Of a stretch of DNA of 64,000 nt, positions 1-64,000 are shown in pieces. Under the pieces are notes generated by a model. The model saw only the letters and a list, made by a program, of their open reading frames with translations, was not told the DNA's origin and did not search any database. Every line of letters begins with the position of its first letter. Within the stretch, counting starts at the first letter, position 1. This DNA comes from Spirochaetes bacterium GWB1_60_80 (GTDB lineage: Bacteria > Spirochaetota > Spirochaetia > Treponematales > UBA12059). Location of the stretch: assembly GCA_001829185.1 (NCBI GenBank), contig MIAR01000004.1, forward strand, positions 124,001 through 188,000, written 5' to 3'. The translations under genes were made by a program, and so were the position numbers.

Positions 1-560
1 TGTCGGGCGTGACGCCCTGCTTCTCGGCCACGGCGATATACATGGCCAGGAGGACGGCGGCCGGCGCGTTGATGGTCATCGAGGTGGAGACCTTGTCCAG
101 CGGGATGCCTCCAAACAGGATTTCCATGTCGGCCAACGAGTCGATGGCCACGCCGACCTTGCCGACCTCGCCTTGCGACAGGGCATGGTCCGAATCGTAG
201 CCGATCTGCGTCGGCAGGTCGAAGGCCACGGACAGGCCGGTGGTACCCTGCTCCAGTAAGAATTTATAACGCTTGTTGGATTCCTCGGCGGTGCTGAAGC
301 CGGCGTACTGGCGCATAGTCCAGAGGCGGCTGCGGAACATGGTGTTCTGAACGCCGCGGGTATAGGGATACTCGCCGGGGAAACCGAGTTTGTCCATATA
401 CTTAAGGTTTTCAGTGTCCAGCGGCGTATACAGCCCCTTGATGGGAGCATTGGAGCCGGTGGTGAATTGCTTTTTCCGTTCCGGAAACTTGGCGCCGGAC
501 TTCTGGACGCCAGCCTGGTAGGCCTCGTTGGCTTTGGTGATTTCAGCCGTGTCGTTCATG
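1..560 (-). CDS. mcmA: Methylmalonyl-CoA mutase, N-terminal part of large subunit (partial, runs off left edge)
   Basis: The reverse strand from an ATG at 560 is open to the window edge, giving about 186 residues. It begins [15 protein letters not shown] and contains the conserved substrate-domain stretches [48 protein letters not shown] and [17 protein letters not shown], which are diagnostic of the methylmalonyl-CoA mutase catalytic TIM barrel. The enzyme interconverts succinyl-CoA and (R)-methylmalonyl-CoA with adenosylcobalamin. The B12-binding domain would lie outside the window or on a separate subunit. A GGGAG Shine-Dalgarno sequence sits 5 nt before the ATG. The gene follows korC on the same strand after a 167-nt gap. 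An isobutyryl-CoA or ethylmalonyl-CoA mutase paralogue cannot be excluded from the N-terminus alone. Confidence 0.9.
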
Positions 561-632
561 CTTGCTCCCTGCATTGAATTGGATAAACCCGCTGGCTGTC
601 AGCCCTTTCTGATGGCCCCCGGCCCGCAGTCT

Positions 633-655
633 GCCGCCGCCGGCCCGGGGGCGGC
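633..655 (-). other. GC-rich hairpin between korC and the mutase gene
   Basis: GCCGCC at 633-638 pairs with GGCGGC at 650-655 around a GC-rich loop. No T-run follows on the minus strand, so this is a weak terminator or processing hairpin at best. Nothing else is recognisable in the 561-727 gap. Confidence 0.3.
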
Positions 656-727
656 GACGGTGGGCTCAGCGCGGTGGCCAGCCCGCAACTGCCCGGAAGT
701 AGCCCGGAACAGCGCGGGTCGCCTCGC

Positions 728-1267
728 TCAGGTGGCTACCTTGGCCGCGGCCGCCAGCTCGAAGCCCTGGCGCAGCGCCTGTAGATTCAAGTCTTCGGTG
801 CCCTGCGGAACCCGGTTGCGCACTGCCAGCTCCAGGGTCGCCGGCTTAACGATGCCGGACAGGCCGGCCAGGACGCCGAGGGCGACGATATTGGCCACCA
901 CCTTCTTGCCGATGACCGTGGCGGCGGTATCCAGGATGGGCACCCGGACGGTGCGGGCCGCGATGTCGGCAGTAGCCTCGACCGAGGAATCCAGGATGAT
1001 GAGGCCCTTGCCCATCAGCTTGCCGTAGGTCCGGTAAGCCTCGGCCGTCAAGGCCAGCAGGTAATCCGGATCGGTGGCCTTGGGATAGTCGATATCGGAC
1101 TCGGAGATGACCACTTCGGCCTTGCTGGCGCCGCCGCGGGCCTCGGGGCCGTAGCTCTGGGTCTGGACAGCGTTCTTGCCGTCAAGGATGGCGGCTTCCG
1201 CCAACACGATGCCGGCCAGCAGCAAGCCCTGGCCGCCGGAACCGCTTAGTCTGAATTCTGTGCGCAT
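728..1267 (-). CDS. korC: 2-oxoacid:ferredoxin oxidoreductase, gamma subunit
   Basis: This 179-residue protein begins MRTEFRLSGSGGQGLLLAG, with the GxGGQG motif typical of the gamma (KorC/VorC/PorG) subunit. Later family signatures are QSYGPEARGGASKAEVVIS and the ending around LRQGFELAAAAKVAT. The start at 1267 is preferred over a longer frame because GGGAGGAA lies 8 nt upstream and the family length is about 180. It overlaps the end of korB by 22 nt, so the subunits are probably translationally coupled. It is the fourth gene of a D-A-B-C operon. The complex oxidatively decarboxylates a 2-oxoacid to its acyl-CoA and reduces ferredoxin in the cytoplasm. 2-oxoglutarate is the favoured substrate because of the adjacent mutase gene, but a branched-chain 2-oxoacid is possible. 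Confidence 0.9.
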   Translation of the reverse strand: MRTEFRLSGSGGQGLLLAGIVLAEAAILDGKNAVQTQSYGPEARGGASKAEVVISESDIDYPKATDPDYLLALTAEAYRTYGKLMGKGLIILDSSVEATADIAARTVRVPILDTAATVIGKKVVANIVALGVLAGLSGIVKPATLELAVRNRVPQGTEDLNLQALRQGFELAAAAKVAT

Positions 1268-2106
1268 TCGCGTGTTCCTCCCTTGAAGCTGTCGAATTTG
1301 CGTTGCACCTGGGCGACCAACTGGTCGTAGGCGGCGGTAAATTCCTGGTCGGGCTTGTTGTAGAGCTCGCCCACCAGGAACTTGCCGGCCAACTTGTCCG
1401 GGGTCATGACCGCGGCAGCCTTGACGTTGACGGCGCTGTCCTTGAACCAGTTGAGCATATCCACCACGGTGCCGAACTTGTTGCGCCGGCCAAGGTAGGT
1501 TGGGCACTGGGTAACGGCTTCGACCACCGAGAAGCCCTTGTTCTGGAGCGCCTGAAAGATCAGGTCTTCCAGCAGCTTGGCGTGGTAGGCGGTGCCGCGG
1601 CCGACGTACGTGGCGCCAGCCGCGATGGCCAGATTGGCCAGATCGAAGCTGCGCTCGGTATTGCCGTAGGGCGCGGTGGTGCCGATCATGCCCTTGGGCG
1701 TCATCGGCGAGAACTGGCCGGAGGTCATGCCGTAGATATTGTTGTTCATGACGATAGTGGTGATATCGATATTACGGCGGGCGGCGTGAATAAAGTGGTT
1801 GCCGCCGATGGCCGTACAGTCGCCGTCGCCGGTCATGACGATGACCTTGAGCTCGGGTCGCGACAGCTTGACGCCGGTGGCGAAGGCCAAGGCGCGGCCG
1901 TGGGTGGTGTGCAGGGTGTCAAAATCCAGGTAGCCCGGGGCGCGGCTGGAGCAGCCGATGCCGGACACCACTACCACCTTGTTCTTGTCGAGGTTCAGCC
2001 GGGTGATGGCCCGCACCAGCGCGCCGGTAACAGTCCCGTGGCCGCAGCCAGGGCACCAGATGTGCGGCAGCCGCTGTTCGCGGAAGTATTTCATGCTTTC
2101 GCTCAT
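1246..2106 (-). CDS. korB: 2-oxoacid:ferredoxin oxidoreductase, beta subunit (TPP-binding)
   Basis: The 286-residue subunit carries WCPGCGHG near the N-terminus and SGIGCSSR (cysteines of the [4Fe-4S] site typical of this family). The thiamine pyrophosphate/Mg motif GDGDCTAIGGNHF continues to NNNIYGMTSGQ. QCPTYLGRRNK near residue 200 is also typical of KorB/VorA. The ATG overlaps the TGA of korA (TCAT at 2103-2106), a standard coupling junction. Together with KorA it forms the catalytic core, in which TPP forms the hydroxyalkyl intermediate and electrons pass to the ferredoxin-like KorD. The length is normal for the four-subunit subtype. Confidence 0.93.
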   Translation of the reverse strand: MSESMKYFREQRLPHIWCPGCGHGTVTGALVRAITRLNLDKNKVVVVSGIGCSSRAPGYLDFDTLHTTHGRALAFATGVKLSRPELKVIVMTGDGDCTAIGGNHFIHAARRNIDITTIVMNNNIYGMTSGQFSPMTPKGMIGTTAPYGNTERSFDLANLAIAAGATYVGRGTAYHAKLLEDLIFQALQNKGFSVVEAVTQCPTYLGRRNKFGTVVDMLNWFKDSAVNVKAAAVMTPDKLAGKFLVGELYNKPDQEFTAAYDQLVAQVQRKFDSFKGGTRECAQNSD

Positions 2107-3236
2107 TTCCGTCCTCCCACGATAGCTTCCAGGACTTCTTCCGGCCGGAAGAGCTCGCCGTTGACCTTAGTCAGGCTTTCGACCGGGGCGCGGCCACCGA
2201 CGATGCGCTGGATTTCCAGCACCAGCTGCCCCATGTTCATTTCCGGCACGATAATGCGCTTTACCCGGCCGGCCAGCTCGTCCAGAACGGTTTCCGGGAA
2301 GGGCCAGATGGTCTTGGGCCGGAACAGGCCGGCCTTGATGCCTTTAGCCCGGGCCTGGCGGACCGCCGACAGCGAGGACATGGCGCTGGAGCCGAAGGCC
2401 ACTACCAAGAGCTCGCAGTCATCGGTGCTTTCGGTAAAGTAATCGCGGATCAGCGGCTCAGCCTTCTCGACCTTGCGCATCAGGCGACGGATGGAAGCGT
2501 TGGCGATGTCGCCGCGATTGGTCGGGAAGCCGGTCTCGTCGTGGAACAGGCCGGTAACATGGTAGCGGAAACCGTCGCCGAAGCTGGCCATCAAGGGCAC
2601 GCCGCCGTCCTGGTCGGCCGCGAAAGGCAGATAGTTGGCGCGGGACTGTGGTTTCTGGCGGTCGACTATGGTAACCGAGCCGGGTTCGGGCAGCACGACC
2701 TTCTCGCGCATGTGGCCGACCACCTCGTCGGTCAGGACGATGACCGGCACGCGGTATTCCTCGGCGATATTAAAGGCCTTGACGGTCAGGTCGAAGCATT
2801 CCTTGACGTTGCCGGGAGCCAACACCACGATCGGATGGTCGCCATGGGTTCCCCAGCGGGCTTGCATGACATCGCTCTGGGCCGGTGAGGTCGGCATGCC
2901 GGTAGACGGCCCGACGCGTTGGACGTTGATGATAACGATCGGCACTTCGGTCAGGGCGGCGTAGCCGATGTTTTCCTGCATCAGCGAGAAACCCGGGCCG
3001 GAGGTGGCGGTCATGGCCTTGCGCCCGGTCAGGGAGGCGCCGATGATGGCGGCGATGGAACCGATCTCGTCTTCCATCTGGATGAACTTGCCGCCAATCT
3101 TGGGCAGTTCGGTGGCGCAGATCTCAGCCACCTCGGTGGATGGGGTAATCGGATAGCCAGCGTAGAAATCCATGCCGGCGGTAATGGCGCCCAGGGTGCA
3201 GGCCTCGTTGCCCTGCATCAGTTTGACATTAGTCAT
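2103..3236 (-). CDS. korA: 2-oxoacid:ferredoxin oxidoreductase, alpha subunit
   Basis: This 377-residue protein starts MTNVKLMQGNEACTLGAI and contains GMDFYAGYPITPSTEVAE, EDEIGSIAAIIGASLTGRKAMTATSGPG and GPSTGMPTSPAQSD, hallmarks of the alpha subunit (pyrimidine domain of the TPP site). The C-terminus has the domain II stretch VVAFGSSAMSS and VPEMNMGQLVLEI. The start at 3236 excludes an 80-residue in-frame extension that lies inside korD and shows no family similarity. It overlaps the end of korD by 8 nt. The subunit lacks a fused gamma domain, consistent with the separate korC. Kor (2-oxoglutarate) and Vor (2-oxoisovalerate) are not separable by eye. Confidence 0.92.
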   Translation of the reverse strand: MTNVKLMQGNEACTLGAITAGMDFYAGYPITPSTEVAEICATELPKIGGKFIQMEDEIGSIAAIIGASLTGRKAMTATSGPGFSLMQENIGYAALTEVPIVIINVQRVGPSTGMPTSPAQSDVMQARWGTHGDHPIVVLAPGNVKECFDLTVKAFNIAEEYRVPVIVLTDEVVGHMREKVVLPEPGSVTIVDRQKPQSRANYLPFAADQDGGVPLMASFGDGFRYHVTGLFHDETGFPTNRGDIANASIRRLMRKVEKAEPLIRDYFTESTDDCELLVVAFGSSAMSSLSAVRQARAKGIKAGLFRPKTIWPFPETVLDELAGRVKRIIVPEMNMGQLVLEIQRIVGGRAPVESLTKVNGELFRPEEVLEAIVGGRK

Positions 3237-3504
3237 GTTCAGCCTCCGGCGGTATGGCGTAGTCCCGATTGGACGCATCGACGCTAGGCGGGTCAACCAC
3301 GCCCTTTTCCCGGATCTCGATGGCGAAATCGGGGCAGCGCAGCTCGCACAGCTTGCAGCCAATGCACTGCTCGGCCTTCTCGACAAAAACCTTGCCGTTG
3401 CGGAGGGCCAACACCTGCTTGGGGCAGAAGGCGACGCAAATATTGCAGCCCTTGCACCAGCGCTCGCGAATGACATGTTCGAAAGTCTTTTTCTGTTCGC
3501 TCAT
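3229..3504 (-). CDS. korD: 2-oxoacid:ferredoxin oxidoreductase, delta (ferredoxin-like) subunit
   Basis: A 91-residue 2x[4Fe-4S] ferredoxin-type subunit. The first cluster motif is WCKGCNICVAFCPKQ and the second QCIGCKLCELRCPDF, both CxxCxxCxxxCP. The start MSEQKKTFEHV at 3504 is chosen because it follows a predicted leader and gives normal family length; the in-frame codons back to 3591 are proline- and serine-rich and lie close to the predicted transcription start. As first gene of the korDABC operon it relays electrons from the TPP centre to external ferredoxin. A consensus-like promoter lies about 80 nt upstream. Confidence 0.9.
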   Translation of the reverse strand: MSEQKKTFEHVIRERWCKGCNICVAFCPKQVLALRNGKVFVEKAEQCIGCKLCELRCPDFAIEIREKGVVDPPSVDASNRDYAIPPEAEHD

Positions 3505-3586
3505 AGTCCTACACTCGTTGGTTTGTCCGCAAGCGGAGGAGTCCCAAACGGCAGACTCGGGTTCACCGGGCGCGGATCTTGTTATC

Positions 3587-3615
3587 AGCATATAATAGAA
3601 TGAGGACTATGTCAA
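3587..3615 (-). promoter_or_regulatory. Sigma-70-type promoter for korDABC
   Basis: On the minus strand TTGACA (3610-3615) is separated by exactly 17 nt from TATGCT (3587-3592). Transcription would start near 3580, leaving a leader of about 75 nt before korD. The -35 is a perfect consensus and the -10 matches at four positions. Confidence 0.6.
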
Positions 3616-3710
3616 AGGCTATTCAGCTTGATAATTGAAATTCATGGTTCAACTATTGAAATTTTGATGGCTTTTTATAGCAAATAGTAAAACAGGCTGG
3701 CATTTCGTGT

Positions 3711-3729
3711 CAGATTCTGCTAGAATCTG
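3711..3729 (+). promoter_or_regulatory. Inverted repeat overlapping a candidate -10 box upstream of the carboxyltransferase gene
   Basis: CAGATTC (3711-3717) and GAATCTG (3723-3729) form a perfect 7-bp inverted repeat with a 5-nt centre. The right arm overlaps TAGAAT (3721-3726), a possible -10 box with a weak CTGGCA -35 18 nt upstream. It could be an operator. The rest of the 3505-3830 divergent gap is AT-richer DNA without further clear signals. Confidence 0.3.
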
Positions 3730-3830
3730 GCCGGCGGCGCATCCTTGCCAAAATTCATCCCGGCAAAGCGCAGCATGACGGTTGGGCCAGTCAGTCTGGC
3801 AGCGTGCCCAACCCTAAAAAGGGGGATTCT

Positions 3831-5534
3831 ATGGCATCAGGCACAATTATGATCCGGGATTTGACGCTGCGCGATGGGCAACAATCGCAGTTTGCCACCC
3901 GCATGACTCAGGCGCAGGTCGACCGCGTCCTGCCCTACTACCGCCAGGCCGGCTTTTACGCCATGGAAGTCTGGGGCGGGGCGGTGCCGGACTCGATCAT
4001 GCGTTACCTGAATGAAAATCCCTGGTTCCGACTTGAATCGATCCGCGACGGCGTCGGCGGCGCCTCCAAACTGACGGCCCTGTCGCGCGGCCGCAACCTG
4101 TTCGGCTACAACCCCTACCCCGATTCGGTTATCGAAGGCTTTTGCCGCAATTCCATCAAGTCCGGCATCGACATCATGCGCATCTTCGACGCCTTGAACG
4201 ATACCGACAATCTGGCTTCCAGTATCCGCTTCGTCAAAGAAAACGGCGGCCTGGCCGATTGCGCCGTCTGCTACACGGTCGACCCGAAATTCAGCCGCGG
4301 CGACCGGATCAGGGCCTTCTTCTCGGGCAAGAAGCTGCCGCACCGGATCTTCGATATCGCCTACTACGTGGCCAAGGCCAAGACCATGGTGGCCATGGGC
4401 GCCGACATGATTACCATCAAGGACATGGCCGGCCTGGTCGATCCGGCGGCCAGCGCCACCCTAGTCAAGGCGCTCAAGGACGCCGTCAGCGTGCCGATCG
4501 ACCTGCACACCCATTGCACGCCCGGTTATGGCGTGGCCAGCCTACTGATGGCCATGGTCAACGGCGTCGACATCGTCGATACGGTCATCATGAATTTCTC
4601 CGGCGGCCCGGCCGCGCCGGCCTGGGAAATCATCCAGCTGTTCGCCGATATCCTGAAACTCGGCACCGGCGTGGACAAGGCGGCGGTCGGGCAGATCAAC
4701 CGCGAGCTGCGCTCCGTCCGGCTGGAGCTGGCCAAGTTTGACCAGTACAAGCGCCTGCCGCCGGAAGTCGACCTCAGTACCTATAGCATGGCCCCCGACC
4801 TAGCCAACCTGTTTGCCGACGCCGCCGAGGCCGCCGTGCGCGGCAAGCCCCAGCGGGTGCTCGAGCTCTGCCAGGCCATCGAGGCGGCGTTCAACTACCC
4901 CGAGCCGGACAAGATCGTCCAGCATGCCCAGATCCCCGGCGGCATGTACACCAACATGCTGGCCCAGCTTCAGGAATACAAGCTGGAGCACCATGTTAAG
5001 GAAGTATTGCAGGCCGTGCCGCTGGTACGCCTCGACGCCGGCATCCCGCCGCTGGTGACGCCGACCAGCCAAATCGTCGGCTCCCAGGCCGTCAGCAACG
5101 TGGTTGACCGCGCCCAGGGCAAGCCGCCCTACAGCACCGTCTCGAAAAATTTCATCGACCTGGTGCGCGGCTCGTACGGCAAGACGCCCTTCCCGATCGA
5201 CCCGGACTTCCGCCAGAAGATCGCCGGGGTGCGCCAGGAAACGGCCTATGACACCAGTAAATACCAGAAACAGGCTAATCCCGTCCAGGCCGATTGCGGC
5301 GGCCGGCCGTTGGCCAAGGATGAAAAAGAGGAACTGCTGCTGGAGCTATTTCCGAGCGTGGCCAACAAATTCCTGCGCTACAGCCGCGAGCAGGAATTCA
5401 AGGCTGGCGGCGGCAATTATGGCGGCGGCAGTCTCGGCGGCGCGGTGACCGTAGCGGCCGTAATAGAGTTCCATCCCACGTCGCCGTACCCGGACGAATT
5501 CTGGTACGGCCTGGCGGCGTACGCCGGCAGTTAA
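3831..5534 (+). CDS. Biotin-dependent carboxyltransferase subunit (oxaloacetate decarboxylase alpha / transcarboxylase 5S / PycB type), no biotin domain
   Basis: The 567-residue protein begins MASGTIMIRDLTLRDGQQS with the carboxyltransferase TIM-barrel signature, then EVWGGA, NPWFRLESIR, LFGYNPYPD, MRIFDALND, ITIKDMAGL (the lysine that is carbamylated in the family, about residue 197) and DLHTHCTPG (metal-binding histidines). The C-terminal half matches the PYC_OADA conserved domain. No AMKM biotinylation motif or proline/alanine hinge is present; the protein ends in a glycine-rich segment. A separate biotin carrier would therefore be needed, as for the 5S subunit of methylmalonyl-CoA carboxytransferase. 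The start at 3831 is set by AGGGGGA 4 nt upstream. It is monocistronic and divergent from korDABC. Which acceptor it uses (pyruvate, oxaloacetate) is unresolved. Confidence 0.85.
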   Translation: MASGTIMIRDLTLRDGQQSQFATRMTQAQVDRVLPYYRQAGFYAMEVWGGAVPDSIMRYLNENPWFRLESIRDGVGGASKLTALSRGRNLFGYNPYPDSVIEGFCRNSIKSGIDIMRIFDALNDTDNLASSIRFVKENGGLADCAVCYTVDPKFSRGDRIRAFFSGKKLPHRIFDIAYYVAKAKTMVAMGADMITIKDMAGLVDPAASATLVKALKDAVSVPIDLHTHCTPGYGVASLLMAMVNGVDIVDTVIMNFSGGPAAPAWEIIQLFADILKLGTGVDKAAVGQINRELRSVRLELAKFDQYKRLPPEVDLSTYSMAPDLANLFADAAEAAVRGKPQRVLELCQAIEAAFNYPEPDKIVQHAQIPGGMYTNMLAQLQEYKLEHHVKEVLQAVPLVRLDAGIPPLVTPTSQIVGSQAVSNVVDRAQGKPPYSTVSKNFIDLVRGSYGKTPFPIDPDFRQKIAGVRQETAYDTSKYQKQANPVQADCGGRPLAKDEKEELLLELFPSVANKFLRYSREQEFKAGGGNYGGGSLGGAVTVAAVIEFHPTSPYPDEFWYGLAAYAGS

Positions 5535-5576
5535 GATTTGCTCGCGCCTCGTTAGCCGCCCCCTCCAGCGCCTTCC

Positions 5577-5711
5577 TAACAGGGTGTTGAAAAACGCGGA
5601 TGCGGCTTTTCAACACTTCAAAAGCCGGTACAATTACGCAGCATAGCGCAAGCTATGCGAGGAATTGTTAAGGTTGTTGAGAAAGCAACCGGCTTTTTCA
5701 ACAACCTGCTA
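5577..5711 (-). repeat. 135-bp palindromic MITE-like repeat, copy 1
   Basis: This is the inverted-orientation copy of an element found again at 18496-18630 and 21641-21775. Its ends form an imperfect terminal inverted repeat of about 22 bp (AACAGGGTGTTGAAAAAC against the complement of the other end, AGCAGGTTGTTGAAAAAG), bounded by TA on both sides. Internally there are three hairpins: one at each end built from GTTGAAAA-type arms, and a central one, GCATAGC/GCTATGC. It lies between convergent genes and encodes nothing. Confidence 0.9.
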
Positions 5712-5751
5712 AGCAGGTGTCCGCTTACGCCGCTGGCTGGTGTCGGCCAGC

Positions 5752-5796
5752 CCAAAAATAAAAGCCTTCTCGCCGGCTGGAAGCAGGCGAGAAGGC
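5752..5796 (-). terminator. Rho-independent terminator of the M3 peptidase gene
   Basis: On the minus strand GCCTTCTCGCC pairs with GGCGAGAAGGC across an 11-nt loop (arms 5786-5796 and 5764-5774), followed directly by TTTTATTTTTGGG. It lies 25 nt beyond the stop codon. Confidence 0.85.
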
Positions 5797-5820
5797 CAGA
5801 TGGCGCGATGCGGCCGCCGC

Positions 5821-7863
5821 TTAGGCTCGGGTCCCAGCCACCAAACCGTTGTGGCGCAGCAGGGCGTCGATACTGGGGTCGCGGCCCCGGAAGGCCTTGA
5901 AGCTCTCGGCGGCCGGGCGGGAGCCGCCCATGGCCAGCACCTCGTCCCAGAATTTACGGCCCGTGACCGGGTTGGCACCGCCGGCTTCCTCAAAGGCGCT
6001 GTAGGCGTCGGCCGACAGGACTTCGGCCCACTTGTAGCTGTAGTAACCGGCCGCGTAACCGCCGGCGAAAATGTGGCTGAAACTGTTCGGGAAGCGATTG
6101 TAGGCCGGGTGGCGGATGACGGCCACTTCGCGGCGCACCGTGTCGAGCAGTTTCAGCCAATCACCCTGGTCGGCGTCAAAATCACTGTATACCAGCATAT
6201 CGAAGATGCCGAATTCCAGCTGGCGGACCATCTGCATGGCGGTCAGGAAATTCTTGGCGGCGTACATCTTGTCGAACAAGGTCTTGGGTAGCGGCGCGCC
6301 GGTATCGACATGGGCGCTCATCTGCTGGACCATGTCCCATTCCCAGCAGAAATTCTCCATGATCTGGCTGGGCAACTCGACGGCATCCCACTCGACGCCG
6401 CCGATACCGGATACGGGCAGCTCGTCAATGCGGGTCAGCATGTGCTGCAGGCCGTGGCCGAACTCGTGGAACAAAGTAGTAACCTGGTCATGGGTAAACA
6501 AGGCCGGCTTGCCGCCGACTGGGGCGCTGAAGTTAGTGGTCAGGTAGGCGATCGGCTTCTGGATACTGCCGTCGGCCAGGCGGCGGCGGCCACGGGCGTC
6601 GTTCATCCAGGCGCCGGCCCGTTTGCCCTCGCGGGCATAGAGGTCAAAGTAGAAGCCGGCAAAGACCAGGCCGTCCTTGACCAAGTCGAAATAGCGGACG
6701 TCTGGGTGCCAGACCGGCGCCTGACCGGGGACGACATCGACGCCATACAAGGTCTTGACGACATTGAACAGGCCGGCTACGGCCTTGGGTTCGGGGAAAT
6801 ATTGCTTGACTTCCTGGTCAGAAAAATCATACAGGGCCTGGCGCATCTTCTCGCCCACGTAGGTGGTATCCCAGGCTTCCAGCTGGGGTATTGCCAGGTT
6901 CTGGCGGGCAAAGTCGGCCAGCTCGGCGAATTCCTTAACGGCGAAGGGCTTGGAGCGGGCGGCCAAGTCGCGTTCAAAAGCCAGCACCTGGGCGGCTGAT
7001 TCAGCCATCTTTGTCTCGACCGACAGGCTGGCATAATCCTTGAAGCCAAGCAGGCTGGCCTTTTCCCGGGTCAGTTGCAGCCGTTCGCGGATGATCGGCG
7101 CGTTGTCGAATTGCTGGGGCTCAAATTCGGCGGCCCGCTTGACGTTGGCCGCGTAAATCTGTTCGCGCAGCGCGCGCTGGTCAGCGTACTGCATCAGCGG
7201 AAAATAGGAGGGAAACTGCAAGGTGATTTTATAGCCAGTCTTGCCATCCTTCTTGGCGGCCTCGCTGTACATGATCAGGGCATCCTCGGGGATGCCGGCC
7301 AACTCGGCTTTGCTTTCGATGAACAGGCTGAAGGCATCGGTGGCATCGAGGACGTTCTCGCTGAATTTGGCGCCTAACTCGGATAAACGCTGCTCGATGG
7401 CGGCAAAACGCTGCTTCTGGTCGACGCTCAACTCGGCGCCGGACAGGCGGAAGTCCCGCAGGGCGTTCTGGACCGTGGTGCGGCGGGCCAGCGGCCAGGC
7501 GGCGTAATCCGGCCGAGCGGCCAAGGCTTTATACTTGGCGTACAGCTCCAGATTCTGGCCGAGTTCGGAAAAGAAGACCGAAATCTTGGGCAAGTTGGCG
7601 TTGTATTCCTTGCGCAACTCGGGGGTGTTGACCACGGCGTTGATGTGGTCAACCGCGCCCCAGGCGCGCCCGATTTTCTCGGTGGCATCCACCAGCGGCT
7701 CGACGACGGTCGACCAGGCGGCGGCGGCAGTATCGCCGGTAACGGTCTTGATGGTCTGCCGGGCGGCCGCCAGCAATTCGTCGATGGCCGGCGTGATATG
7801 TTCCGGTTTAATCTGGGCAAAAAGTGGCAGATCGCTGAAATCCAGCAAGGGATTAGATGGCAT
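5821..7863 (-). CDS. prlC: M3 family oligopeptidase A-type zinc metallopeptidase
   Basis: This 680-residue cytoplasmic peptidase has the thermolysin-like zinc motif HEFGHGLQH (HExxH about residues 464-468) with the third ligand glutamate expected shortly after, near SQIMENFCWEW. Length and the N-terminus (NPLLDFSDLPLF, IKPEHITPAIDELL) match oligopeptidase A / Dcp-type M3A enzymes, which degrade short peptides including cleaved signal peptides. TTNFSAPVGGKPALFTHDQV and IFAGGYAAGYYSYKWAEVLSADAY are further family blocks. GGAGG lies 5 nt before the ATG. It appears monocistronic, with its own promoter and terminator. Confidence 0.93.
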   Translation of the reverse strand: MPSNPLLDFSDLPLFAQIKPEHITPAIDELLAAARQTIKTVTGDTAAAAWSTVVEPLVDATEKIGRAWGAVDHINAVVNTPELRKEYNANLPKISVFFSELGQNLELYAKYKALAARPDYAAWPLARRTTVQNALRDFRLSGAELSVDQKQRFAAIEQRLSELGAKFSENVLDATDAFSLFIESKAELAGIPEDALIMYSEAAKKDGKTGYKITLQFPSYFPLMQYADQRALREQIYAANVKRAAEFEPQQFDNAPIIRERLQLTREKASLLGFKDYASLSVETKMAESAAQVLAFERDLAARSKPFAVKEFAELADFARQNLAIPQLEAWDTTYVGEKMRQALYDFSDQEVKQYFPEPKAVAGLFNVVKTLYGVDVVPGQAPVWHPDVRYFDLVKDGLVFAGFYFDLYAREGKRAGAWMNDARGRRRLADGSIQKPIAYLTTNFSAPVGGKPALFTHDQVTTLFHEFGHGLQHMLTRIDELPVSGIGGVEWDAVELPSQIMENFCWEWDMVQQMSAHVDTGAPLPKTLFDKMYAAKNFLTAMQMVRQLEFGIFDMLVYSDFDADQGDWLKLLDTVRREVAVIRHPAYNRFPNSFSHIFAGGYAAGYYSYKWAEVLSADAYSAFEEAGGANPVTGRKFWDEVLAMGGSRPAAESFKAFRGRDPSIDALLRHNGLVAGTRA

Positions 7864-7900
7864 GGGAACCTCCAGGATGAAGTAGCGTGAATATGGGCTG

Positions 7901-7929
7901 ATTATACAATACCAATGACCAAATGGAAA
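7901..7929 (-). promoter_or_regulatory. Promoter of the M3 peptidase gene
   Basis: Minus strand TTTCCA (7924-7929), 17 nt, then a perfect TATAAT (7901-7906). The predicted start near 7894 gives a leader of about 30 nt containing the GGAGG site. Confidence 0.6.
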
Positions 7930-7935
7930 GATGAA

Positions 7936-7954
7936 CGTTCAGTTTTTCTGAACG
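7936..7954 (-). terminator. Small hairpin after the FemX-like gene
   Basis: CGTTCAG (7936-7942) and CTGAACG (7948-7954) form a perfect 7-bp stem with a 5-nt loop. It sits between the FemX-like stop and the next promoter. On the minus strand it is followed by TTCATCTTTCC rather than a clean T-run, so termination is uncertain. Confidence 0.35.
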
Positions 7955-7964
7955 AATTTGAGGC

Positions 7965-9077
7965 TCAACCCAGCCGCTTCTTGACGGTTTTATACCAGAA
8001 CAGGCGCAAGGCCTCCGCCATACGATAGAGGCCGTACCAAAACGGACGCAAGGGCAGGTCCCAGGCGCCGGCGTAGTGCCTGACTTGGCCACCGAAACCG
8101 GTTTTGAAGCGATACAGGCCAGCCATGGGATGGGTTGGATCCTCGACCGGCGGGATACCGTAAAAATCGTATTCGCTACAACCGGCCAGCTTGGCGGCCT
8201 TGATAGCCGCCCATTGCAGCAGATAGGCGGGCATCAGGTTGCGCTTGAAGTCACTCGACGCGCCGTACAGGTAGACGGCCTGGCGGCCATAGAACAGGGT
8301 GACAATCGAAGCCAGCGCCTGACCGTCGTGCCGGGCCACCCAGACGCGGACATCCGGAACAATGGCCGTGTCCAGCGGCGCCGCCGCGCCGTGGCTGGCC
8401 GTGGCCAGCAGCTTAAGATAGTAGGCTTTGGCGTGCAAGGCGATGCGATCGCGCTTGGCGGTGGCCTGATACAAATCATAAAACGTCGCGATGGCCGTCT
8501 GGTCGGCGGCGGCGGTTCCGCTTTCCACGGCCGCCGCGACGCCTTTTTTCTCGGCCAGCTTGATGTTATAGCGCCATTTGGGCTTCATGGCCGCCAGCAA
8601 CTGGTCTTCGCCAGGCGACAGGTCGAGCACCACCGTGTCTGGGGGTTGGACATCGGCCGCCTTGCGCAACGGTGCGGACAAGACGAGGCGCTGCACGCTG
8701 GCCGCATCGACTGGAGGAGTAATTTCCGCCCGGAACCAGGCTGGGTCGAAACGGATAGCCAGGCAAGCGCCTGGCAGCAGCGGCCGCAACTGCCGGCCTA
8801 CGGCGCACAACCAGCTACTGGGGTCGTCCACCGGCTCGACGCAGTCCGGGCCGTGCGGGATGTAGGCCAGGCTGAGGCCGGCCGGCAGGCGGTGTACCAG
8901 GACGGACAGGCGCAGCGGCTGATTGCTGCCTGGTATGGTCAGCTCGGCGGCCAAGGACTGCACGCCCGGCCGTTGCTTGAAGGCCGCCCAGAAATCGCTC
9001 TGTAGAAACGAGCCCGCCGGGTAGCACTGATCGGCGGCCGCGGGCGGGCTACGCGGTCGATCTTCAGGGTTGGGCAT
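7965..9077 (-). CDS. FemX/MurM-like lipid II aminoacyltransferase (GNAT-fold)
   Basis: The 370-residue protein shows the FemABX pattern: an N-terminal half with FLQSDFWAAFK and LSLAYIPHGPD, then KPKWRYNIKLAEKKGV and a C-terminal half with a second GNAT-like fold (LYGASSDFKRNLMPAYLLQWAAIKAAK, YDFYGIPP, GLYRFKTGFGGQVRHYAGAWDLPL). Members transfer amino acids from aminoacyl-tRNA to the lysine or ornithine side chain of peptidoglycan precursors. The start is the ATG at 9077, 6 nt after the metG stop, so the gene is cotranscribed with metG. Such a link fits a tRNA-dependent enzyme but is not proof. The amino acid used cannot be told. There is no signal peptide, as expected for a membrane-proximal cytoplasmic enzyme. 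Confidence 0.85.
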   Translation of the reverse strand: MPNPEDRPRSPPAAADQCYPAGSFLQSDFWAAFKQRPGVQSLAAELTIPGSNQPLRLSVLVHRLPAGLSLAYIPHGPDCVEPVDDPSSWLCAVGRQLRPLLPGACLAIRFDPAWFRAEITPPVDAASVQRLVLSAPLRKAADVQPPDTVVLDLSPGEDQLLAAMKPKWRYNIKLAEKKGVAAAVESGTAAADQTAIATFYDLYQATAKRDRIALHAKAYYLKLLATASHGAAAPLDTAIVPDVRVWVARHDGQALASIVTLFYGRQAVYLYGASSDFKRNLMPAYLLQWAAIKAAKLAGCSEYDFYGIPPVEDPTHPMAGLYRFKTGFGGQVRHYAGAWDLPLRPFWYGLYRMAEALRLFWYKTVKKRLG

Positions 9078-9083
9078 CAAGCG

Positions 9084-11447
9084 TCAACCCACCGCGCCAT
9101 CAACGACCCGCTGGCAGACCAGGGCTTGGCCGTTGACCTGCAACTCGGCCGCACCGACCAGCACCCGTCCGCCCGCGGTCCGGATCGGCACCGAGAAAAA
9201 GCTGTCGATATCGATTTCGCCGGGCACGGGCGAATCGGCCGGAGTACCGGCCAGTAGGACGCGACTGCCCGGTACTCCGGCGGTGGCGTCCAGCACCTCG
9301 CACTGTTCCTGGACATCGGCGCCCTTGATGCTGGCGGCCAGCAGCATGCCGGCGCTGACCGTGCCGCGCAGCTTGGCCGGCTTCAGGTTATTGGCCAGGA
9401 CGATATGCTTGCCGAGCAGTTCCTCGGGTTTGTAAAACGGCACCAGACCGGAAACGATGACCCGTTCATTACCGCTGCCGTCATCGAGGGTCTCGATGTA
9501 CAGTTTGTCGGCCTTGGGATGTTGCTCGATTTTGACGATCTTGGCGACGCGCAGGTCTATCAGTTTGGCGAAACGTTCCTCGACCGGCAGATCGGCGTAC
9601 GGCAGGGGCTTGGGCTCGGCTACCGGCGGGGCGACGACTGGGCTGGCGGTAGCGGCTGTAGTGGCGCTGGCCGGGGCGACAGCCGCGCCCGCTTTGCCGC
9701 CAGCCGGCGCGGCCGACGACGCGGCCGACGATTTGTCGTGCTGGCGCTGGCTGCGCTCCTTCTGGCTGCCGGCATAGCGCTCGCGCAACTCGTCGATCTG
9801 CTTGGGATCGAGCTTGGCGAACAGGACGTCGGGGGTGCTGATGCGGGTCAGGCCCTGCAGTCGGCCCAGATCGAACCAGTCCAGAGTTTTTCCGGACACG
9901 GTGGCCTTACCGGAATCCAGCGTCAGGCCGAAGAAGCCGGCCAGCTTGGACATGGCCTGCGGCATGTAGGGATGCATGATGATGGCTAGGTCGCGCAGGA
10001 CGTAGCACAGGTCGGACAGCAGGCTGTCGGCCTTGGCCGGATCCTCGGTGCGGGCCTTCCAGGGCGCGGCGTCCTGGAAACGCTTGTTGGCCAGGTCGGC
10101 GATCTGGAAGGCCAGGCGGAAGGCGTCGCGCAGATCGGCCCGCTCTAGCCGCTGCCCGATCTCGCCTTCCAGGCGGCGGACTTCCAGCCAGAAGGCCTCG
10201 TCCGGCTGGCCGACGGGGATGGCACCTGAGTAAAAGCGGTCGATGAAGGCCAGGGTGCGGTTGGCCAGGTTACCAAGATTGCCGATCAGCTCGCCATTGA
10301 CCTTTTCCAGGAAATCCGACCAGGTAAAGGTAAAATCACTCTTCTCGGGCCGATTGTAGAAGATATAGAAGCGCCAGACGTCGGCCGGGATGCCGGTTTC
10401 CATGACGTCGGTGCCGAAGACGCCGATGCCCTTGCTCTTGGAAAATTTACCTGACTCGTAGTTGAGGTACTCGGAGCTGGACATGTGGTGCAGCATCGTC
10501 CAGGGGCGGCCGGAGGCCAGCAGGGTGCTCGGGAAAATCACGGTATGGAAGGGGATATTGTCCTTACCGATGAACTGGAACAGTTCAACGTTGGCCGGGT
10601 CCTGCCACCAGGAACGCCAATCCATGCCGTTCTCGTCGGCCAGGGTGGCGGCGATGGAAATATAACCGATTGGCGCGTCGAACCAGACGTAGAAAACCTT
10701 GTCCTCGAATCCGGCCTTGGGCACCGGGATGCCCCACTTCAGGTCCCGGGTGATGGCGCGCGGCTTGAGCCCGTCGCGGATCCAGGCCTGGGTCATCTGG
10801 ATAGCGTTGTTGGCCCAGAAGCCGTCGTGGCTGGCCTTCTGCATCCAGGCTTCCAGCTTGGGCCGGATGGCCGGCAGGTCGATATAGAGGTGCCGCGTGC
10901 TCTTGGGGTGCGGTGTCTGGCCGCAGACCGAGCAGCGCGGCTCTTTAAGGTCGGTCGGGTCGAGCAGCTTGCCGCACTGCTCGCACTGGTCGCCGCGGGC
11001 GTCGGCGTAGCCGCAGTGCGGGCAGTTGCCGCGCACGTAGCGGTCGGCCAGAAAGCGGTCGCAGGCCGGGCAGAACAGCTGCTCGATGGTCTCTTCCCGG
11101 ATGTAGCCGGCCTGGTCGAGGTCATGGAACAGGCCCTGGACGATCTCGGTCTGCCGAGGGGTGCTGGTGCGGCCGAACTTGTCGAAGGCGATGCCGAACC
11201 ATCGGTAGATATCGCGATGGATGGCGAAGAAGCGGCCACACAGTTCGGCCGGGCTGACGCCCTCTTCCTGGGCTTTGGTCTCGGTAGCGGTGCCGTACTC
11301 GTCGGTACCGCAGATGTAAAGGGTCTCGAAACCGCGCAGCCGGCAGCCGCGGGCATAGACATCGGCCGACAGGACCTGGATCAGGTTGCCGAGGTGGGGT
11401 ACGTTATTGACGTATGGCAGGGCACTGGTAACTAAGCGTCGTTTCAT
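9084..11447 (-). CDS. metG: Methionyl-tRNA synthetase with C-terminal tRNA-binding domain
   Basis: The 787-residue enzyme has the class I HIGH-equivalent VPHLGN near residue 18, a zinc-knuckle insertion with four CxxC pairs (CPAC, CPHC, CEQC, CSVC) around residues 125-175, and the KMSKS-equivalent KFSKSKG near residue 335. A low-complexity Ala/Ser/Thr/Pro linker (about residues 565-615) leads to an EMAPII/Trbp111-like OB domain (LIDLRVAKIVKIEQHPKADKLY ... LKPAKLRGTVSAGML) that aids dimerisation and tRNA binding. It charges tRNA-Met and initiator tRNA. The ATG at 11447 has no Shine-Dalgarno sequence, and a near-perfect promoter ends only 8 nt upstream, so the transcript is probably leaderless. 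The FemX-like gene follows in the same operon. Confidence 0.97.
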   Translation of the reverse strand: MKRRLVTSALPYVNNVPHLGNLIQVLSADVYARGCRLRGFETLYICGTDEYGTATETKAQEEGVSPAELCGRFFAIHRDIYRWFGIAFDKFGRTSTPRQTEIVQGLFHDLDQAGYIREETIEQLFCPACDRFLADRYVRGNCPHCGYADARGDQCEQCGKLLDPTDLKEPRCSVCGQTPHPKSTRHLYIDLPAIRPKLEAWMQKASHDGFWANNAIQMTQAWIRDGLKPRAITRDLKWGIPVPKAGFEDKVFYVWFDAPIGYISIAATLADENGMDWRSWWQDPANVELFQFIGKDNIPFHTVIFPSTLLASGRPWTMLHHMSSSEYLNYESGKFSKSKGIGVFGTDVMETGIPADVWRFYIFYNRPEKSDFTFTWSDFLEKVNGELIGNLGNLANRTLAFIDRFYSGAIPVGQPDEAFWLEVRRLEGEIGQRLERADLRDAFRLAFQIADLANKRFQDAAPWKARTEDPAKADSLLSDLCYVLRDLAIIMHPYMPQAMSKLAGFFGLTLDSGKATVSGKTLDWFDLGRLQGLTRISTPDVLFAKLDPKQIDELRERYAGSQKERSQRQHDKSSAASSAAPAGGKAGAAVAPASATTAATASPVVAPPVAEPKPLPYADLPVEERFAKLIDLRVAKIVKIEQHPKADKLYIETLDDGSGNERVIVSGLVPFYKPEELLGKHIVLANNLKPAKLRGTVSAGMLLAASIKGADVQEQCEVLDATAGVPGSRVLLAGTPADSPVPGEIDIDSFFSVPIRTAGGRVLVGAAELQVNGQALVCQRVVDGAVG

Positions 11448-11455
11448 GGTGCCAC

Positions 11456-11484
11456 ATAATACGGGCTGGTTTTGGCACTGTCAA
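11456..11484 (-). promoter_or_regulatory. Strong promoter directly abutting metG (predicted leaderless mRNA)
   Basis: Minus strand perfect TTGACA (11479-11484), 17 nt, TATTAT (11456-11461). Only 8 nt separate the -10 box from the metG ATG, so transcription should start at or within about 2 nt of the start codon. Confidence 0.75.
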
Positions 11485-11510
11485 GAAGCCGGCCGGCCGG
11501 CCGTGAATCG

Positions 11511-14500
11511 TCAAAACATGACGCGCAGGTTCAGGCCAAACTCGTAGCCGAAGCCGAAGCGGCTATAGGCCAGGTATTGGTAGAGGTTCTGGTTCAGGCT
11601 GGCCGAAACGCCGGCTGAGACGCGGGCCGCAACGATATAACGACTCTCGAAAGACTGGCGGAATTGGATAGTAAACGGTTGGTCGGCCGCCGCCTGCTGG
11701 AAACGAAGCTCGACGCTCCATAATTCGCGCCGCACCGCCGCCTCCGGATCGATCGCCGTCAGCCAGGCCGAGACCAGGTTTATTTCGTCCGCGCTCGCCT
11801 CCGCAGTCTCATCGGTCGGCACCGGGCGGAGGTCCTCGTCTGAATCGGGCGAACCAAGCGCCAATGCCAGGAGCTTGTCAAGCAGGCTGCCGAACCAGGT
11901 TTCTTCCAGTCGGCGGTTGAAACCGACGAGGGCGCCGGCCGACCAGGTAGCCTCCAGCCGGGTGCTGGCTAATTTGCCGTCAAGGGACAGGTTGATCCCC
12001 CCGCCCGTTTCATCGGCCAGGTTGGCGCTGGCCGTGGCCGTCAACTGCGGCAGCATTACCCCGTCCGGCAACCAATTGAAGCTGCCGCCGAATTTCCAGG
12101 CATACTCGTCCAGTTCGACTGATTTAAACCAAGGATGCGGCGAACGGGCGGCGAAGACATTGACCGCCAGCGCCTCGGCCCGGACCGACAAGCTAGAAAC
12201 GTCGGCCATAGTATCGCCCTGCCGTTCCAGCGACCGTTGCCAGCCGAGGGTCAGACGTAGCGGCACCAGCAAGTCCAACCAACCGTAGCCAACCGGACGT
12301 TCCAACGCCAGACTGACCCTTGGCTGCCAGCTGGCCTGGCTGGCGGTCGGATTGGCCGCCAGGAACAGCTGTGGCAGATCCGGGTTGAAGAACTCGTCGA
12401 TCGGCCAGCTTGCCCACAAGCCCAGGCTGCCGGTCGTGTTCAGCCACCAAGTAAGCATATCGGCGCCGAAACCGTCCTCCGGGAAAGCGCCGGCGGTCTG
12501 TTGGGCGCGCTGGTAGGCCAAGCTAAAGCCGAAGGGGCCGATGCGCCAGGGTATGGTCAGCCCAGCCTCGAGCGAGGAGCGTGGCAGGCTGTCGCCGCCA
12601 GAGAGCTGGGCGGCGGTCGCCTCAAACCAGCCGGCTGGGCCAAGCCGCAACGACAGGCTGCTGCGCCGATTGTCGGCTACCCAAGCCTGAACCGGCAGGA
12701 CATACGGCCAGGTGGCCAACCAACCATCAGCCCAGGTCAAACCGGAAAAGCGACCGCCCGGCAGCTGTTCGAGCAAGTCCAGCCGCAGCGTCGCCAGGGC
12801 GGCACTACCGACGCTGCCTTGCCAGCGTCGTACAAACAGGCTGGCTGAATCTTCCGCCCGGTATCCCAGGTCAAGTTTCCAGCTCTCCCAGCCCAGCCGC
12901 AGGCCGAGTTGATGGGACAAGCGGGCCAGGCCGGCATTGTCGTAAAAATCGTGGCTGGCCGAGACAGCCGGCAGCGGCTGCCAAGCCGCTGGTGTAGCCA
13001 GGGCCAGTGCATAGCCGGCCCCCAGGTTGGCAGTCTCGCTGCCAATGGCTGGCTCCAGCCGGGCGCCCAGACGCAGCCACTCCAGATCGTAACCGGCCGC
13101 GAAACGGCTCTGGAGAGCCGTTATCGACGAACCGGCCGCCGGCAGATTAGCCAATCCGTAAGCGGAGACTAGCGCCGAAAACCCGCTGTCTGCGGCCGGG
13201 CGATACTGCCAGGCAGCGTCGGCCAGAAAGCTGGCCCCCTCGAGGGGATCCAATAGCAGGAACTCGGCCAACTGCAAGCTGGCTGTTTCCAGGCCGCTGA
13301 CCGCCAGCTCCACGATGGTAATGGCGCGCGCCGCATTGCAGGCCAGCACTTCGGCACCGGCCAAAGGCTCGAGCGCGGTGCCAGGGCTGGCGATCAACAA
13401 CTGGGGCTGCGCGGCGACCAGATCCAGTTCCAGCCGATACCACAGCCCGGTTGCCAAGGAAGCCAGCGGCAGGCGCAGGGTTATGCCGTCTGTCCCGTCG
13501 CCTAGATGCAGGTCGATCTCGGCCGCGCTATCGCAGCTGCCCGTCAACTGCAGGAAAAAGGAAAGCCTTCGATGCGTCGCCGGCAGCCGACTAGCCTGAT
13601 AGCTGCGTAGCCGCACGGCTTGGCCGGGAAGCGCCGCGCTGGTGGCGATGGTCAGGGCGACCGGCCTGGTAGCGGCCAAGCCCTGCGCCTGGTAGAACTC
13701 TTCCCAGTCGGCGGCCAGTTGCGGCAGATAGACCGAGCTTACGGTTTGCGTAGCCGCGTCGTGCTCCAGCACCATGAAGGTCGTGGTGTGCGTCAAGTCC
13801 GGTTGGAGGTCCAGCAAGTACATGGCGTTGGCGCTATCCAGCCGGCTCAAGCGGCCATGAAGCGCCAGGTGCCAGGGCTGGTCGGCGTCCGGTGCGATGG
13901 ATTCAGCGGCCGCGCTCAGGCCAAGCCAGGCTGGCAGCAGCGAGCGGCCATCACTGTCGGCGGCCGGCAAGGGCAGGCGGCCACCCAGCGCCAGCGCCAG
14001 GCGCAGCCGGTCCGGCCAGGTTTTGGTCAGGCCGAATCCGAGGGTCAGCGAACGATCCAGGCTATCCGGATCGGCCAGACTGTACTCGACCTGGATTTCT
14101 TCGCCGGCCGCCGGTGGCGGCAGCAAGTCGAGTCGACCGGTAGATGGGTCGTATTCAAAAGCGGGGCTGGGCAGGCCATTGCGCCAGACACTGATCGAGC
14201 CCGGGCTGGCGTCCGGATCGATCATGATGGCGTCCGCTTCGCGCAGTTGGTCAAGGACAAGCTCGAAAGGCGACAACAAGGGTGACAAGGGTGCCGTGAC
14301 GGTCGGTACCGGCGGCGGCGCGCCATACAGCCAAGCGGCGTCGGCGCTGAACGGCCGCATGAATCCGTCATCGGTCGCCGAAACCGCGGCCCCGGCCAGC
14401 GTCACCCGGACCAAGTCATCGCCCAGGCGCTCGATGGCAAAGGACCCATCCGTCAGCATGGTACGGCGTGATCGGACTGTCACCTCCGCCAGACCGTCGC

Positions 14501-15380
14501 TGCCCGGCAATTCATACAGATTGGCCGCCTCATAAAGGTTGGCCGCAGCGGGGTCATACAACGGGGCGGCCTGTTCCAGAGCGTCGGCGTCAAACCAGGC
14601 GGCGTCAATCGGTCCGGCCGCCTGGCGATCCAGGATGATGACCGCCGTGGACTGGTCGAGGCTGTACTCATCGGCGGCCAGCTGACGCCGGCCGGCTGCG
14701 CTGGTCTCGTAGACCCGTACTTGACTGACCGGGCTAGCCCCGGGCAGGATGAAGGAACGACCGCGCAACCAGGTATCGATTCCGGCCACGCGGCTTTCCA
14801 AGCCGAAATAGCCGGAGAAGCGGCGGGTGCGCGACGCCGACGAATCGAAGCGAATCATGGCCTGGGCGGCCAGAGCCTGCTCCGCCCATTCCAGGCTGGT
14901 TTCCAACCCGAAGGCGCCTTCCACCGCGCCAAAGCCCAGGAACGGATAAGCCGGGAAATCAATCTGATGGTTGCCGAGCCTCAGTTCTCGGATCACATCC
15001 GTTTCGTCGCCGAAATAGCCCAAGGAAAACCAGGTATCGCGCCAGTTATCGGTTAGCGTGGTCTCAAGCTGCCACTTGGTTTCCAAGGCCAGCAATACAT
15101 ACAGATCCGGCTGTTGCTTGAACAGCAAAGGCACCGGGTTGAAGTTGTCGCCCGTCGGATTGTTAAGCGAAAAACTGCCCAGGCTGGACAGTGCCAGATT
15201 CCAGTATCCCTGGGCGAAAAGCTCAACGCTGCTGTCGGCTATAGTGGTAGCCAACAGGCTGGATGGAGCCTCGGCCGGCAGACCGGCGGGGCTATTCTCG
15301 CCGCTGGCCGTTTGGGCAGACAGGCTCGCCAGGCCGATTGTGAGAAAAAAGCAATAACACAGGCTTTTCATATTTCGCAT
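11511..15380 (-). CDS. Large exported, outer-membrane-barrel-like protein of unknown function
   Basis: This 1289-residue protein has an N-terminal signal peptide (hydrophobic CYCFFLTIGLASLSAQ) and ends in alternating aromatic/hydrophobic strands closing with a terminal phenylalanine (FGFGYEFGLNLRVMF), like the last beta-strand of outer-membrane barrels. The middle (residues about 230-470) has repeated patterns of the form VRVY..., AFEYDPSTGRLDLLPPP and GEEIQVEY, reminiscent of the linker repeats of SprA-like secretion proteins. Residues about 750-1289 are rich in amphipathic strands. I do not recognise a named family. An alternative start lies at 15371 (MKSLCY), which keeps the signal peptide and has GGA 9 nt upstream. 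It is transcribed divergently from the next gene, with only 44 bp between starts. No neighbour explains its role. Confidence 0.75.
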   Translation of the reverse strand: MRNMKSLCYCFFLTIGLASLSAQTASGENSPAGLPAEAPSSLLATTIADSSVELFAQGYWNLALSSLGSFSLNNPTGDNFNPVPLLFKQQPDLYVLLALETKWQLETTLTDNWRDTWFSLGYFGDETDVIRELRLGNHQIDFPAYPFLGFGAVEGAFGLETSLEWAEQALAAQAMIRFDSSASRTRRFSGYFGLESRVAGIDTWLRGRSFILPGASPVSQVRVYETSAAGRRQLAADEYSLDQSTAVIILDRQAAGPIDAAWFDADALEQAAPLYDPAAANLYEAANLYELPGSDGLAEVTVRSRRTMLTDGSFAIERLGDDLVRVTLAGAAVSATDDGFMRPFSADAAWLYGAPPPVPTVTAPLSPLLSPFELVLDQLREADAIMIDPDASPGSISVWRNGLPSPAFEYDPSTGRLDLLPPPAAGEEIQVEYSLADPDSLDRSLTLGFGLTKTWPDRLRLALALGGRLPLPAADSDGRSLLPAWLGLSAAAESIAPDADQPWHLALHGRLSRLDSANAMYLLDLQPDLTHTTTFMVLEHDAATQTVSSVYLPQLAADWEEFYQAQGLAATRPVALTIATSAALPGQAVRLRSYQASRLPATHRRLSFFLQLTGSCDSAAEIDLHLGDGTDGITLRLPLASLATGLWYRLELDLVAAQPQLLIASPGTALEPLAGAEVLACNAARAITIVELAVSGLETASLQLAEFLLLDPLEGASFLADAAWQYRPAADSGFSALVSAYGLANLPAAGSSITALQSRFAAGYDLEWLRLGARLEPAIGSETANLGAGYALALATPAAWQPLPAVSASHDFYDNAGLARLSHQLGLRLGWESWKLDLGYRAEDSASLFVRRWQGSVGSAALATLRLDLLEQLPGGRFSGLTWADGWLATWPYVLPVQAWVADNRRSSLSLRLGPAGWFEATAAQLSGGDSLPRSSLEAGLTIPWRIGPFGFSLAYQRAQQTAGAFPEDGFGADMLTWWLNTTGSLGLWASWPIDEFFNPDLPQLFLAANPTASQASWQPRVSLALERPVGYGWLDLLVPLRLTLGWQRSLERQGDTMADVSSLSVRAEALAVNVFAARSPHPWFKSVELDEYAWKFGGSFNWLPDGVMLPQLTATASANLADETGGGINLSLDGKLASTRLEATWSAGALVGFNRRLEETWFGSLLDKLLALALGSPDSDEDLRPVPTDETAEASADEINLVSAWLTAIDPEAAVRRELWSVELRFQQAAADQPFTIQFRQSFESRYIVAARVSAGVSASLNQNLYQYLAYSRFGFGYEFGLNLRVMF

Positions 15381-15424
15381 TCCAGAGTATTATTGTATAG
15401 AACGAAAGGGAGGCTGGGAAGCCC

Positions 15425-16381
15425 ATGGCGCAGCACCAGGCAATAGAAAAACCCGATTTCCACCCAGTTTTCTCGATACTGGCCATCTTGTCGGTCGGGC
15501 TAGTGTTGTTTGGCGGCTTGGCAGGCGTCATTACCGGCAGTTGGCAAGTCCGCATGTACGTGGCCATCGCCAGCATGATCTTCGATCTGGTTTTCGTGCT
15601 TGAATTCCTGCTCCGGCTTTTCGTATTCCTGCCCGCCCCCTCCACCCGGCCGGCCAGCCACTTGGTCGAAATGATACTGCTGCTGGTATCCTCGGCCGTG
15701 CCGTTCGTCATCGTGTCCGGCCCATTCATCCTCGGCTGGGCGAACGCCGATTTCACCTTGGCTGCGGTGCGGGGCTACTGGACTTCGCCGAACGCGGTGG
15801 CCGCACTCGGCACCATCGCCAGTTTGCGCCTGCTTCGGCCCCTGCGCTTTTTTATCGCCCCCCTGGTCGACCAGCAGGCCGGTAAATTATTCATAGCGCT
15901 GATCGCCGCCTTGCTCTGCCTGGTATTCGGCTTCGCCGTGGCGGTCGACGCCCTGCTGCTCCCCGGCTATCGCGGCGCGCTCATCGACACGCGGCGCGGC
16001 ATCAGCGCCAATCTGGTGCTGCTCCCGGTGGCGGAAGCGAACCTGGCGGCCAGGAGCAATGTCGATATCCAGGCCCTCCGCATCGATGGCCGGCTGATTT
16101 TCAGCGACCGCGACGCCAAGAGTCTCCGCCCGGGCGACTACGAGTACTACGGTGACGAGCGGAGCGGCACCTGGTTCTCGCTCAAGCCGTGGCAACGCGC
16201 CCGGTCGCTGCTGGAAATATTATCCGCCCTGCTGGCAATCAGCCTGCCGTTATTGCTGGCGGCGGGGCTTAGGCCGCGCCTCAGCGACGGCCAGAGCGCT
16301 GCGCTGCCGCCGGATAGCGACGACTCGCCACTCCACCAGCCCGTCGGACATGCCGAACTGGACGGGATACTCGGCAAATGA
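15425..16381 (+). CDS. Six-helix membrane protein with voltage-sensor-like S1-S4 and no recognisable pore filter
   Basis: The 318-residue protein has hydrophobic segments at about residues 16-37, 43-68, 80-100, an amphipathic arginine-bearing helix near 122-145, then about 154-180 and 258-282. The second segment reads FVLEFLLRLF, like the S2 motif of voltage-gated channels. The third has HLVEMILLLVSSAVPF, like S3. The fourth, SLRLLRPLRFFI, has arginines at every third position as in S4. Between the fifth and sixth helices there is a soluble loop of about 80 residues (from the GYRG region to YEYYGDERSGTWFS) instead of a P-loop with a TVGYG-type filter. The start is supported by GGGAGG upstream. 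It could be a degenerate ion channel, a voltage- or stress-sensing protein, or an unrelated membrane protein with chance similarity. Confidence 0.7.
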   Translation: MAQHQAIEKPDFHPVFSILAILSVGLVLFGGLAGVITGSWQVRMYVAIASMIFDLVFVLEFLLRLFVFLPAPSTRPASHLVEMILLLVSSAVPFVIVSGPFILGWANADFTLAAVRGYWTSPNAVAALGTIASLRLLRPLRFFIAPLVDQQAGKLFIALIAALLCLVFGFAVAVDALLLPGYRGALIDTRRGISANLVLLPVAEANLAARSNVDIQALRIDGRLIFSDRDAKSLRPGDYEYYGDERSGTWFSLKPWQRARSLLEILSALLAISLPLLLAAGLRPRLSDGQSAALPPDSDDSPLHQPVGHAELDGILGK

Positions 16382-16475
16382 TAATCGGGTTTCGCTTGCC
16401 GGTTCCGCCAACAGCCTCTACTCCGGTTAAACCCGGCTATCCGTCGACCGCCCCTTCCCGGGAAATCCAGCCCGA

Positions 16476-17114
16476 ATGCCTTTCCGCATGATACTCCGAA
16501 GGCCGGTCAGGATGGCCCTGGCCGTCAGCCTGGCATTGGTGGCGGGGCTGTGCTGTTCCTGCCTCGACGCCAGCGTCACTATCAGCCTTCCGGAAACCGG
16601 ACCGGTCGTGGTCAAGCTCGACTACCAGGTCAGCCGCTTGCTCATCTCCCTGACTGGCGTTGAACCGTGGCTGGAGATTCAGCCGCTGCCGGTCAGCCTC
16701 GCCGGGTTGGAGCAACGGGCGGCCACCTTTGGGGCAAGCCTCAGCCAGGCTAGCGAAGAAACGCTGCTGGACGGGCAGCGTATCCAGGCGACGTTATCGT
16801 TTCCCGACCTGGCCAGCCTGGTCGCCTTTATAAACACGCCGACCATCGCCGCCAGCTACAGCGCCACCCCTACCCAAGGAATCGAACTGCAACTGCTCCC
16901 ACCCGACCGACGCTTTCTGCCGGCCGACGGCACCGCCCAGGCTTTTCTGGAAGCCACCTTCCCGTCCGCCAGCCTGGAGCTGACCCTGAATCTGCCCAGC
17001 CCCCCCAGTAGCGCGCGCGGTTTCACTGTTCACGGGCGGCAAGCCCAATACCGCCAAGGAACGATTGACTTGTTGTTTGGCGGCGATACAATCAGCCTTG
17101 CGCTTGACTGGTAA
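16476..17114 (+). CDS. Small predicted lipoprotein, unknown function
   Basis: This 212-residue protein has an arginine-rich n-region (MPFRMILRRPVR), a hydrophobic stretch (ALAVSLALVAGL) and a cysteine cluster CCSC that could serve as a relaxed spirochaete lipobox. The mature part is beta-rich (VTISLPETGPVVVKLDY, SLELTLNLPSP) without a recognised domain. In-frame ATGs at 16488 and 16512 are alternative starts, and no strong Shine-Dalgarno sequence decides between them. It lies 94 nt after the six-helix membrane gene and 99 nt before another lipoprotein, all on the plus strand, so the three may be cotranscribed. Confidence 0.65.
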   Translation: MPFRMILRRPVRMALAVSLALVAGLCCSCLDASVTISLPETGPVVVKLDYQVSRLLISLTGVEPWLEIQPLPVSLAGLEQRAATFGASLSQASEETLLDGQRIQATLSFPDLASLVAFINTPTIAASYSATPTQGIELQLLPPDRRFLPADGTAQAFLEATFPSASLELTLNLPSPPSSARGFTVHGRQAQYRQGTIDLLFGGDTISLALDW

Positions 17115-17138
17115 AAGAACTAAAATCAAAACGTCGGG

Positions 17139-17154
17139 TTTGGCTGCAGCCAAA
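17139..17154. other. Perfect 16-bp palindrome in intergenic gap
   Basis: TTTGGCTGCAGCCAAA is fully self-complementary. It lies 60 nt before the next lipoprotein start. It could be a short transcript hairpin or a regulator site; there is no further evidence. Confidence 0.3.
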
Positions 17155-17213
17155 GGCCGCCCGATGCTAACAGCAGACCGGGACGCCCATTCGGGCTGCC
17201 CGTAGGAGGTTTC

Positions 17214-18455
17214 ATGAAAAAACTGGCGCTCGTTATAGTAGTCCTGGCCATACTAACCACCATGGCTTGTGTCGGCACCCCACCAGCCAATCCGCCAGTC
17301 GGCCAAGCCAGAGTCAATCCGGCCGCGCCCTCAGCCACATCCCCGGCAACGACAGCTCCGACCGCAACGCCGACCAACGCTGCGGCCAGTACCACGGCCA
17401 GTACCACGACTAGTACCACGACTAGTACCAGTCAAGCGGCACCTGATGCGGTACTGGCCGAAATCGAGGCCCTACATACCCGGGCCAAGACAGCCGTTCT
17501 CGATAATCGCCTGACCGAAGCGATTAAATTATATATTTCGGCCATGGTGCGCGCCCAACGGAATTATCGCGCCCTGTTCGAAACACTCAACCAGGAAATC
17601 GCCACCATCGGCGCCCGCCTGACCCTCGAGCCATCGGAAGCCTGGATGGGCACCAACGGCGAACAGATTACCGGAAATACCCGGGAGGCCAATAATGGCC
17701 AGGGCTTGATGCCGGCAGTGTACCTGTACGAGAATTATGGTTCCAGCAAGGCCACCGTCGGCGACGCGGTCATCCGCTTCGAGTTCACCGAAAACGAAGG
17801 CACGCTATTGCCGAGCGTCAGCACCGACCGTTTCGGGCTGGCCAACACCACCATCTCGAATATTGCCCGGACCGGTCAAAACGCCACGGTTAGGGCCTTC
17901 CCGGTATTTACCAACGAAGGTTTCTCCTACGCCTTCCGTGAGGTTTTCCGAGATTTCGTCTACTTGGCTCCCCAGACCGTCGTCCTGGTTACCGGTATGG
18001 AGCGAAGCAGTAGCGGCCAGCGCGAAAACCCGCAAAGCATCGATATTCTAGCCCAAGCCATCAAGGATCTGGGGCTGGATGTGATTCCCCATAACGGCCA
18101 ATTGAGCGCCGACCAATTCAACACCGCCTTCAGCGGCAATCCGTCAGCCTTAGCGCAGCTTAACACCCAGTCTACGCCCGGTTACTTTGCCCTGCTGCTG
18201 ATCGAGGTAAACCAGCCCATCCAGCTGGTGATGGGTGGCACTACCTACAATATCTTCAATACTACCGGCCGACTGACGGTCAGGATCGTGCGCAGTGACG
18301 GCTCGGTCGTGCACAGCCTGACCAAGGACAATGTGCGGGGCCAGGGCGGAAATGTCGAGGCCGCCATCAGTGACTGCGTCATCCGCATGCGCCTGGAAAT
18401 GACCCAATTGATCACCGCCAACCGTGAGGCTATCCAGCGCGCCTTCATGGAATGA
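17214..18455 (+). CDS. Lipoprotein with low-complexity Pro/Ala/Thr/Ser linker, unknown function
   Basis: The 413-residue product has a clear lipoprotein signal (MKKLALVIVVLAILTTMAC, lipobox TMAC) followed by a Pro/Ala/Thr/Ser-rich linker (about residues 20-78) containing an in-frame 12-bp tandem repeat. The folded part starts with a helical segment (LAEIEALHTRAKTAVLDNRL...), then a beta-rich domain with DAVIRFEFTENEGTLLPSVSTD that resembles a bacterial Ig-like fold. The C-terminal domain is alpha/beta (IDILAQAIKDLGLDVIP, YFALLLIEVN), similar in outline to LPP20-type or CsgG-like lipoproteins, but I cannot assign it. GGAGG 5 nt before the ATG fixes the start. It is probably surface or periplasm anchored. 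The 3' end carries a 21-bp tandem duplication. Confidence 0.75.
   Translation: MKKLALVIVVLAILTTMACVGTPPANPPVGQARVNPAAPSATSPATTAPTATPTNAAASTTASTTTSTTTSTSQAAPDAVLAEIEALHTRAKTAVLDNRLTEAIKLYISAMVRAQRNYRALFETLNQEIATIGARLTLEPSEAWMGTNGEQITGNTREANNGQGLMPAVYLYENYGSSKATVGDAVIRFEFTENEGTLLPSVSTDRFGLANTTISNIARTGQNATVRAFPVFTNEGFSYAFREVFRDFVYLAPQTVVLVTGMERSSSGQRENPQSIDILAQAIKDLGLDVIPHNGQLSADQFNTAFSGNPSALAQLNTQSTPGYFALLLIEVNQPIQLVMGGTTYNIFNTTGRLTVRIVRSDGSVVHSLTKDNVRGQGGNVEAAISDCVIRMRLEMTQLITANREAIQRAFME
17388..17433 (+). repeat. In-frame 12-bp tandem repeat in lipoprotein linker
   Basis: Units agtaccacggcc, agtaccacgact, agtaccacgact and a partial agtaccagtc encode Ser-Thr-Thr-(Ala/Thr). The unit is a multiple of three, so copy-number change would lengthen or shorten the linker without a frameshift. 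Confidence 0.85.
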
Positions 18456-18482
18456 CGGCGAGCCTTCATGGAATGACGGCGC
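18441..18482 (+). repeat. 21-bp tandem duplication spanning the lipoprotein stop codon
   Basis: The unit gccttcatggaatgacggcg plus one base occurs twice in direct succession (18441-18461, 18462-18482). The first copy contains the TGA stop of the lipoprotein gene, so the second is 3' untranslated. Confidence 0.85.
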
Positions 18483-18495
18483 GCCTGGCAGGCTT

Positions 18496-18630
18496 TAGCA
18501 GGTTGTTGAAAAAGCCGGTTGCTTTCTCAACAACCTTAACAATTCCTCGCATAGCTTGCGCTATGCTGCGTAATTGTACCGGCTTTTGAAGTGTTGAAAA
18601 GCCGCATCCGCGTTTTTCAACACCCTGTTA
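18496..18630 (+). repeat. 135-bp palindromic MITE-like repeat, copy 2
   Basis: Nearly identical to copies at 5577-5711 (inverted) and 21641-21775 (same orientation). It begins TAGCAGGTTGTTG and ends CAACACCCTGTTA, with the central GCATAGC-TTGC-GCTATGC hairpin. It lies between the convergent lipoprotein and dinB genes. Confidence 0.9.
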
Positions 18631-18643
18631 GAGTCCGCTAGGC

Positions 18644-18660
18644 GCCGGCCGGGGGCCGGC
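18644..18660 (-). other. GC-only hairpin downstream of dinB
   Basis: GCCGGCC (18644-18650) and GGCCGGC (18654-18660) form a 7-bp all-GC stem with a GGG loop, 16 nt past the dinB stop. No T-tract follows, so termination is uncertain. Confidence 0.4.
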
Positions 18661-18675
18661 TCTGGGTTCGTAGGC

Positions 18676-19854
18676 TCAATCCGGCGCGGGCGGCTTGTCC
18701 TTATCGCTAGGCCGCTTGAGCAGCCGGGCACGGGTCATCTTACCCAGACCGCGTTGCTGCAGCGCGAATACGGTCTTGTCCAAGGCACCGGCCCGCTCGG
18801 TTGCGCCGCCAAACAATTCGGCCTGGCGAGCTTCGGTCGAAAAATTGAACAGGGATACGCCAATCAGCCGCACGGCATGACCGTTCCATTTGGCATGGAA
18901 CAAGCCGGTTGCGGCCTTACAAATTTCGTCCAGGCACGAATAGACGCTTGGTTGGCTGGCTTGGACCGTCAAAGTCACAAAGTCATGGTAGCGCAGCTTG
19001 ACCTGTACGCCACAAGCCCCTTTCTGGTCTTGAAACAGGCGCAGGCACAGTTGTTGGCACATGTCGAGGATGGCTTGCTCCAACAGCTCCCGGTCTTCGC
19101 TGTCCTCTTCAAAGGTCAGCTCCGTGCCGATCGACTTCCGCGCCGACTCATGGCCGTAAATCCCGGGGTCCTGGCCTCGGGCCGCCAGGTACAGGAATTG
19201 GCCGCCGGCCTTGCCGAAAAGCGATTGCATCAAAGCCTGATTGTAGGCCGCCAGATCCTTCATGGTACGGATGCCGAGCTCGGCGAAGCGTTGCTGGGTT
19301 TTAGCCCCGGCGCCCCACAGGTCAGCCAGGCGCAAGCTGAGCATGAAAGCCGCTTCCTGCCCGGGCTCAACCAGCACCAAGCCGTCGGGCTTACGCAGGC
19401 CGCAGGCCAATTTGGCGACGTAGCGATTGGCGGCAATGCCGATCGAGATAGTCAGGCCGGTCTGCTCCAGAATCGCGGCCTTGATACGGGCGGCGGCGGC
19501 GGCGGCCCCCCCCCACAGCGCTTCGGTGCCGACCATATCGAGACTGGCTTCGTCAATCGACACCTGCAACACATCCGGCGTGAATGACTCGAAAATGCGC
19601 ATGACCACCCGGGAAACCTCATCGTAGCGCGCCATGCGGACCGGCAGGAAAACGGCTTGCGGGCAGCGCCGCCAGGCCTCGCTGATCGGCATGGCCGAAT
19701 GGATGCCAAACCGTCTGGCGGCGTAGGAGCAGGTCGAGACCACGCCCCGGTTACCCGGCAAGGCGCCGACGACCAACGGTTTACCCAGTAATTCCGGCTG
19801 GTCGACTTGTTCCACGGAGGCGAAAAAAGCGTCCAGGTCGATATGGAAATACAA
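18676..19854 (-). CDS. dinB: DNA polymerase IV (Y-family translesion polymerase)
   Basis: The 392-residue product starts at a TTG (19854): MYFHIDLDAFFASVE is the canonical DinB N-terminus with the first catalytic aspartates. The second motif is SIDEASLD (aspartate-glutamate pair). Further family blocks are GVVSTCSYAARRFGIHSAMP, the helix-hairpin-helix WGAGAKTQQRFAELGI and a little-finger domain (about residues 240-350). An open frame continues upstream inside the neighbouring gene, but those codons do not belong to the family. The TTG lies 2 nt after the TAG of the M28-like gene, so dinB is translated from that operon. A short basic tail (RLLKRPSDKDK) replaces a clear beta-clamp motif. Confidence 0.93.
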   Translation of the reverse strand: MYFHIDLDAFFASVEQVDQPELLGKPLVVGALPGNRGVVSTCSYAARRFGIHSAMPISEAWRRCPQAVFLPVRMARYDEVSRVVMRIFESFTPDVLQVSIDEASLDMVGTEALWGGAAAAAARIKAAILEQTGLTISIGIAANRYVAKLACGLRKPDGLVLVEPGQEAAFMLSLRLADLWGAGAKTQQRFAELGIRTMKDLAAYNQALMQSLFGKAGGQFLYLAARGQDPGIYGHESARKSIGTELTFEEDSEDRELLEQAILDMCQQLCLRLFQDQKGACGVQVKLRYHDFVTLTVQASQPSVYSCLDEICKAATGLFHAKWNGHAVRLIGVSLFNFSTEARQAELFGGATERAGALDKTVFALQQRGLGKMTRARLLKRPSDKDKPPAPD

Positions 19855-19856
19855 GC

Positions 19857-21584
19857 CTACACCATGGCCCGGCCGGCCACCAGACTGTAGACCAATTCCA
19901 GAGCCAAGGCCAGGACGGACAGCGCGGCCAGCAACAGCAAAGAGCGCGCTCCCCGTTGCAGACGCTCGCGCCGGGAAAACAGACTGCCGAACCACAAGGC
20001 CAACGGCGCCATCACAAAAGCCAACAGCAGAGCATTGACGGGAGAAGGCGCTAAAACCAGCTCTAACACCGTGTCGTAGTAACTGGAAAGCATTGCCTGG
20101 ACCAGCATGGCAATCGGCAACAGCGCCAACAAAAAGCCGATCCAGGACAGCGGCCGGGTATTTCCCACCGTCAGAATGAGCACGGCCGGTACGATAAAAA
20201 GCAGGCTGTACTGGAACAGCACCGCCGTGGCAATCACGCTGTTTACGAAGAAGAGCATGGCGGCGGCCTGCAGCGCATTGGAGCGGCGGACTGGCGGCAT
20301 GAAGCGGAAAGCCTCCAGTAAACCGTAGAACAAGAAAAATAGCAGTACGTAATAAACCAACCTGGCGTAGAAAACGACCCGCCCGGATCGCGCCGCCGCG
20401 GTGGAAAAAATCAATTCCAGCAAGGCTGACAAATTGTTTGCAATGAAGCGGCCAGCCATGAAAGTCAAAAAAAACAGGATCACGACCCAAAGGGCCTCCA
20501 CCACCGGCAGGGATTGGATGCGCGCGGCCAGGGAAAGGCTCGGGCGGGTTACGGTCGGTTCTTGGAGGGCTGGCCCCGCCGACGCTCCAGGCGACGGGAG
20601 ACTGGCGAAAAGATTCTGCAGCGGCCAGTACAGCAGTAAGCGAAAGAAAAGAATGGCCAAGCAAAGCGCCATACCCAGCAGGTTCCAGCGCACCAGGCTG
20701 GTTTCGGCGATTATCAGTACCCGACCAAAAAAATCATAACTTAAATAATTGGCATCCGACGTCAGCGCTGGCGCGGCCGTCGTGGCTAGCCCGACAATAG
20801 CGGCCACCAACTTGGTTTCGACTAGCGCAGGCTCCTCGAGCCGGGCGGTTTGTCCAGGCTTGAGGCCGGGTTCCGGCGCGGCGGCCAGAAACAGCGCCGG
20901 GATTCCCTCAGCCAGTAACGCAGTTCCCAATTCATCGCCCGCCAGCAATCCGGCCTGCATGAAAAAAATGTCGAACGGATTCTCCCGCCAGTCTAAGTGC
21001 TGGCCACGAAAGGCCTGGCGCAACTCCTCAACTCGCTGCCGCTGGCAAAGCAGGCGGCCGCTACCGGTCCGGATCAGTGGATAATCGGGACGCCGATCCA
21101 GTTCCAGCCAGACCAGGTAATCCAGCCCGGTGAACGGCACCAGAAAATCGACCGCCGAATCGACGCTATCGTCGGGGCCAAGCATGATGAACAGTACCGG
21201 CCGGTTTAGCGCCAGATCGCGTAACTGCTCCAGAACAGCCAACGAAAGCGCGATGGACCACAACCCGCCATCGGTTTCCGGCCAGCGCGTCATCAAGCAA
21301 AACTGATAGGCGTTATACGCGGCTGTATCCTCGACAGCCGACTGATCCGCTGCCAGCTTGGTCTGGCCCGCAATCTGGTAGGCCAGCAATGCTGATGGCC
21401 CACATTGGTTCCCGCTAGCCACCGGCCGACCAACCGAATCCAGGTGTCGCGTAAGCTGGTCGGTCCCCTGGCCGGAAGCTTGCAACGTCGCAAACCAGTC
21501 GCTGATTGGCTGAACCGGTTCTTCCCCGGAAATGGCGAGTATGGTCAGAAGCAAAAAAACGGCAACAGCCAGCGGACGTCTCAT
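19857..21584 (-). CDS. Polytopic membrane protein with degenerate M28-peptidase-like extracytoplasmic domain
   Basis: This 575-residue protein has a signal or anchor sequence (MRRPLAVAVFLLLTILAISG), then a soluble domain of about 270 residues, then about eight hydrophobic helices (from about residue 300 to the C-terminus). The soluble part has the run WSIALSLAVLEQLRDLALNRPVLFIMLGPDDSVDS, which parallels the M28 aminopeptidase order (active-site loop, helix, strand, and the EE-x-GS region). The usual zinc ligands His/Asp and Glu-Glu are not visible. The overall layout resembles ER metallopeptidase/GPAA1-type proteins, which combine an M28 fold with a multi-span membrane domain. Function is unknown. 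A promoter ends 6 nt before the ATG, predicting a leaderless mRNA. dinB follows immediately. Confidence 0.6.
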   Translation of the reverse strand: MRRPLAVAVFLLLTILAISGEEPVQPISDWFATLQASGQGTDQLTRHLDSVGRPVASGNQCGPSALLAYQIAGQTKLAADQSAVEDTAAYNAYQFCLMTRWPETDGGLWSIALSLAVLEQLRDLALNRPVLFIMLGPDDSVDSAVDFLVPFTGLDYLVWLELDRRPDYPLIRTGSGRLLCQRQRVEELRQAFRGQHLDWRENPFDIFFMQAGLLAGDELGTALLAEGIPALFLAAAPEPGLKPGQTARLEEPALVETKLVAAIVGLATTAAPALTSDANYLSYDFFGRVLIIAETSLVRWNLLGMALCLAILFFRLLLYWPLQNLFASLPSPGASAGPALQEPTVTRPSLSLAARIQSLPVVEALWVVILFFLTFMAGRFIANNLSALLELIFSTAAARSGRVVFYARLVYYVLLFFLFYGLLEAFRFMPPVRRSNALQAAAMLFFVNSVIATAVLFQYSLLFIVPAVLILTVGNTRPLSWIGFLLALLPIAMLVQAMLSSYYDTVLELVLAPSPVNALLLAFVMAPLALWFGSLFSRRERLQRGARSLLLLAALSVLALALELVYSLVAGRAMV

Positions 21585-21590
21585 GCCACC

Positions 21591-21619
21591 ATACTAGGAA
21601 AGAGCCAGCATCGCGTCAA
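21591..21619 (-). promoter_or_regulatory. Promoter abutting the M28-like gene (predicted leaderless mRNA)
   Basis: Minus strand TTGACG (21614-21619), 17 nt, TAGTAT (21591-21596), then GGTGGC and the ATG. No Shine-Dalgarno sequence fits between the predicted start and the ATG. It would also drive dinB. Confidence 0.65.
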
Positions 21620-21640
21620 TAGCGATACCAGCCCCTTCCT

Positions 21641-21775
21641 TAACAGGTTGTTGAAAAAGCCGGTTGCTTTCTCAACAACCTTAACAATTCCTCGCATAGC
21701 TTGCGCTATGCTGCGTAATTGTACCGGCTTTTGAAGTGTTGAAAAGCCGCATTCGCGTTTTTCAACACCCTGTTA
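21641..21775 (+). repeat. 135-bp palindromic MITE-like repeat, copy 3
   Basis: Same orientation as copy 2 and nearly identical to it. Its ends are TTAACAGG and CCTGTTAA, which are perfect complements of each other. It sits in the divergent gap between the M28-like gene promoter and the promoter of the GHKL-like gene, about 20-30 bp from each. Confidence 0.9.
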
Positions 21776-21802
21776 ATAGCTCCAGCCAAGTGCTGAAACC
21801 AT

Positions 21803-21831
21803 TTTACATTATCTCCAGAATCGGCTATACT
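21803..21831 (+). promoter_or_regulatory. Promoter of the GHKL-like gene
   Basis: TTTACA (21803-21808), 17 nt, TATACT (21826-21831), both close to the sigma-70 consensus. The predicted start near 21838 gives a leader of about 34 nt containing AGGAG. Confidence 0.65.
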
Positions 21832-21871
21832 GGGAAAATATCATTGAATCTGATACAGGAGCGTTCGCCGG

Positions 21872-23038
21872 ATGGGATCTCAGGAGCGGAGAGCGATAAT
21901 CGAATTGCCCGTCAAGGTCATCCTGACTGAGGTTGGTACGACCTTTTTTATCAATAACAGGAAAAATCTTAAAAAATTCAAACTGGCTGACAACGTCGAG
22001 GAATATGGCATCCTGCTCGATAAATTTACCCCTTCCAGCCTGCAGCGCATGATGCTGATCGACTATGTCAGCAAAATCGAGATATCGACCAGCGAATTTC
22101 TGACTATCCGCCAGGAAGTCATGGATATCGCCAAACTCATTACCTATTCCATGCTGTACCGGCAGTACGACAGCTATATCTTCCAGCGCGTCCTGAGCAG
22201 CGATGTTATCAAGAACTGGAACCGGAAAAACGCCGCCAATATTATCGATGAAAAAACCAAGATCAATGATAACTTCCTGCAAAATGCCCTGAAAACCAAG
22301 CAAAAGGACATCGCCGAAATCAAGCAGGCCATACTGGCGCCGATGTACGCCTTCATTAGCAAGAACTCGACCCTGCTGGCGGAAGAAAAAAATGTCCAGC
22401 TCTTGCTGTCCGAAAAATTCCTGAATAACTTGCGGCCGTTCACCTGGTTCATTATCACCAAGTTCAAGGACTCGGAGGGCTATGACATCCTGATTAAGGA
22501 CGTTCGCACCAGCCTGGCCGAGTACATGGAAAAAGCCAAGGTGGCGGAATTCGTGGCCCTCAACATCATGGAGCTGGTTACCAACGCCGAGAACTCCAAC
22601 CTCAAGCGCGAGGCCAAGAGTATTTTTAAAGGCGCGGTTGACATGAACGCCGTGCTCTTCGACCCCAATATCCGGCGCCAAGTGATGGATTCCTTGCAAC
22701 GTAAAGGCGAACTGGTTTCCATATCCTGGAAGATTGGCTCACGCGGCAGTTCCATCGGCACCCAAGGCAAGCTGCAGATCACGATTTTCAACAAGGAATC
22801 CCAGTACGAAAAAATGAAAGAGCAGATCGATCAGAAGAAGAGCGCCGATCTCAAGAAGAAATCCTTGATGGATTTTTATAAAGAACTTCCGGATGGCGAG
22901 TCCAATACCGAACTGGGGCTCTATTATCTATCCTACCTTTCCGAGGCGTGCGAAAAGGTTAACGTCAAGTTTGAATCCTTGGTCAACCAGATTTCCGGCT
23001 CGGACCTGACGGTAATCACCCTGGCCATCAATTTCTGA
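21872..23038 (+). CDS. Cytoplasmic protein with a degenerate GHKL (histidine-kinase-like ATPase) C-terminal half
   Basis: The 388-residue, lysine-rich protein has no signal or membrane segment. Residues about 225-250 read EFVALNIMELVTNAENSN, which fits the N-box of GHKL ATPases (ELVxNAxxN). About residue 305, KLQITIFNKES occupies the position of the D-box strand, but with asparagine in place of aspartate and without the following glycines. NTELGLYYLSYLSEAC near residue 355 resembles the GLGL motif. The N-terminal half is alpha-helical and unassigned. ATP binding may be lost or altered. AGGAG lies 10 nt before the ATG. The base composition is less GC-rich than its neighbours. The gene is monocistronic, upstream of ppdK. 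Confidence 0.6.
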   Translation: MGSQERRAIIELPVKVILTEVGTTFFINNRKNLKKFKLADNVEEYGILLDKFTPSSLQRMMLIDYVSKIEISTSEFLTIRQEVMDIAKLITYSMLYRQYDSYIFQRVLSSDVIKNWNRKNAANIIDEKTKINDNFLQNALKTKQKDIAEIKQAILAPMYAFISKNSTLLAEEKNVQLLLSEKFLNNLRPFTWFIITKFKDSEGYDILIKDVRTSLAEYMEKAKVAEFVALNIMELVTNAENSNLKREAKSIFKGAVDMNAVLFDPNIRRQVMDSLQRKGELVSISWKIGSRGSSIGTQGKLQITIFNKESQYEKMKEQIDQKKSADLKKKSLMDFYKELPDGESNTELGLYYLSYLSEACEKVNVKFESLVNQISGSDLTVITLAINF

Positions 23039-23192
23039 TTGTCCACCGACGATGGCTGACCACCGCCGGCGATAAGGCCTTTTCCTTTTTCCTTCAATAT
23101 ATTAGAATAATGGCGCTTTTTACTGGCTAGCAGCTTGATCGACAGAACGTCGTTTCAGATAGTTTTTTTTAGAGAACGGAGGGCAATACACG

Positions 23193-26207
<3,015 letters not shown>

Positions 26208-26224
26208 GGGTCGCTGAAAGCAAG

Positions 26225-26265
26225 ACGCCCGGTCGAAGCATCCTGCCTCGACCGGGCGTTTTTTT
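26225..26265 (+). terminator. Rho-independent terminator of ppdK
   Basis: ACGCCCGGTCGA (26225-26236) and TCGACCGGGCGT (26248-26259) form a 12-bp perfect stem with an 11-nt loop followed by seven Ts, 18 nt after the ppdK stop. Confidence 0.93.
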
Positions 26266-26286
26266 ACCCTGGAACGCAGCGTTAGG

Positions 26287-27384
26287 TTACGGTAACAAGG
26301 GATGAATCGCCACGCACTCCAGATAAAATCCGGCCAATGGCGGGGCCTTGGGGCGGACTACAGCCAATAATTCCAGGGCCTGGCCTTCGCTGATACTGGC
26401 CGCAAAAGGAACCTGGACCTCGACTATTCCTTCCAACTGCCGCGCTTCCTGGTAGCCCACCAGAAAATCGAAGCCAAGCGCAGTATCTGAATTCCGAATG
26501 TTGGCGGGGAGTCCCTTCCAAGCCACAGCAACCCCTTCGTACAAGTAGGGTTGGGCCGCTACCTCCGCCAGGTTAAAGCGATCCGGCAGGCTGAGAAAGC
26601 TAGGATCGCGAGCATGACTGCGTAGCAAGGTAGCCTTGGCTTTGATGGCCGGGCTGGCATTAGAATTGAGTAAACGGTTGATTTCGACGAGAGCCGCTTC
26701 ATCGCGGTAGGCCTGAAACAGGTTTTTAGCCTTTTCAAACACCGCCAAGGCGTCGGCGGCAACTAAAACCAGGCGATACGAGCCTGGCGACCCGACCGGT
26801 TCGGCCACTTCAGCCGCCGACAGCCAGATGGCGGCGATTTCCGGCCGTCGATTTTTAGCCTGCTTGAACTGTTGCCAGGCTACATGGCCGGCAACGGCCA
26901 GCAGGCCACCTAAGGCTAGCGCCGCCAGTAGCCATAAAAATCGGCCGGCCCGAGCGGGCGCTACCGGATACAGTCGCTTCATGAGCCGATTGGCAGAGCT
27001 GGAGTCATGGTTTTCGAAGTCATTAGCGTGTCGCCGCAGGTAGTCAAGACCGCGTCGAGCCGGGACATTTTTGGGTTCCCGTTCCAGAATTTCAATATAG
27101 AGCTGAATGGCCTTGTCGGACTCGCCGCGCCGGACATGCACTGCGGCCAGGCTGGCCATGACCGGAACATTCCGGAAATCCAATTGGCGGCCCCGCCGTA
27201 AACAGCCATAGGCCGCCCCAATATCCTCCGCCTGAAGATAAGCCGCTCCCAATAAAAACAGGAACCGGACATTTTCGTGAAAGATCGCCTCCACCGGCTC
27301 AAGAAGCTTTATTAACTGCGCCCAGCGCCGGCGCCGGAATAATAACTCCGCTTCCGCCAGGGGATTCTTGGTCACAATGGTCAA
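26287..27384 (-). CDS. TPR protein with a single membrane span
   Basis: The 365-residue protein has tetratricopeptide-type helical repeats over residues about 8-120 (LLFRRRRWAQLIKLL, FLFLLGAAYLQAEDIGAAYGCL, VMASLAAVHVRRGESDKAIQLYIEIL), one membrane helix near 148-170 (FLWLLAALALGGLLAVAGHVAW) and a C-terminal domain of about 190 residues without a recognised fold. The TTG start at 27384 overlaps the TGA of the preceding gene (TTGA); a GTG three codons later is the alternative. It is third in a minus-strand operon with two exported proteins, so a role in a cell-envelope complex is likely but unspecified. Confidence 0.7.
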   Translation of the reverse strand: MTIVTKNPLAEAELLFRRRRWAQLIKLLEPVEAIFHENVRFLFLLGAAYLQAEDIGAAYGCLRRGRQLDFRNVPVMASLAAVHVRRGESDKAIQLYIEILEREPKNVPARRGLDYLRRHANDFENHDSSSANRLMKRLYPVAPARAGRFLWLLAALALGGLLAVAGHVAWQQFKQAKNRRPEIAAIWLSAAEVAEPVGSPGSYRLVLVAADALAVFEKAKNLFQAYRDEAALVEINRLLNSNASPAIKAKATLLRSHARDPSFLSLPDRFNLAEVAAQPYLYEGVAVAWKGLPANIRNSDTALGFDFLVGYQEARQLEGIVEVQVPFAASISEGQALELLAVVRPKAPPLAGFYLECVAIHPLLP

Positions 27385-28472
27385 TAGCTCCCAAGACGTT
27401 CTTCAAGCTGATCCAGAACCGACGCTATCAGAGCCATATCTTCGGCAGAAGGTTCCTGCCCGGAGGCCAATAATTCATTGATACGATTTAAGAGGACTCG
27501 GGCGGCCGCCACATCGGCGTCGATATCCAGCTGCAAATCATCGGCGCCGTTGATAAACTCGGTAAGCACGGAGGCAACTGCCGCCGTGGTCGGCTCGGTG
27601 GAGGCGGCCGCACTATCCGCTCCGCTGGCAGTCGCGGCTACGGCCGCGGTGGGGCTGGCAGACAAGGCATAACCGGCACTCGAAGACGCACCGAGTACGA
27701 CATCGAGCTGGCGGATACCGCCCCGGCGTAAGGTTTGCGGATTGTAGTACACGGCCATGGCGCTGTCATTGATCGAATAGGGCAACAAGGTGAAATTCCG
27801 CGTGCCGACGGTTTCAAAAGCCCACGAAACATCATTCAGCCGTTTCCAGTTAGCCAGAATGACACTGTCCGGTTCGGTTCCAGCGCCAGCCAACATCAGC
27901 ATCAGGCCGGTTCCGTCACTGCCGGATGATACCAGCCAGCGCGCCGTGCTATCGGAACGGACAACGCTTTCACTGCTGACCGCCCGCCCGTCATCGTAGC
28001 GGAAATGGGTATTCGGCTGTTCGCCAAGCCAGGTATCAAACAAATAGCGCAGGCCGACGCTGGCGTCAGCCTCGGTGGAATTGGTGATGGCAAAACCAAT
28101 ATGCAAACCGTTCATCACCCGGGAGTCAGCTGACTTGATGAAGGTGATAGTTTCTTCAACGATACAAAAATTGGAGCGGTATTCGATCACGATGGCCGCG
28201 TTTCGCTGGCTGACCGTGGCGCGAAAATCCCCGGACTCCCCCAGCTTGTAGGTGCGTTGGTTAAATGACAGAGTCGGATAGGTTGTCTTGTTTTCTTGTT
28301 CATAGAGCAGGGAAATCCAGGTATTCCTGGCGGTATCAGCGTTATAGAAAACAGACAGGTGACCACTGCTTTCATTGATTACGACACGGAGTCTTCCATT
28401 GGTTACCTCGAGCGCGCAGAGCGGCAACAAGACAACGCCAATCAGCAGCAGCACCAGAATTCTTCGGATCAT
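27381..28472 (-). CDS. Secreted protein of unknown function
   Basis: The 363-residue product has a signal peptide (MIRRILVLLLIGVVLLPLCAL) and a beta-rich mature part (TNGRLRVVINESSGHLSVFY, ISLLYEQENKTTYPTLSFN) of about 240 residues. An Ala/Ser/Thr-rich linker (about residues 285-305) and a short helical C-terminus (ADVAAARVLLNRINELLASG) follow. No domain is recognised. Its ATG overlaps the stop of the upstream TPR/coiled-coil gene (ATGA) and its own stop overlaps the next gene, so the three are tightly coupled. Confidence 0.7.
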   Translation of the reverse strand: MIRRILVLLLIGVVLLPLCALEVTNGRLRVVINESSGHLSVFYNADTARNTWISLLYEQENKTTYPTLSFNQRTYKLGESGDFRATVSQRNAAIVIEYRSNFCIVEETITFIKSADSRVMNGLHIGFAITNSTEADASVGLRYLFDTWLGEQPNTHFRYDDGRAVSSESVVRSDSTARWLVSSGSDGTGLMLMLAGAGTEPDSVILANWKRLNDVSWAFETVGTRNFTLLPYSINDSAMAVYYNPQTLRRGGIRQLDVVLGASSSAGYALSASPTAAVAATASGADSAAASTEPTTAAVASVLTEFINGADDLQLDIDADVAAARVLLNRINELLASGQEPSAEDMALIASVLDQLEERLGSY

Positions 28473-29491
28473 TGATCGCCTCCCTCAGCCGGCTGTTGGG
28501 TTTGCATGATTTCGAGATAGGCAACTAATAAGTTCAAGCTTCGTTCTTTCATGGCCAGAAGGTTAGCGTAGGTAGCGGCCGCAATACCCTGCGCATCGCT
28601 GCCCGGCTCAACTTCGGTAGAGGTTAAGGCGATAGTCTGACGGGCGGCATTAGCAGCGGCGAGTTCCAGCTCTCGAGCCACCAACTGTTGTTGCAACTGG
28701 GCCAGCTGATCTTCCAGGCGCGCTATCTGATCAGTCAGTGCCGTCTGGCCCGAAGCATCGCCTTGCTGTAAACTGGCAATCTGGCGCTGGTACTGCTGGA
28801 GGGCCTGTTCATAGGATTTCTCGCGGCGCTGGAATTCCTCAATCACCTTAAGGGATTCTTCATGGCTCCAGCGAAGCAGCGTCAATAATTCAGTTTCCCG
28901 ATACTTGAACCGGATCAGATCGAGACGATAGCGGGCGGCCTCGGCCTTAACACTATCGCTGTAATTCTCGCTGATGGTCTGATAGAGGCGCTCGGCATCA
29001 GTCAGCCGCCCCAGCTCGTACAGGCTTTCAGCAATCCAAAAAAGAACGGAGGAGAATACTTCCGATTCCGGGTACAAAACCATATAGGCATTGAGAATTT
29101 GCAACGCCTGTTCGTATTTCTGCTGTAAATAATAAACGCGCCCCTGTTGGTAGAGTAATTCTTCTAGCCGTTGATGATCCGGGAAGGCCTCCAGGAACAG
29201 GTCGATCATCGCCTCGGCCGCCGCATAATTGCGTAAGGCGATATGGGCCATTGCCGACCAATAGGCTCCTTCGGCCCGAAGCGCTCCAGCCTCGGAATTC
29301 ATGAATAGAGCATCAAACAACGGCAGTGCTTCGGTATAGCGGGCTTCAGCAAACAACCCGATGCCCGAGCGGAGCGAAGCCAGAATTTCCGGGTTGACCG
29401 CAGCGCCGGCTGGTCGAACAGCCTGGCCGAAAACCATACCACCGAGCGCTAGTATGGCATACAACAGTATCAACCTGCTTTTTGACAACAT
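28469..29491 (-). CDS. Exported TPR and coiled-coil protein (CpoB/YbgF-like layout)
   Basis: This 340-residue protein has a signal peptide (MLSKSRLILLYAILALGGMVFGQ), then TPR repeats at about residues 35-190 (GLFAEARYTEALPLFDALF, RNYAAAEAMIDLFLEAFPDH, KYEQALQILNAYMVLYPES, GRLTDAERLYQTISENY). A glutamine-rich coiled coil follows at about 215-300 (RREKSYEQALQQYQRQIASL, IARLEDQLAQLQQQLVAREL). The start at 29491 is set by GGAAGG 6 nt upstream; a longer frame to 29590 has no support. It is first gene of the three-gene operon 29491 to 26287. The layout resembles periplasmic scaffold proteins; its partner is unknown. Confidence 0.75.
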   Translation of the reverse strand: MLSKSRLILLYAILALGGMVFGQAVRPAGAAVNPEILASLRSGIGLFAEARYTEALPLFDALFMNSEAGALRAEGAYWSAMAHIALRNYAAAEAMIDLFLEAFPDHQRLEELLYQQGRVYYLQQKYEQALQILNAYMVLYPESEVFSSVLFWIAESLYELGRLTDAERLYQTISENYSDSVKAEAARYRLDLIRFKYRETELLTLLRWSHEESLKVIEEFQRREKSYEQALQQYQRQIASLQQGDASGQTALTDQIARLEDQLAQLQQQLVARELELAAANAARQTIALTSTEVEPGSDAQGIAAATYANLLAMKERSLNLLVAYLEIMQTQQPAEGGDQ

Positions 29492-29603
29492 ACACAACCT
29501 TCCTTGGAAACAGCTCCATTTCCGGTCAACGGGAACGGCCGGGCAAAACGGCCCAGCGGCCAGAACGTGGCCGGAGCAAGCAACCCCCACGCCATCTCAA
29601 GCC

Positions 29604-29735
29604 GATTGTTGAAAACCTCGACGCTTTTCTACAACCGGCAGTACAATTCCTCAAAAAACCTTGCGGCTTTCTACGTAATTGCGAAAATTACAGTATGATG
29701 AAAAAGCCGCACTCGGATTTTTCAACAGCCTGCAA
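29604..29735 (+). repeat. Decayed fourth copy of the 135-bp palindromic repeat
   Basis: The ends are recognisable: ATTGTTGAAAA at the left, and AAAAAGCCGCACTCGGATTTTTCAACAGCCTGCAAG at the right, shown here as similar to the right end of copies 2 and 3. The internal GTACAATTCCTC and CGTAATTG blocks are kept in order, but the central hairpin has been lost. It fills much of the 29492-29829 gene-free gap, where I see nothing else. Confidence 0.75.
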
Positions 29736-29829
29736 GTAATTCTCGGCTAAAACGAAGGCCAACTCGAGTACAGAACGCGTTACCATAGTCAGGCGACAGT
29801 CTATTCCCGGGTAACTTTCCCCACCCCTG

Positions 29830-30489
29830 TCAAGTCCGTAAGGCCTTGACGGTCTGGACCAAGGCGGGCTTGTCGATCGCTGAAAAAAAGGCGCTGCCCA
29901 TTACCACCACATCGGCCCCGGCCTGAATCGCTGGCCCAGCGGTCTGCCCATTCATGCCGCCATCGACGGAAATCAAAAAATCAAGGTTTGCAGCCTGGCG
30001 CCTGGCCGCGAGGTCTATAACTTTATTCAGGCACGAGGCTATCAAGCCCTGCCCGCCGTAGCCCGGGTTAACCGTCATCACTAAAACCAAGTCGAGCATG
30101 GGCAGCAGCTCGAGCAACGCGGCTACTGGTGTAGAGGGTACAATCGATATTCCAACCTTGACGCCGGTGGCTTTAATCCGTTCAACTAGGCGATGGGCAT
30201 GTACCACCGTCTCGAGATGGAAGGTAATAGCATCGGAACCGGCCGTAATATATTCATCAAGCAATCCTTCTGGGTTGCCAACCATCAAATGCGTATCAAA
30301 AAACAAATCTGATCGACCTCTCAGATCCTTGATCATTTTCGGACCAAAGGTCAAATTCGGCACAAAGTGACCATCCATGACATCGAGATGCAACCACTGG
30401 GCGCGGCTTTGCTGGATGGCCGAAAGCGCCGCCGACATATCGGCGAAGTCAGCCGACAAAATAGATGGAGCTATAATCAATTCCTTCAT
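29830..30489 (-). CDS. rpe: Ribulose-phosphate 3-epimerase
   Basis: The 219-residue TIM-barrel enzyme has APSILSADF, WLHLDVMDGHFVPNLTFGP (metal and catalytic residues), DTHLMV, FHLET, VMTVNPGYGGQ and ISVDGGMN, all family signatures. It interconverts ribulose 5-phosphate and xylulose 5-phosphate in the pentose phosphate pathway. The ATG at 30489 lies only 6 nt from a TAGAAT -10 box with no Shine-Dalgarno sequence, so a leaderless transcript is predicted. It is divergent from a TPR gene. Confidence 0.96.
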   Translation of the reverse strand: MKELIIAPSILSADFADMSAALSAIQQSRAQWLHLDVMDGHFVPNLTFGPKMIKDLRGRSDLFFDTHLMVGNPEGLLDEYITAGSDAITFHLETVVHAHRLVERIKATGVKVGISIVPSTPVAALLELLPMLDLVLVMTVNPGYGGQGLIASCLNKVIDLAARRQAANLDFLISVDGGMNGQTAGPAIQAGADVVVMGSAFFSAIDKPALVQTVKALRT

Positions 30490-30495
30490 TTCATT

Positions 30496-30524
30496 ATTCT
30501 AGCATTTACACCAACATCCCACAA
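30496..30524 (-). promoter_or_regulatory. Promoter abutting rpe (predicted leaderless mRNA)
   Basis: Minus strand TTGTGG (30519-30524), 17 nt, TAGAAT (30496-30501), then 6 nt to the rpe ATG. Confidence 0.55.
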
Positions 30525-30597
30525 GTCCAAAGCAGCGGCAGGACCGGCCCGTTGGGCCTCTCTTTACCTTCAAGCCGGCTTTATTCCATATCTTGAT

Positions 30598-30627
30598 TGA
30601 CTTTGCCTAGTGATATCATGTACAATT
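30598..30627 (+). promoter_or_regulatory. Promoter of the TPR gene
   Basis: TTGACT (30598-30603), 18 nt, TACAAT (30622-30627). The predicted start near 30634 leaves a short leader of 14 nt to the first ATG (30648) or 29 nt to a second ATG (30663). Confidence 0.6.
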
Positions 30628-30647
30628 AGCTGAGTAAAACGTCGGTA

Positions 30648-31598
30648 ATGATTCGGGATATAATGACACAGACAGGAAATGTAGATTCAATCTTAATACA
30701 GGCATATTCCAGTCTCTCCTCGGGCGACATGGCAGCCGCTTCCGCCTGGCTGGAGAAAGCCCTGACTGTTGACTTTGATCACCCCGAAATCCTTTTCGCC
30801 ATGAAATGTGAAGCTTGGTGGCTTGATTCCATGCAAAAGGCCCAAGCCAAAACCGATTTATTCGACATCGGTGAAGCCTACCTTCATCAATGGAAACTAT
30901 TCAACGCCTTTCTGTCTACCTGTACCGATACTTGGGAACGAGTCGTTTTAGCCTACAAGCAATTTGCCTTCAGCAAGGCCCTGGCCAGTTATGAACAATT
31001 ATTGCAAGACGGAGAAGCCAATGACCCGGAAATAAGTTTTCGGATCGGACGCTGCCAAAAAGGCATCGGTAATTATGAGCAAGCCCTCAAGCACCTGGAA
31101 GCGGCCACCAGGATCAACAAGGACGATCCGGCCATCCTGGCCGAACTGGCCGACTTGTATGGCTTGATCAACGAACCGAGGGCTTCAAAAGCCTTATTCC
31201 GCGAAGCCTTTTTCCTGAATCCGCAACGGATTGACCTGGAGATGCTGGAATCCGATGTGATGGGTCGGCTCGAGGCCAGAACCCGGGAGAACAATCGAAA
31301 TGGCCACGAAGTCGTGGAATGGATACCGATTTTCGCCGAAGTCAGCGGCGTTTTCTCAGTCAAGCGCGAATTGAAGCCGATCGAGGTCTCAAAACTGAAA
31401 AACAGCATTTATGAGCTAGAATCGGAATTGAATAACGACGGTTCGCGGCGAGCGGTTCTTGTGCCGCGATTGATTAACAAATACTTCTGGTTGACCGATC
31501 ATTTAATCAGCGTCAAAGAAGAAAAACCAAAGATTGATGAAATCTTGCTAAAAATCAAACTTCTGGATCCAACGATATACAAACTCTACGTTGCCTGA
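30648..31598 (+). CDS. Cytoplasmic TPR protein, unknown function
   Basis: The 316-residue protein has no signal or membrane segment. TPR-like repeats are visible at about residues 15-50 (AYSSLSSGDMAAASAWLEKAL), 105-125 and 130-190 (IGRCQKGIGNYEQALKHLEAATRI, LAELADLYGLINEPRASKALFREAF). The C-terminal third is charged and unassigned. The alternative start at 30663 (MTQTGNVDS) has GGGAT upstream and may be the true one. It precedes greA by 161 nt on the same strand, and the GreA extension is also helical-repeat-like, so a shared function is possible but unproven. Confidence 0.7.
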   Translation: MIRDIMTQTGNVDSILIQAYSSLSSGDMAAASAWLEKALTVDFDHPEILFAMKCEAWWLDSMQKAQAKTDLFDIGEAYLHQWKLFNAFLSTCTDTWERVVLAYKQFAFSKALASYEQLLQDGEANDPEISFRIGRCQKGIGNYEQALKHLEAATRINKDDPAILAELADLYGLINEPRASKALFREAFFLNPQRIDLEMLESDVMGRLEARTRENNRNGHEVVEWIPIFAEVSGVFSVKRELKPIEVSKLKNSIYELESELNNDGSRRAVLVPRLINKYFWLTDHLISVKEEKPKIDEILLKIKLLDPTIYKLYVA

Positions 31599-31759
31599 TA
31601 CCATGGGAGAAGGCCAGCCCGCAATCGGCCGGTTTGCGATGAATGAAGGCGCCGGGCAACCGGTGCAACCGGTCTGGAGACCGGATAGTCTGGGTTAAGT
31701 GCATGTACGGAAACCGCCGCCAGCGGAGAGTTTCCCATATACCGAGTGAGGAGAACGAG

Positions 31760-34447
31760 ATGGCTGATTCGCTTATCGCCAAAAAAGTGCAGGAAATGCT
31801 CAACGAGGAAAAATGGACACGGGCGGCCCTCTCCGGCTATACCGTGAACCAGATCAAAGAATTGGATCACCTTTTCCATGAGGCCGCCCACGAAAAAATC
31901 CTGCCTGACTTGAAGCAACTGTGTGATGAACATCTCGGCCACAGCAAGAACAGCATAGCCGGCTTGTATCTCTCCGGCATTATATCCCTCTCCCAACAGC
32001 AAATCGACGATTCCAACATGATTTCGCTGATCGAGATATTCACCGACAACCGGAAGTGGACCATTGTCGAATATATCTGCAACCGGATACTCGATTACGG
32101 CGAAAACCGGCATGCCCTGCAATACTTGGCGGAATGCTACGAAAACGAGGATCGGGTCGACGAGATGTACGCGGCCTGGGAACGCCTAGTCCGGGTGGAC
32201 CATGAAGAAGCCGATATCGTCAAGCAAATCGCGGAGCGTAAAGAGAAGGCCGGGGAGATCGAGTTGGCCATCGATTATTACCGCAAGGCGCTGCACCGCT
32301 ACATCAACAAGAAACTGTTCAGCAACGCCAAGGAAATCTGGAACAAGCTCATCGAATTTGCTCCCAGCGACATCGACTTCTTTCTCCACGTCCAGCGTAA
32401 AATAGCCAAGCAGATCAGCGAAGAAAAAGCCGCCATTCTGCTGACCGACCTGTACAAGCACTATAAGGCTAATGCGGATTGGGATACCGCCATCCTCCTA
32501 CAGAAAACCATCCTCGAATACGATGACAAAAACCCCCAATCCCGCAAGGAACTGGTGGAGTGCTATAAGGCCAAATTCAGTGCCCATTCGCATGTCGACG
32601 AGTACATCCGGCTGTCCAACCTCGGACAATCCTACCGTAATATCCACGAAGCCATCGCCGACTTTGAAAAGCACATTTCCTTCGACTCAGGCAATTTCGT
32701 CTTCCATCGTACCTGGAATATCGGCCGTATTAAGGAAATCAAAGGCGATGACATCACCATTGACTTCGCCAAGAAGCGCGATCACCACATGAGCCTGAAG
32801 ATGGCGGTAGAAAGCCTCACTACCCTCAAGAAGGACCATATCTGGGTACTGAAGGCCATCTGGTCCAAGGATAAGCTGTACGACAAGATCAAGAACGACA
32901 TCCCCTGGGCTCTCAAGACCATCATCACCAGCTTCGACAACAATGCCGACGTCAAAAAGATAAAAACCGAGCTGGTTCCATCCATCCTGGCGGCCAATGA
33001 GTGGACGACCTGGAGCAGCAAAGCCCGCAAAATGCTCAAATCCGACCCGATTTTCGGAAACACTCTCAATTCCGTCAATACCTACATCGTGCGTGATCGT
33101 CCGCTTACCTACGAGGAAAAAATCTATAACCAGTTTAAAGCCGATTCAAATTTCTTCTCCCGAATCCAGAACCTGCGCGACTTCCTGGAAAAGGGCGATG
33201 CTGATTCGGAATTTTTCAACGAGATGCTGGGTTTCTTTACCAGCTACGTCAAGTCATACGCTCAGGTCAACGAACAAGTCATTGCCTCGTATTTGTTCTT
33301 GGTAGAGATATCCAGTAATTACCCGCAACTCAAAAACTTAGTTTCCACTTCCTTCATGGATCTGTACAACTCCTGCCAGGATATCGTTTCCGTCTACATC
33401 AACATCAAGGATAGCAGCCTCAAGGCGGCGCTGCTGCAGCATATCAAGAACCTTATCCCCAACTGGCCGGAAATCTATATTAAGCTGTTCCCCTGGTCGC
33501 TCTCCCAGTCAATGGTCGATATACTGCTCGATGCGGGCGAAATCGATCGCTTGCGGGCCATGATCCAATACACGGCCGACAACTACCGCGACCATCGCGA
33601 ACTGTTCATCTGGATAGTCAAGAATCTGTGGGAGGAAGAATGGGTCAAGAGCATCCGCCTGCCGTATGACAAGATACTCCTCATCCTTATCCACATACTG
33701 GATATCACTTATAAGGAAATAGAGAACCACCGCGACACCACCGAAAACAAGAAATTCAACAAGCAAGTCTATAATTTGCTGTTCCGGGACAAGCGTTTGG
33801 ATGATTACCTCATCAATGAGGCAGACCGGGACACTATCGAACGCATTTATGCCCTAATAGCCGATATCAAGGATCTGGATAGTGCCCTCAAATTGGCTCT
33901 GCGCAAGAAGATTCAGGAAAAATACGCCGACTTCAAGTTCAACGATGAGGAAAAAAGCATGGTGTCGCGCGGCCTGATGGTAACCGGCCGCAAATATGAA
34001 GAAAAGAACCAGATGCTCGGCCACATTCTCAACGTCGAAGTCTCAGCCAACCAGGCCGAGATTGCCTATGCCCTATCGTTAGGCGACTTGCGGGAGAATG
34101 CCGAGTACAAAGCTGCCAAGGAAAAGCAAGATGAATTGAATGCCAAGGTCGGCAAACTTAAAAACGAAATCGAGCGAGCCCAGATTTTTGATACCAATAA
34201 TATCGCCACCAATAAAATCTCCTTTGGCACCGAGGTGCAGCTGCGCAATAACCTGGAAAAGACCGACGAGATCTACATCATCCTGGGACCTTGGGAATCC
34301 GACCCGACGCACCATATAATCTCCTATCTTTCTCCCTTGGGCAAACGCTTGCTTAACCATAAGACAGGCGAAACGCTGGATTTCATAATCCATGAACGCA
34401 AATTCAGCTACACCGTAACAAACATAAAAGCGGCTACCTTCGATTAA
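31760..34447 (+). CDS. greA: Transcription elongation factor GreA with spirochaete-type long N-terminal extension
   Basis: The 895-residue protein ends in a complete GreA: the N-terminal coiled coil with ISLSLGDLRENAEY-type tip (here ALSLGDLRENAEYKAAKEKQ, acidic tip residues conserved) and the C-terminal FKBP-like domain (SFGTEVQLRNN ... YLSPLGKRLLNHKTGETLDF), together about residues 735-895. Ordinary GreA is about 158 residues. The preceding 730 residues are alpha-helical with TPR-like pairs (YLAECYENEDRVDEMYAAWERL, LAIDYYRKALHRYINKKL) and charged segments. Long GreA proteins of about 900 residues are known in Borrelia and Treponema. GAGGAG 6 nt upstream sets the start at 31760; an in-frame upstream extension is unsupported. 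GreA rescues backtracked RNA polymerase by stimulating transcript cleavage. Confidence 0.93.
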   Translation: MADSLIAKKVQEMLNEEKWTRAALSGYTVNQIKELDHLFHEAAHEKILPDLKQLCDEHLGHSKNSIAGLYLSGIISLSQQQIDDSNMISLIEIFTDNRKWTIVEYICNRILDYGENRHALQYLAECYENEDRVDEMYAAWERLVRVDHEEADIVKQIAERKEKAGEIELAIDYYRKALHRYINKKLFSNAKEIWNKLIEFAPSDIDFFLHVQRKIAKQISEEKAAILLTDLYKHYKANADWDTAILLQKTILEYDDKNPQSRKELVECYKAKFSAHSHVDEYIRLSNLGQSYRNIHEAIADFEKHISFDSGNFVFHRTWNIGRIKEIKGDDITIDFAKKRDHHMSLKMAVESLTTLKKDHIWVLKAIWSKDKLYDKIKNDIPWALKTIITSFDNNADVKKIKTELVPSILAANEWTTWSSKARKMLKSDPIFGNTLNSVNTYIVRDRPLTYEEKIYNQFKADSNFFSRIQNLRDFLEKGDADSEFFNEMLGFFTSYVKSYAQVNEQVIASYLFLVEISSNYPQLKNLVSTSFMDLYNSCQDIVSVYINIKDSSLKAALLQHIKNLIPNWPEIYIKLFPWSLSQSMVDILLDAGEIDRLRAMIQYTADNYRDHRELFIWIVKNLWEEEWVKSIRLPYDKILLILIHILDITYKEIENHRDTTENKKFNKQVYNLLFRDKRLDDYLINEADRDTIERIYALIADIKDLDSALKLALRKKIQEKYADFKFNDEEKSMVSRGLMVTGRKYEEKNQMLGHILNVEVSANQAEIAYALSLGDLRENAEYKAAKEKQDELNAKVGKLKNEIERAQIFDTNNIATNKISFGTEVQLRNNLEKTDEIYIILGPWESDPTHHIISYLSPLGKRLLNHKTGETLDFIIHERKFSYTVTNIKAATFD

Positions 34448-34459
34448 CGACACTCCAGC

Positions 34460-34493
34460 CTGGCTGGCCGGCAGCCTTAATGCTGCCAGCCAG
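34460..34493 (+). terminator. Hairpin between greA and the VWA gene
   Basis: CTGGCTGG (34460-34467) pairs with CCAGCCAG (34486-34493), with an inner GCAG/CTGC extension. It begins 13 nt after the greA stop. No T-tract follows, so it may be an mRNA-processing or partial termination structure. Confidence 0.4.
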
Positions 34494-34553
34494 CCCTGGG
34501 CAGTGGTTCCAACCACCGGCAATCGGGATTCTGGCTGGTATAAGGAGATCCAT

Positions 34554-36722
34554 ATGAAAAAGTCAGGGAAGGCCGGCCTACTGGTCGCGATCCTGGGGTT
34601 CTTACTGGCCGCACCAGCCATCCATAGTCAGGAGACCATCGACCTCGTCATATTACTGGACTCCTCGCAACGGATGTTCACCTATTATAATGAGGTCGTC
34701 GAATTCGTCATCACCGGCGTGGCCTCCAAGTATTTACGCTTTGGCGATACATTTCACCTCATCTCCTTCGCCGAAACCACCCAGATTGAGATTATGCAAA
34801 CCGTGCGGACGGACCAGGATGTCAGCGCCGCCGTCGCCAGGCTCTACCTGCTGTATCCATTTGGCAAGAATTCGGACATGATCGCCGCGCTTCGCAATAC
34901 CTATCAATATGTCAGTGACCTGCCGCTGTCCAACCGGAAGCTGATTATCATGATCACCGACGGCATCCATGCCCCGCCGCCCAGTTCCAGTTTCTACGAG
35001 TTCAGTGCTGAACAGGTTCAGCAAGAAATTACCCGCCTGGCAACCGAGTACCGCGGGCAGGATTGGCTGTTTGAAATTGTGACCGTTCCTTTCAAGCCCG
35101 CAGCGGCTGGATCCGTCCCGCCCAACCTGGGTAGCGAGGGCGAGGCTGCGCCGGGGTCGGGTTCCTATGTAAATGACCTAGCCACGGCACTGAACACTGA
35201 TATCTCGACCTTTGAACCCGGCAGAGGGGAAGAAACCGTTAATGCGGTCATCGTTTTGCCGCAACTAAGCTTCCCAGCCGATCTGGGGCGCCGACGTTAC
35301 TCCTTCAAGTTGCCGGTTAGTATCGAAAATAAATCGGACAGTGTCATACATCTCGAAATCACCAACTTGATTGCTGATAATACCACTGACATCCTGGCCG
35401 AGCGCCGAATAATCAGTCTCCCGCCCCACGACCTAACCACCACTGAATTATTGGTCGAATTTCCAAAGGCCTGGCCGCACGGTCGAACAACCCTAGTCCT
35501 GGAACCGAAATTCGCCGACAATATCAGAGTCGTTCCAGCCATTTCAACCGTTGAACTCGAGCTTTATACGAATCCCGTGCTGTCCTTCTTCGACAATACC
35601 TTGTGGTTGTTGTTGCTGCTGGTCATCCTAGCCTTGACCCTGGCCCTCGTTTTCATAGTCGTCTATTTTATTCACCGCATGCATCGCAAGGCTGATTCGC
35701 CGGTTGTCAACACGGTGCTGGATTCGACGAGTAATCGCCCAGCCTTCGCTCCGAGTCGCGCCGAACCAGCGGCGACAAGCTTCCAGTCAGGATCAGCCGC
35801 GGCCAGAAGCGTTGCCCAAGGCAACCCAGCGCTCCGCTCCAACCAAGCGCTCAACTCCAGCCCAGCCCATGCCGTCAACCCGGCCATGCCGGCAACCTAC
35901 AAAGCCGAGAATAGTGCGGCCATCCTTGGTAGGAGTGATGCCGGCAGGACGACTGGTGCCACGATACTTGGGAGCCGCAGCGCCGTAGGACAAGATTCAT
36001 TGACGGTGCTGGCCAAGGCTAAACCAGCCCCCCAAACTTGGCTGACCGCCGCCAATCAATCCCAGGCAGCCGCTTCGGCCAGCATTCTGGGCGGCAAGCC
36101 GGCCATTCGGCAGCCACCGACCGCCGGACCTCAGCCTAGCGCTGTCCAAAAATCAAGCACCGATGTATTGGCCCAGTGGGTACAAAACCAACCGGCCACC
36201 TCCAATCTTGGCCCGGCCAAGGCAAGGTCAACCGCACCGGTTATCAATCGCCCAACGACTTCATCTAGCCATTATGCACCGGAAATCATCCGGCCCGGAA
36301 CCATCCGCGTGGAACTTGGCGTCGCGGGCCAGAATCGAGCCATCGGCCTGCGCAACATCAAGACCTTACACGCTGGCGGGCGGAAAAGCCTGGGTGGCGG
36401 TAACGACGATTTCCTGATCTTCCTACTGCCGATTGGACGCCATATCGCCGACATTTATTATAATGGCGTCGACCTGACGCTGGATCCCCACAACCTGGCG
36501 GCCTTACCCGATTTCAACGGCCCCACCAAGCTGGCCTTTGGCCAATCGATCCGGGTGATTAGCCGGCATGGCCGCGAACTGTCAATTACCTTTACCCACT
36601 ATTCGCCGCCAACGGAAAGGCTAAACCGCTTGCTCCATTGCATCGAAGCGCCGGGGATTGAAAAATTCCTGGAACTGCTGAAAGACCAGGAATCCTGGCC
36701 TGCGGTACAATCAGCCGACTGA
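34554..36722 (+). CDS. Exported VWA-domain membrane protein with disordered linker and C-terminal FHA-like domain
   Basis: The 722-residue protein has a signal peptide (GLLVAILGFLLAAPAIHSQ), then a von Willebrand factor A domain at about residues 25-200 (IDLVILLDSSQRM, LIIMITDGIH). The MIDAS DxSxS reads DSSQR, so metal binding may be impaired. A beta-rich part follows, then one membrane helix near 350-375 (LWLLLLLVILALTLALVFIVVYF). After it lies an Ala/Ser/Asn/Pro-rich, probably disordered cytoplasmic linker of about 200 residues. The C-terminal domain (residues about 580-690: IRVELGVAGQNRAIGLRNIKTLHAGG ... ADIYYNGVDLTL) has an FHA-like strand pattern, low certainty. AAGGAG fixes the start. 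It follows greA by 106 nt. Confidence 0.75.
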   Translation: MKKSGKAGLLVAILGFLLAAPAIHSQETIDLVILLDSSQRMFTYYNEVVEFVITGVASKYLRFGDTFHLISFAETTQIEIMQTVRTDQDVSAAVARLYLLYPFGKNSDMIAALRNTYQYVSDLPLSNRKLIIMITDGIHAPPPSSSFYEFSAEQVQQEITRLATEYRGQDWLFEIVTVPFKPAAAGSVPPNLGSEGEAAPGSGSYVNDLATALNTDISTFEPGRGEETVNAVIVLPQLSFPADLGRRRYSFKLPVSIENKSDSVIHLEITNLIADNTTDILAERRIISLPPHDLTTTELLVEFPKAWPHGRTTLVLEPKFADNIRVVPAISTVELELYTNPVLSFFDNTLWLLLLLVILALTLALVFIVVYFIHRMHRKADSPVVNTVLDSTSNRPAFAPSRAEPAATSFQSGSAAARSVAQGNPALRSNQALNSSPAHAVNPAMPATYKAENSAAILGRSDAGRTTGATILGSRSAVGQDSLTVLAKAKPAPQTWLTAANQSQAAASASILGGKPAIRQPPTAGPQPSAVQKSSTDVLAQWVQNQPATSNLGPAKARSTAPVINRPTTSSSHYAPEIIRPGTIRVELGVAGQNRAIGLRNIKTLHAGGRKSLGGGNDDFLIFLLPIGRHIADIYYNGVDLTLDPHNLAALPDFNGPTKLAFGQSIRVISRHGRELSITFTHYSPPTERLNRLLHCIEAPGIEKFLELLKDQESWPAVQSAD

Positions 36723-36780
36723 GTTGAAGGCTAGCGTGGTAGTCGCCAGATAATCTGACTGCCCTCGTCAGGCCGCGTTG

Positions 36781-38118
36781 TTACTCATCGGCTCGGTCAA
36801 ATCTGGCCAAGACCTGGATCGCCTTGTTCTTGACGAGCGCCACGGAATCCTGCGCGGCGATGGGCTCAATCTCCGGCCGCAAGACACGCGCCACGTTTCG
36901 CTCCGCCCAGGCCAAGGCGTTTAGGCGTACCGCGTATTCAGAATAAGCCAAGAGGACCCGAATGAACGGAACAGCCGCTAGGTTGTCCAGCCCTACCAGG
37001 CCGCGGGCCAACAGGTTAAAGTAGGCCTTGTCCCGTTCGGCCATACTCGCCTCAAGAATAGTATCCAGGCGTTCATCAAACTGGCCACTAGCGTATTCAA
37101 CCAAGGCAAGGAAAGCCTTGCTCCGATACGTCAGATTATTTTGCGTATCTTCCAAAAAAATGATCAGCAGCACGAACGACTCCGGTCGATTAAGCCGGCC
37201 CAAAGCCGCGATGGCGGCTTCACGCACTACCCGCTCTGGATCGAACTTGATGCGGAAACCCAGGAACGGAATCGCCGCGGTGAGCCCCAAGCGGCCGACG
37301 GCCTGGCAGGCGGCCAAACGCGGCTGGACATGGGCGTCTTTTAAGGCCTCGATGATCACCGCCTCGACGACGAGCGGATCAAAATTGGATAACGAGTCGA
37401 TGGCTCTAGCCCGAACCTCGGGAATGGTCGAAAAAGCAGCGCGTTGCAAAGTTTCAATGGCGCGCGCATCCCCAAGGTTACCAAGTCCGGTAGCGGCATA
37501 CATCTGCTCGATTCGAGACGATGAATCCCGCGACAGCAGTTCGGATAACAGGGTAAAGCTGCCCTCAGCCGGTAATTTCCCCAAGGCCAGCAGAATTTGC
37601 TCTTTTACCGCGGTAATGGTGTCCGGTTCGGCATACAGTTCAACTAGAACGGGGACCAGGCTGGCATCGCCACTCTCGGCCGCCAGCCGGATGGCCGGCT
37701 GGAGAAAGGCAGCCTCGTTACCGTTGATGATGGCGCTCACCTGCTCGTTGGCAGCGTCCGCCTGAATAGCGATCAGGTAATTGAAAGCGGCCTGAACCAA
37801 GGTAGCGGTCGTATCAAAGCGTTCGGTTATGATCCGGACAGCCTCCGCCGTCGCCAACTCGGCCTTGCGCGCGGCGAAAAAATCTAGCAAGGCGATTTTC
37901 AAGCTGGCACTGCGCGAGGCTAGCAACAAGGCGTGCAATTGGGTGTTATAGAAATCATCATTCCTAACTCTCAGCTGGGCTACCAGATCGACAACTTGCG
38001 TCTCGATGCCATATTGGATTGTATCTAAAATTCTTTGCTGGTCCTGCTCGGCGTCGGTCGCGTACACCAGGGCGGCTAGTAACACCAAGACCACCAGGCA
38101 TTGCCAATTTTTAAGCAT
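36781..38118 (-). CDS. Exported HEAT-repeat protein
   Basis: The 445-residue protein has a signal peptide (MLKNWQCLVVLVLLAALVYA) and then HEAT-type helical repeats throughout residues about 60-430, for example AIETLQRAAFSTIPEVRARAIDSL, RLAACQAVGRLGLTAAIPFLG and VVREAAIAALGRLNRPESFVLLI. Such proteins are binding scaffolds; the partner is unknown. The ATG at 38118 shares one base with the TGA of tgt (TGATG), so it is coupled to tgt, though a periplasmic scaffold has no obvious link to queuosine synthesis. Confidence 0.8.
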   Translation of the reverse strand: MLKNWQCLVVLVLLAALVYATDAEQDQQRILDTIQYGIETQVVDLVAQLRVRNDDFYNTQLHALLLASRSASLKIALLDFFAARKAELATAEAVRIITERFDTTATLVQAAFNYLIAIQADAANEQVSAIINGNEAAFLQPAIRLAAESGDASLVPVLVELYAEPDTITAVKEQILLALGKLPAEGSFTLLSELLSRDSSSRIEQMYAATGLGNLGDARAIETLQRAAFSTIPEVRARAIDSLSNFDPLVVEAVIIEALKDAHVQPRLAACQAVGRLGLTAAIPFLGFRIKFDPERVVREAAIAALGRLNRPESFVLLIIFLEDTQNNLTYRSKAFLALVEYASGQFDERLDTILEASMAERDKAYFNLLARGLVGLDNLAAVPFIRVLLAYSEYAVRLNALAWAERNVARVLRPEIEPIAAQDSVALVKNKAIQVLARFDRADE

Positions 38119-39251
38119 CAACTGCCTCCCCGCGTATAGCGTTCCAGAAAACTGCGCTTAAAGCCGGCGAACTTCCCTAGTTCGATACTAGTGCGGATAT
38201 CAACCATGAAGTCATGCAAGAAGGCCAGGTTGTGATAACTGGCCAGCATGGCAAATAAGATTTCGTTGCACTTATACAAATGACGTAAATAGGCGCGCGA
38301 ATAATCACGGCACACTTTGCAATGGCATTGAGCGTCCAGCGGCGCCAAATCAGCCGTGTATTGTTGTTGTTTGATGGAAATAGGGCCATCATGGGAAAAC
38401 AACAAGCCATTCCGCGCCGTTCTGGTCGGGAAAACGCAGTCGAACATGTCGATACCGTTTTCCACCGCGGTCAGAATAAACTCCGGTGTGCCAATGCCCA
38501 TCACGTAGCGGGGCTTGGCATCCGGCAACATAGCGGCCGTCAAGGCCAGGTATTCCTCGTACACTGCAAAAGGTTCCCCGACCGATAGGCCACCGATGGC
38601 CAAACCCGGTAAATCCAGATCGACGATTTGCTCGACACAGGCTTTCCTGAGATGTGGATAGAAATTTCCCTGAATTATCGGAAACAACAAACCTTGAAAG
38701 TCCTGCCTAGTTTCCAGCCAGCGCTGCTTGGATCGCATAGCCCAAGCCTGAGTCAGGTTCATAGCCTTGACCGCATCCTTTTCGCTGGTTTCCCAACCGG
38801 TACACACATCCAGCTGCATGAAAATATCACTCCGGAAATCAGTCTGGATATCGACTACCTTTTCCGGGCTGAAAAAATGTTTTGATCCATCGGTATGTGA
38901 TGCGAACATCACCCCATCCGCTGACAGCTTGCGCAGCTTGGATAGGGAAAAGACTTGGAAGCCGCCTGAGTCGGTCAGAAAATTGCCTTGCCAGCCGGTA
39001 AAGCCATGCAAACCGCCCGCTCGCTTGATAAGCTCGTTGCCGGGCCGAAGGAAGAGATGATAGGTGTTTCCCAGGATAAGGTTATACCCCATCGCGGCAA
39101 GATCATCTTTACAGACCGCCTTGACCGTACCATTGGTACCGACCGGCATGAAGGCCGGCGTTGCGACCTCTCCATGAGCCAGGCGCAAACGGCCGTTCCT
39201 GGCCCGAGTAGTGGAATCCCTGGCACTAATCTCGAAAATATGGTTGTCCAT
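38118..39251 (-). CDS. tgt: tRNA-guanine transglycosylase (queuine/preQ1)
   Basis: The 377-residue enzyme exchanges guanine 34 of Asp, Asn, His and Tyr tRNAs for preQ1. Signatures are TPAFMPVGTNGTVKAV, LGNTYHLFLRPG, DSGGFQVFSL (active-site Asp), FDCVFPTRTARNG (nucleophilic Asp), and the zinc site CHCKVCRDY with a downstream His. GAGGGAG lies 4 nt before the ATG. The product needs preQ1 synthesised elsewhere or salvaged. Confidence 0.96.
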   Translation of the reverse strand: MDNHIFEISARDSTTRARNGRLRLAHGEVATPAFMPVGTNGTVKAVCKDDLAAMGYNLILGNTYHLFLRPGNELIKRAGGLHGFTGWQGNFLTDSGGFQVFSLSKLRKLSADGVMFASHTDGSKHFFSPEKVVDIQTDFRSDIFMQLDVCTGWETSEKDAVKAMNLTQAWAMRSKQRWLETRQDFQGLLFPIIQGNFYPHLRKACVEQIVDLDLPGLAIGGLSVGEPFAVYEEYLALTAAMLPDAKPRYVMGIGTPEFILTAVENGIDMFDCVFPTRTARNGLLFSHDGPISIKQQQYTADLAPLDAQCHCKVCRDYSRAYLRHLYKCNEILFAMLASYHNLAFLHDFMVDIRTSIELGKFAGFKRSFLERYTRGGS

Positions 39252-39288
39252 GACGCTCCCTCAATACAAATATGTGCTGCCTCGGAAA

Positions 39289-39323
39289 GACGCTGCTAAC
39301 GCGATCCAGCTTCGCGCAGCGTC
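39289..39323. other. Hairpin between lptG-like gene and tgt
   Basis: GACGCTG (39289-39295) pairs with CAGCGTC (39317-39323), with an inner CGCG/CGCG stem. There is no T-run. It may insulate tgt from the upstream operon. Nothing else is visible in the 39252-39385 gap. Confidence 0.35.
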
Positions 39324-39385
39324 AGAGCACCAGGCGCCTTGAAAGATCAGGCCACGCGACTCCCTTGCAGTCAACAAGCCGGCCA

Positions 39386-40516
39386 TCAGGCGCGGCGCGT
39401 ACTGACGAGGGGGATCGCCACCAGCAATATAATGATAACCGCGGAAAAGGCGCCCATGAAAGGCGATATCAATTCATTCTTGGCCATGAGGACTGCCACC
39501 ATCTGGATTACGTAATAGATGGTCGCCGACACCAGGCTGAACAGCAAGCTCATCAGCAATATATTCTTCTTGACGCGGCCGGTAAACAACACCGCCAGGA
39601 TCATTACCACCACCGGCGTGCAGGCGAAAGCATAGCGCTTGAGATACTCAACCTTGGCTGCGGCCGCTGGCAAGCCGGCGCGTTCCAGAAAGCCGACGTA
39701 CTCGGCGATCTCAAGCACCGTCATGTTCTCCACCTGCTTGTTTCGGCCCGTAAACGAGCTTGGAGGTTCGCTGATGGCTGGATCGTCAAGGTTGCCCAGG
39801 ACTTCCTCGCGCAGCATGTCGGCGTCCCAATAAAAGCGGCGTACCGCCTTCAGAGACCAAAACTCGCCAGTCCATGATGCGCTCTGGGCATTGATGCGGC
39901 CGATAAAGGAGCCGTCCTCATCGCGTTCCACCAGGATGATACCTCCGAGCTCGAGGGTTTCACTATTGAACTGTTCGGCCCGCCAGATAAAGCGGCCACC
40001 TTCGCCGAGCAGGACAATATCCCCGCGCTGGAAGGACTCGCTGCTAGTATTGAGTAACTGACGCGATAGCGAATTTTTGCGGCTGGTAGCTTCCAAGACC
40101 ACTTGATCCTCGAAAAAAAAGGAAAAGAGCGAAAAGGCCAGGGCCATGACCGTCAGTGGTAGAATGAACTGGGCCAGAGAAATTCCAGAGGCATAGACGA
40201 CGATCAATTCGTTGTTCGCATACATGATGCCCAAAGTGTAGGAAACCGCGAACAGGATGGCGATGGGCAAGGCATAGCTGACTGACTTGGGTACGTACAG
40301 AACCATATTCCGCACGATATCGGCTACCGGCACCTCATTTTGCATATACCGAAAAATGTTGGCCAATAAGTCCATCAGCTGGATGAGCATTACGAAAAAA
40401 GACAAGGCGACCACGAAGGCCAGGATGACTGACTTCAGCAAGTATAAATGCAGTATGGTTGAGCTGCGGCCAGAGTAGATGCTTCTGTGGGCAAGCCGTT
40501 TCACGAGCGGATCCAT
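39386..40516 (-). CDS. lptG: LptG-like permease (YjgP/YjgQ family)
   Basis: This 376-residue inner-membrane protein has two N-terminal and about four further membrane helices around a periplasmic beta-jellyroll insertion (about residues 140-260), the LptF/LptG plan. Typical stretches are LLKSVILAFVVALSFFVMLIQLMDLL, ANNELIVVYASGISLAQFILPL and a basic cytoplasmic motif FTGRVKKN. With LptF and LptB it would extract a glycolipid from the inner membrane for transport to the outer leaflet. It follows the lptF gene by 4 nt. The assignment of which gene is F and which is G is by order only. Confidence 0.8.
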   Translation of the reverse strand: MDPLVKRLAHRSIYSGRSSTILHLYLLKSVILAFVVALSFFVMLIQLMDLLANIFRYMQNEVPVADIVRNMVLYVPKSVSYALPIAILFAVSYTLGIMYANNELIVVYASGISLAQFILPLTVMALAFSLFSFFFEDQVVLEATSRKNSLSRQLLNTSSESFQRGDIVLLGEGGRFIWRAEQFNSETLELGGIILVERDEDGSFIGRINAQSASWTGEFWSLKAVRRFYWDADMLREEVLGNLDDPAISEPPSSFTGRNKQVENMTVLEIAEYVGFLERAGLPAAAAKVEYLKRYAFACTPVVVMILAVLFTGRVKKNILLMSLLFSLVSATIYYVIQMVAVLMAKNELISPFMGAFSAVIIILLVAIPLVSTRRA

Positions 40517-40520
40517 GTAC

Positions 40521-41792
40521 TCAACGCTCCCGCTTAAAAAAGGTCATGACCAAGCCGCCGCCCAGCACCATGATATTAGGTAGCCACATGGACAAAAAAG
40601 GCGAAAACCCGGTCCGGAGACCGAAATTTTGCCCACCTAACAATAGTGCCCAATACAGCAAGGCAACCAACAAACCGAGACCGAAACTCATGCCTCGATT
40701 ATTCTTTTTGATTGAAACGGACAGCGGAAAGGCCAAAAAGACAAAACAGAGGGCACCGAAAGGAATGGAGAATTTTTTATAATATTCTAACTTATAGAGA
40801 TACAGCGAGCGATCTTCAATGCGACGAGCCGCCAACCGGACGAATTCTGAAAAATCGGTCGTGACCAATTGCTGCAGATTGTTGATTTGCATAACGCCAT
40901 CCTGAGCGAATCCCAGATAGCTGTCGGCCAGAGTACCTTGGCGGTTCGAAATATCCCTTTGATGGGCTTCCAGCCGAATATCAAAAGCCGCCTGCTTTTC
41001 GTCGATGATGGACAGAACATCGACGCTGCGCATCTCGTGCGGACCGAGGCTTGAGGAGACATCGGTGAAATTGGACAGCAGGATATTGTATTCCATTCTG
41101 GAAGCGGATGAATACTCATATTTGTTGGGCGTGGCTGGGTTGCTCTCTTGCGTAAAGACATTCTCCAGGATCAAACTGATAACACTTTGCTCCTCGGCAT
41201 GATCTAGTAGACGGGCGGTGTCGGCAGTAATAACCCGACTCTTGCCATCCTTGGTTTCATCGATTATCACCAGATCGTGGATGACCAATTTATCGATTGC
41301 CCCGGTAATGATGATGGTATTCTGATAATTCTTGACGGAATAGGGCCTTAATTCCAAAGCTGGCGCAGTGGTAATGAGCCTTCGGTAAGTGCGCGCGTAG
41401 TTCATAGTTCCAAGTGGCAGAAAATAATCATTGGAGATAAAGGAAATGACGGAGAACACGATTGCCAACAGCAAGAATGGAACGAAGACGACCTTACGAG
41501 CCACCCCGGAAGCGCGCATCACCAGGAATTCATTATCCACCACGAAGCGGCTGATGGCCATGATGCTGCCTACCAGCGAGGCGAAGGGAAACGACATGGC
41601 GATAATAGCCGGCATGGCGAAGATGATCAACATCGCCACATCGATCAGCGGCGCGTTTTTAGACAGGATTTCCTCGGCCATAAGAAGCAACTGGTTAATG
41701 AAAAATATCACGAAAAAAAATAAAAACGAAATGATAAACGACAGGAGGAATTCGCGGGCAATATATAGTTGCAGAATGCCATATTTTCTCAT
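40521..41792 (-). CDS. lptF: LptF-like permease (YjgP/YjgQ family)
   Basis: The 423-residue protein has the same plan as the next gene: helices near the N-terminus (LSFIISFLFFFVIFFINQLLL), FPFASLVGSIMAISRFVVDNEFLVMRASGV, a soluble periplasmic domain (about residues 125-300) and C-terminal helices (FSIPFGALCFVFLAFPLSVSIKKNNRG). The NEF/NEL-x-V-x-R/Y-A-S-G motif near residue 90 is shared with the LptG-like partner and with the family. It is followed by lptG after 4 nt and preceded by dut after 3 nt. Treponemes are generally held to lack classical LPS, so the exported lipid is uncertain. Confidence 0.82.
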   Translation of the reverse strand: MRKYGILQLYIAREFLLSFIISFLFFFVIFFINQLLLMAEEILSKNAPLIDVAMLIIFAMPAIIAMSFPFASLVGSIMAISRFVVDNEFLVMRASGVARKVVFVPFLLLAIVFSVISFISNDYFLPLGTMNYARTYRRLITTAPALELRPYSVKNYQNTIIITGAIDKLVIHDLVIIDETKDGKSRVITADTARLLDHAEEQSVISLILENVFTQESNPATPNKYEYSSASRMEYNILLSNFTDVSSSLGPHEMRSVDVLSIIDEKQAAFDIRLEAHQRDISNRQGTLADSYLGFAQDGVMQINNLQQLVTTDFSEFVRLAARRIEDRSLYLYKLEYYKKFSIPFGALCFVFLAFPLSVSIKKNNRGMSFGLGLLVALLYWALLLGGQNFGLRTGFSPFLSMWLPNIMVLGGGLVMTFFKRER

Positions 41793-41795
41793 GGG

Positions 41796-42242
41796 CTACT
41801 GGCCGGTCGACCCAAAGCCACCCGAAGAGCGCCCCGTATCCGCCAGTTCCTCAGACGCCAGAAACTTGGCAACGCTGACCGCCGCCATGACCAGTTGCGC
41901 AATCCTGTCGCCGGGATTGACGGTGAATACCTCGCTTCCCAGATTGACCAGCAACACTTTAACTTCACCACGATAGTCGGCGTCTATCGTACCCGGTGAA
42001 TTTAAGCAGGTGATGCCGTATTTTAAGGCCAACCCGGATCGGGGACGTATTTGGCCTTCATAACCGGCCGGCAAGGCAATGATCAAGCCAGTCGGGACGA
42101 GGCAACGCTGCCCCGGTAGAATCGACAAGGAGGTATCAAGGCAGGCCTGCAGATCGGCGCCTGCGGCCAACGCCGACTGGTAGGCGGGAACTTTGGCCAA
42201 GGGGTGTATGAGTTGGAAATGCACCGAAATCTGATCGCTCAT
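41796..42242 (-). CDS. dut: dUTP diphosphatase
   Basis: The 148-residue homotrimeric-type dUTPase has all five motifs: [49 protein letters not shown] and the glycine-rich [10 protein letters not shown] tail. It hydrolyses dUTP to dUMP and diphosphate. The ATG overlaps the stop of the M16 peptidase gene (ATGA), and lptF follows after 3 nt. Confidence 0.95.
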
Positions 42243-43582
42243 GGCAGCGCTACCTCCTGCAGTCTGGCGGCTAGCCGGTCTCGAGCAGTTTTCTGGACAC
42301 TCGCGGGCAGCCGGCCATAGATCAAGATACTCTCGTTGGCGGGGTCCAGGTATTGCCTGATATAGGCATCCAGGTAGTCTTTGGAATAGACATTCACCTC
42401 CCTGAATTGGCGCCTAATTTCGCCTATCGGGGTGGTTGTGCCATCGAAGAGATATTGGCGGGCCAAGCGTTTCATGCGGAATTCCGTATCATCAGCCGCC
42501 AGGGCCAACGATCCGGCCATCCTGGTAACAGCTTCCTCAATCTCGATCTTCTCCAAACCCAAGGTATAGAGCCGTTGTGCCTCAGCTAGGTAGACATCGA
42601 CAAATTCTGCCAACTGCCCAGGACTGGTGGCGGCATTGACGCCCCACATGGCTCCAAATTTGTAAAAAGAAATGAAGCTACTGACATTGTAACACAAACC
42701 ACGCTCTTCGCGCAGGCGGGTGAACAAGCGCGAACTCATCGATTCGCCATAGGCGGCGCTGATCAAGGAGAAGGCCCAGAAGTCGACTGTTTGCCAGGCT
42801 GCCGGACGCTGCAAGGGGACTACCGAGAAGAAATGAATCTGGCTACCGGGAGCCTTGACCATGGCCCGGAAGGCCGCAAAGTCCGCCGCTGCCGACTCGA
42901 CGGCTGGCTCTGACAGCGTGGCTGGAAAACGTCGAGTGGAGTATGTGAGCAGCTTGCAGGCAATCAAGTCGTGCATCGCAGCACTTCGTACCGGTCCAGC
43001 AATGGTGACCAGGCAAGTGCCCTGAACCAGGTGCCGCTGATGATAGTCGGCCAAATCCGCCAGCGACTGGCGTTCGATATCGGCCAGGCTGCCGGTGATT
43101 CGCTGGCCAAAGGCATGCTTCGGATACATGAGCGCAAACAGACTATCATGGGCGCATTCTTCGATATCGTCATCGGTGGACAAGATCTCGTTGCGGATGA
43201 TGTCTTTTTCCCGTCCGAAATCGGCCGCGCAAAACACAGGCTCATAAACCATTTCGAGCATGATGTCGAGGGCCAGGGCGACGTTTTCAGCCGGCAAGGT
43301 ACAATGCAGGCACATGATGTCTCGTTCCGTAAAGGCGTTGAGATAGCCACCCACTCGGTCGACTTGGCGGGATATTTCCAGGGCGGAGCGATTCTTGGTG
43401 CCTTTGAAAAGCATGTGCTCGACGAAATGGGTCAGCCCGGCTTCAACGGGGAGTTCATGTCCCGAACCGACCGGAAACCAGAAACCAATGGCCACTCCGG
43501 CTACTTGGGGCATTTCGTCGACCAACATGGTCAGTTTGGAATCAACGGCTATCGGCAGAATCGTTTGCAGGTCTTTTGCCAC
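42239..43582 (-). CDS. M16 family zinc peptidase (processing-peptidase-like)
   Basis: The 447-residue protein has the inverted zinc motif HFVEH within [20 protein letters not shown] and the downstream glutamate region [12 protein letters not shown]. The layout of two M16 half-domains matches YmxG/PqqL-type peptidases found next to pnp in many bacteria. The GTG start at 43582 is chosen because AAGGA lies 7 nt upstream; a TTG seven codons earlier falls inside a hairpin. The order pnp-M16-dut is a conserved neighbourhood. The substrate is unknown. Confidence 0.88.
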
Positions 43583-43599
43583 TACAGGTTCCTTTTGAA

Positions 43600-43633
43600 G
43601 CAAAGGCCGGACTCCCGCGGAGCCGGCCTTTGC
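43600..43633 (-). terminator. Hairpin between pnp and the M16 peptidase gene
   Basis: GCAAAGGCCGG (43600-43610) pairs perfectly with CCGGCCTTTGC (43623-43633). On the minus strand it is followed by TTCAAAAGG, so termination is likely partial. It may also be a 3'-end processing structure for pnp mRNA. Confidence 0.5.
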
Positions 43634-43719
43634 ATGAGGCTGAACGTAAACAGCGCAGTTCTCCCGCCGCCCACTACGCGTGAATCGACCACGCCAGAAA
43701 CAGCCGGGCCGGACGGTGT

Positions 43720-45834
43720 TTACTGCCCGCCGGGAGCGCTCTCCAGGGCGTCAACATAAGAAAGGTTGAGTCGTCCCAGCTTGTCGACTTCCAGCAGCTT
43801 GACCGGGATCTTCATGCCTTCGCTGACCACGTCGGTAACGGCGTTGACTCGCTGCCGGGAAAGCTTGGAAATATGAACCAAGCCTTCCTTGCCCGGCAGA
43901 ATCTCGACGAAGCAACCGAAATCCATGACGCGTTTGACGGTGCCCTGGTAGATGCGTCCCACTTCCGGATCGTCGACGATAGCCCGGATAGCATCGCGCG
44001 CCTCGTAGGAGGACTTCTGGTTGGCGCCATAGACGGTAACCGAACCGTCGTCGTCGATGTTGATCTTGACGTCGAACTGTTCGCAGAGGGCCTTGATGTT
44101 CTTGCCGCCTGGCCCGATGACCGCGCCGATCTTGTCGATCTCGATTTTCATGGAAACGATCTTGGGCGCGTAGACCGAAATTTCGGCGGAAGGCACGGAA
44201 ATAGTCTGGTTCATAATGCCGAGGATATGAAGGCGCCCCTGCTTGGCCTGGGCCAAGGCCTTGGTCAGGATCTCGGTGGACACGCCGGCAATCTTGATGT
44301 CCATCTGGAATCCGGTGATTCCCTGTTCGGTACCGGCCACCTTGAAGTCCATATCACCCAGGTGATCCTCGTCGCCGAGAATGTCGGACAGCACCGCAAA
44401 ACGGTTGCCCTCGGTGATGAGTCCCATGGCGATACCCGCCACTGGCCGCTTGAGCGGCACGCCGGCCGCCAGCATGGAGAGGGTGCCGCCGCAGACGCTG
44501 GCCATGGAGGACGAGCCATTCGACTCCAGGATCTCGGAGACAACGCGGATGGTATAGGGGAATTTTTCCTTGGCGGGCAGAACCCGTTCCAGGGCGCGGC
44601 GGGCTAGGTGACCGTGGCCGATCTCGCGCCGTCCGGTACCCAGGCGTCCGACCTCGCCGACCGAGAAGGGCGGGAAGTTGTAGTGCAGCATGAAGCGTTC
44701 GCGGCGGTCGCCTTCGATATCATCAAAGATCTGCTCGTCAAAGACGGTGCCCAGGGTGGTCACGGCCAGGGCCTGGGTTTCGCCGCGGGTGAACAAGGCC
44801 GAACCGTGGGTACGCGGCAGGATGCCGATCAGGCAGTTGATGGGACGGATATCCTCGGTGCCGCGACCGTCGACGCGCAGGCTCTTATCGAGAATGCCCG
44901 AGCGCAGCACATGGTACTGAATATCTTCCATCAGGGCATTGAACAGTTTCTGCTGCATATCATCGGCCTTGATCAACGGGAAAGCCTCGACCGTCTGCTG
45001 GATAGCGGCCGCCACGGCGGCATAGCGCTCCATCTTCTCCTTGGTGAACAAGGCCGTCGCCAGGCGCGGACGGGCGAATTTGTCGATCTCGGCCTGGTTG
45101 ACCAGTTCAACCTTCAGGGGGTTGAGCGGCAGCTTGGCCTTGCCAACCTTGGCGCGCATATCTTCGATCATAGCGCAAATCTCGGCAATCGGCTTCTTAG
45201 CGGCCTCGATGGCGCCGAGCATCAACTCCTCGCTAACCTCGTCGGCTCCACCCTCGACCATCGTGATGCCACCCTTGGTACCGGCTACCACGATCTCCAG
45301 GCTGCCCTTCTCGATTTGCTCGTAGGACGGATTGATGATGTAGGTGCCAGCCAGATAGCAGACCCGGACGGCGGCAATCGGACCATCGAAGGGGATGTCG
45401 CTGATATGGACGGCGGCGCTGGCGGCGTTGATGGCCAGGATATCCGGCGGGTTGATTTGGTCGGCCGAGATAACCGTCGGAACGACCTGGAGCTCGCGGC
45501 CGAAAGCCTTGTCGAAGAGCGGCCGCATCGGCCGATCGATCAGGCGGGATACCAGGATTTCACGGTCCTTCGGTCGGGACTCGCGCTTGATAAAACCGCC
45601 GGGTATCTTGCCGGCAGCGTAGTATTTTTCGTTGTATTCAACGGTCAACGGCACGAAGTCAAGCCCTTCGGTGCTTTTGGCCGAACAGCAGGCGGTGGCG
45701 ATGACGGCCGAACCGCCGAAACGGGCTAGAATGGCGCCGTTGGCTTGCCGGGCCATTCGACCGGTCTCGAATACCATGTCCTCGCCATTGATGGCATAAG
45801 TATTGGTTTGTATCATGATAAACTGGTGCTCCAT
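43720..45834 (-). CDS. pnp: Polyribonucleotide nucleotidyltransferase (PNPase)
   Basis: The 704-residue exoribonuclease has two RNase PH domains (FETGRMARQANGAILARFGG; the second with RTHGSALFTRGETQALAVTTLG and GRREIGHGHLARRAL), a KH domain (KIDKIGAVIGPGGKNIKALCEQ region) and an S1 domain (GRIYQGTVKRVMDFGCFVEILPGKEGLVHISKL). It degrades RNA phosphorolytically. The start is either 45834 (MEHQF) or the ATG six codons on (MIQTN), neither with a close Shine-Dalgarno sequence. It follows rpsO, as in many bacteria, with a terminator between them. Confidence 0.96.
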   Translation of the reverse strand: MEHQFIMIQTNTYAINGEDMVFETGRMARQANGAILARFGGSAVIATACCSAKSTEGLDFVPLTVEYNEKYYAAGKIPGGFIKRESRPKDREILVSRLIDRPMRPLFDKAFGRELQVVPTVISADQINPPDILAINAASAAVHISDIPFDGPIAAVRVCYLAGTYIINPSYEQIEKGSLEIVVAGTKGGITMVEGGADEVSEELMLGAIEAAKKPIAEICAMIEDMRAKVGKAKLPLNPLKVELVNQAEIDKFARPRLATALFTKEKMERYAAVAAAIQQTVEAFPLIKADDMQQKLFNALMEDIQYHVLRSGILDKSLRVDGRGTEDIRPINCLIGILPRTHGSALFTRGETQALAVTTLGTVFDEQIFDDIEGDRRERFMLHYNFPPFSVGEVGRLGTGRREIGHGHLARRALERVLPAKEKFPYTIRVVSEILESNGSSSMASVCGGTLSMLAAGVPLKRPVAGIAMGLITEGNRFAVLSDILGDEDHLGDMDFKVAGTEQGITGFQMDIKIAGVSTEILTKALAQAKQGRLHILGIMNQTISVPSAEISVYAPKIVSMKIEIDKIGAVIGPGGKNIKALCEQFDVKINIDDDGSVTVYGANQKSSYEARDAIRAIVDDPEVGRIYQGTVKRVMDFGCFVEILPGKEGLVHISKLSRQRVNAVTDVVSEGMKIPVKLLEVDKLGRLNLSYVDALESAPGGQ

Positions 45835-45938
45835 TTAATCGGTACGTCCTGCATGGAAACGGCCGGCAACGCTGACGTCTGTCGTGTCGGGGGGGCACTA
45901 ACGGCTGGCAGTCTGGTCCTGCGGGCAGGCCGCCGCTG

Positions 45939-45970
45939 AAAAAAAACCCGAACTGTGCCCGTTCGGGTTT
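45939..45970 (-). terminator. Rho-independent terminator of rpsO
   Basis: On the minus strand AAACCCGAAC pairs with GTTCGGGTTT around a 7-nt loop and is followed by a run of Ts (45939-45946). It begins 9 nt past the rpsO stop. Confidence 0.9.
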
Positions 45971-45979
45971 CCAGAATCA

Positions 45980-46249
45980 TTACTTGCGCAGGTTCAGGCG
46001 CTGGATCAACTCGCGATACTTGACCAGGTCGGTACGTTGGATGTACTTGAGCAAGCGCCGCCGCTGGCCGATCATCTTGAGCAGCCCGCGCTTGGAATTG
46101 GTATCCTTCTTGTGCACCTTGAAGTGTTCGGTCAACTGCCCGATGTGCTCCGAAAGCAATGCGACCTGGACATCAGCCGCGCCGGTGTTCTTTTCAGAAC
46201 CGCCGAATTCCTTGACAACCCTGGATTTGTCTTCCTTGGTTACAGCCAT
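45980..46249 (-). CDS. rpsO: 30S ribosomal protein S15
   Basis: The 89-residue protein has family-typical length and the S15 blocks QVALLSEHIGQLTEHFKVHKKD and RGLLKMIGQRRRLLKYIQ. It binds the central domain of 16S rRNA. AAGGAG upstream supports the ATG at 46249. It follows ribF after 17 nt. Confidence 0.97.
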   Translation of the reverse strand: MAVTKEDKSRVVKEFGGSEKNTGAADVQVALLSEHIGQLTEHFKVHKKDTNSKRGLLKMIGQRRRLLKYIQRTDLVKYRELIQRLNLRK

Positions 46250-46266
46250 TTCTTATTCTCCTTACA

Positions 46267-47076
46267 CTACTCTATCGTGCCGTGTTCATCAGTCTTGTGG
46301 TAAAACACGATGGTTTCGGGGTGCTCCGCGCGCTTACCCGACCAGCGTATCGAATTATCCGCTTCGACCTGTACCTGGTCGGCAATGACCAGCTTCCCGG
46401 TACAGACATCGGCCTTATACGACCCGTTCCCGATGGACAGGACGGGCAATTCGACGGGGAGCAGCCTGCCGCCGGCCCCGTTCCCAGTAAAATCATACTC
46501 GCGAACATCCAAGGCATAGGGGCGTCCAAGCATGGCGAGTGCCTGGTCTGTCTTGCCCTGGTTGATGCAATGCCGTATCCGGCTGGAGCTGATTGGCTTG
46601 CCATCGACCAGAACCGGATCGACCAGCCTGGCAGTCGCCTGGTAACGACCGGCCACGGCCGGTAATTCAGCGGCCCTGACTTGCAAGCCATGGCCAAACG
46701 CAAAGTTCCAGCCAATCACGAACGATTCAACGGCTCCGGCTTCGGCCAGCAAATGCACAAAATCTTCTCCCGACATTTTACTGAATTTCACAGAAAAGTC
46801 AATCAGGACACACAGGGCGATACCGCTCTGATCGATAAGCTCCATTTTTTGATCCAGACTGCAGATATCACCAGAAAAACCAGCCGGATGCATCAATTTT
46901 TTCGGGTTTTGCCGGAAGGTGACCACCATAGTCCGCCGGTCAGCCCGCTGTTCCTGCATGCAGCTGAATAGACGCTGATGGCCGCGATGAACACCATCAA
47001 AAACGCCAATGGATGCGACTGAAGGAGCAGGCGGAACCCGGCCGGCAATCAGGTCATCCCAGGAAACGATGGTCAT
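46267..47076 (-). CDS. ribF: RibF-type FAD synthetase, riboflavin kinase half not recognisable
   Basis: The 269-residue protein has the nucleotidyltransferase motifs SIGVFDGVHRGHQ and ISSSRIRHCI of the FMN adenylyltransferase domain (about residues 1-185). Bifunctional RibF is about 310 residues and carries a flavokinase motif of the type GRxLGFPTAN; the C-terminal 85 residues here (DFTGNGAGGRLLPVELPVLSIG ...) lack it. The ATG overlaps the truB stop (ATGA at 47073-47076); a longer frame to 47109 is unsupported. It may be monofunctional. Confidence 0.85.
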   Translation of the reverse strand: MTIVSWDDLIAGRVPPAPSVASIGVFDGVHRGHQRLFSCMQEQRADRRTMVVTFRQNPKKLMHPAGFSGDICSLDQKMELIDQSGIALCVLIDFSVKFSKMSGEDFVHLLAEAGAVESFVIGWNFAFGHGLQVRAAELPAVAGRYQATARLVDPVLVDGKPISSSRIRHCINQGKTDQALAMLGRPYALDVREYDFTGNGAGGRLLPVELPVLSIGNGSYKADVCTGKLVIADQVQVEADNSIRWSGKRAEHPETIVFYHKTDEHGTIE

Positions 47077-47978
47077 AGCTGTGCCGCCAGAACAAAGGCG
47101 TAGCTCCAAGCGCCAGCTTGGCCACTGACGATACCCAGAAAAACATCATCCATATCGAACACGGCCACACCGGCCTTACCACCTGCGGCCAGGGCCTGAA
47201 AAGTCGGCAGGAAAAGCAGCGGCCGGCCATGACGGAAGGCGGCTGCCTGGTCGCTATCCAGTTTGATGACCGACAAGTCAAGGGCGACTGCCAATGCGGC
47301 GGACAGCGGCCGCAAGCCGTTCTGGCTAACATGCTCCGGAGTAATCGAGTCAGCCAGGCTGAAGGGCCCCGAGGCCGTCCGGCGCAAGGCAGCCAGATAA
47401 GCGCACGAACCGGCCGCCTGGCCAATATCCCGGGCCAGGGAGCGGATATACGTCCCCTTGGAGCAGTCGATCTCCATGACCGCCTGCTGCCCATCAAAGG
47501 ACAGTAAACGTAAACCCTGTATCTGGATGCTGCGCTCTTCCATGGCCGGAGTTTCGCCATCGAGCACTCGCTGGTAGGCTCTTTTGCCGTCGACATGGAC
47601 CGCCGAGTAGACGGGAGGAAACTGCCTGATACTACCGCGAAAGTTCGGCAAAACCGCTTCCAAAGCCGCCAGCGTAGGTAAGGCGGCAGTCCGGCAGACG
47701 GTCCCGGTGGGGTCGAGGGTGTCGGTTTCACTGCCAAATTGCAGGGTGGCCAGGTAGGATTTGCCGGCCACCATGAAGTAATCGGCCAAGCGGGTATAGC
47801 GGCCGAACAGGCAGACCAGGATGCCGGTGGCAAAGGAGTCCAGGGTGCCGGCATGCCCGGCCTTGACCTTCGGGCCCAAGCGGGCGGCGACCTTCCTGAG
47901 TACGGTATGCGAGGTGGCGCCGGAAGGTTTGTCGATAATCAGGAAGCCTTCCGGCTGGAGGCCGGCGGCTTCCGTCAC
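47073..47978 (-). CDS. truB: tRNA pseudouridine-55 synthase
   Basis: The 301-residue enzyme has the N-terminus GFLIIDKPSGATSH, the catalytic aspartate in GHAGTLDSFATG, KSYLATLQFGSETDTLDPTG, and FPPVYSAVHVDGKRAY. It makes pseudouridine 55 in the T-loop of tRNAs. Its ATG overlaps the rbfA stop (47975-47978) and its stop overlaps the ribF start, so translation is coupled throughout. Confidence 0.96.
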   Translation of the reverse strand: MTEAAGLQPEGFLIIDKPSGATSHTVLRKVAARLGPKVKAGHAGTLDSFATGILVCLFGRYTRLADYFMVAGKSYLATLQFGSETDTLDPTGTVCRTAALPTLAALEAVLPNFRGSIRQFPPVYSAVHVDGKRAYQRVLDGETPAMEERSIQIQGLRLLSFDGQQAVMEIDCSKGTYIRSLARDIGQAAGSCAYLAALRRTASGPFSLADSITPEHVSQNGLRPLSAALAVALDLSVIKLDSDQAAAFRHGRPLLFLPTFQALAAGGKAGVAVFDMDDVFLGIVSGQAGAWSYAFVLAAQL

Positions 47979-48322
47979 GACAGTAAATCCTTGAGCTTTT
48001 CGCCCATTTCGAAGCCCTGCTTGATGCCGGTATCGACCACGAAAACCAGGCGGGGCGTCAAGCGGATGTGAATGCGCTTGGCCAGATTGGCCTGGATAAA
48101 GCCGGCCGCATGGTTAAGGCCGGCCACGGCCGCCGCCAGGCTAGCCTCGTCCTTGAAGGTCGAGACGAAAACCTTGGCATGCGAGCCGTCCCGGGCCAAG
48201 GCCACCCGGGTAATGGACAAGAAAGAATCGACGCGAGGGTCTTTGATGTCGCCGCGCAGCAGCAGGGCGGCAACCTCGGTCCGCACCTGCTCCTCGACGC
48301 GCTTAAGCCTTATCCCTTCCAT
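47975..48322 (-). CDS. rbfA: Ribosome-binding factor A
   Basis: The 115-residue KH-type protein starts MEGIRLKRVEEQVRTEVAALLL and has RGDIKDPRVDSFLSITRVALARD and HIRLTPRLVFVVDTGI, typical of RbfA, a late 30S maturation factor. The start at 48322 lies inside the end of infB (20-nt overlap), with GGGAGAGG 6 nt upstream; a much longer frame covering infB is a shadow. Confidence 0.95.
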   Translation of the reverse strand: MEGIRLKRVEEQVRTEVAALLLRGDIKDPRVDSFLSITRVALARDGSHAKVFVSTFKDEASLAAAVAGLNHAAGFIQANLAKRIHIRLTPRLVFVVDTGIKQGFEMGEKLKDLLS

Positions 48323-51203
48323 CGAGGGCCTCTCCCAACTTGCGACTGACCTGAATCTGCTCGTAAATCTCGAATATGTCGCCTTCCTGCATTTCGTTCC
48401 AGTCGACCAGGCCGATACCGCATTCATAGCCGGCGGCCACTTCCCTGGCATCATCCTTAAAGCGCCGTAGCGACAGGATTTTGCCGTCGTGAATCTCGAC
48501 GCTGTCGCGGATGACGCGGGCAAAAGCGTTGCGCTTGACCAGGCCTTCGGTGACGTAGCTGCCGGCGATGGCCCCGATCTTCGGCACCTTGAAGACGCTG
48601 CGCACTTCGGCCTTGCCGATATCCTGTTCCTTGACTTCCGGAGCCAACATGCCTTCCATGGCGGAACGGACTTCTTCGACCGCCTTGTAGATGACATTGT
48701 ACTTGCGGATATCGACCTTCTCCTGATCGGCCAAGGCTTTGGCCTTGGGGGTCGGTCGGACGTTGAAGGCGATGATGATGGCGTCGGAGGCGCTGGCCAG
48801 GTCGACGTCGGTCTCATTGATGGCACCGGCGGCGGCCCGGATAACCGCCAGGCGGATCTCGCGGGTGGACAGCTTCTCGAGCGAAGCCTTGAGGGCCTCG
48901 ACCGAACCGTGGACGTCGCCCTTGATGATAACCCGCAGGGTCTGCAGATTGCCATCGCTGATGGTATCGTACAGATTCTCCAGGTTGACCTTCTTGACGG
49001 CCTTGGCTTCCTCGAAGCGTTTCAGTTCCTGGCGCTTGCCGGAGAAGCTGCGGGCCGTCTTGTCATCCTCAACGACTTCGAAGGGATCGCCCGAGTTGGG
49101 CATGCCCTCAAAGCCGATGACCTCGACCGGGGTGGAGGGCGGCGCTTCGGTGATGCGGACGCCGGCGTCGTCATACAGGGCGCGCACCTTGCCGGGGTAG
49201 CAACCGGCTAGGAAACTGTCGCCGATGCGCAGGGTGCCGCGTTCCACGACCACGGTGGCCACGATGCCGCGGCCCTGGTCGATACGAGCTTCCAGGATCT
49301 TGCCTTCCGCGAAGCAGTCGTGGTTGGCAGTCAACTCCAGCACTTCGGCGGTCAACAGGATGCCGTCCAGCAGTTCCTGGATACCGAGCTTCTGGAGGGC
49401 TGAAATCTCGCAGAACATGGTCGTTCCGCCCCAGGCTTCGGGAATCAACCCCAATTCGGACAGCTGGGTCTTGACGCGATCCGGATTGGCTTCGGGCAGG
49501 TCGATCTTGTTGACGGCCACGATGATGGGAACGCCGGCGGCTTTGGCATGATCCAGGGCTTCGACGGTTTGGGGCATGACGCCGTCGTTGGCGGCCACCA
49601 CCAGGATAACGATATCGGTGATCTGAGAGCCGCGGGCGCGCATCTTGGCGAAGGCCTCGTGGCCCGGGGTGTCGAGGAAGGTAATCTTGCCCCGACCGGT
49701 ATCGACTTGATAGGCGCCGATATGCTGGGTAATGCCGCCGAATTCGCCGGCGATGACGTTGGTCTTGCGGATGGCGTCGAGCAACTTGGTCTTGCCGTGA
49801 TCGACATGACCCATGACGGTGACGATCGGCGCCCGGTGCGTCATGTCAGCCGGATTGTCGGCCGCTTTCTCGATCAGGGTTTCGTCGTACAGCGAGACAA
49901 TATGGACTTCGCAGGCATATTCGCCGGCCAACAGGATGGCGGTATCGGAATCGATTTGCTGATTGATGGTGGCCATGACGCCCATGGACATCAGCTTGCC
50001 GATCAGCTCGCTCGGCTTGAGGTTCATTTTGCGGGCCAGCTCGGAAACCGAAATGGACTCCATGATATCGATGACCTTGGGAACCGGATTGGCCTTCGGC
50101 GCGGCAGCCTTCTTGCGCTGCAGCTGCAGTTTCTGCTCGAGGCTTTCCTCGCGCTTCTGGTAATTAGGCTTTTTAGCCTTCTGGACGAAACGCTTGGCGG
50201 TCGGCTTCTTGTCGGCGCCCGGCGGCGGCGTATTGGGAGCGCCAGGGCGGCCCATGCCGGGGCGAGGCGGCCCGCTGAAGGGTCGGCTGCCGGCGGGACG
50301 CTGGCCTTGATAGCCGCCAGTACCGGCCGGACGCTGGCCCTGATAGCCGCCGGTGCCGGCCGGACGCTGGCCCTGATAGCCGCCGGTGCCGGCCGGACGC
50401 TGGCCCTGATAGCCGCTGGATTGTCCCTGGTAGCCGCTGGATTGTCCCTGGTAGCCGCCGGTTTGACCCGGGGTACGCGGACGGGTGCCTTGGTAGCCAG
50501 TACCGGCCGGCCGCTGGCCTTGATAGCCGCCACCGCCCTGACTGGGCCCACCTTGGTAACCGCTACCCTGACTGGACCCACCCTGGTAACCGCTACCCTG
50601 GCTGGATCCGCCTTGGTAACCACTGCCCTGGGGAGAATTCCCCTGATAGCCGCTACCTTGGCTGGAACCGCCCTGATAACCGCTACCCTGGGGAGAATTT
50701 CCTTGGTAACCGCTGCCCTGATAGCCGCCAGAGGGACGACGGTCGGTCGGGTTGTTGCCTTGATAACCGCCGGGGCGACGGTCTTGCGGAGCTGGACCAC
50801 TCCGATAGCCGCCGACCCGCCCAACAACGCGCGGACCGGTCCGGATCGGGGTCTTGTCGGCGGCCGGGGGGGCCGCCGCACCGTCGGCTGGCGCCACGGC
50901 TGATGGCTGACGCTCGGGGGCGGCGTCCGCGGAGGTCGGACCGCTCACGGCCGGCGCTTCGATCCTGACAGGTTCTTCGCTGGTGGAGGCTGATTCGCTC
51001 TTCTTGCTGTCGTGGTGGACAACTACCCGTGCCGTCGTTTTCTTAACCACGGCCGCGGCGGCCACTGGTGGAGTATTCTTCTTCTTGACGACGACCACCT
51101 TGCGTTTTTCCGCGCTGGCGGCAGCTTCCTCGTTCTCGGCCGGTTTTTGCCGGCTTTGCTTGATCAGGGTCGCCTTGGGCTTATTTTCATTGGTATCAGA
51201 CAT
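48303..51203 (-). CDS. infB: Translation initiation factor IF-2 with a Gly-Tyr-Gln-rich repeat domain
   Basis: The 966-residue GTPase has the G domain with GHVDHGKT (about residue 464), DTPGHEAF and NKID, followed by domains II, III and the initiator-tRNA-binding C domain. The N-terminal region is a basic/Ala segment, then a low-complexity part at about residues 145-306 with sixteen YQG units (GYQGGSSQGS, GYQGNSPQGS, GYQGQSS, GYQGQRPAGTG). A basic stretch and the IF2-N domain (ELARKMNLKPSELIGKLMSMG) precede the G domain. IF-2 N-termini vary widely, but this composition is unusual. It lies 9 nt after nusA and overlaps rbfA. Confidence 0.97.
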   Translation of the reverse strand: MSDTNENKPKATLIKQSRQKPAENEEAAASAEKRKVVVVKKKNTPPVAAAAVVKKTTARVVVHHDSKKSESASTSEEPVRIEAPAVSGPTSADAAPERQPSAVAPADGAAAPPAADKTPIRTGPRVVGRVGGYRSGPAPQDRRPGGYQGNNPTDRRPSGGYQGSGYQGNSPQGSGYQGGSSQGSGYQGNSPQGSGYQGGSSQGSGYQGGSSQGSGYQGGPSQGGGGYQGQRPAGTGYQGTRPRTPGQTGGYQGQSSGYQGQSSGYQGQRPAGTGGYQGQRPAGTGGYQGQRPAGTGGYQGQRPAGSRPFSGPPRPGMGRPGAPNTPPPGADKKPTAKRFVQKAKKPNYQKREESLEQKLQLQRKKAAAPKANPVPKVIDIMESISVSELARKMNLKPSELIGKLMSMGVMATINQQIDSDTAILLAGEYACEVHIVSLYDETLIEKAADNPADMTHRAPIVTVMGHVDHGKTKLLDAIRKTNVIAGEFGGITQHIGAYQVDTGRGKITFLDTPGHEAFAKMRARGSQITDIVILVVAANDGVMPQTVEALDHAKAAGVPIIVAVNKIDLPEANPDRVKTQLSELGLIPEAWGGTTMFCEISALQKLGIQELLDGILLTAEVLELTANHDCFAEGKILEARIDQGRGIVATVVVERGTLRIGDSFLAGCYPGKVRALYDDAGVRITEAPPSTPVEVIGFEGMPNSGDPFEVVEDDKTARSFSGKRQELKRFEEAKAVKKVNLENLYDTISDGNLQTLRVIIKGDVHGSVEALKASLEKLSTREIRLAVIRAAAGAINETDVDLASASDAIIIAFNVRPTPKAKALADQEKVDIRKYNVIYKAVEEVRSAMEGMLAPEVKEQDIGKAEVRSVFKVPKIGAIAGSYVTEGLVKRNAFARVIRDSVEIHDGKILSLRRFKDDAREVAAGYECGIGLVDWNEMQEGDIFEIYEQIQVSRKLGEALDGRDKA
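50285..50770 (-). repeat. Tandem repeats encoding the YQG-rich domain of IF-2
   Basis: Two repeat classes are visible at DNA level. One is 30-36 bp units encoding GYQGQRPAGTG (about 50290-50410). The other is 27-30 bp units encoding GSGYQGGSSQ or GSGYQGNSPQ (about 50540-50720), with shorter GYQGQSS units between them. Synonymous variation between units indicates some age. Confidence 0.9.
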
Positions 51204-51212
51204 GGTCCACCT

Positions 51213-52670
51213 TTAAGAGTCCTGTTCATCGGCATCGTCTTCGTATTCGAAGGATAGCGCGACCCCGCACTGCGGGCAATGAGACATATCCGGTGTTATC
51301 TGAGCCTGACAATCCGGACATTCATAAAATTCCTGTTCTTCCGCGGTTTCGACTACTTCAGTGTCGTCAACGGTCTCTTCCTCGATGACTTCGATGTTCT
51401 CATCGATAATCTGTCGGATCATGCTGACGTTGTCGGCGCCTAGACCCTCGATGGCCAGCAACTCCTCGTCGCTCCGAGCCAGGACGTCCTCAATCATTTC
51501 AATGCCAACCGACCGCAGCTTGTCGACCAGGGCCGCGGATATGCCCGGCAATTCGTCAATGCGCTGCAATTCTTCTTCGTAGTCGCCTTCATTGAACAGG
51601 TTGGAAATTTCGCGTCGGGCATCGCTGGCGATATCCATTTCGCGGAACTGCTGTTCGGTCTTGACGTCGATATTCCAATCACACAGGCGGTTAGCCAGCC
51701 TGACATTCAAGCCTTGCTTACCGATGGCCACCGACAGCTGACTATCATCGACTACCGCCAAGGCCGTATGCTTGGCTTCGTCCAAAACATAGACTTCCTT
51801 GACATCGGCCGGCGACAAGGCATTGCGGATAAAGCGCCGTGGATCAACTTCGTATTTAAGAACGTCGATCTTCTCGCCTTCCAGCTCCTTGATGATATTC
51901 TGAATGCGGATACCCTTCATGCCAACGCAAGCGCCGACCGGATCGACATCGTCCTTCCGGGAATAGACCGCGATCTTGGTACGATAACCCGGCTCGCGCA
52001 CGATCTTGAAAACCTCCACGGTCTTGTCGTAAACCTCCGGAATTTCCAGTTCCATGATCTTCTGGACGAATTCAGGGTGGGTCCGGGACAGGACAATCTG
52101 GGGGCCGTTCTTGTTAACCTCGGCAATATAGGCCTTGATGCGCTCGCCTGGCTGATAGACTTCCCGGGGCGACTGGAATTTCTTGGGGAAAAAGCCTTCG
52201 ACCTTGCCTAAATCGACGAAAATGTTGCCGTTCTTTTCCCGTTGATAATAACCGATGATGATTTCGCCGAGCTTGGCATGGAATTCGGCGTACAGTGTAT
52301 CGCGCGATATCTCACGCAGGGATTGCCGGGTGGTTTGCTTGGCGAGCATCACTTCCTGGAGGTCAAACTCTTGGGGATCGATCGGTATTTCCAGCACATC
52401 ACCGGCTTCGGCCTCAGCGGCGATTTCCTTGGCCTCCTCAAGGGAGATTTCCAGGACTGGATCGTAGACATCATCGACGATTTCTTTCTTGGCGAGGATC
52501 TCGACGCCTTCATAATCGGGCTTAAAGCGCACGACGGCGTTATCGGATGTCCCGAAACGTTTCTTGTAAGCCGCCAACAAGGCATCTTCGATTGTCTTCA
52601 GAACCAGATCCTCGGAAATATTTTTTTCATGAATCAGTTGCCTGATTGCTTCTGCCATATTTGAAGCCAT
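51213..52670 (-). CDS. nusA: Transcription termination/antitermination factor NusA with C-terminal HhH and zinc ribbon
   Basis: The 485-residue protein has the NusA N-terminal RNAP-binding domain (about 1-125), an S1 domain (about 135-200), two KH domains (GACVGMKGIRIQNIIKELEGE and QLSVAIGKQGLNVRLA) and a helix-hairpin-helix segment (LPGISAALVDKLRSVGI, LLAIEGLGADNVSMI). After an acidic stretch it ends with a CxxC-x11-CxxC zinc ribbon (YECPDCQAQ ... HCPQCGVAL) at about 450-472, which is not part of the standard family. The start at 52670 has GGGAGGGTAGG upstream and lies 3 nt after the rimP stop. Confidence 0.96.
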   Translation of the reverse strand: MASNMAEAIRQLIHEKNISEDLVLKTIEDALLAAYKKRFGTSDNAVVRFKPDYEGVEILAKKEIVDDVYDPVLEISLEEAKEIAAEAEAGDVLEIPIDPQEFDLQEVMLAKQTTRQSLREISRDTLYAEFHAKLGEIIIGYYQREKNGNIFVDLGKVEGFFPKKFQSPREVYQPGERIKAYIAEVNKNGPQIVLSRTHPEFVQKIMELEIPEVYDKTVEVFKIVREPGYRTKIAVYSRKDDVDPVGACVGMKGIRIQNIIKELEGEKIDVLKYEVDPRRFIRNALSPADVKEVYVLDEAKHTALAVVDDSQLSVAIGKQGLNVRLANRLCDWNIDVKTEQQFREMDIASDARREISNLFNEGDYEEELQRIDELPGISAALVDKLRSVGIEMIEDVLARSDEELLAIEGLGADNVSMIRQIIDENIEVIEEETVDDTEVVETAEEQEFYECPDCQAQITPDMSHCPQCGVALSFEYEDDADEQDS

Positions 52671-52673
52671 TCT

Positions 52674-53120
52674 TTACCTACCCTCCCGGGAAACATCAAG
52701 TTTACACCCGTTTATTTGCGAAAAGGGAATCAGGAGTTCCCCTTCCGCGGTCATCAAGCGCAGTTGGGCCGTATCGGCCGCCACCAGCACACCGCCGCTG
52801 GCGGTTCCGTCAGCCATGGTAACCAATACGCCACGGCCCGCGAAAATCGAGTAATCCGCCCGAGACTTAAAGGTCCAGTCTATACCAGGCGAGGTCACTT
52901 CCATGTAAAAATTGTCATGGCCGAATTTTTCGGTCAAGGCAGCCACCACCATGCGATGTACGCGGGTACAGTCGTCGATGCCGGTGCCTTGCGACCGGTA
53001 AATCACAAGCTGATAATTAAGCAGACGATCTTTTTTGGCAATGGCCAGGTGGACCAGGTTAATGCCCGTTCCAGCCAGCAAGCTGGTTATGTAATCTTGT
53101 AGTTCTTCCAATGCAATCAT
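52674..53120 (-). CDS. rimP: Ribosome maturation factor RimP
   Basis: The 148-residue protein has the RimP pattern: an N-terminal alpha/beta domain (LVHLAIAKKDRLLNYQLVIYRSQGTGIDDCTRVHR) and the conserved MEVTSPGIDWTFKSRADY stretch, then an SH3-like C-terminal domain. It acts in 30S assembly. It is first gene of the rimP-nusA-infB operon, preceded by a terminator-like hairpin and a strong promoter. Confidence 0.92.
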   Translation of the reverse strand: MIALEELQDYITSLLAGTGINLVHLAIAKKDRLLNYQLVIYRSQGTGIDDCTRVHRMVVAALTEKFGHDNFYMEVTSPGIDWTFKSRADYSIFAGRGVLVTMADGTASGGVLVAADTAQLRLMTAEGELLIPFSQINGCKLDVSREGR

Positions 53121-53151
53121 ACCGTTCCAAAAGCGAAATAGGTTGATCCTA

Positions 53152-53185
53152 TAAAAAAAGGGCCGTCACATACGCCCTTTTTTAA
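53152..53185 (-). terminator. Intrinsic terminator in the leader of rimP-nusA-infB (comF terminator or attenuator)
   Basis: On the minus strand AAAAAAGGGC pairs with GCCCTTTTTTT around a 10-nt loop and runs into a seven-T tract. It lies 33 nt before rimP and about 20 nt downstream of the predicted transcription start, so it can act both on readthrough from comF and on the operon's own transcripts. Confidence 0.8.
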
Positions 53186-53211
53186 AACAACCTTGTAATG
53201 TTTACTGTTGC

Positions 53212-53240
53212 ATAATAAGCCTGTCAGCTGATTTCGTCAA
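53212..53240 (-). promoter_or_regulatory. Promoter upstream of rimP-nusA-infB
   Basis: Minus strand TTGACG (53235-53240), 17 nt, TATTAT (53212-53217). The predicted start is near 53205, upstream of the terminator at 53152-53185. Confidence 0.7.
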
Positions 53241-53262
53241 TAGACCCGTCGAGTATAGTCAT
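53224..53262 (-). CDS. Possible 12-codon micro-ORF upstream of the rimP operon
   Basis: GGGAGGG is followed after 5 nt by ATG and 11 further codons, reading MTILDGSIDEIS and a TGA stop. The ribosome-binding site is nearly ideal, but the ORF overlaps the -35 and spacer of the rimP promoter, so it could only be translated from comF readthrough transcripts. Its reality is uncertain. Confidence 0.25.
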   Translation of the reverse strand: MTILDGSIDEIS

Positions 53263-53312
53263 AATTTCCCTCCCTACCGACTACCATGCGCAAAAGCCAG
53301 AAAATGATCCAG

Positions 53313-54044
53313 TCAATCAGCGGCCAGGACGATAGCGCTGACCTGCAAAGCGCCAGCCGTGCGCAAGGCGATGGCGCAAGCCTCCAAGGTCGCGCCCGTC
53401 GTACTGACATCGTCGATCAGGATCAGCTCCCTACCCTCCGGCAATTTTCTAGCCAAGACGAAACGACCAGCCATGTTGACCCGACGCGCCGCGGCATCGA
53501 GCGTTTTTTGCTGGACACCGCCCTTCAGGCGCCGCAGGCAACGGCAAACCGGCAGGCGATAGCGCCGGACCAGCCAGCGGCCTAGTTCCTCGACCTGATC
53601 CCAACCGGAACGGTGAATTTTCCCCGGTCGCGGCGGAACTGGCACCAGGCAGAAGGGCACCAGGCGTCCGGCCAGGGCAGTGGCCAGGCAGGCGGCAAAA
53701 AAACCGGCCAGACTGCGCCGACCGTGCGATTTATAGGCGGACAAGAGGCTAACCATGCTGGCCGAATACTGAAACAAAGCGGTAACGGCGACGGCATGAT
53801 CCTCCCGTCGGCGGCAAGACAGACAGGTCGTCCTCTCCGACAAAAGCGGCCGGCCACACCACTGACAGACGGCACCGCGCACCCGTGGCAGGCCAGCACC
53901 GCAGGTGGGGCACAGCGGCCAGCCTGGATCCCGCCGTAAGCTCCGGCCGCAGACGACACAATGATGAGGCAGTCCAGCCGCCAGGCCAGCCGCCGGCAGC
54001 CAAGCCAGGCTTTTCATGTCTTGGGTACGCCTGAAAGGCGACAC
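53313..54044 (-). CDS. comF: ComF family phosphoribosyltransferase-like protein
   Basis: The 243-residue protein has an N-terminal zinc-finger region with CxxC pairs (CVVC, CPTC, CQWC, CLSC) and the PRTase motif LILIDDVSTTGATL near the C-terminus, plus VPVPPRPGKIHRSGWDQVEELGR, all ComF features. In naturally competent bacteria ComF acts in DNA uptake. The start is uncertain: a GTG at 54044 or an ATG at 54017 (MKSLAWLP). It lies 47 nt after mutS. Confidence 0.9.
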   Translation of the reverse strand: MSPFRRTQDMKSLAWLPAAGLAAGLPHHCVVCGRSLRRDPGWPLCPTCGAGLPRVRGAVCQWCGRPLLSERTTCLSCRRREDHAVAVTALFQYSASMVSLLSAYKSHGRRSLAGFFAACLATALAGRLVPFCLVPVPPRPGKIHRSGWDQVEELGRWLVRRYRLPVCRCLRRLKGGVQQKTLDAAARRVNMAGRFVLARKLPEGRELILIDDVSTTGATLEACAIALRTAGALQVSAIVLAAD

Positions 54045-54091
54045 GAGCCTACATAATGCTCAGCAGAGTCCGGGTGCCCATGCCGAAATCA

Positions 54092-56773
54092 TCAGCGGCC
54101 GAGATCAGCCTTGAAAGCCGCCAGACGCTGGAGGGCCTGCAGCGGGGTCAGATTGTCGATATCGAGGCTGCGCAGGGCATTGATCACCAGTTCATCGGCG
54201 CTAAAAAGGGCCGGAGCGGCCACGACCCGGCCACGACCGTCGTTGCCAGCCAGCCTTTTACCCATGTCCCGAACCAGACTTGGATCGCCTGCGGACTTGC
54301 TGGCCGTCATGATTTCGTGGTGGGCTTCACGCACCGCCAATAGGGCGCGCAAGTCTGCCGCCCGGGCGACTACGGCTGGCGGCACGCCGGCCAAGCCGGC
54401 CACATGGATGCCGTAGGAGCCGGCCGCCGGACCGGGCACGACGCGCTTCAGGAAAACCACCTCCCCGGAGCGCTCCTCCACCGCCATGGAAATTTCCAGC
54501 AGCCGGGGATGCTCCATGGCCGTCAATTCATGGTAATGGGTGGCAAACAGAGTCCGGCATTGCAGAACATTGAGCATGTATTCGCTAACCGCCCAGGCGA
54601 TGGCCAAACCGTCCTGGGTGCCGGTTCCCCGGCCGACCTCATCCATAATAACCAGGCTGTGGCGGCTGGCATTATTGAGGATACTGGCGGTTTCGTGCAT
54701 CTCGAGCAGAAAGGTGGACTCGCCGCGCGCCAGGTTGTCCTGCGCCCCTACCCGACAAAATATCCGGTCGCATAGGCCGATGACCGCCTGGTCGGCCGGC
54801 ACAAAGCAGCCGGCCTGCGCCAAAAGGACAATCAAGGCATTTTGGCGCAGGAAAGTCGACTTGCCGGCCATATTGGGGCCGGTCAGCAAGGCAAAACTGC
54901 AGGCGTCGACGCTCAGGCTAGTATCGTTGGCAATAAAATCACCAGAAGGCAGGTGCGCTTCCACGACCGGGTGACGGCCGCCGCGGATATCCAGAATTCC
55001 CTCGCTTGACAACCCCGGCCTGGTATAACCACGGGTCATGGCTACGGCGGCCGCGCTCAGATGACAGTCGAAATCGGCTATCGCCTGCGCCAGTTGCATC
55101 AGTGGCGAGGCGCAGGCCTTAACCCGGTCGCGGATAGTCAAAAAGAGCGTTTTCTCGATTTCTACGATCCGATCCGCCGCGCTCATGATATCGCTTTCCA
55201 AACTGGCTAGGCGCTCGGTACTGAAACGCTCCGCGCTGAGTACCGATTGGCGTCGGATGAAGTGAGATGGCACCGCTTTGGCCGCTTGCTTGCCGAGCTC
55301 CAGATGATAGCCCAGCACCCGGTTAAATTTAAGCCGCAAGCCTGGCAGCCCGCTGCTAGCGCGCTCTTCTTCCAGGTAGGCAGTCAATACCGTCTGGGCG
55401 GAATCTTTGAGCCGGCGCAAGTCGTCCAGCGGCGGGTGCCAGCCCTCCCGGATAACCGGGCCATCGGCTGGTGTCAAGGCTGGCTCGTCCAGGATGGCGG
55501 CGGCCACCAGGTCGCGCAATTCTTGCATCACGGCCAGGGTAGCGCCGTCGGCAAAGGCTGGCCGGTCTGCCTGGCAGGCACCAGCGGCGGTCTTGGCCGC
55601 CAAGGCTGTGGCATAGGCTTGGTGGAATCGTAACGCGGCCTCTAGCGTCAACTTGATGGCCAACAAATCCTTGGGAGTGGCCTTGTCCATGGCCAGGCGG
55701 GCCGTCAACCGTTCCAGATCAAGGCACTGTTTTAGGGCAGCCCGCGATTTTTCCAGCAAGGCTGGCTGGTGATAAAAAAAATCGACCATTTCCAGACGCC
55801 GCTCAATTGCCGCCAGGGATCTCAGTGGTTGCAGCAGCCGCCGACGCAGCTCCCGGGCTCCCATTGGTGTCAGCGTGGCGTCAACCGTAGCCAGCAGCGA
55901 AAAAGCCTTGCCGCCGTCGCGCAGATTGCGGACGATTTCCAGGTTGCGCTGGGTCGACTCATCAATGGCCACAAACTGGCCCGTGTCGCAGGTCTGCAAT
56001 GATAAAACATGGTGCAAGGACAATTTGCAGGTTTCACTGGCGTATTCGATCAGAGCGCCGGCCGCGGCCAGGGCTGGGTCATCTTCCGCAAACCCGAAAC
56101 CCTGGCTGCCAAGAGTGCCAAAATGCCGCTTCAGGACGCGCAAACCATGCTCGCGGCTAAAACTCCAGTCCGGCAGGCGATTTATCACCACATCGGTGTA
56201 TTCACTCAGGATTTCACCGGCTACCGGATGCCGCAGACTCGATTCGCGCACTACCAATTCGCGGGGCGCGAGCCGGCACAGCTCGCGGCGCAACATCTCG
56301 CGGTCAGCGGCGGCGAAGGATTCGGCCCGAAATTCCCCGGTGGAGCTGGAAAGCCAGGCCAAGGATACGTGCTCCTCGGCACCCTTATTCAGTACCGCTA
56401 CGGCCACCAGGTAGTTGTCGAGAACCGCTTCCAAAAAATCCTCATCATTGACCGTGCCCGGGCTGATGACTTCGACGACTTTTCGCTCAATCAGGCCTTT
56501 GCCTTTTTGCGGGCTGCCGATTTGCTCACAAATGGCTATCTTGCGACCAGCCTTGAGTAAACGGGTGATATAATTGCGGGAAGCGTGCCAGGGAATACCA
56601 CACATCGGGGCCGACTGACGTTGTGTCAAGGTCAAATTGAGGAGGCGACTGACCTCTATGGCGTCATTATTGAACATTTCATAAAAATCGCCTAACCTGA
56701 AAAACAGGATGGCGTCGGGATATTCTGCCTTGACCCGGTCGTACTGCTCGCTGAGGGAAATCTGCTCGGCCAT
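54092..56773 (-). CDS. mutS: DNA mismatch repair protein MutS
   Basis: The 893-residue protein has the mismatch-binding motif FFRLGDFYEMF near the N-terminus (Phe-x-Glu within DFYEMF), the Walker A motif TGPNMAGKSTFL (about residue 629) and LVIMDEVGRGTGTQDG (Walker B and signature), plus a C-terminal dimerisation tail. The start MAEQISLSEQYD at 56773 fits the family; an ATG eight codons earlier overlaps the predicted -10. The promoter lies 9 nt upstream with no Shine-Dalgarno sequence. comF follows. Confidence 0.97.
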   Translation of the reverse strand: MAEQISLSEQYDRVKAEYPDAILFFRLGDFYEMFNNDAIEVSRLLNLTLTQRQSAPMCGIPWHASRNYITRLLKAGRKIAICEQIGSPQKGKGLIERKVVEVISPGTVNDEDFLEAVLDNYLVAVAVLNKGAEEHVSLAWLSSSTGEFRAESFAAADREMLRRELCRLAPRELVVRESSLRHPVAGEILSEYTDVVINRLPDWSFSREHGLRVLKRHFGTLGSQGFGFAEDDPALAAAGALIEYASETCKLSLHHVLSLQTCDTGQFVAIDESTQRNLEIVRNLRDGGKAFSLLATVDATLTPMGARELRRRLLQPLRSLAAIERRLEMVDFFYHQPALLEKSRAALKQCLDLERLTARLAMDKATPKDLLAIKLTLEAALRFHQAYATALAAKTAAGACQADRPAFADGATLAVMQELRDLVAAAILDEPALTPADGPVIREGWHPPLDDLRRLKDSAQTVLTAYLEEERASSGLPGLRLKFNRVLGYHLELGKQAAKAVPSHFIRRQSVLSAERFSTERLASLESDIMSAADRIVEIEKTLFLTIRDRVKACASPLMQLAQAIADFDCHLSAAAVAMTRGYTRPGLSSEGILDIRGGRHPVVEAHLPSGDFIANDTSLSVDACSFALLTGPNMAGKSTFLRQNALIVLLAQAGCFVPADQAVIGLCDRIFCRVGAQDNLARGESTFLLEMHETASILNNASRHSLVIMDEVGRGTGTQDGLAIAWAVSEYMLNVLQCRTLFATHYHELTAMEHPRLLEISMAVEERSGEVVFLKRVVPGPAAGSYGIHVAGLAGVPPAVVARAADLRALLAVREAHHEIMTASKSAGDPSLVRDMGKRLAGNDGRGRVVAAPALFSADELVINALRSLDIDNLTPLQALQRLAAFKADLGR

Positions 56774-56778
56774 GATTC

Positions 56779-56793
56779 TTGCATTATATGCAA
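56779..56793. promoter_or_regulatory. 15-bp palindrome over the mutS -10 box
   Basis: TTGCAT-TAT-ATGCAA is a perfect inverted repeat covering the mutS -10 (TATAAT on the minus strand). On the plus strand it overlaps a weak TTATAT -35 that is 17 nt from TACAAT (56807-56812). It is a candidate operator for a divergent promoter pair. Confidence 0.4.
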
Positions 56794-56811
56794 ACATGGG
56801 TTAGGATACAA
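56783..56811 (-). promoter_or_regulatory. Promoter abutting mutS (predicted near-leaderless mRNA)
   Basis: Minus strand TTGTAT (56806-56811), 17 nt, perfect TATAAT (56783-56788), 9 nt before the mutS ATG. Confidence 0.65.
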
Positions 56812-56912
56812 TGGCAGGGTTTACAGCTTGCACAACCGACCGGCAGCTGGATACAAGTACCCCCGGCCCTCTCCGGCAAGCCCCCATTTCAGCGTCTAGA
56901 AGGCAGGCTATC

Positions 56913-57428
56913 GTGGATGAAGCACTTTTTTACCGAGAAACAAGCGGTATTATCTATATCAAGGCTCAAGGTCATATTACCGCCAATACCTGCGCCGATC
57001 TTAAAACCCGGGTCTTTGCCAGGCTCGAAGCCAAGCCACCGGTCGAAGACATCTTGATAGACCTCGGCGATTGCGAATATATGGACTCGACCTTTATGGG
57101 CTTATTGGTGGGATTTAACAAGCGCTTCCTGCGCCAATCCGAAAAACCGCTCAGCCTGCTCCGTCCGAATGAAACCTGCAGCAAGCTGCTGCGCACTATC
57201 GGCGTCTTGCGCCTGGTTAATGTCCGGACAGACACCATCACCTTCCCCGAACCGATGGAAAACATTAACACTGGCCATAAGGCGGGCACCCGCTTGATCC
57301 TGAACGCCCACGAAGACCTGATTGAATTGTCAGACGAGAATGAGCAGCGCTTTGGGGTGTTGCGCACGATTCTCAAGGATGGGCTCGCCAATGAAGACGA
57401 CGACCAAGCGCCTGACATCCCGGACTAG
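56913..57428 (+). CDS. STAS-domain protein (anti-sigma factor antagonist-like)
   Basis: The 171-residue protein starts at a GTG preceded by AAGGCAGG and has a STAS domain over about residues 8-110: GIIYIKAQGHITANTCADLK, ILIDLGDCEYMDSTFMGLLVGF with the DST motif whose serine is the phosphorylation site of SpoIIAA-type antagonists. A C-terminal extension of about 55 residues (HEDLIELSDENEQRFGVLRTIL, acidic end) is unassigned. It probably takes part in a partner-switching control pathway with a kinase located elsewhere. An upstream ATG at 56811 is in frame but lies on the predicted promoter. Confidence 0.85.
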   Translation: MDEALFYRETSGIIYIKAQGHITANTCADLKTRVFARLEAKPPVEDILIDLGDCEYMDSTFMGLLVGFNKRFLRQSEKPLSLLRPNETCSKLLRTIGVLRLVNVRTDTITFPEPMENINTGHKAGTRLILNAHEDLIELSDENEQRFGVLRTILKDGLANEDDDQAPDIPD

Positions 57429-57482
57429 ATCCGCCAACACGCAGGCCACTGCTCCAGCGCATCGGCGGCTCAGGCCTCGGCC

Positions 57483-58010
57483 TTATTGCTCCATCAATTC
57501 CTGAATGACTTTGTCGGTAATGTCCACCATGCTGCTGAACCACAGAACGACAAGATCGCTATTTCTGGAACTGAGCACCAAAGAATAGCCTTCCGCTTCG
57601 GCTACGCCCTGGATAGTCTGATACAAGGTTCGGACAAAGGTGTTAGTTTCCGATAAAGTGCGCATTCTCTCATCGAGCTCATGTTGCTTAATGCGCGTAA
57701 AATCATTCAAAAACTGGATCTTCTCAATCATTTGCGTCGCCAGCTGACGGGCGGCCTCATAGTCGCCGGACCGCTCCAGGGCTTGCCGCTGCGCTTCGAG
57801 GCTTCTGATTTCTTCGCTGAGGCGCTGGATTTCCTGCTGATTGCGTAAGCGATCTTCCTCGATAGCGCGCACCGATTGCGAATCCTTGTAATAGGTCAAG
57901 TATATTTTCTGCAGGTCGACCACGGCGACTCGGGTAATTTGCTGAGCGGCGGCATTGAAGGCCGCGCCAATAAAGACCACCAGGGCAAGCGCCATCATTT
58001 TTCGGTTCAT
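57483..58010 (-). CDS. skp: Periplasmic chaperone Skp/OmpH
   Basis: The 175-residue protein has a signal peptide (MMALALVVFIGAAFNAAAQ), the OmpH start VAVVDLQKIYLTYYKD, a long charged coiled coil (about residues 45-125) and a C-terminal strand-rich end (YSLVLSSRNSDLVVLWFSS). Skp trimers hold unfolded outer-membrane proteins for BamA. It follows bamA after 41 nt. Confidence 0.9.
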   Translation of the reverse strand: MNRKMMALALVVFIGAAFNAAAQQITRVAVVDLQKIYLTYYKDSQSVRAIEEDRLRNQQEIQRLSEEIRSLEAQRQALERSGDYEAARQLATQMIEKIQFLNDFTRIKQHELDERMRTLSETNTFVRTLYQTIQGVAEAEGYSLVLSSRNSDLVVLWFSSMVDITDKVIQELMEQ

Positions 58011-58051
58011 CGTTCCTCCATCTGGCCTGGTTGCGCCAGGCCAGCATCACA

Positions 58052-60622
58052 TCAGTTCAAGGGCTGGCTGAAACTAAGCACAAACTCCCAGTTATCGGGG
58101 TCGACAAACTGCAGCTGCGCGCTCTGGCTATTATAATAGAATGGTTTGGCCAAGTACAGGCGCAACGGCAATTGCTGAAGCGTAAAACGCAGCCCAAAGC
58201 CGAAGCTGAAGGCAATGTTGTTCAAGGCTGGCAGCAAGAGCGAACCATCGGACAGTGCAGTGGCGCCGCTGCCCTGCACGCCGTCGATATTGTACAGCTG
58301 GGTTGCGGACGAAGCCAGCACGGCGGCATCCAGGAAACTGTCCAGCGATATGATGCCGGGAATGATCGGAATGCGCAACTCCAGCCAGTTTGACCACAGG
58401 GCGGTGCCACCGGTAGTCTCGCTGCCCGCGCGGAGTGCGATATTGGTATCGGTACCCCAGCCGCGGCCGATGAAGGTGCCATCGATACCGAGCCGGTTGC
58501 CACCGCTGACGGTGGTAGCGCCGTCGAACCACGGCATCAGAACGGCGACGCTGGAGTGCAATCCTAGTACCATCTTGAAGCTCTGGTCTTCGAGAATCGG
58601 TATGAACGACAGGGGAAGGTTAAACAAGGTGAGGTAGCCCTCAAGACGGGTATCGCTACGGGTATAGCGCTCCAACTCGCCAGGGAAAAAGCCGGTCAGG
58701 GTGAAGCGTTGGCTGGCGTAGTAGCCCAACGTCGGGTCAAACCACATATCAAGCTGGTTGAGGTAGGCTCGGGCAAACAGCCGGTTGGAAGGCAGCCACG
58801 TATTCAGGTTGGTACGCAAGCCCGCGTCATACGGCCGGAACAGGTCATCGTCGTAGGTCTTGTTATTGAGGGCGATATTGTAGCCACCGCCCAGGCCAAG
58901 GTCGCCCAACAAGGTCTTGAAGATGTAGCCGGTACTTAAGCCCAGCGAAAGGCTCCAGGTATCATAGTTCATGTAATAGGCCGAGGGCACGACGTTGCCA
59001 GCCGCCTGGTATTCCGCCCATGAGCTGTAAGGATCGGGCACGCGGCCCGGATCAGTATAGCTAAAAACCGGCCCCATAGAATCCTGCAGGGCCAGGTTGC
59101 TGGTGTGCTGGAAGGCCAATTCCACCCGAGTCGACCAGCGCTGATTAAACAGCCAAGGCTCGGTGAAACCGAAGGACAGGTTCTGGCTGTTGGAAGCGAC
59201 GTTCAGGTCGATATCCAGGGACTGTCCCCGGCCAAGGAAATTTTTCTCATTCCATTTAAGCAAGCCGCTGATAGGGAAGGCCGAATCGGAGCCGACCCCG
59301 GACAGCGAGACGCCGAATTGGATCTCCGCCGTGCTCTGCTCCACCACATTGAAGACCAGCTCCATGAGCAGATCCTGGCTGCCAGGCAGCAATTCGGGCT
59401 CGATAGAGGAGAAATATTGCAGATTATACAGGTTTCGCATACCGTCGCGTATCCTAGCATTCGAGAAAATGTCGCCGGCTTCCAGCGGGATTTCGCGCAG
59501 GATCACCTCGTCCATGGTGCGATCATTGCCGCGAATGGTGATATTCTCGATATGCGCACGCTCCCGCTCCTGAATGGTATACTGATAGGCAATGAGGCCG
59601 CGTTCGGCATCCCGCCGCTCTTCCATGCTGATCTCGTTAAAAATGTAGCCATTCTGATAATAGAGGTCACGTAGCTGGCCATCAGCCTCCAGGAAGCGGG
59701 CGTAATTGAAAATACTGCCGGACCGGAAGCGGAAAAAAGCCTCAAGCGTCGGCGTATCGAAAATCACGTTGCCAGCGAAGCTGACACCATCATACAGGTA
59801 ACGCTGCCCCTCGCTGAGCTCGATGTACAGAGTCAGGCGCTGGGCTCCGGCCCGCTCATCGAGGACGGTCTCGCGGCGGATGTTGACGATGGTGATATCC
59901 AGATAACCGCGGGTCTTATAGTAGAATTCGATGCGCTTGCGATCCTCGAGCAACAAGGACTCATTGAACGCGCCGGATTGGAACAGGCCGCGTTCCTTGA
60001 GTACCATCTCGCCCTTGAGCGCCTGGGCGGAAATGGCGGAGGCACCCTCGAAAATGATGGAGTCGAGGGTCACCTTGGTTCCTTCCACAATATCGAAGAA
60101 AACGGTAACCCGATTGTCCTCGACCTCGAAGCGAGAGCTGATGGCGACCTCGGCGTAGCCCTTCTCAAGGTACAGCCGGCGGATGGCGATTTCGTCAAGC
60201 CTCAGGTCGCCCTGGTTAAAAATGCTGTCTAGCTTGATACTGAGCACTTCCTGCAACTCGGCGGTTCGGATGCCACGGTTACCATCAAAGAGAATCGCCC
60301 GCAAGGCCGGCCGCTCGACGACCCGGAACAAAATGACAACCGACTGGCTCTGGGAATCGCCGGGCACGGCCTCGGGCGCGATCTCGGTGAAATAATCCAG
60401 CTGGTAGACGGCTGTTAGCAACTGCATCCATAGCTCGGCCGAGAAGGCTTGGTCGCGGTATTCCCTGATGATGGCGTCAAGGTCAGAATTGGTGACGACC
60501 TGCAAGCCTTCAAATCGAATATTGCGGATCGGCTTGCCGATATACCATTCGGTGTCCGCCTGGGCCTGAACCGACATCAATACCACTACAGCCAACAGGC
60601 CGACCAAAAACCAACGCTTCAT
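58052..60622 (-). CDS. bamA: Outer-membrane protein assembly factor BamA
   Basis: The 856-residue protein has a signal peptide (MKRWFLVGLLAVVVLMSVQAQA), five POTRA domains (about residues 25-430, beginning IRNIRFEGLQVVTNSDLDAII) and an Omp85 barrel (about 440-856; LGRGQSLDIDLNVASNSQNLSFGFTEPWLF and GGNRLGIDGTFIGRGWGTD, the conserved lid-lock-like region). The start at 60622 has AAAGG 8 nt upstream; an ATG at 60640 overlaps the tamB stop and is the alternative. It inserts barrels into the outer membrane. The tamB-bamA-skp order is as in Borrelia and Treponema. Confidence 0.95.
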   Translation of the reverse strand: MKRWFLVGLLAVVVLMSVQAQADTEWYIGKPIRNIRFEGLQVVTNSDLDAIIREYRDQAFSAELWMQLLTAVYQLDYFTEIAPEAVPGDSQSQSVVILFRVVERPALRAILFDGNRGIRTAELQEVLSIKLDSIFNQGDLRLDEIAIRRLYLEKGYAEVAISSRFEVEDNRVTVFFDIVEGTKVTLDSIIFEGASAISAQALKGEMVLKERGLFQSGAFNESLLLEDRKRIEFYYKTRGYLDITIVNIRRETVLDERAGAQRLTLYIELSEGQRYLYDGVSFAGNVIFDTPTLEAFFRFRSGSIFNYARFLEADGQLRDLYYQNGYIFNEISMEERRDAERGLIAYQYTIQERERAHIENITIRGNDRTMDEVILREIPLEAGDIFSNARIRDGMRNLYNLQYFSSIEPELLPGSQDLLMELVFNVVEQSTAEIQFGVSLSGVGSDSAFPISGLLKWNEKNFLGRGQSLDIDLNVASNSQNLSFGFTEPWLFNQRWSTRVELAFQHTSNLALQDSMGPVFSYTDPGRVPDPYSSWAEYQAAGNVVPSAYYMNYDTWSLSLGLSTGYIFKTLLGDLGLGGGYNIALNNKTYDDDLFRPYDAGLRTNLNTWLPSNRLFARAYLNQLDMWFDPTLGYYASQRFTLTGFFPGELERYTRSDTRLEGYLTLFNLPLSFIPILEDQSFKMVLGLHSSVAVLMPWFDGATTVSGGNRLGIDGTFIGRGWGTDTNIALRAGSETTGGTALWSNWLELRIPIIPGIISLDSFLDAAVLASSATQLYNIDGVQGSGATALSDGSLLLPALNNIAFSFGFGLRFTLQQLPLRLYLAKPFYYNSQSAQLQFVDPDNWEFVLSFSQPLN

Positions 60623-60636
60623 ATATGCTGCCTTTC

Positions 60637-63600
60637 TCATTTGAGGGGGATTCTCCAAGACAATGTCAATGCCTGATCGGATATAAACCAATTTTCCGGA
60701 TGTTCAGGCCTGAAACTCCAATTTATCAAGAAATGCGGAGTCTGCCATTCGAGACTCAGTTCGTAGTTTAACTGCAAATTGCCCTGCATTTCAAGCTGTC
60801 CCTCCTGTAGCAAAATGGTACTCTGTATAAACAGGTTGTCAGTCAGGTATTTTCCGGCGATGATGGCGGTGTTGTCCAGATAGTCGGCCATGGTCATCGG
60901 TTGCCCGGATGCATTGAGGCCGGTCAGGTCATAAAGCCATCGTTGCAGAATCTGACTGCGCAAGTAGAACAAATCAAGCCCCAGAAGGTTTTGCACATTC
61001 TGCTCAAAGATGGAAATAATATTCAGCTGCGGTATGATGAAGTCGAGGTTCTCGAGCAAGGCCAATCCAGTAATCTCTCGGTTTTCATCGTTAGCCAACA
61101 AATCCTGGCCAAGCAAGCGGGCGATTTCGGCTTCGGTCAGCGCCGGCGTGGACTCGAGGGAAAAAACCAGATTCTTAAGCGGCGCATTGTCGGCCCGCAA
61201 GCGGATTACAACCGGCTCCCCATTGTAGGAACTGCGCGTCTCGGCCTGCAGGGTCAAGAGCGGATTGAAGGAATCGCTATTCTCGTTAAAAACCATATTC
61301 GCGGCTTTTAGGTAAAAGTTGCGCTTGATGTAAAAGACATTGCCGCCCCGGATGATAATATTTCCCGTTATGGACAAGTCACTTTGCATGCTGTCGTAAT
61401 AAACCGACAGTTCGCTCTGCGGGTCGGTCTGGCCGGAAAAAAACGGGCGCGACTTATCGGGAAAGAATATACGCAGCCCGTTGCCGATATTAAAGCGCAG
61501 ATTGGTGACAATATCGTAATAAACGACGTCGGTTGAAGCCCGCTGGTTTAGGATATCGAGGGTGATAACCAAATCACCGCTTTCGGCGTTGATTATTCCA
61601 TCGACAACTGCGCCGGTGGGCATGATCCGGATACCCAGGTCGGTGGTGGCATAAGCGTCAATCGCCATACCCAGCAGCCGGGTTTTGGTATGGATTTGCG
61701 TCAGGTCAACCGATGCCACGTTAATCTGGATATCATTTGGAATCCAGGAATCAAGGCCCAGAATCAACTGCAGGTCGAGTAAGGCGGTTCCGCAATCCAA
61801 GTCGGACTGGTTCAATTCGGCTTGCTTGCCTTCAATATAGAGGGTTTCCGTTATCGGCCCGATGGTATCGACGACGAAATTATCCACCCGTAAGTAAAAC
61901 TCGTTGAAATCAAAACTACCGAACATCTCCGGATCGGCTTGCGAGCCGCGGATAGTAGCATTACCACGGGCGGTGCCGCTCACAATGCTGACCACCGGAA
62001 TCTCGATCAATTGAAAGACGAAAGGCATGCTGATTTGCAGGCCAGTGGCTTGCAAATCGACCATCTGGTCCCTGATAGTACCGGTTAATTGGCCGGCCAT
62101 AGGTAGCTTGGGCGCCAGCCAGGCGTTGAGCTCACCGCTTACCCGCCAGTTAATCGCCACCTCGGTGGCCGGGCCAGCCTGAATTTGCCAACCTTCCGGG
62201 TTGAAGGCTATCTGATATGGCCAATCGGGCTTTTGATTGCCCTGCAGCTTGAAATTGGTGGCTTGGCCGGATAGACGGCCGGTCTTAAAGTCAAGCTCGG
62301 ACACCAGGCGAAGCATGGCCAGAATATCGCCGCGCTCGACCGAAGCGGGGGCAGACTGGTCGTCACCGGCTGAGAGGTTTACAGCGGCCTGCCCGGCCAC
62401 CCGGGCGGTAAAGGTTGGCACGCTGCTGGCACGCAGGAGGGCGATTCTGGCGTCCAGGCCAAAAGTGCCCCGACTGGACGGTATATCAAACTCGCCAGAC
62501 AGCTGCATTAGCTTGAGATTGCCGTATTCCAATTCACCGTCAGAAAGGGCGATACGGCCAGCCTGATAGCTGGCACTACCACGGGCGAAGAGCGACGTTC
62601 CAATCGACTGCCGATCCGGATTGACGGAAAATTGCAGCCCAATGGCCAAATCCGGGAAACGGCCATCGATTCGGGCATCGGCGTCGAGCAGGCCGGACAG
62701 AGTCGGCAGCAGCCGGGCCAGCCGAGCCTTGCGCATTCCCAGGGCGCCGGTCATTGAACCGTCGCCATATTCGGCCATCAAGGAGTAATTCTCACCATTC
62801 TCGTTGCCTAGTTCCACGTTTCCGGTTATCGCCAAGCCGTCAGCCATGTGCCAGTCAAACGAGCCCTGCCCGACCAAGGTGGGCGAATTGCTGAGTAGCT
62901 CCACGGTGGCCAAATCAAGGCCGGACTGGTTCATGCTGCCTGTCAGGTTGAGCTGGAATTGCTCCTGGCCAGGCCCGGTCGGCAGGAGCGCGGTCAGCCT
63001 GCTAAAATCGGCCGTCCATTCGTCGGTCGACGCGAAACGGGCGGACAGATCGGTGGACAGGGTATATATCTGCTGGCCGATTTCCAGCGGTAGATTCTCT
63101 GCCGAAAAGACGCCGCTGGTAATGCCGTTGTAAGTCTGGATGCGCAGCTGAAGGCCATAATCACCAGTAACAAAAAGATTACCATCAAGCAAGGACGCAT
63201 TGAGGGTGTACGGAATATCGTTGATGGCGATATCAATATCAACCGCCAGGCTTTCAAAACCGGGAAAGGATAGGTCGGCCGTTCCCTGCAGCGCATAGCT
63301 GCCGAGACTGGCATTGAGCTTGCTGATCAGGAGCGAGTCGGCGTTGCCGGTCAAGGACACTACGGCAAAGAGGCTGTTAAAACCATCCATTGCCAAAATG
63401 GCGTTATTGGCGTAATAGGAAATACCGCTGAAATTGGTAAAGATATTGAGGTCGGTGGTGATGCGCATGCGGCTCAGTAAATCCCGCAGGAGCGGATTCA
63501 GGCCCGGCACCTGATCCTGAAAGAAGGCCATTGGGTAGAAGGAATCGAAAAACGACCGCACCGAAAGGTAGGGATCTTCCCCGAGCTGCAGCGAGCCTTC

Positions 63601-64000
63601 CAAGCGGAGCGACGGTCGATAAGGCGCCAGCACTTGGACGTGGCCGTCGGCTAAGGGATCTAGCACGAAGGTCTGCAGTCCGGTTGGTTCGTCGGTGACG
63701 GGTGCGGCCGGCGCACTATTCTCCGCTAGGCTTGCCTTGCCCAGCGCCGGTAAAAAGGCATCGAGGGCGAACAGGATTTCCGATTTATCAATCGTTAGGG
63801 AAACTACCACCTCTTGCAGGCTGCCTGAAAAAATGTCGATACGTTCACCATAGGCGAAAAAATAACCATTTTCGGCCAGAAGCGAAAAGACGGCCTCAAT
63901 TTTGGGCAGGGCGTCGGGGGTGTAGGAAAGGCCGAGCTGGCCATCAAAGCCTAGACTGCGCGGGCGGATTAAACCTCGGTACGACACCGCATAGACTGGG
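60637..64000 (-). CDS. tamB: TamB-like translocation/assembly protein, C-terminal part (partial, 5' end beyond right edge)
   Basis: At least 1120 residues are present, and the frame stays open to the edge of the window. The sequence is repetitive beta-strand (AsmA/DUF490 type) with the conserved C-terminal TamB domain: FNIGNGLRIFFPDKSRPFFSG, ITGNIIIRGGNVFYIKRNFYLKAANMVFNENSDSFNPLLTLQAE, ALTEAEIARLLGQDLL, and a final strand set ending in TLSWRIPLK. TamB bridges inner and outer membranes and is now linked to phospholipid transport and barrel assembly. bamA follows after 14 nt. Confidence 0.92.
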   Translation of the reverse strand, partial: PVYAVSYRGLIRPRSLGFDGQLGLSYTPDALPKIEAVFSLLAENGYFFAYGERIDIFSGSLQEVVVSLTIDKSEILFALDAFLPALGKASLAENSAPAAPVTDEPTGLQTFVLDPLADGHVQVLAPYRPSLRLEGSLQLGEDPYLSVRSFFDSFYPMAFFQDQVPGLNPLLRDLLSRMRITTDLNIFTNFSGISYYANNAILAMDGFNSLFAVVSLTGNADSLLISKLNASLGSYALQGTADLSFPGFESLAVDIDIAINDIPYTLNASLLDGNLFVTGDYGLQLRIQTYNGITSGVFSAENLPLEIGQQIYTLSTDLSARFASTDEWTADFSRLTALLPTGPGQEQFQLNLTGSMNQSGLDLATVELLSNSPTLVGQGSFDWHMADGLAITGNVELGNENGENYSLMAEYGDGSMTGALGMRKARLARLLPTLSGLLDADARIDGRFPDLAIGLQFSVNPDRQSIGTSLFARGSASYQAGRIALSDGELEYGNLKLMQLSGEFDIPSSRGTFGLDARIALLRASSVPTFTARVAGQAAVNLSAGDDQSAPASVERGDILAMLRLVSELDFKTGRLSGQATNFKLQGNQKPDWPYQIAFNPEGWQIQAGPATEVAINWRVSGELNAWLAPKLPMAGQLTGTIRDQMVDLQATGLQISMPFVFQLIEIPVVSIVSGTARGNATIRGSQADPEMFGSFDFNEFYLRVDNFVVDTIGPITETLYIEGKQAELNQSDLDCGTALLDLQLILGLDSWIPNDIQINVASVDLTQIHTKTRLLGMAIDAYATTDLGIRIMPTGAVVDGIINAESGDLVITLDILNQRASTDVVYYDIVTNLRFNIGNGLRIFFPDKSRPFFSGQTDPQSELSVYYDSMQSDLSITGNIIIRGGNVFYIKRNFYLKAANMVFNENSDSFNPLLTLQAETRSSYNGEPVVIRLRADNAPLKNLVFSLESTPALTEAEIARLLGQDLLANDENREITGLALLENLDFIIPQLNIISIFEQNVQNLLGLDLFYLRSQILQRWLYDLTGLNASGQPMTMADYLDNTAIIAGKYLTDNLFIQSTILLQEGQLEMQGNLQLNYELSLEWQTPHFLINWSFRPEHPENWFISDQALTLSWRIPLK

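Follow-up and report, generated by a model that had tools for sequence, protein, structure and literature searches.

Leaderless genes in spirochaetes are already known, having been predicted in 2011 and, in Leptospira, mapped experimentally in 2017. Zheng et al. (2011) predicted leaderless genes in 6 of 18 Spirochaetes genomes, at a mean of 3.9% (range, 1.8 to 6.9%) (PMC3160421), which is close to the 5.1% reported here, although that work gives whole-genome percentages and its text mentions neither metG nor Treponema. For Leptospira interrogans, differential RNA sequencing (dRNA-seq) placed the transcription start sites of about 440 genes within 10 nt of the start codon (PMC5243855). That organism resembles ours in belonging to the spirochaete phylum and in carrying leaderless genes beside Shine-Dalgarno (SD) genes in one genome, but it is a member of another class and its 5' ends were mapped, whereas those described here are predicted from sequence; the available text of that study yielded no report of particular leaderless genes being conserved between species. 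In Mycobacterium and Deinococcus, too, leaderless genes coexist with SD genes, and leaderless mRNAs are far more numerous than here (PMC5243855 cites 505 for M. tuberculosis and 1174 for D. deserti); Mycobacterium uses GUG efficiently as well (PMC9031893), whereas the set described here starts with ATG only. Leaderless transcription has been predicted in 21.6% of bacterial species in the GeneMarkS-2 work, as cited in PMC9581028. Our literature search, which was of incomplete coverage, found no experimental leaderless mRNAs in Treponema.

The DNA analysed here, referred to as the window, is a 64-kb stretch of a spirochaete metagenome-assembled genome (MAG). The original prediction described four of its genes, metG, an M28-like gene, rpe and mutS, as having sigma-70-type promoters with a 17-nt spacer and a -10 box ending 8, 6, 6 and 9 nt, respectively, before the ATG, and as lacking an SD sequence; the sequence bears out the description of all four promoters, and an SD of 4 or more bases is present at none of the four genes (0/4). 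With a probability of about 0.9, we assign these genes to a leaderless class that would comprise about 5% of the genes of the host spirochaete, most of the others using an SD. The features of metG are as follows.

9084 to 11447, minus strand: metG, encoding methionyl-tRNA synthetase (MetRS), with its ATG at 11447 and MetG homology from residue 1
11479 to 11484, minus strand: metG -35 box, TTGACA, conserved in orthologues
11456 to 11461, minus strand: metG -10 box, TATTAT, separated from the -35 box by a 17-nt spacer and ending 8 nt before the ATG

Read on the minus strand, this promoter is TTGACA-17-TATTAT-GTGGCACC-ATG, the best sigma-70 match of the window and the sole one scoring 11/12. In protein comparisons MetG shares 52 to 82% identity with its counterparts in spirochaete genomes, over the full length in most, the closest being from Spirochaetales/Spirochaetes MAGs, and no in-frame ATG, GTG or TTG occurs 5' of the metG start up to the first stop. 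The upstream gene, encoding 1289 aa, lies on the same strand across a gap of 63 nt; between it and the metG -35 box, at 11485 to 11511, is a G+C-rich palindrome with no T-run, GGCCGGCCGGCCGGC, a possible terminator or protein site.

The SD sites expected at ppdK, prlC, nusA and greA were all found, that of greA (GAGGAG) at its true start, 31760, and korB has one too. Three of these genes are specified below.

5821 to 7863, minus strand: prlC/opdA, with the SD sequence GGAGGT; its TATAAT promoter lies about 38 nt before the start codon
23193 to 26207, plus strand: ppdK, with an SD kept in 13/13 orthologues
51213 to 52670, minus strand: nusA, with an SD of 4 or more bases kept in 16/16 orthologues

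The three other genes of the putative leaderless class, and their promoters, are located as follows.

54092 to 56773, minus strand: mutS, with Pfam domains MutS I-V and a start fixed by orthologue alignment
56806 to 56811 and 56783 to 56788, minus strand: mutS -35 box (TTGTAT) and -10 box (TATAAT), the latter ending 9 nt before the ATG at 56773
29830 to 30489, minus strand: rpe, encoding ribulose-phosphate 3-epimerase (Pfam PF00834)
30519 to 30524 and 30496 to 30501, minus strand: rpe -35 box and -10 box (TAGAAT), the latter ending 6 nt before the ATG
19857 to 21584, minus strand: M28-like gene (575 aa), a name taken from the original prediction
21614 to 21619 and 21591 to 21596, minus strand: -35 and -10 boxes of the M28-like gene, the latter ending 6 nt before the ATG

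The mutS promoter reads TTGTAT-17-TATAAT-GCAAGAATC-ATG. The gene begins at the second in-frame ATG (56773), the point from which its orthologues are similar; the longest open reading frame (ORF) starts at 56797, 24 nt upstream. At rpe the arrangement is TTGTGG-17-TAGAAT-AATGAA-ATG; the -35 box is weak in the host genome, and the orthologue consensus has TTGAgc at -35 and TGcTAgaAT in the -10 region. Start codons further downstream are contradicted by the N termini of MetG, MutS and Rpe, which are conserved from residue 1. The promoter of the M28-like gene, TTGACG-17-TAGTAT-GGTGGC-ATG, is likewise in place, but the M28 label found no Pfam match, even at an E value of 0.01. A convincing homologue was found in a same-genus genome only, and at the N terminus the alignments with close homologues amount to a single partial match; by these comparisons the gene is lineage specific. 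Since it has neither a Pfam match nor a convincing homologue beyond the genus, its promoter is without phylogenetic support and is argued from its own sequence.

The count of distances between -10 boxes and start codons against shuffled sequence, which the original prediction had proposed genome-wide, was run on a sample of 1.06 Mb, 29% of the 3.6-Mb MAG. Gene starts were called by a home-made coding-potential caller with intergenic and shadow-frame background, which is blind to motifs (upstream sequence was not examined), and promoters by a consensus score over the two hexamers; because the caller still placed the starts of rpe, the M28-like gene and others short, in-frame ATGs were also scored directly. 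TANNNT peaked at positions ending 6 and 7 nt before called starts (32 and 16 occurrences versus about 9 per position), alongside a strong AGGAG peak. With the two-hexamer score, 21, 7, 5, 4 and 4 promoters ended 6, 7, 8, 9 and 10 nt before the start, respectively, and none at 11 to 15 nt. Such near-start promoters thus precede 41 of 800 called starts (5.1%), where a first-order Markov model predicts 1.1 and shuffling 1.5, and the signal was found at 59/1374 in-frame ATGs versus 5/1025 out-of-frame ones (Fisher's exact test, P = 4e-10). The same code found 0/120 starts in E. coli K-12 and 10/133 in same-family genomes; in a second sampled family (f4) the signal was weak at called starts (4/108, two with an SD), with 10/201 in-frame versus 1/175 out-of-frame ATGs.

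A scan against a consensus always yields some matches, and one could argue that the four promoters are chance A/T-rich hexamers, or that wrong start codons were picked because of them. We regard this as hardly credible in view of the out-of-frame ATG, Markov, shuffle and E. coli controls, together with orthologue conservation and the starts of metG, mutS and rpe, which protein conservation fixes. For these three genes the controls and orthologues refute it; the M28-like gene, which has no orthologue support, falls outside that refutation.

Genes with near-start promoters also differ from the rest in how their translation appears to begin. An SD of 4 or more bases is found in 2/41 of them versus 384/759 of the others, and versus 49/73 of the genes with a promoter 17 to 60 nt upstream (P = 1e-11). 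All 41 start with ATG, compared with 59/73 of the leadered genes (P = 0.002), which fits the AUG requirement of leaderless translation in E. coli (PMC9031893). The two initiation modes proposed for this organism are, on sequence evidence, well supported within one genome by the distance peak at 6 to 7 nt, the absence of SDs, the ATG-only starts and orthologue conservation. Other members of the set are murC, recO, mnmE, rlmB, two pseudouridine synthase genes, carD, cas2, genes for a pgsA-like CDP-alcohol phosphatidyltransferase and an ABC-F-like ATPase, and several for transcription regulators of the PadR, AraC, MarR, Rrf2 and TetR types. The set thus holds, from the same genome, both the CRISPR gene cas2 (L013:136-420) and the gene for a CarD-family regulator (L028:5997-6575).

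Orthologue conservation provides the strongest evidence for the predicted leaderless-type promoters. Orthologues were gathered from related genomes, and one fixed promoter score was applied to all window genes. A leaderless-type promoter was found in 59/78 orthologues of metG, 26/28 of mutS and 23/30 of rpe, and, with the remaining window genes pooled, in 3 of more than 200 orthologues. In metG orthologues, the distance from the -10 box to the ATG is 6 to 10 nt (mode, 8 nt). Counted by family, with slightly wider spacer limits than in the fixed score, the metG layout occurs in 43/46 Spirochaetia loci from eight related families (f1, 17/17; f2, 1/1; f3, 10/12; f4, 8/9; f5, 2/2; f6, 3/3; f8, 1/1; f9, 1/1). 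It was found in 0/4 loci of a putative Borrelia-like family and in 0/7 loci of two families outside the class, and most of these loci have an SD site. The metG spacer carries 0.09 bit per base versus 0.6 to 1.9 in the -35 box and 0.5 to 1.9 in the -10 box, values that come from promoter-selected loci, with a bias that is small for metG, as 3/46 Spirochaetia loci fail the score; such a spacer indicates that the promoter and its distance to the ATG have been retained, rather than the region as a whole.

Beyond the window, many orthologues of murC, carD and mnmE throughout the order retain a -10 box 5 to 10 nt from the ATG. For rlmB the -10 box lies near the start in many orthologues and the -35 box is poor (3/29 over threshold), making it a weak case of a conserved leaderless gene; prfC was rejected as another, with the layout in 5/13 orthologues only. 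A 1.1-Mb genome of a Treponema-like family carries a metG without the leaderless layout (L204, G032:C1:865673-868105), and its murC (L353) keeps it, as TTGCTA-17-TAAAAT-6-ATG.

The mutS promoter (56774 to 56811) and its orthologues (L125 to L153) share the pattern aTTGTATCcTAg..CAt.tTccccTATAATGCAAC, a conservation far beyond the needs of a promoter that includes both the spacer (mean, 0.57 bit) and the discriminator. We considered a wider operator because the spacer is so unusually conserved, and the pattern suggests an overlapping regulator site; the motif was not found as a repeated promoter elsewhere in the 1.06-Mb sample.

The near-start promoters might be secondary, the main transcripts being leadered and arising from upstream promoters or readthrough. 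The short gap between metG and its same-strand neighbor is compatible with this, as readthrough could also yield a leadered mRNA; however, metG, mutS and rpe have no SD here and few in their orthologues, so that a leadered mRNA would lack an SD as well, and conservation at metG is restricted to the -35 and -10 boxes. We consider this explanation improbable.

The leaderless reading can be set out as follows: (i) sigma-70 RNA polymerase would bind a -35/-10 promoter whose -10 box ends 6 to 9 nt before the ATG; (ii) at that distance, transcription would start on the start codon itself or up to about 4 nt from it; (iii) the resulting mRNA would carry no SD; and (iv) the ribosome would presumably initiate on the 5'-terminal AUG, probably as a 70S particle with initiator tRNA. 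The transcription part has strong sequence evidence, while the translation part is an inference from established work on leaderless mRNAs. With a 6-nt discriminator, as in rpe, the M28-like gene and the genome-wide mode, the A of the ATG is the expected +1. For metG (8 nt) and mutS (9 nt), leaders of about 0 to 4 nt, rather than exactly 0, are more likely given the purine preference of transcription initiation, and we describe these two as leaderless or near-leaderless because the preferred purine often lies a few nucleotides upstream of the ATG. It is possible, and we hold it as a tentative alternative, that the promoters are real and transcription starts 2 to 5 nt before the ATG, so that the mRNAs have very short leaders and are translated by a different or less efficient route, not by true leaderless initiation. 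The distances at metG and mutS, beyond the 6-nt mode, make a leader of 2 to 4 nt likely, and in many orthologues the first purine of the usual start window falls a few nucleotides before the ATG; on the other hand, rpe and the genome-wide mode place the A of the ATG at +1, and a leader of even 3 to 4 nt is too short for an SD site.

Leaderless genes are usually given as percentages per genome; what appears to be new here is the deep, gene-by-gene conservation of the layout across families. That it has lasted across several families while the surroundings of metG have diverged looks like the work of selection and not of chance, and suggests that certain housekeeping genes are selected to stay leaderless. 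In metG, mutS, rpe, murC, carD and mnmE, a set with housekeeping, repair and RNA-modification functions, the arrangement has apparently been retained through order- or class-level divergence. The gene lists name concrete targets for mapping 5' ends in spirochaetes that can be cultured. They also show that a -10 box 6 to 9 nt before the ATG should be taken into account when start codons are annotated in Spirochaetia, as the longest ORF of mutS exemplifies. We also entertain, as a speculation that is unlikely to hold, that these six genes form a core that has been kept leaderless through most of the evolution of Spirochaetia because leaderless initiation itself acts as a control. If true, translation of MetRS from a bare 5' AUG, for example, would be tied directly to charged initiator tRNA and could in this way feed back on the supply of MetRS.
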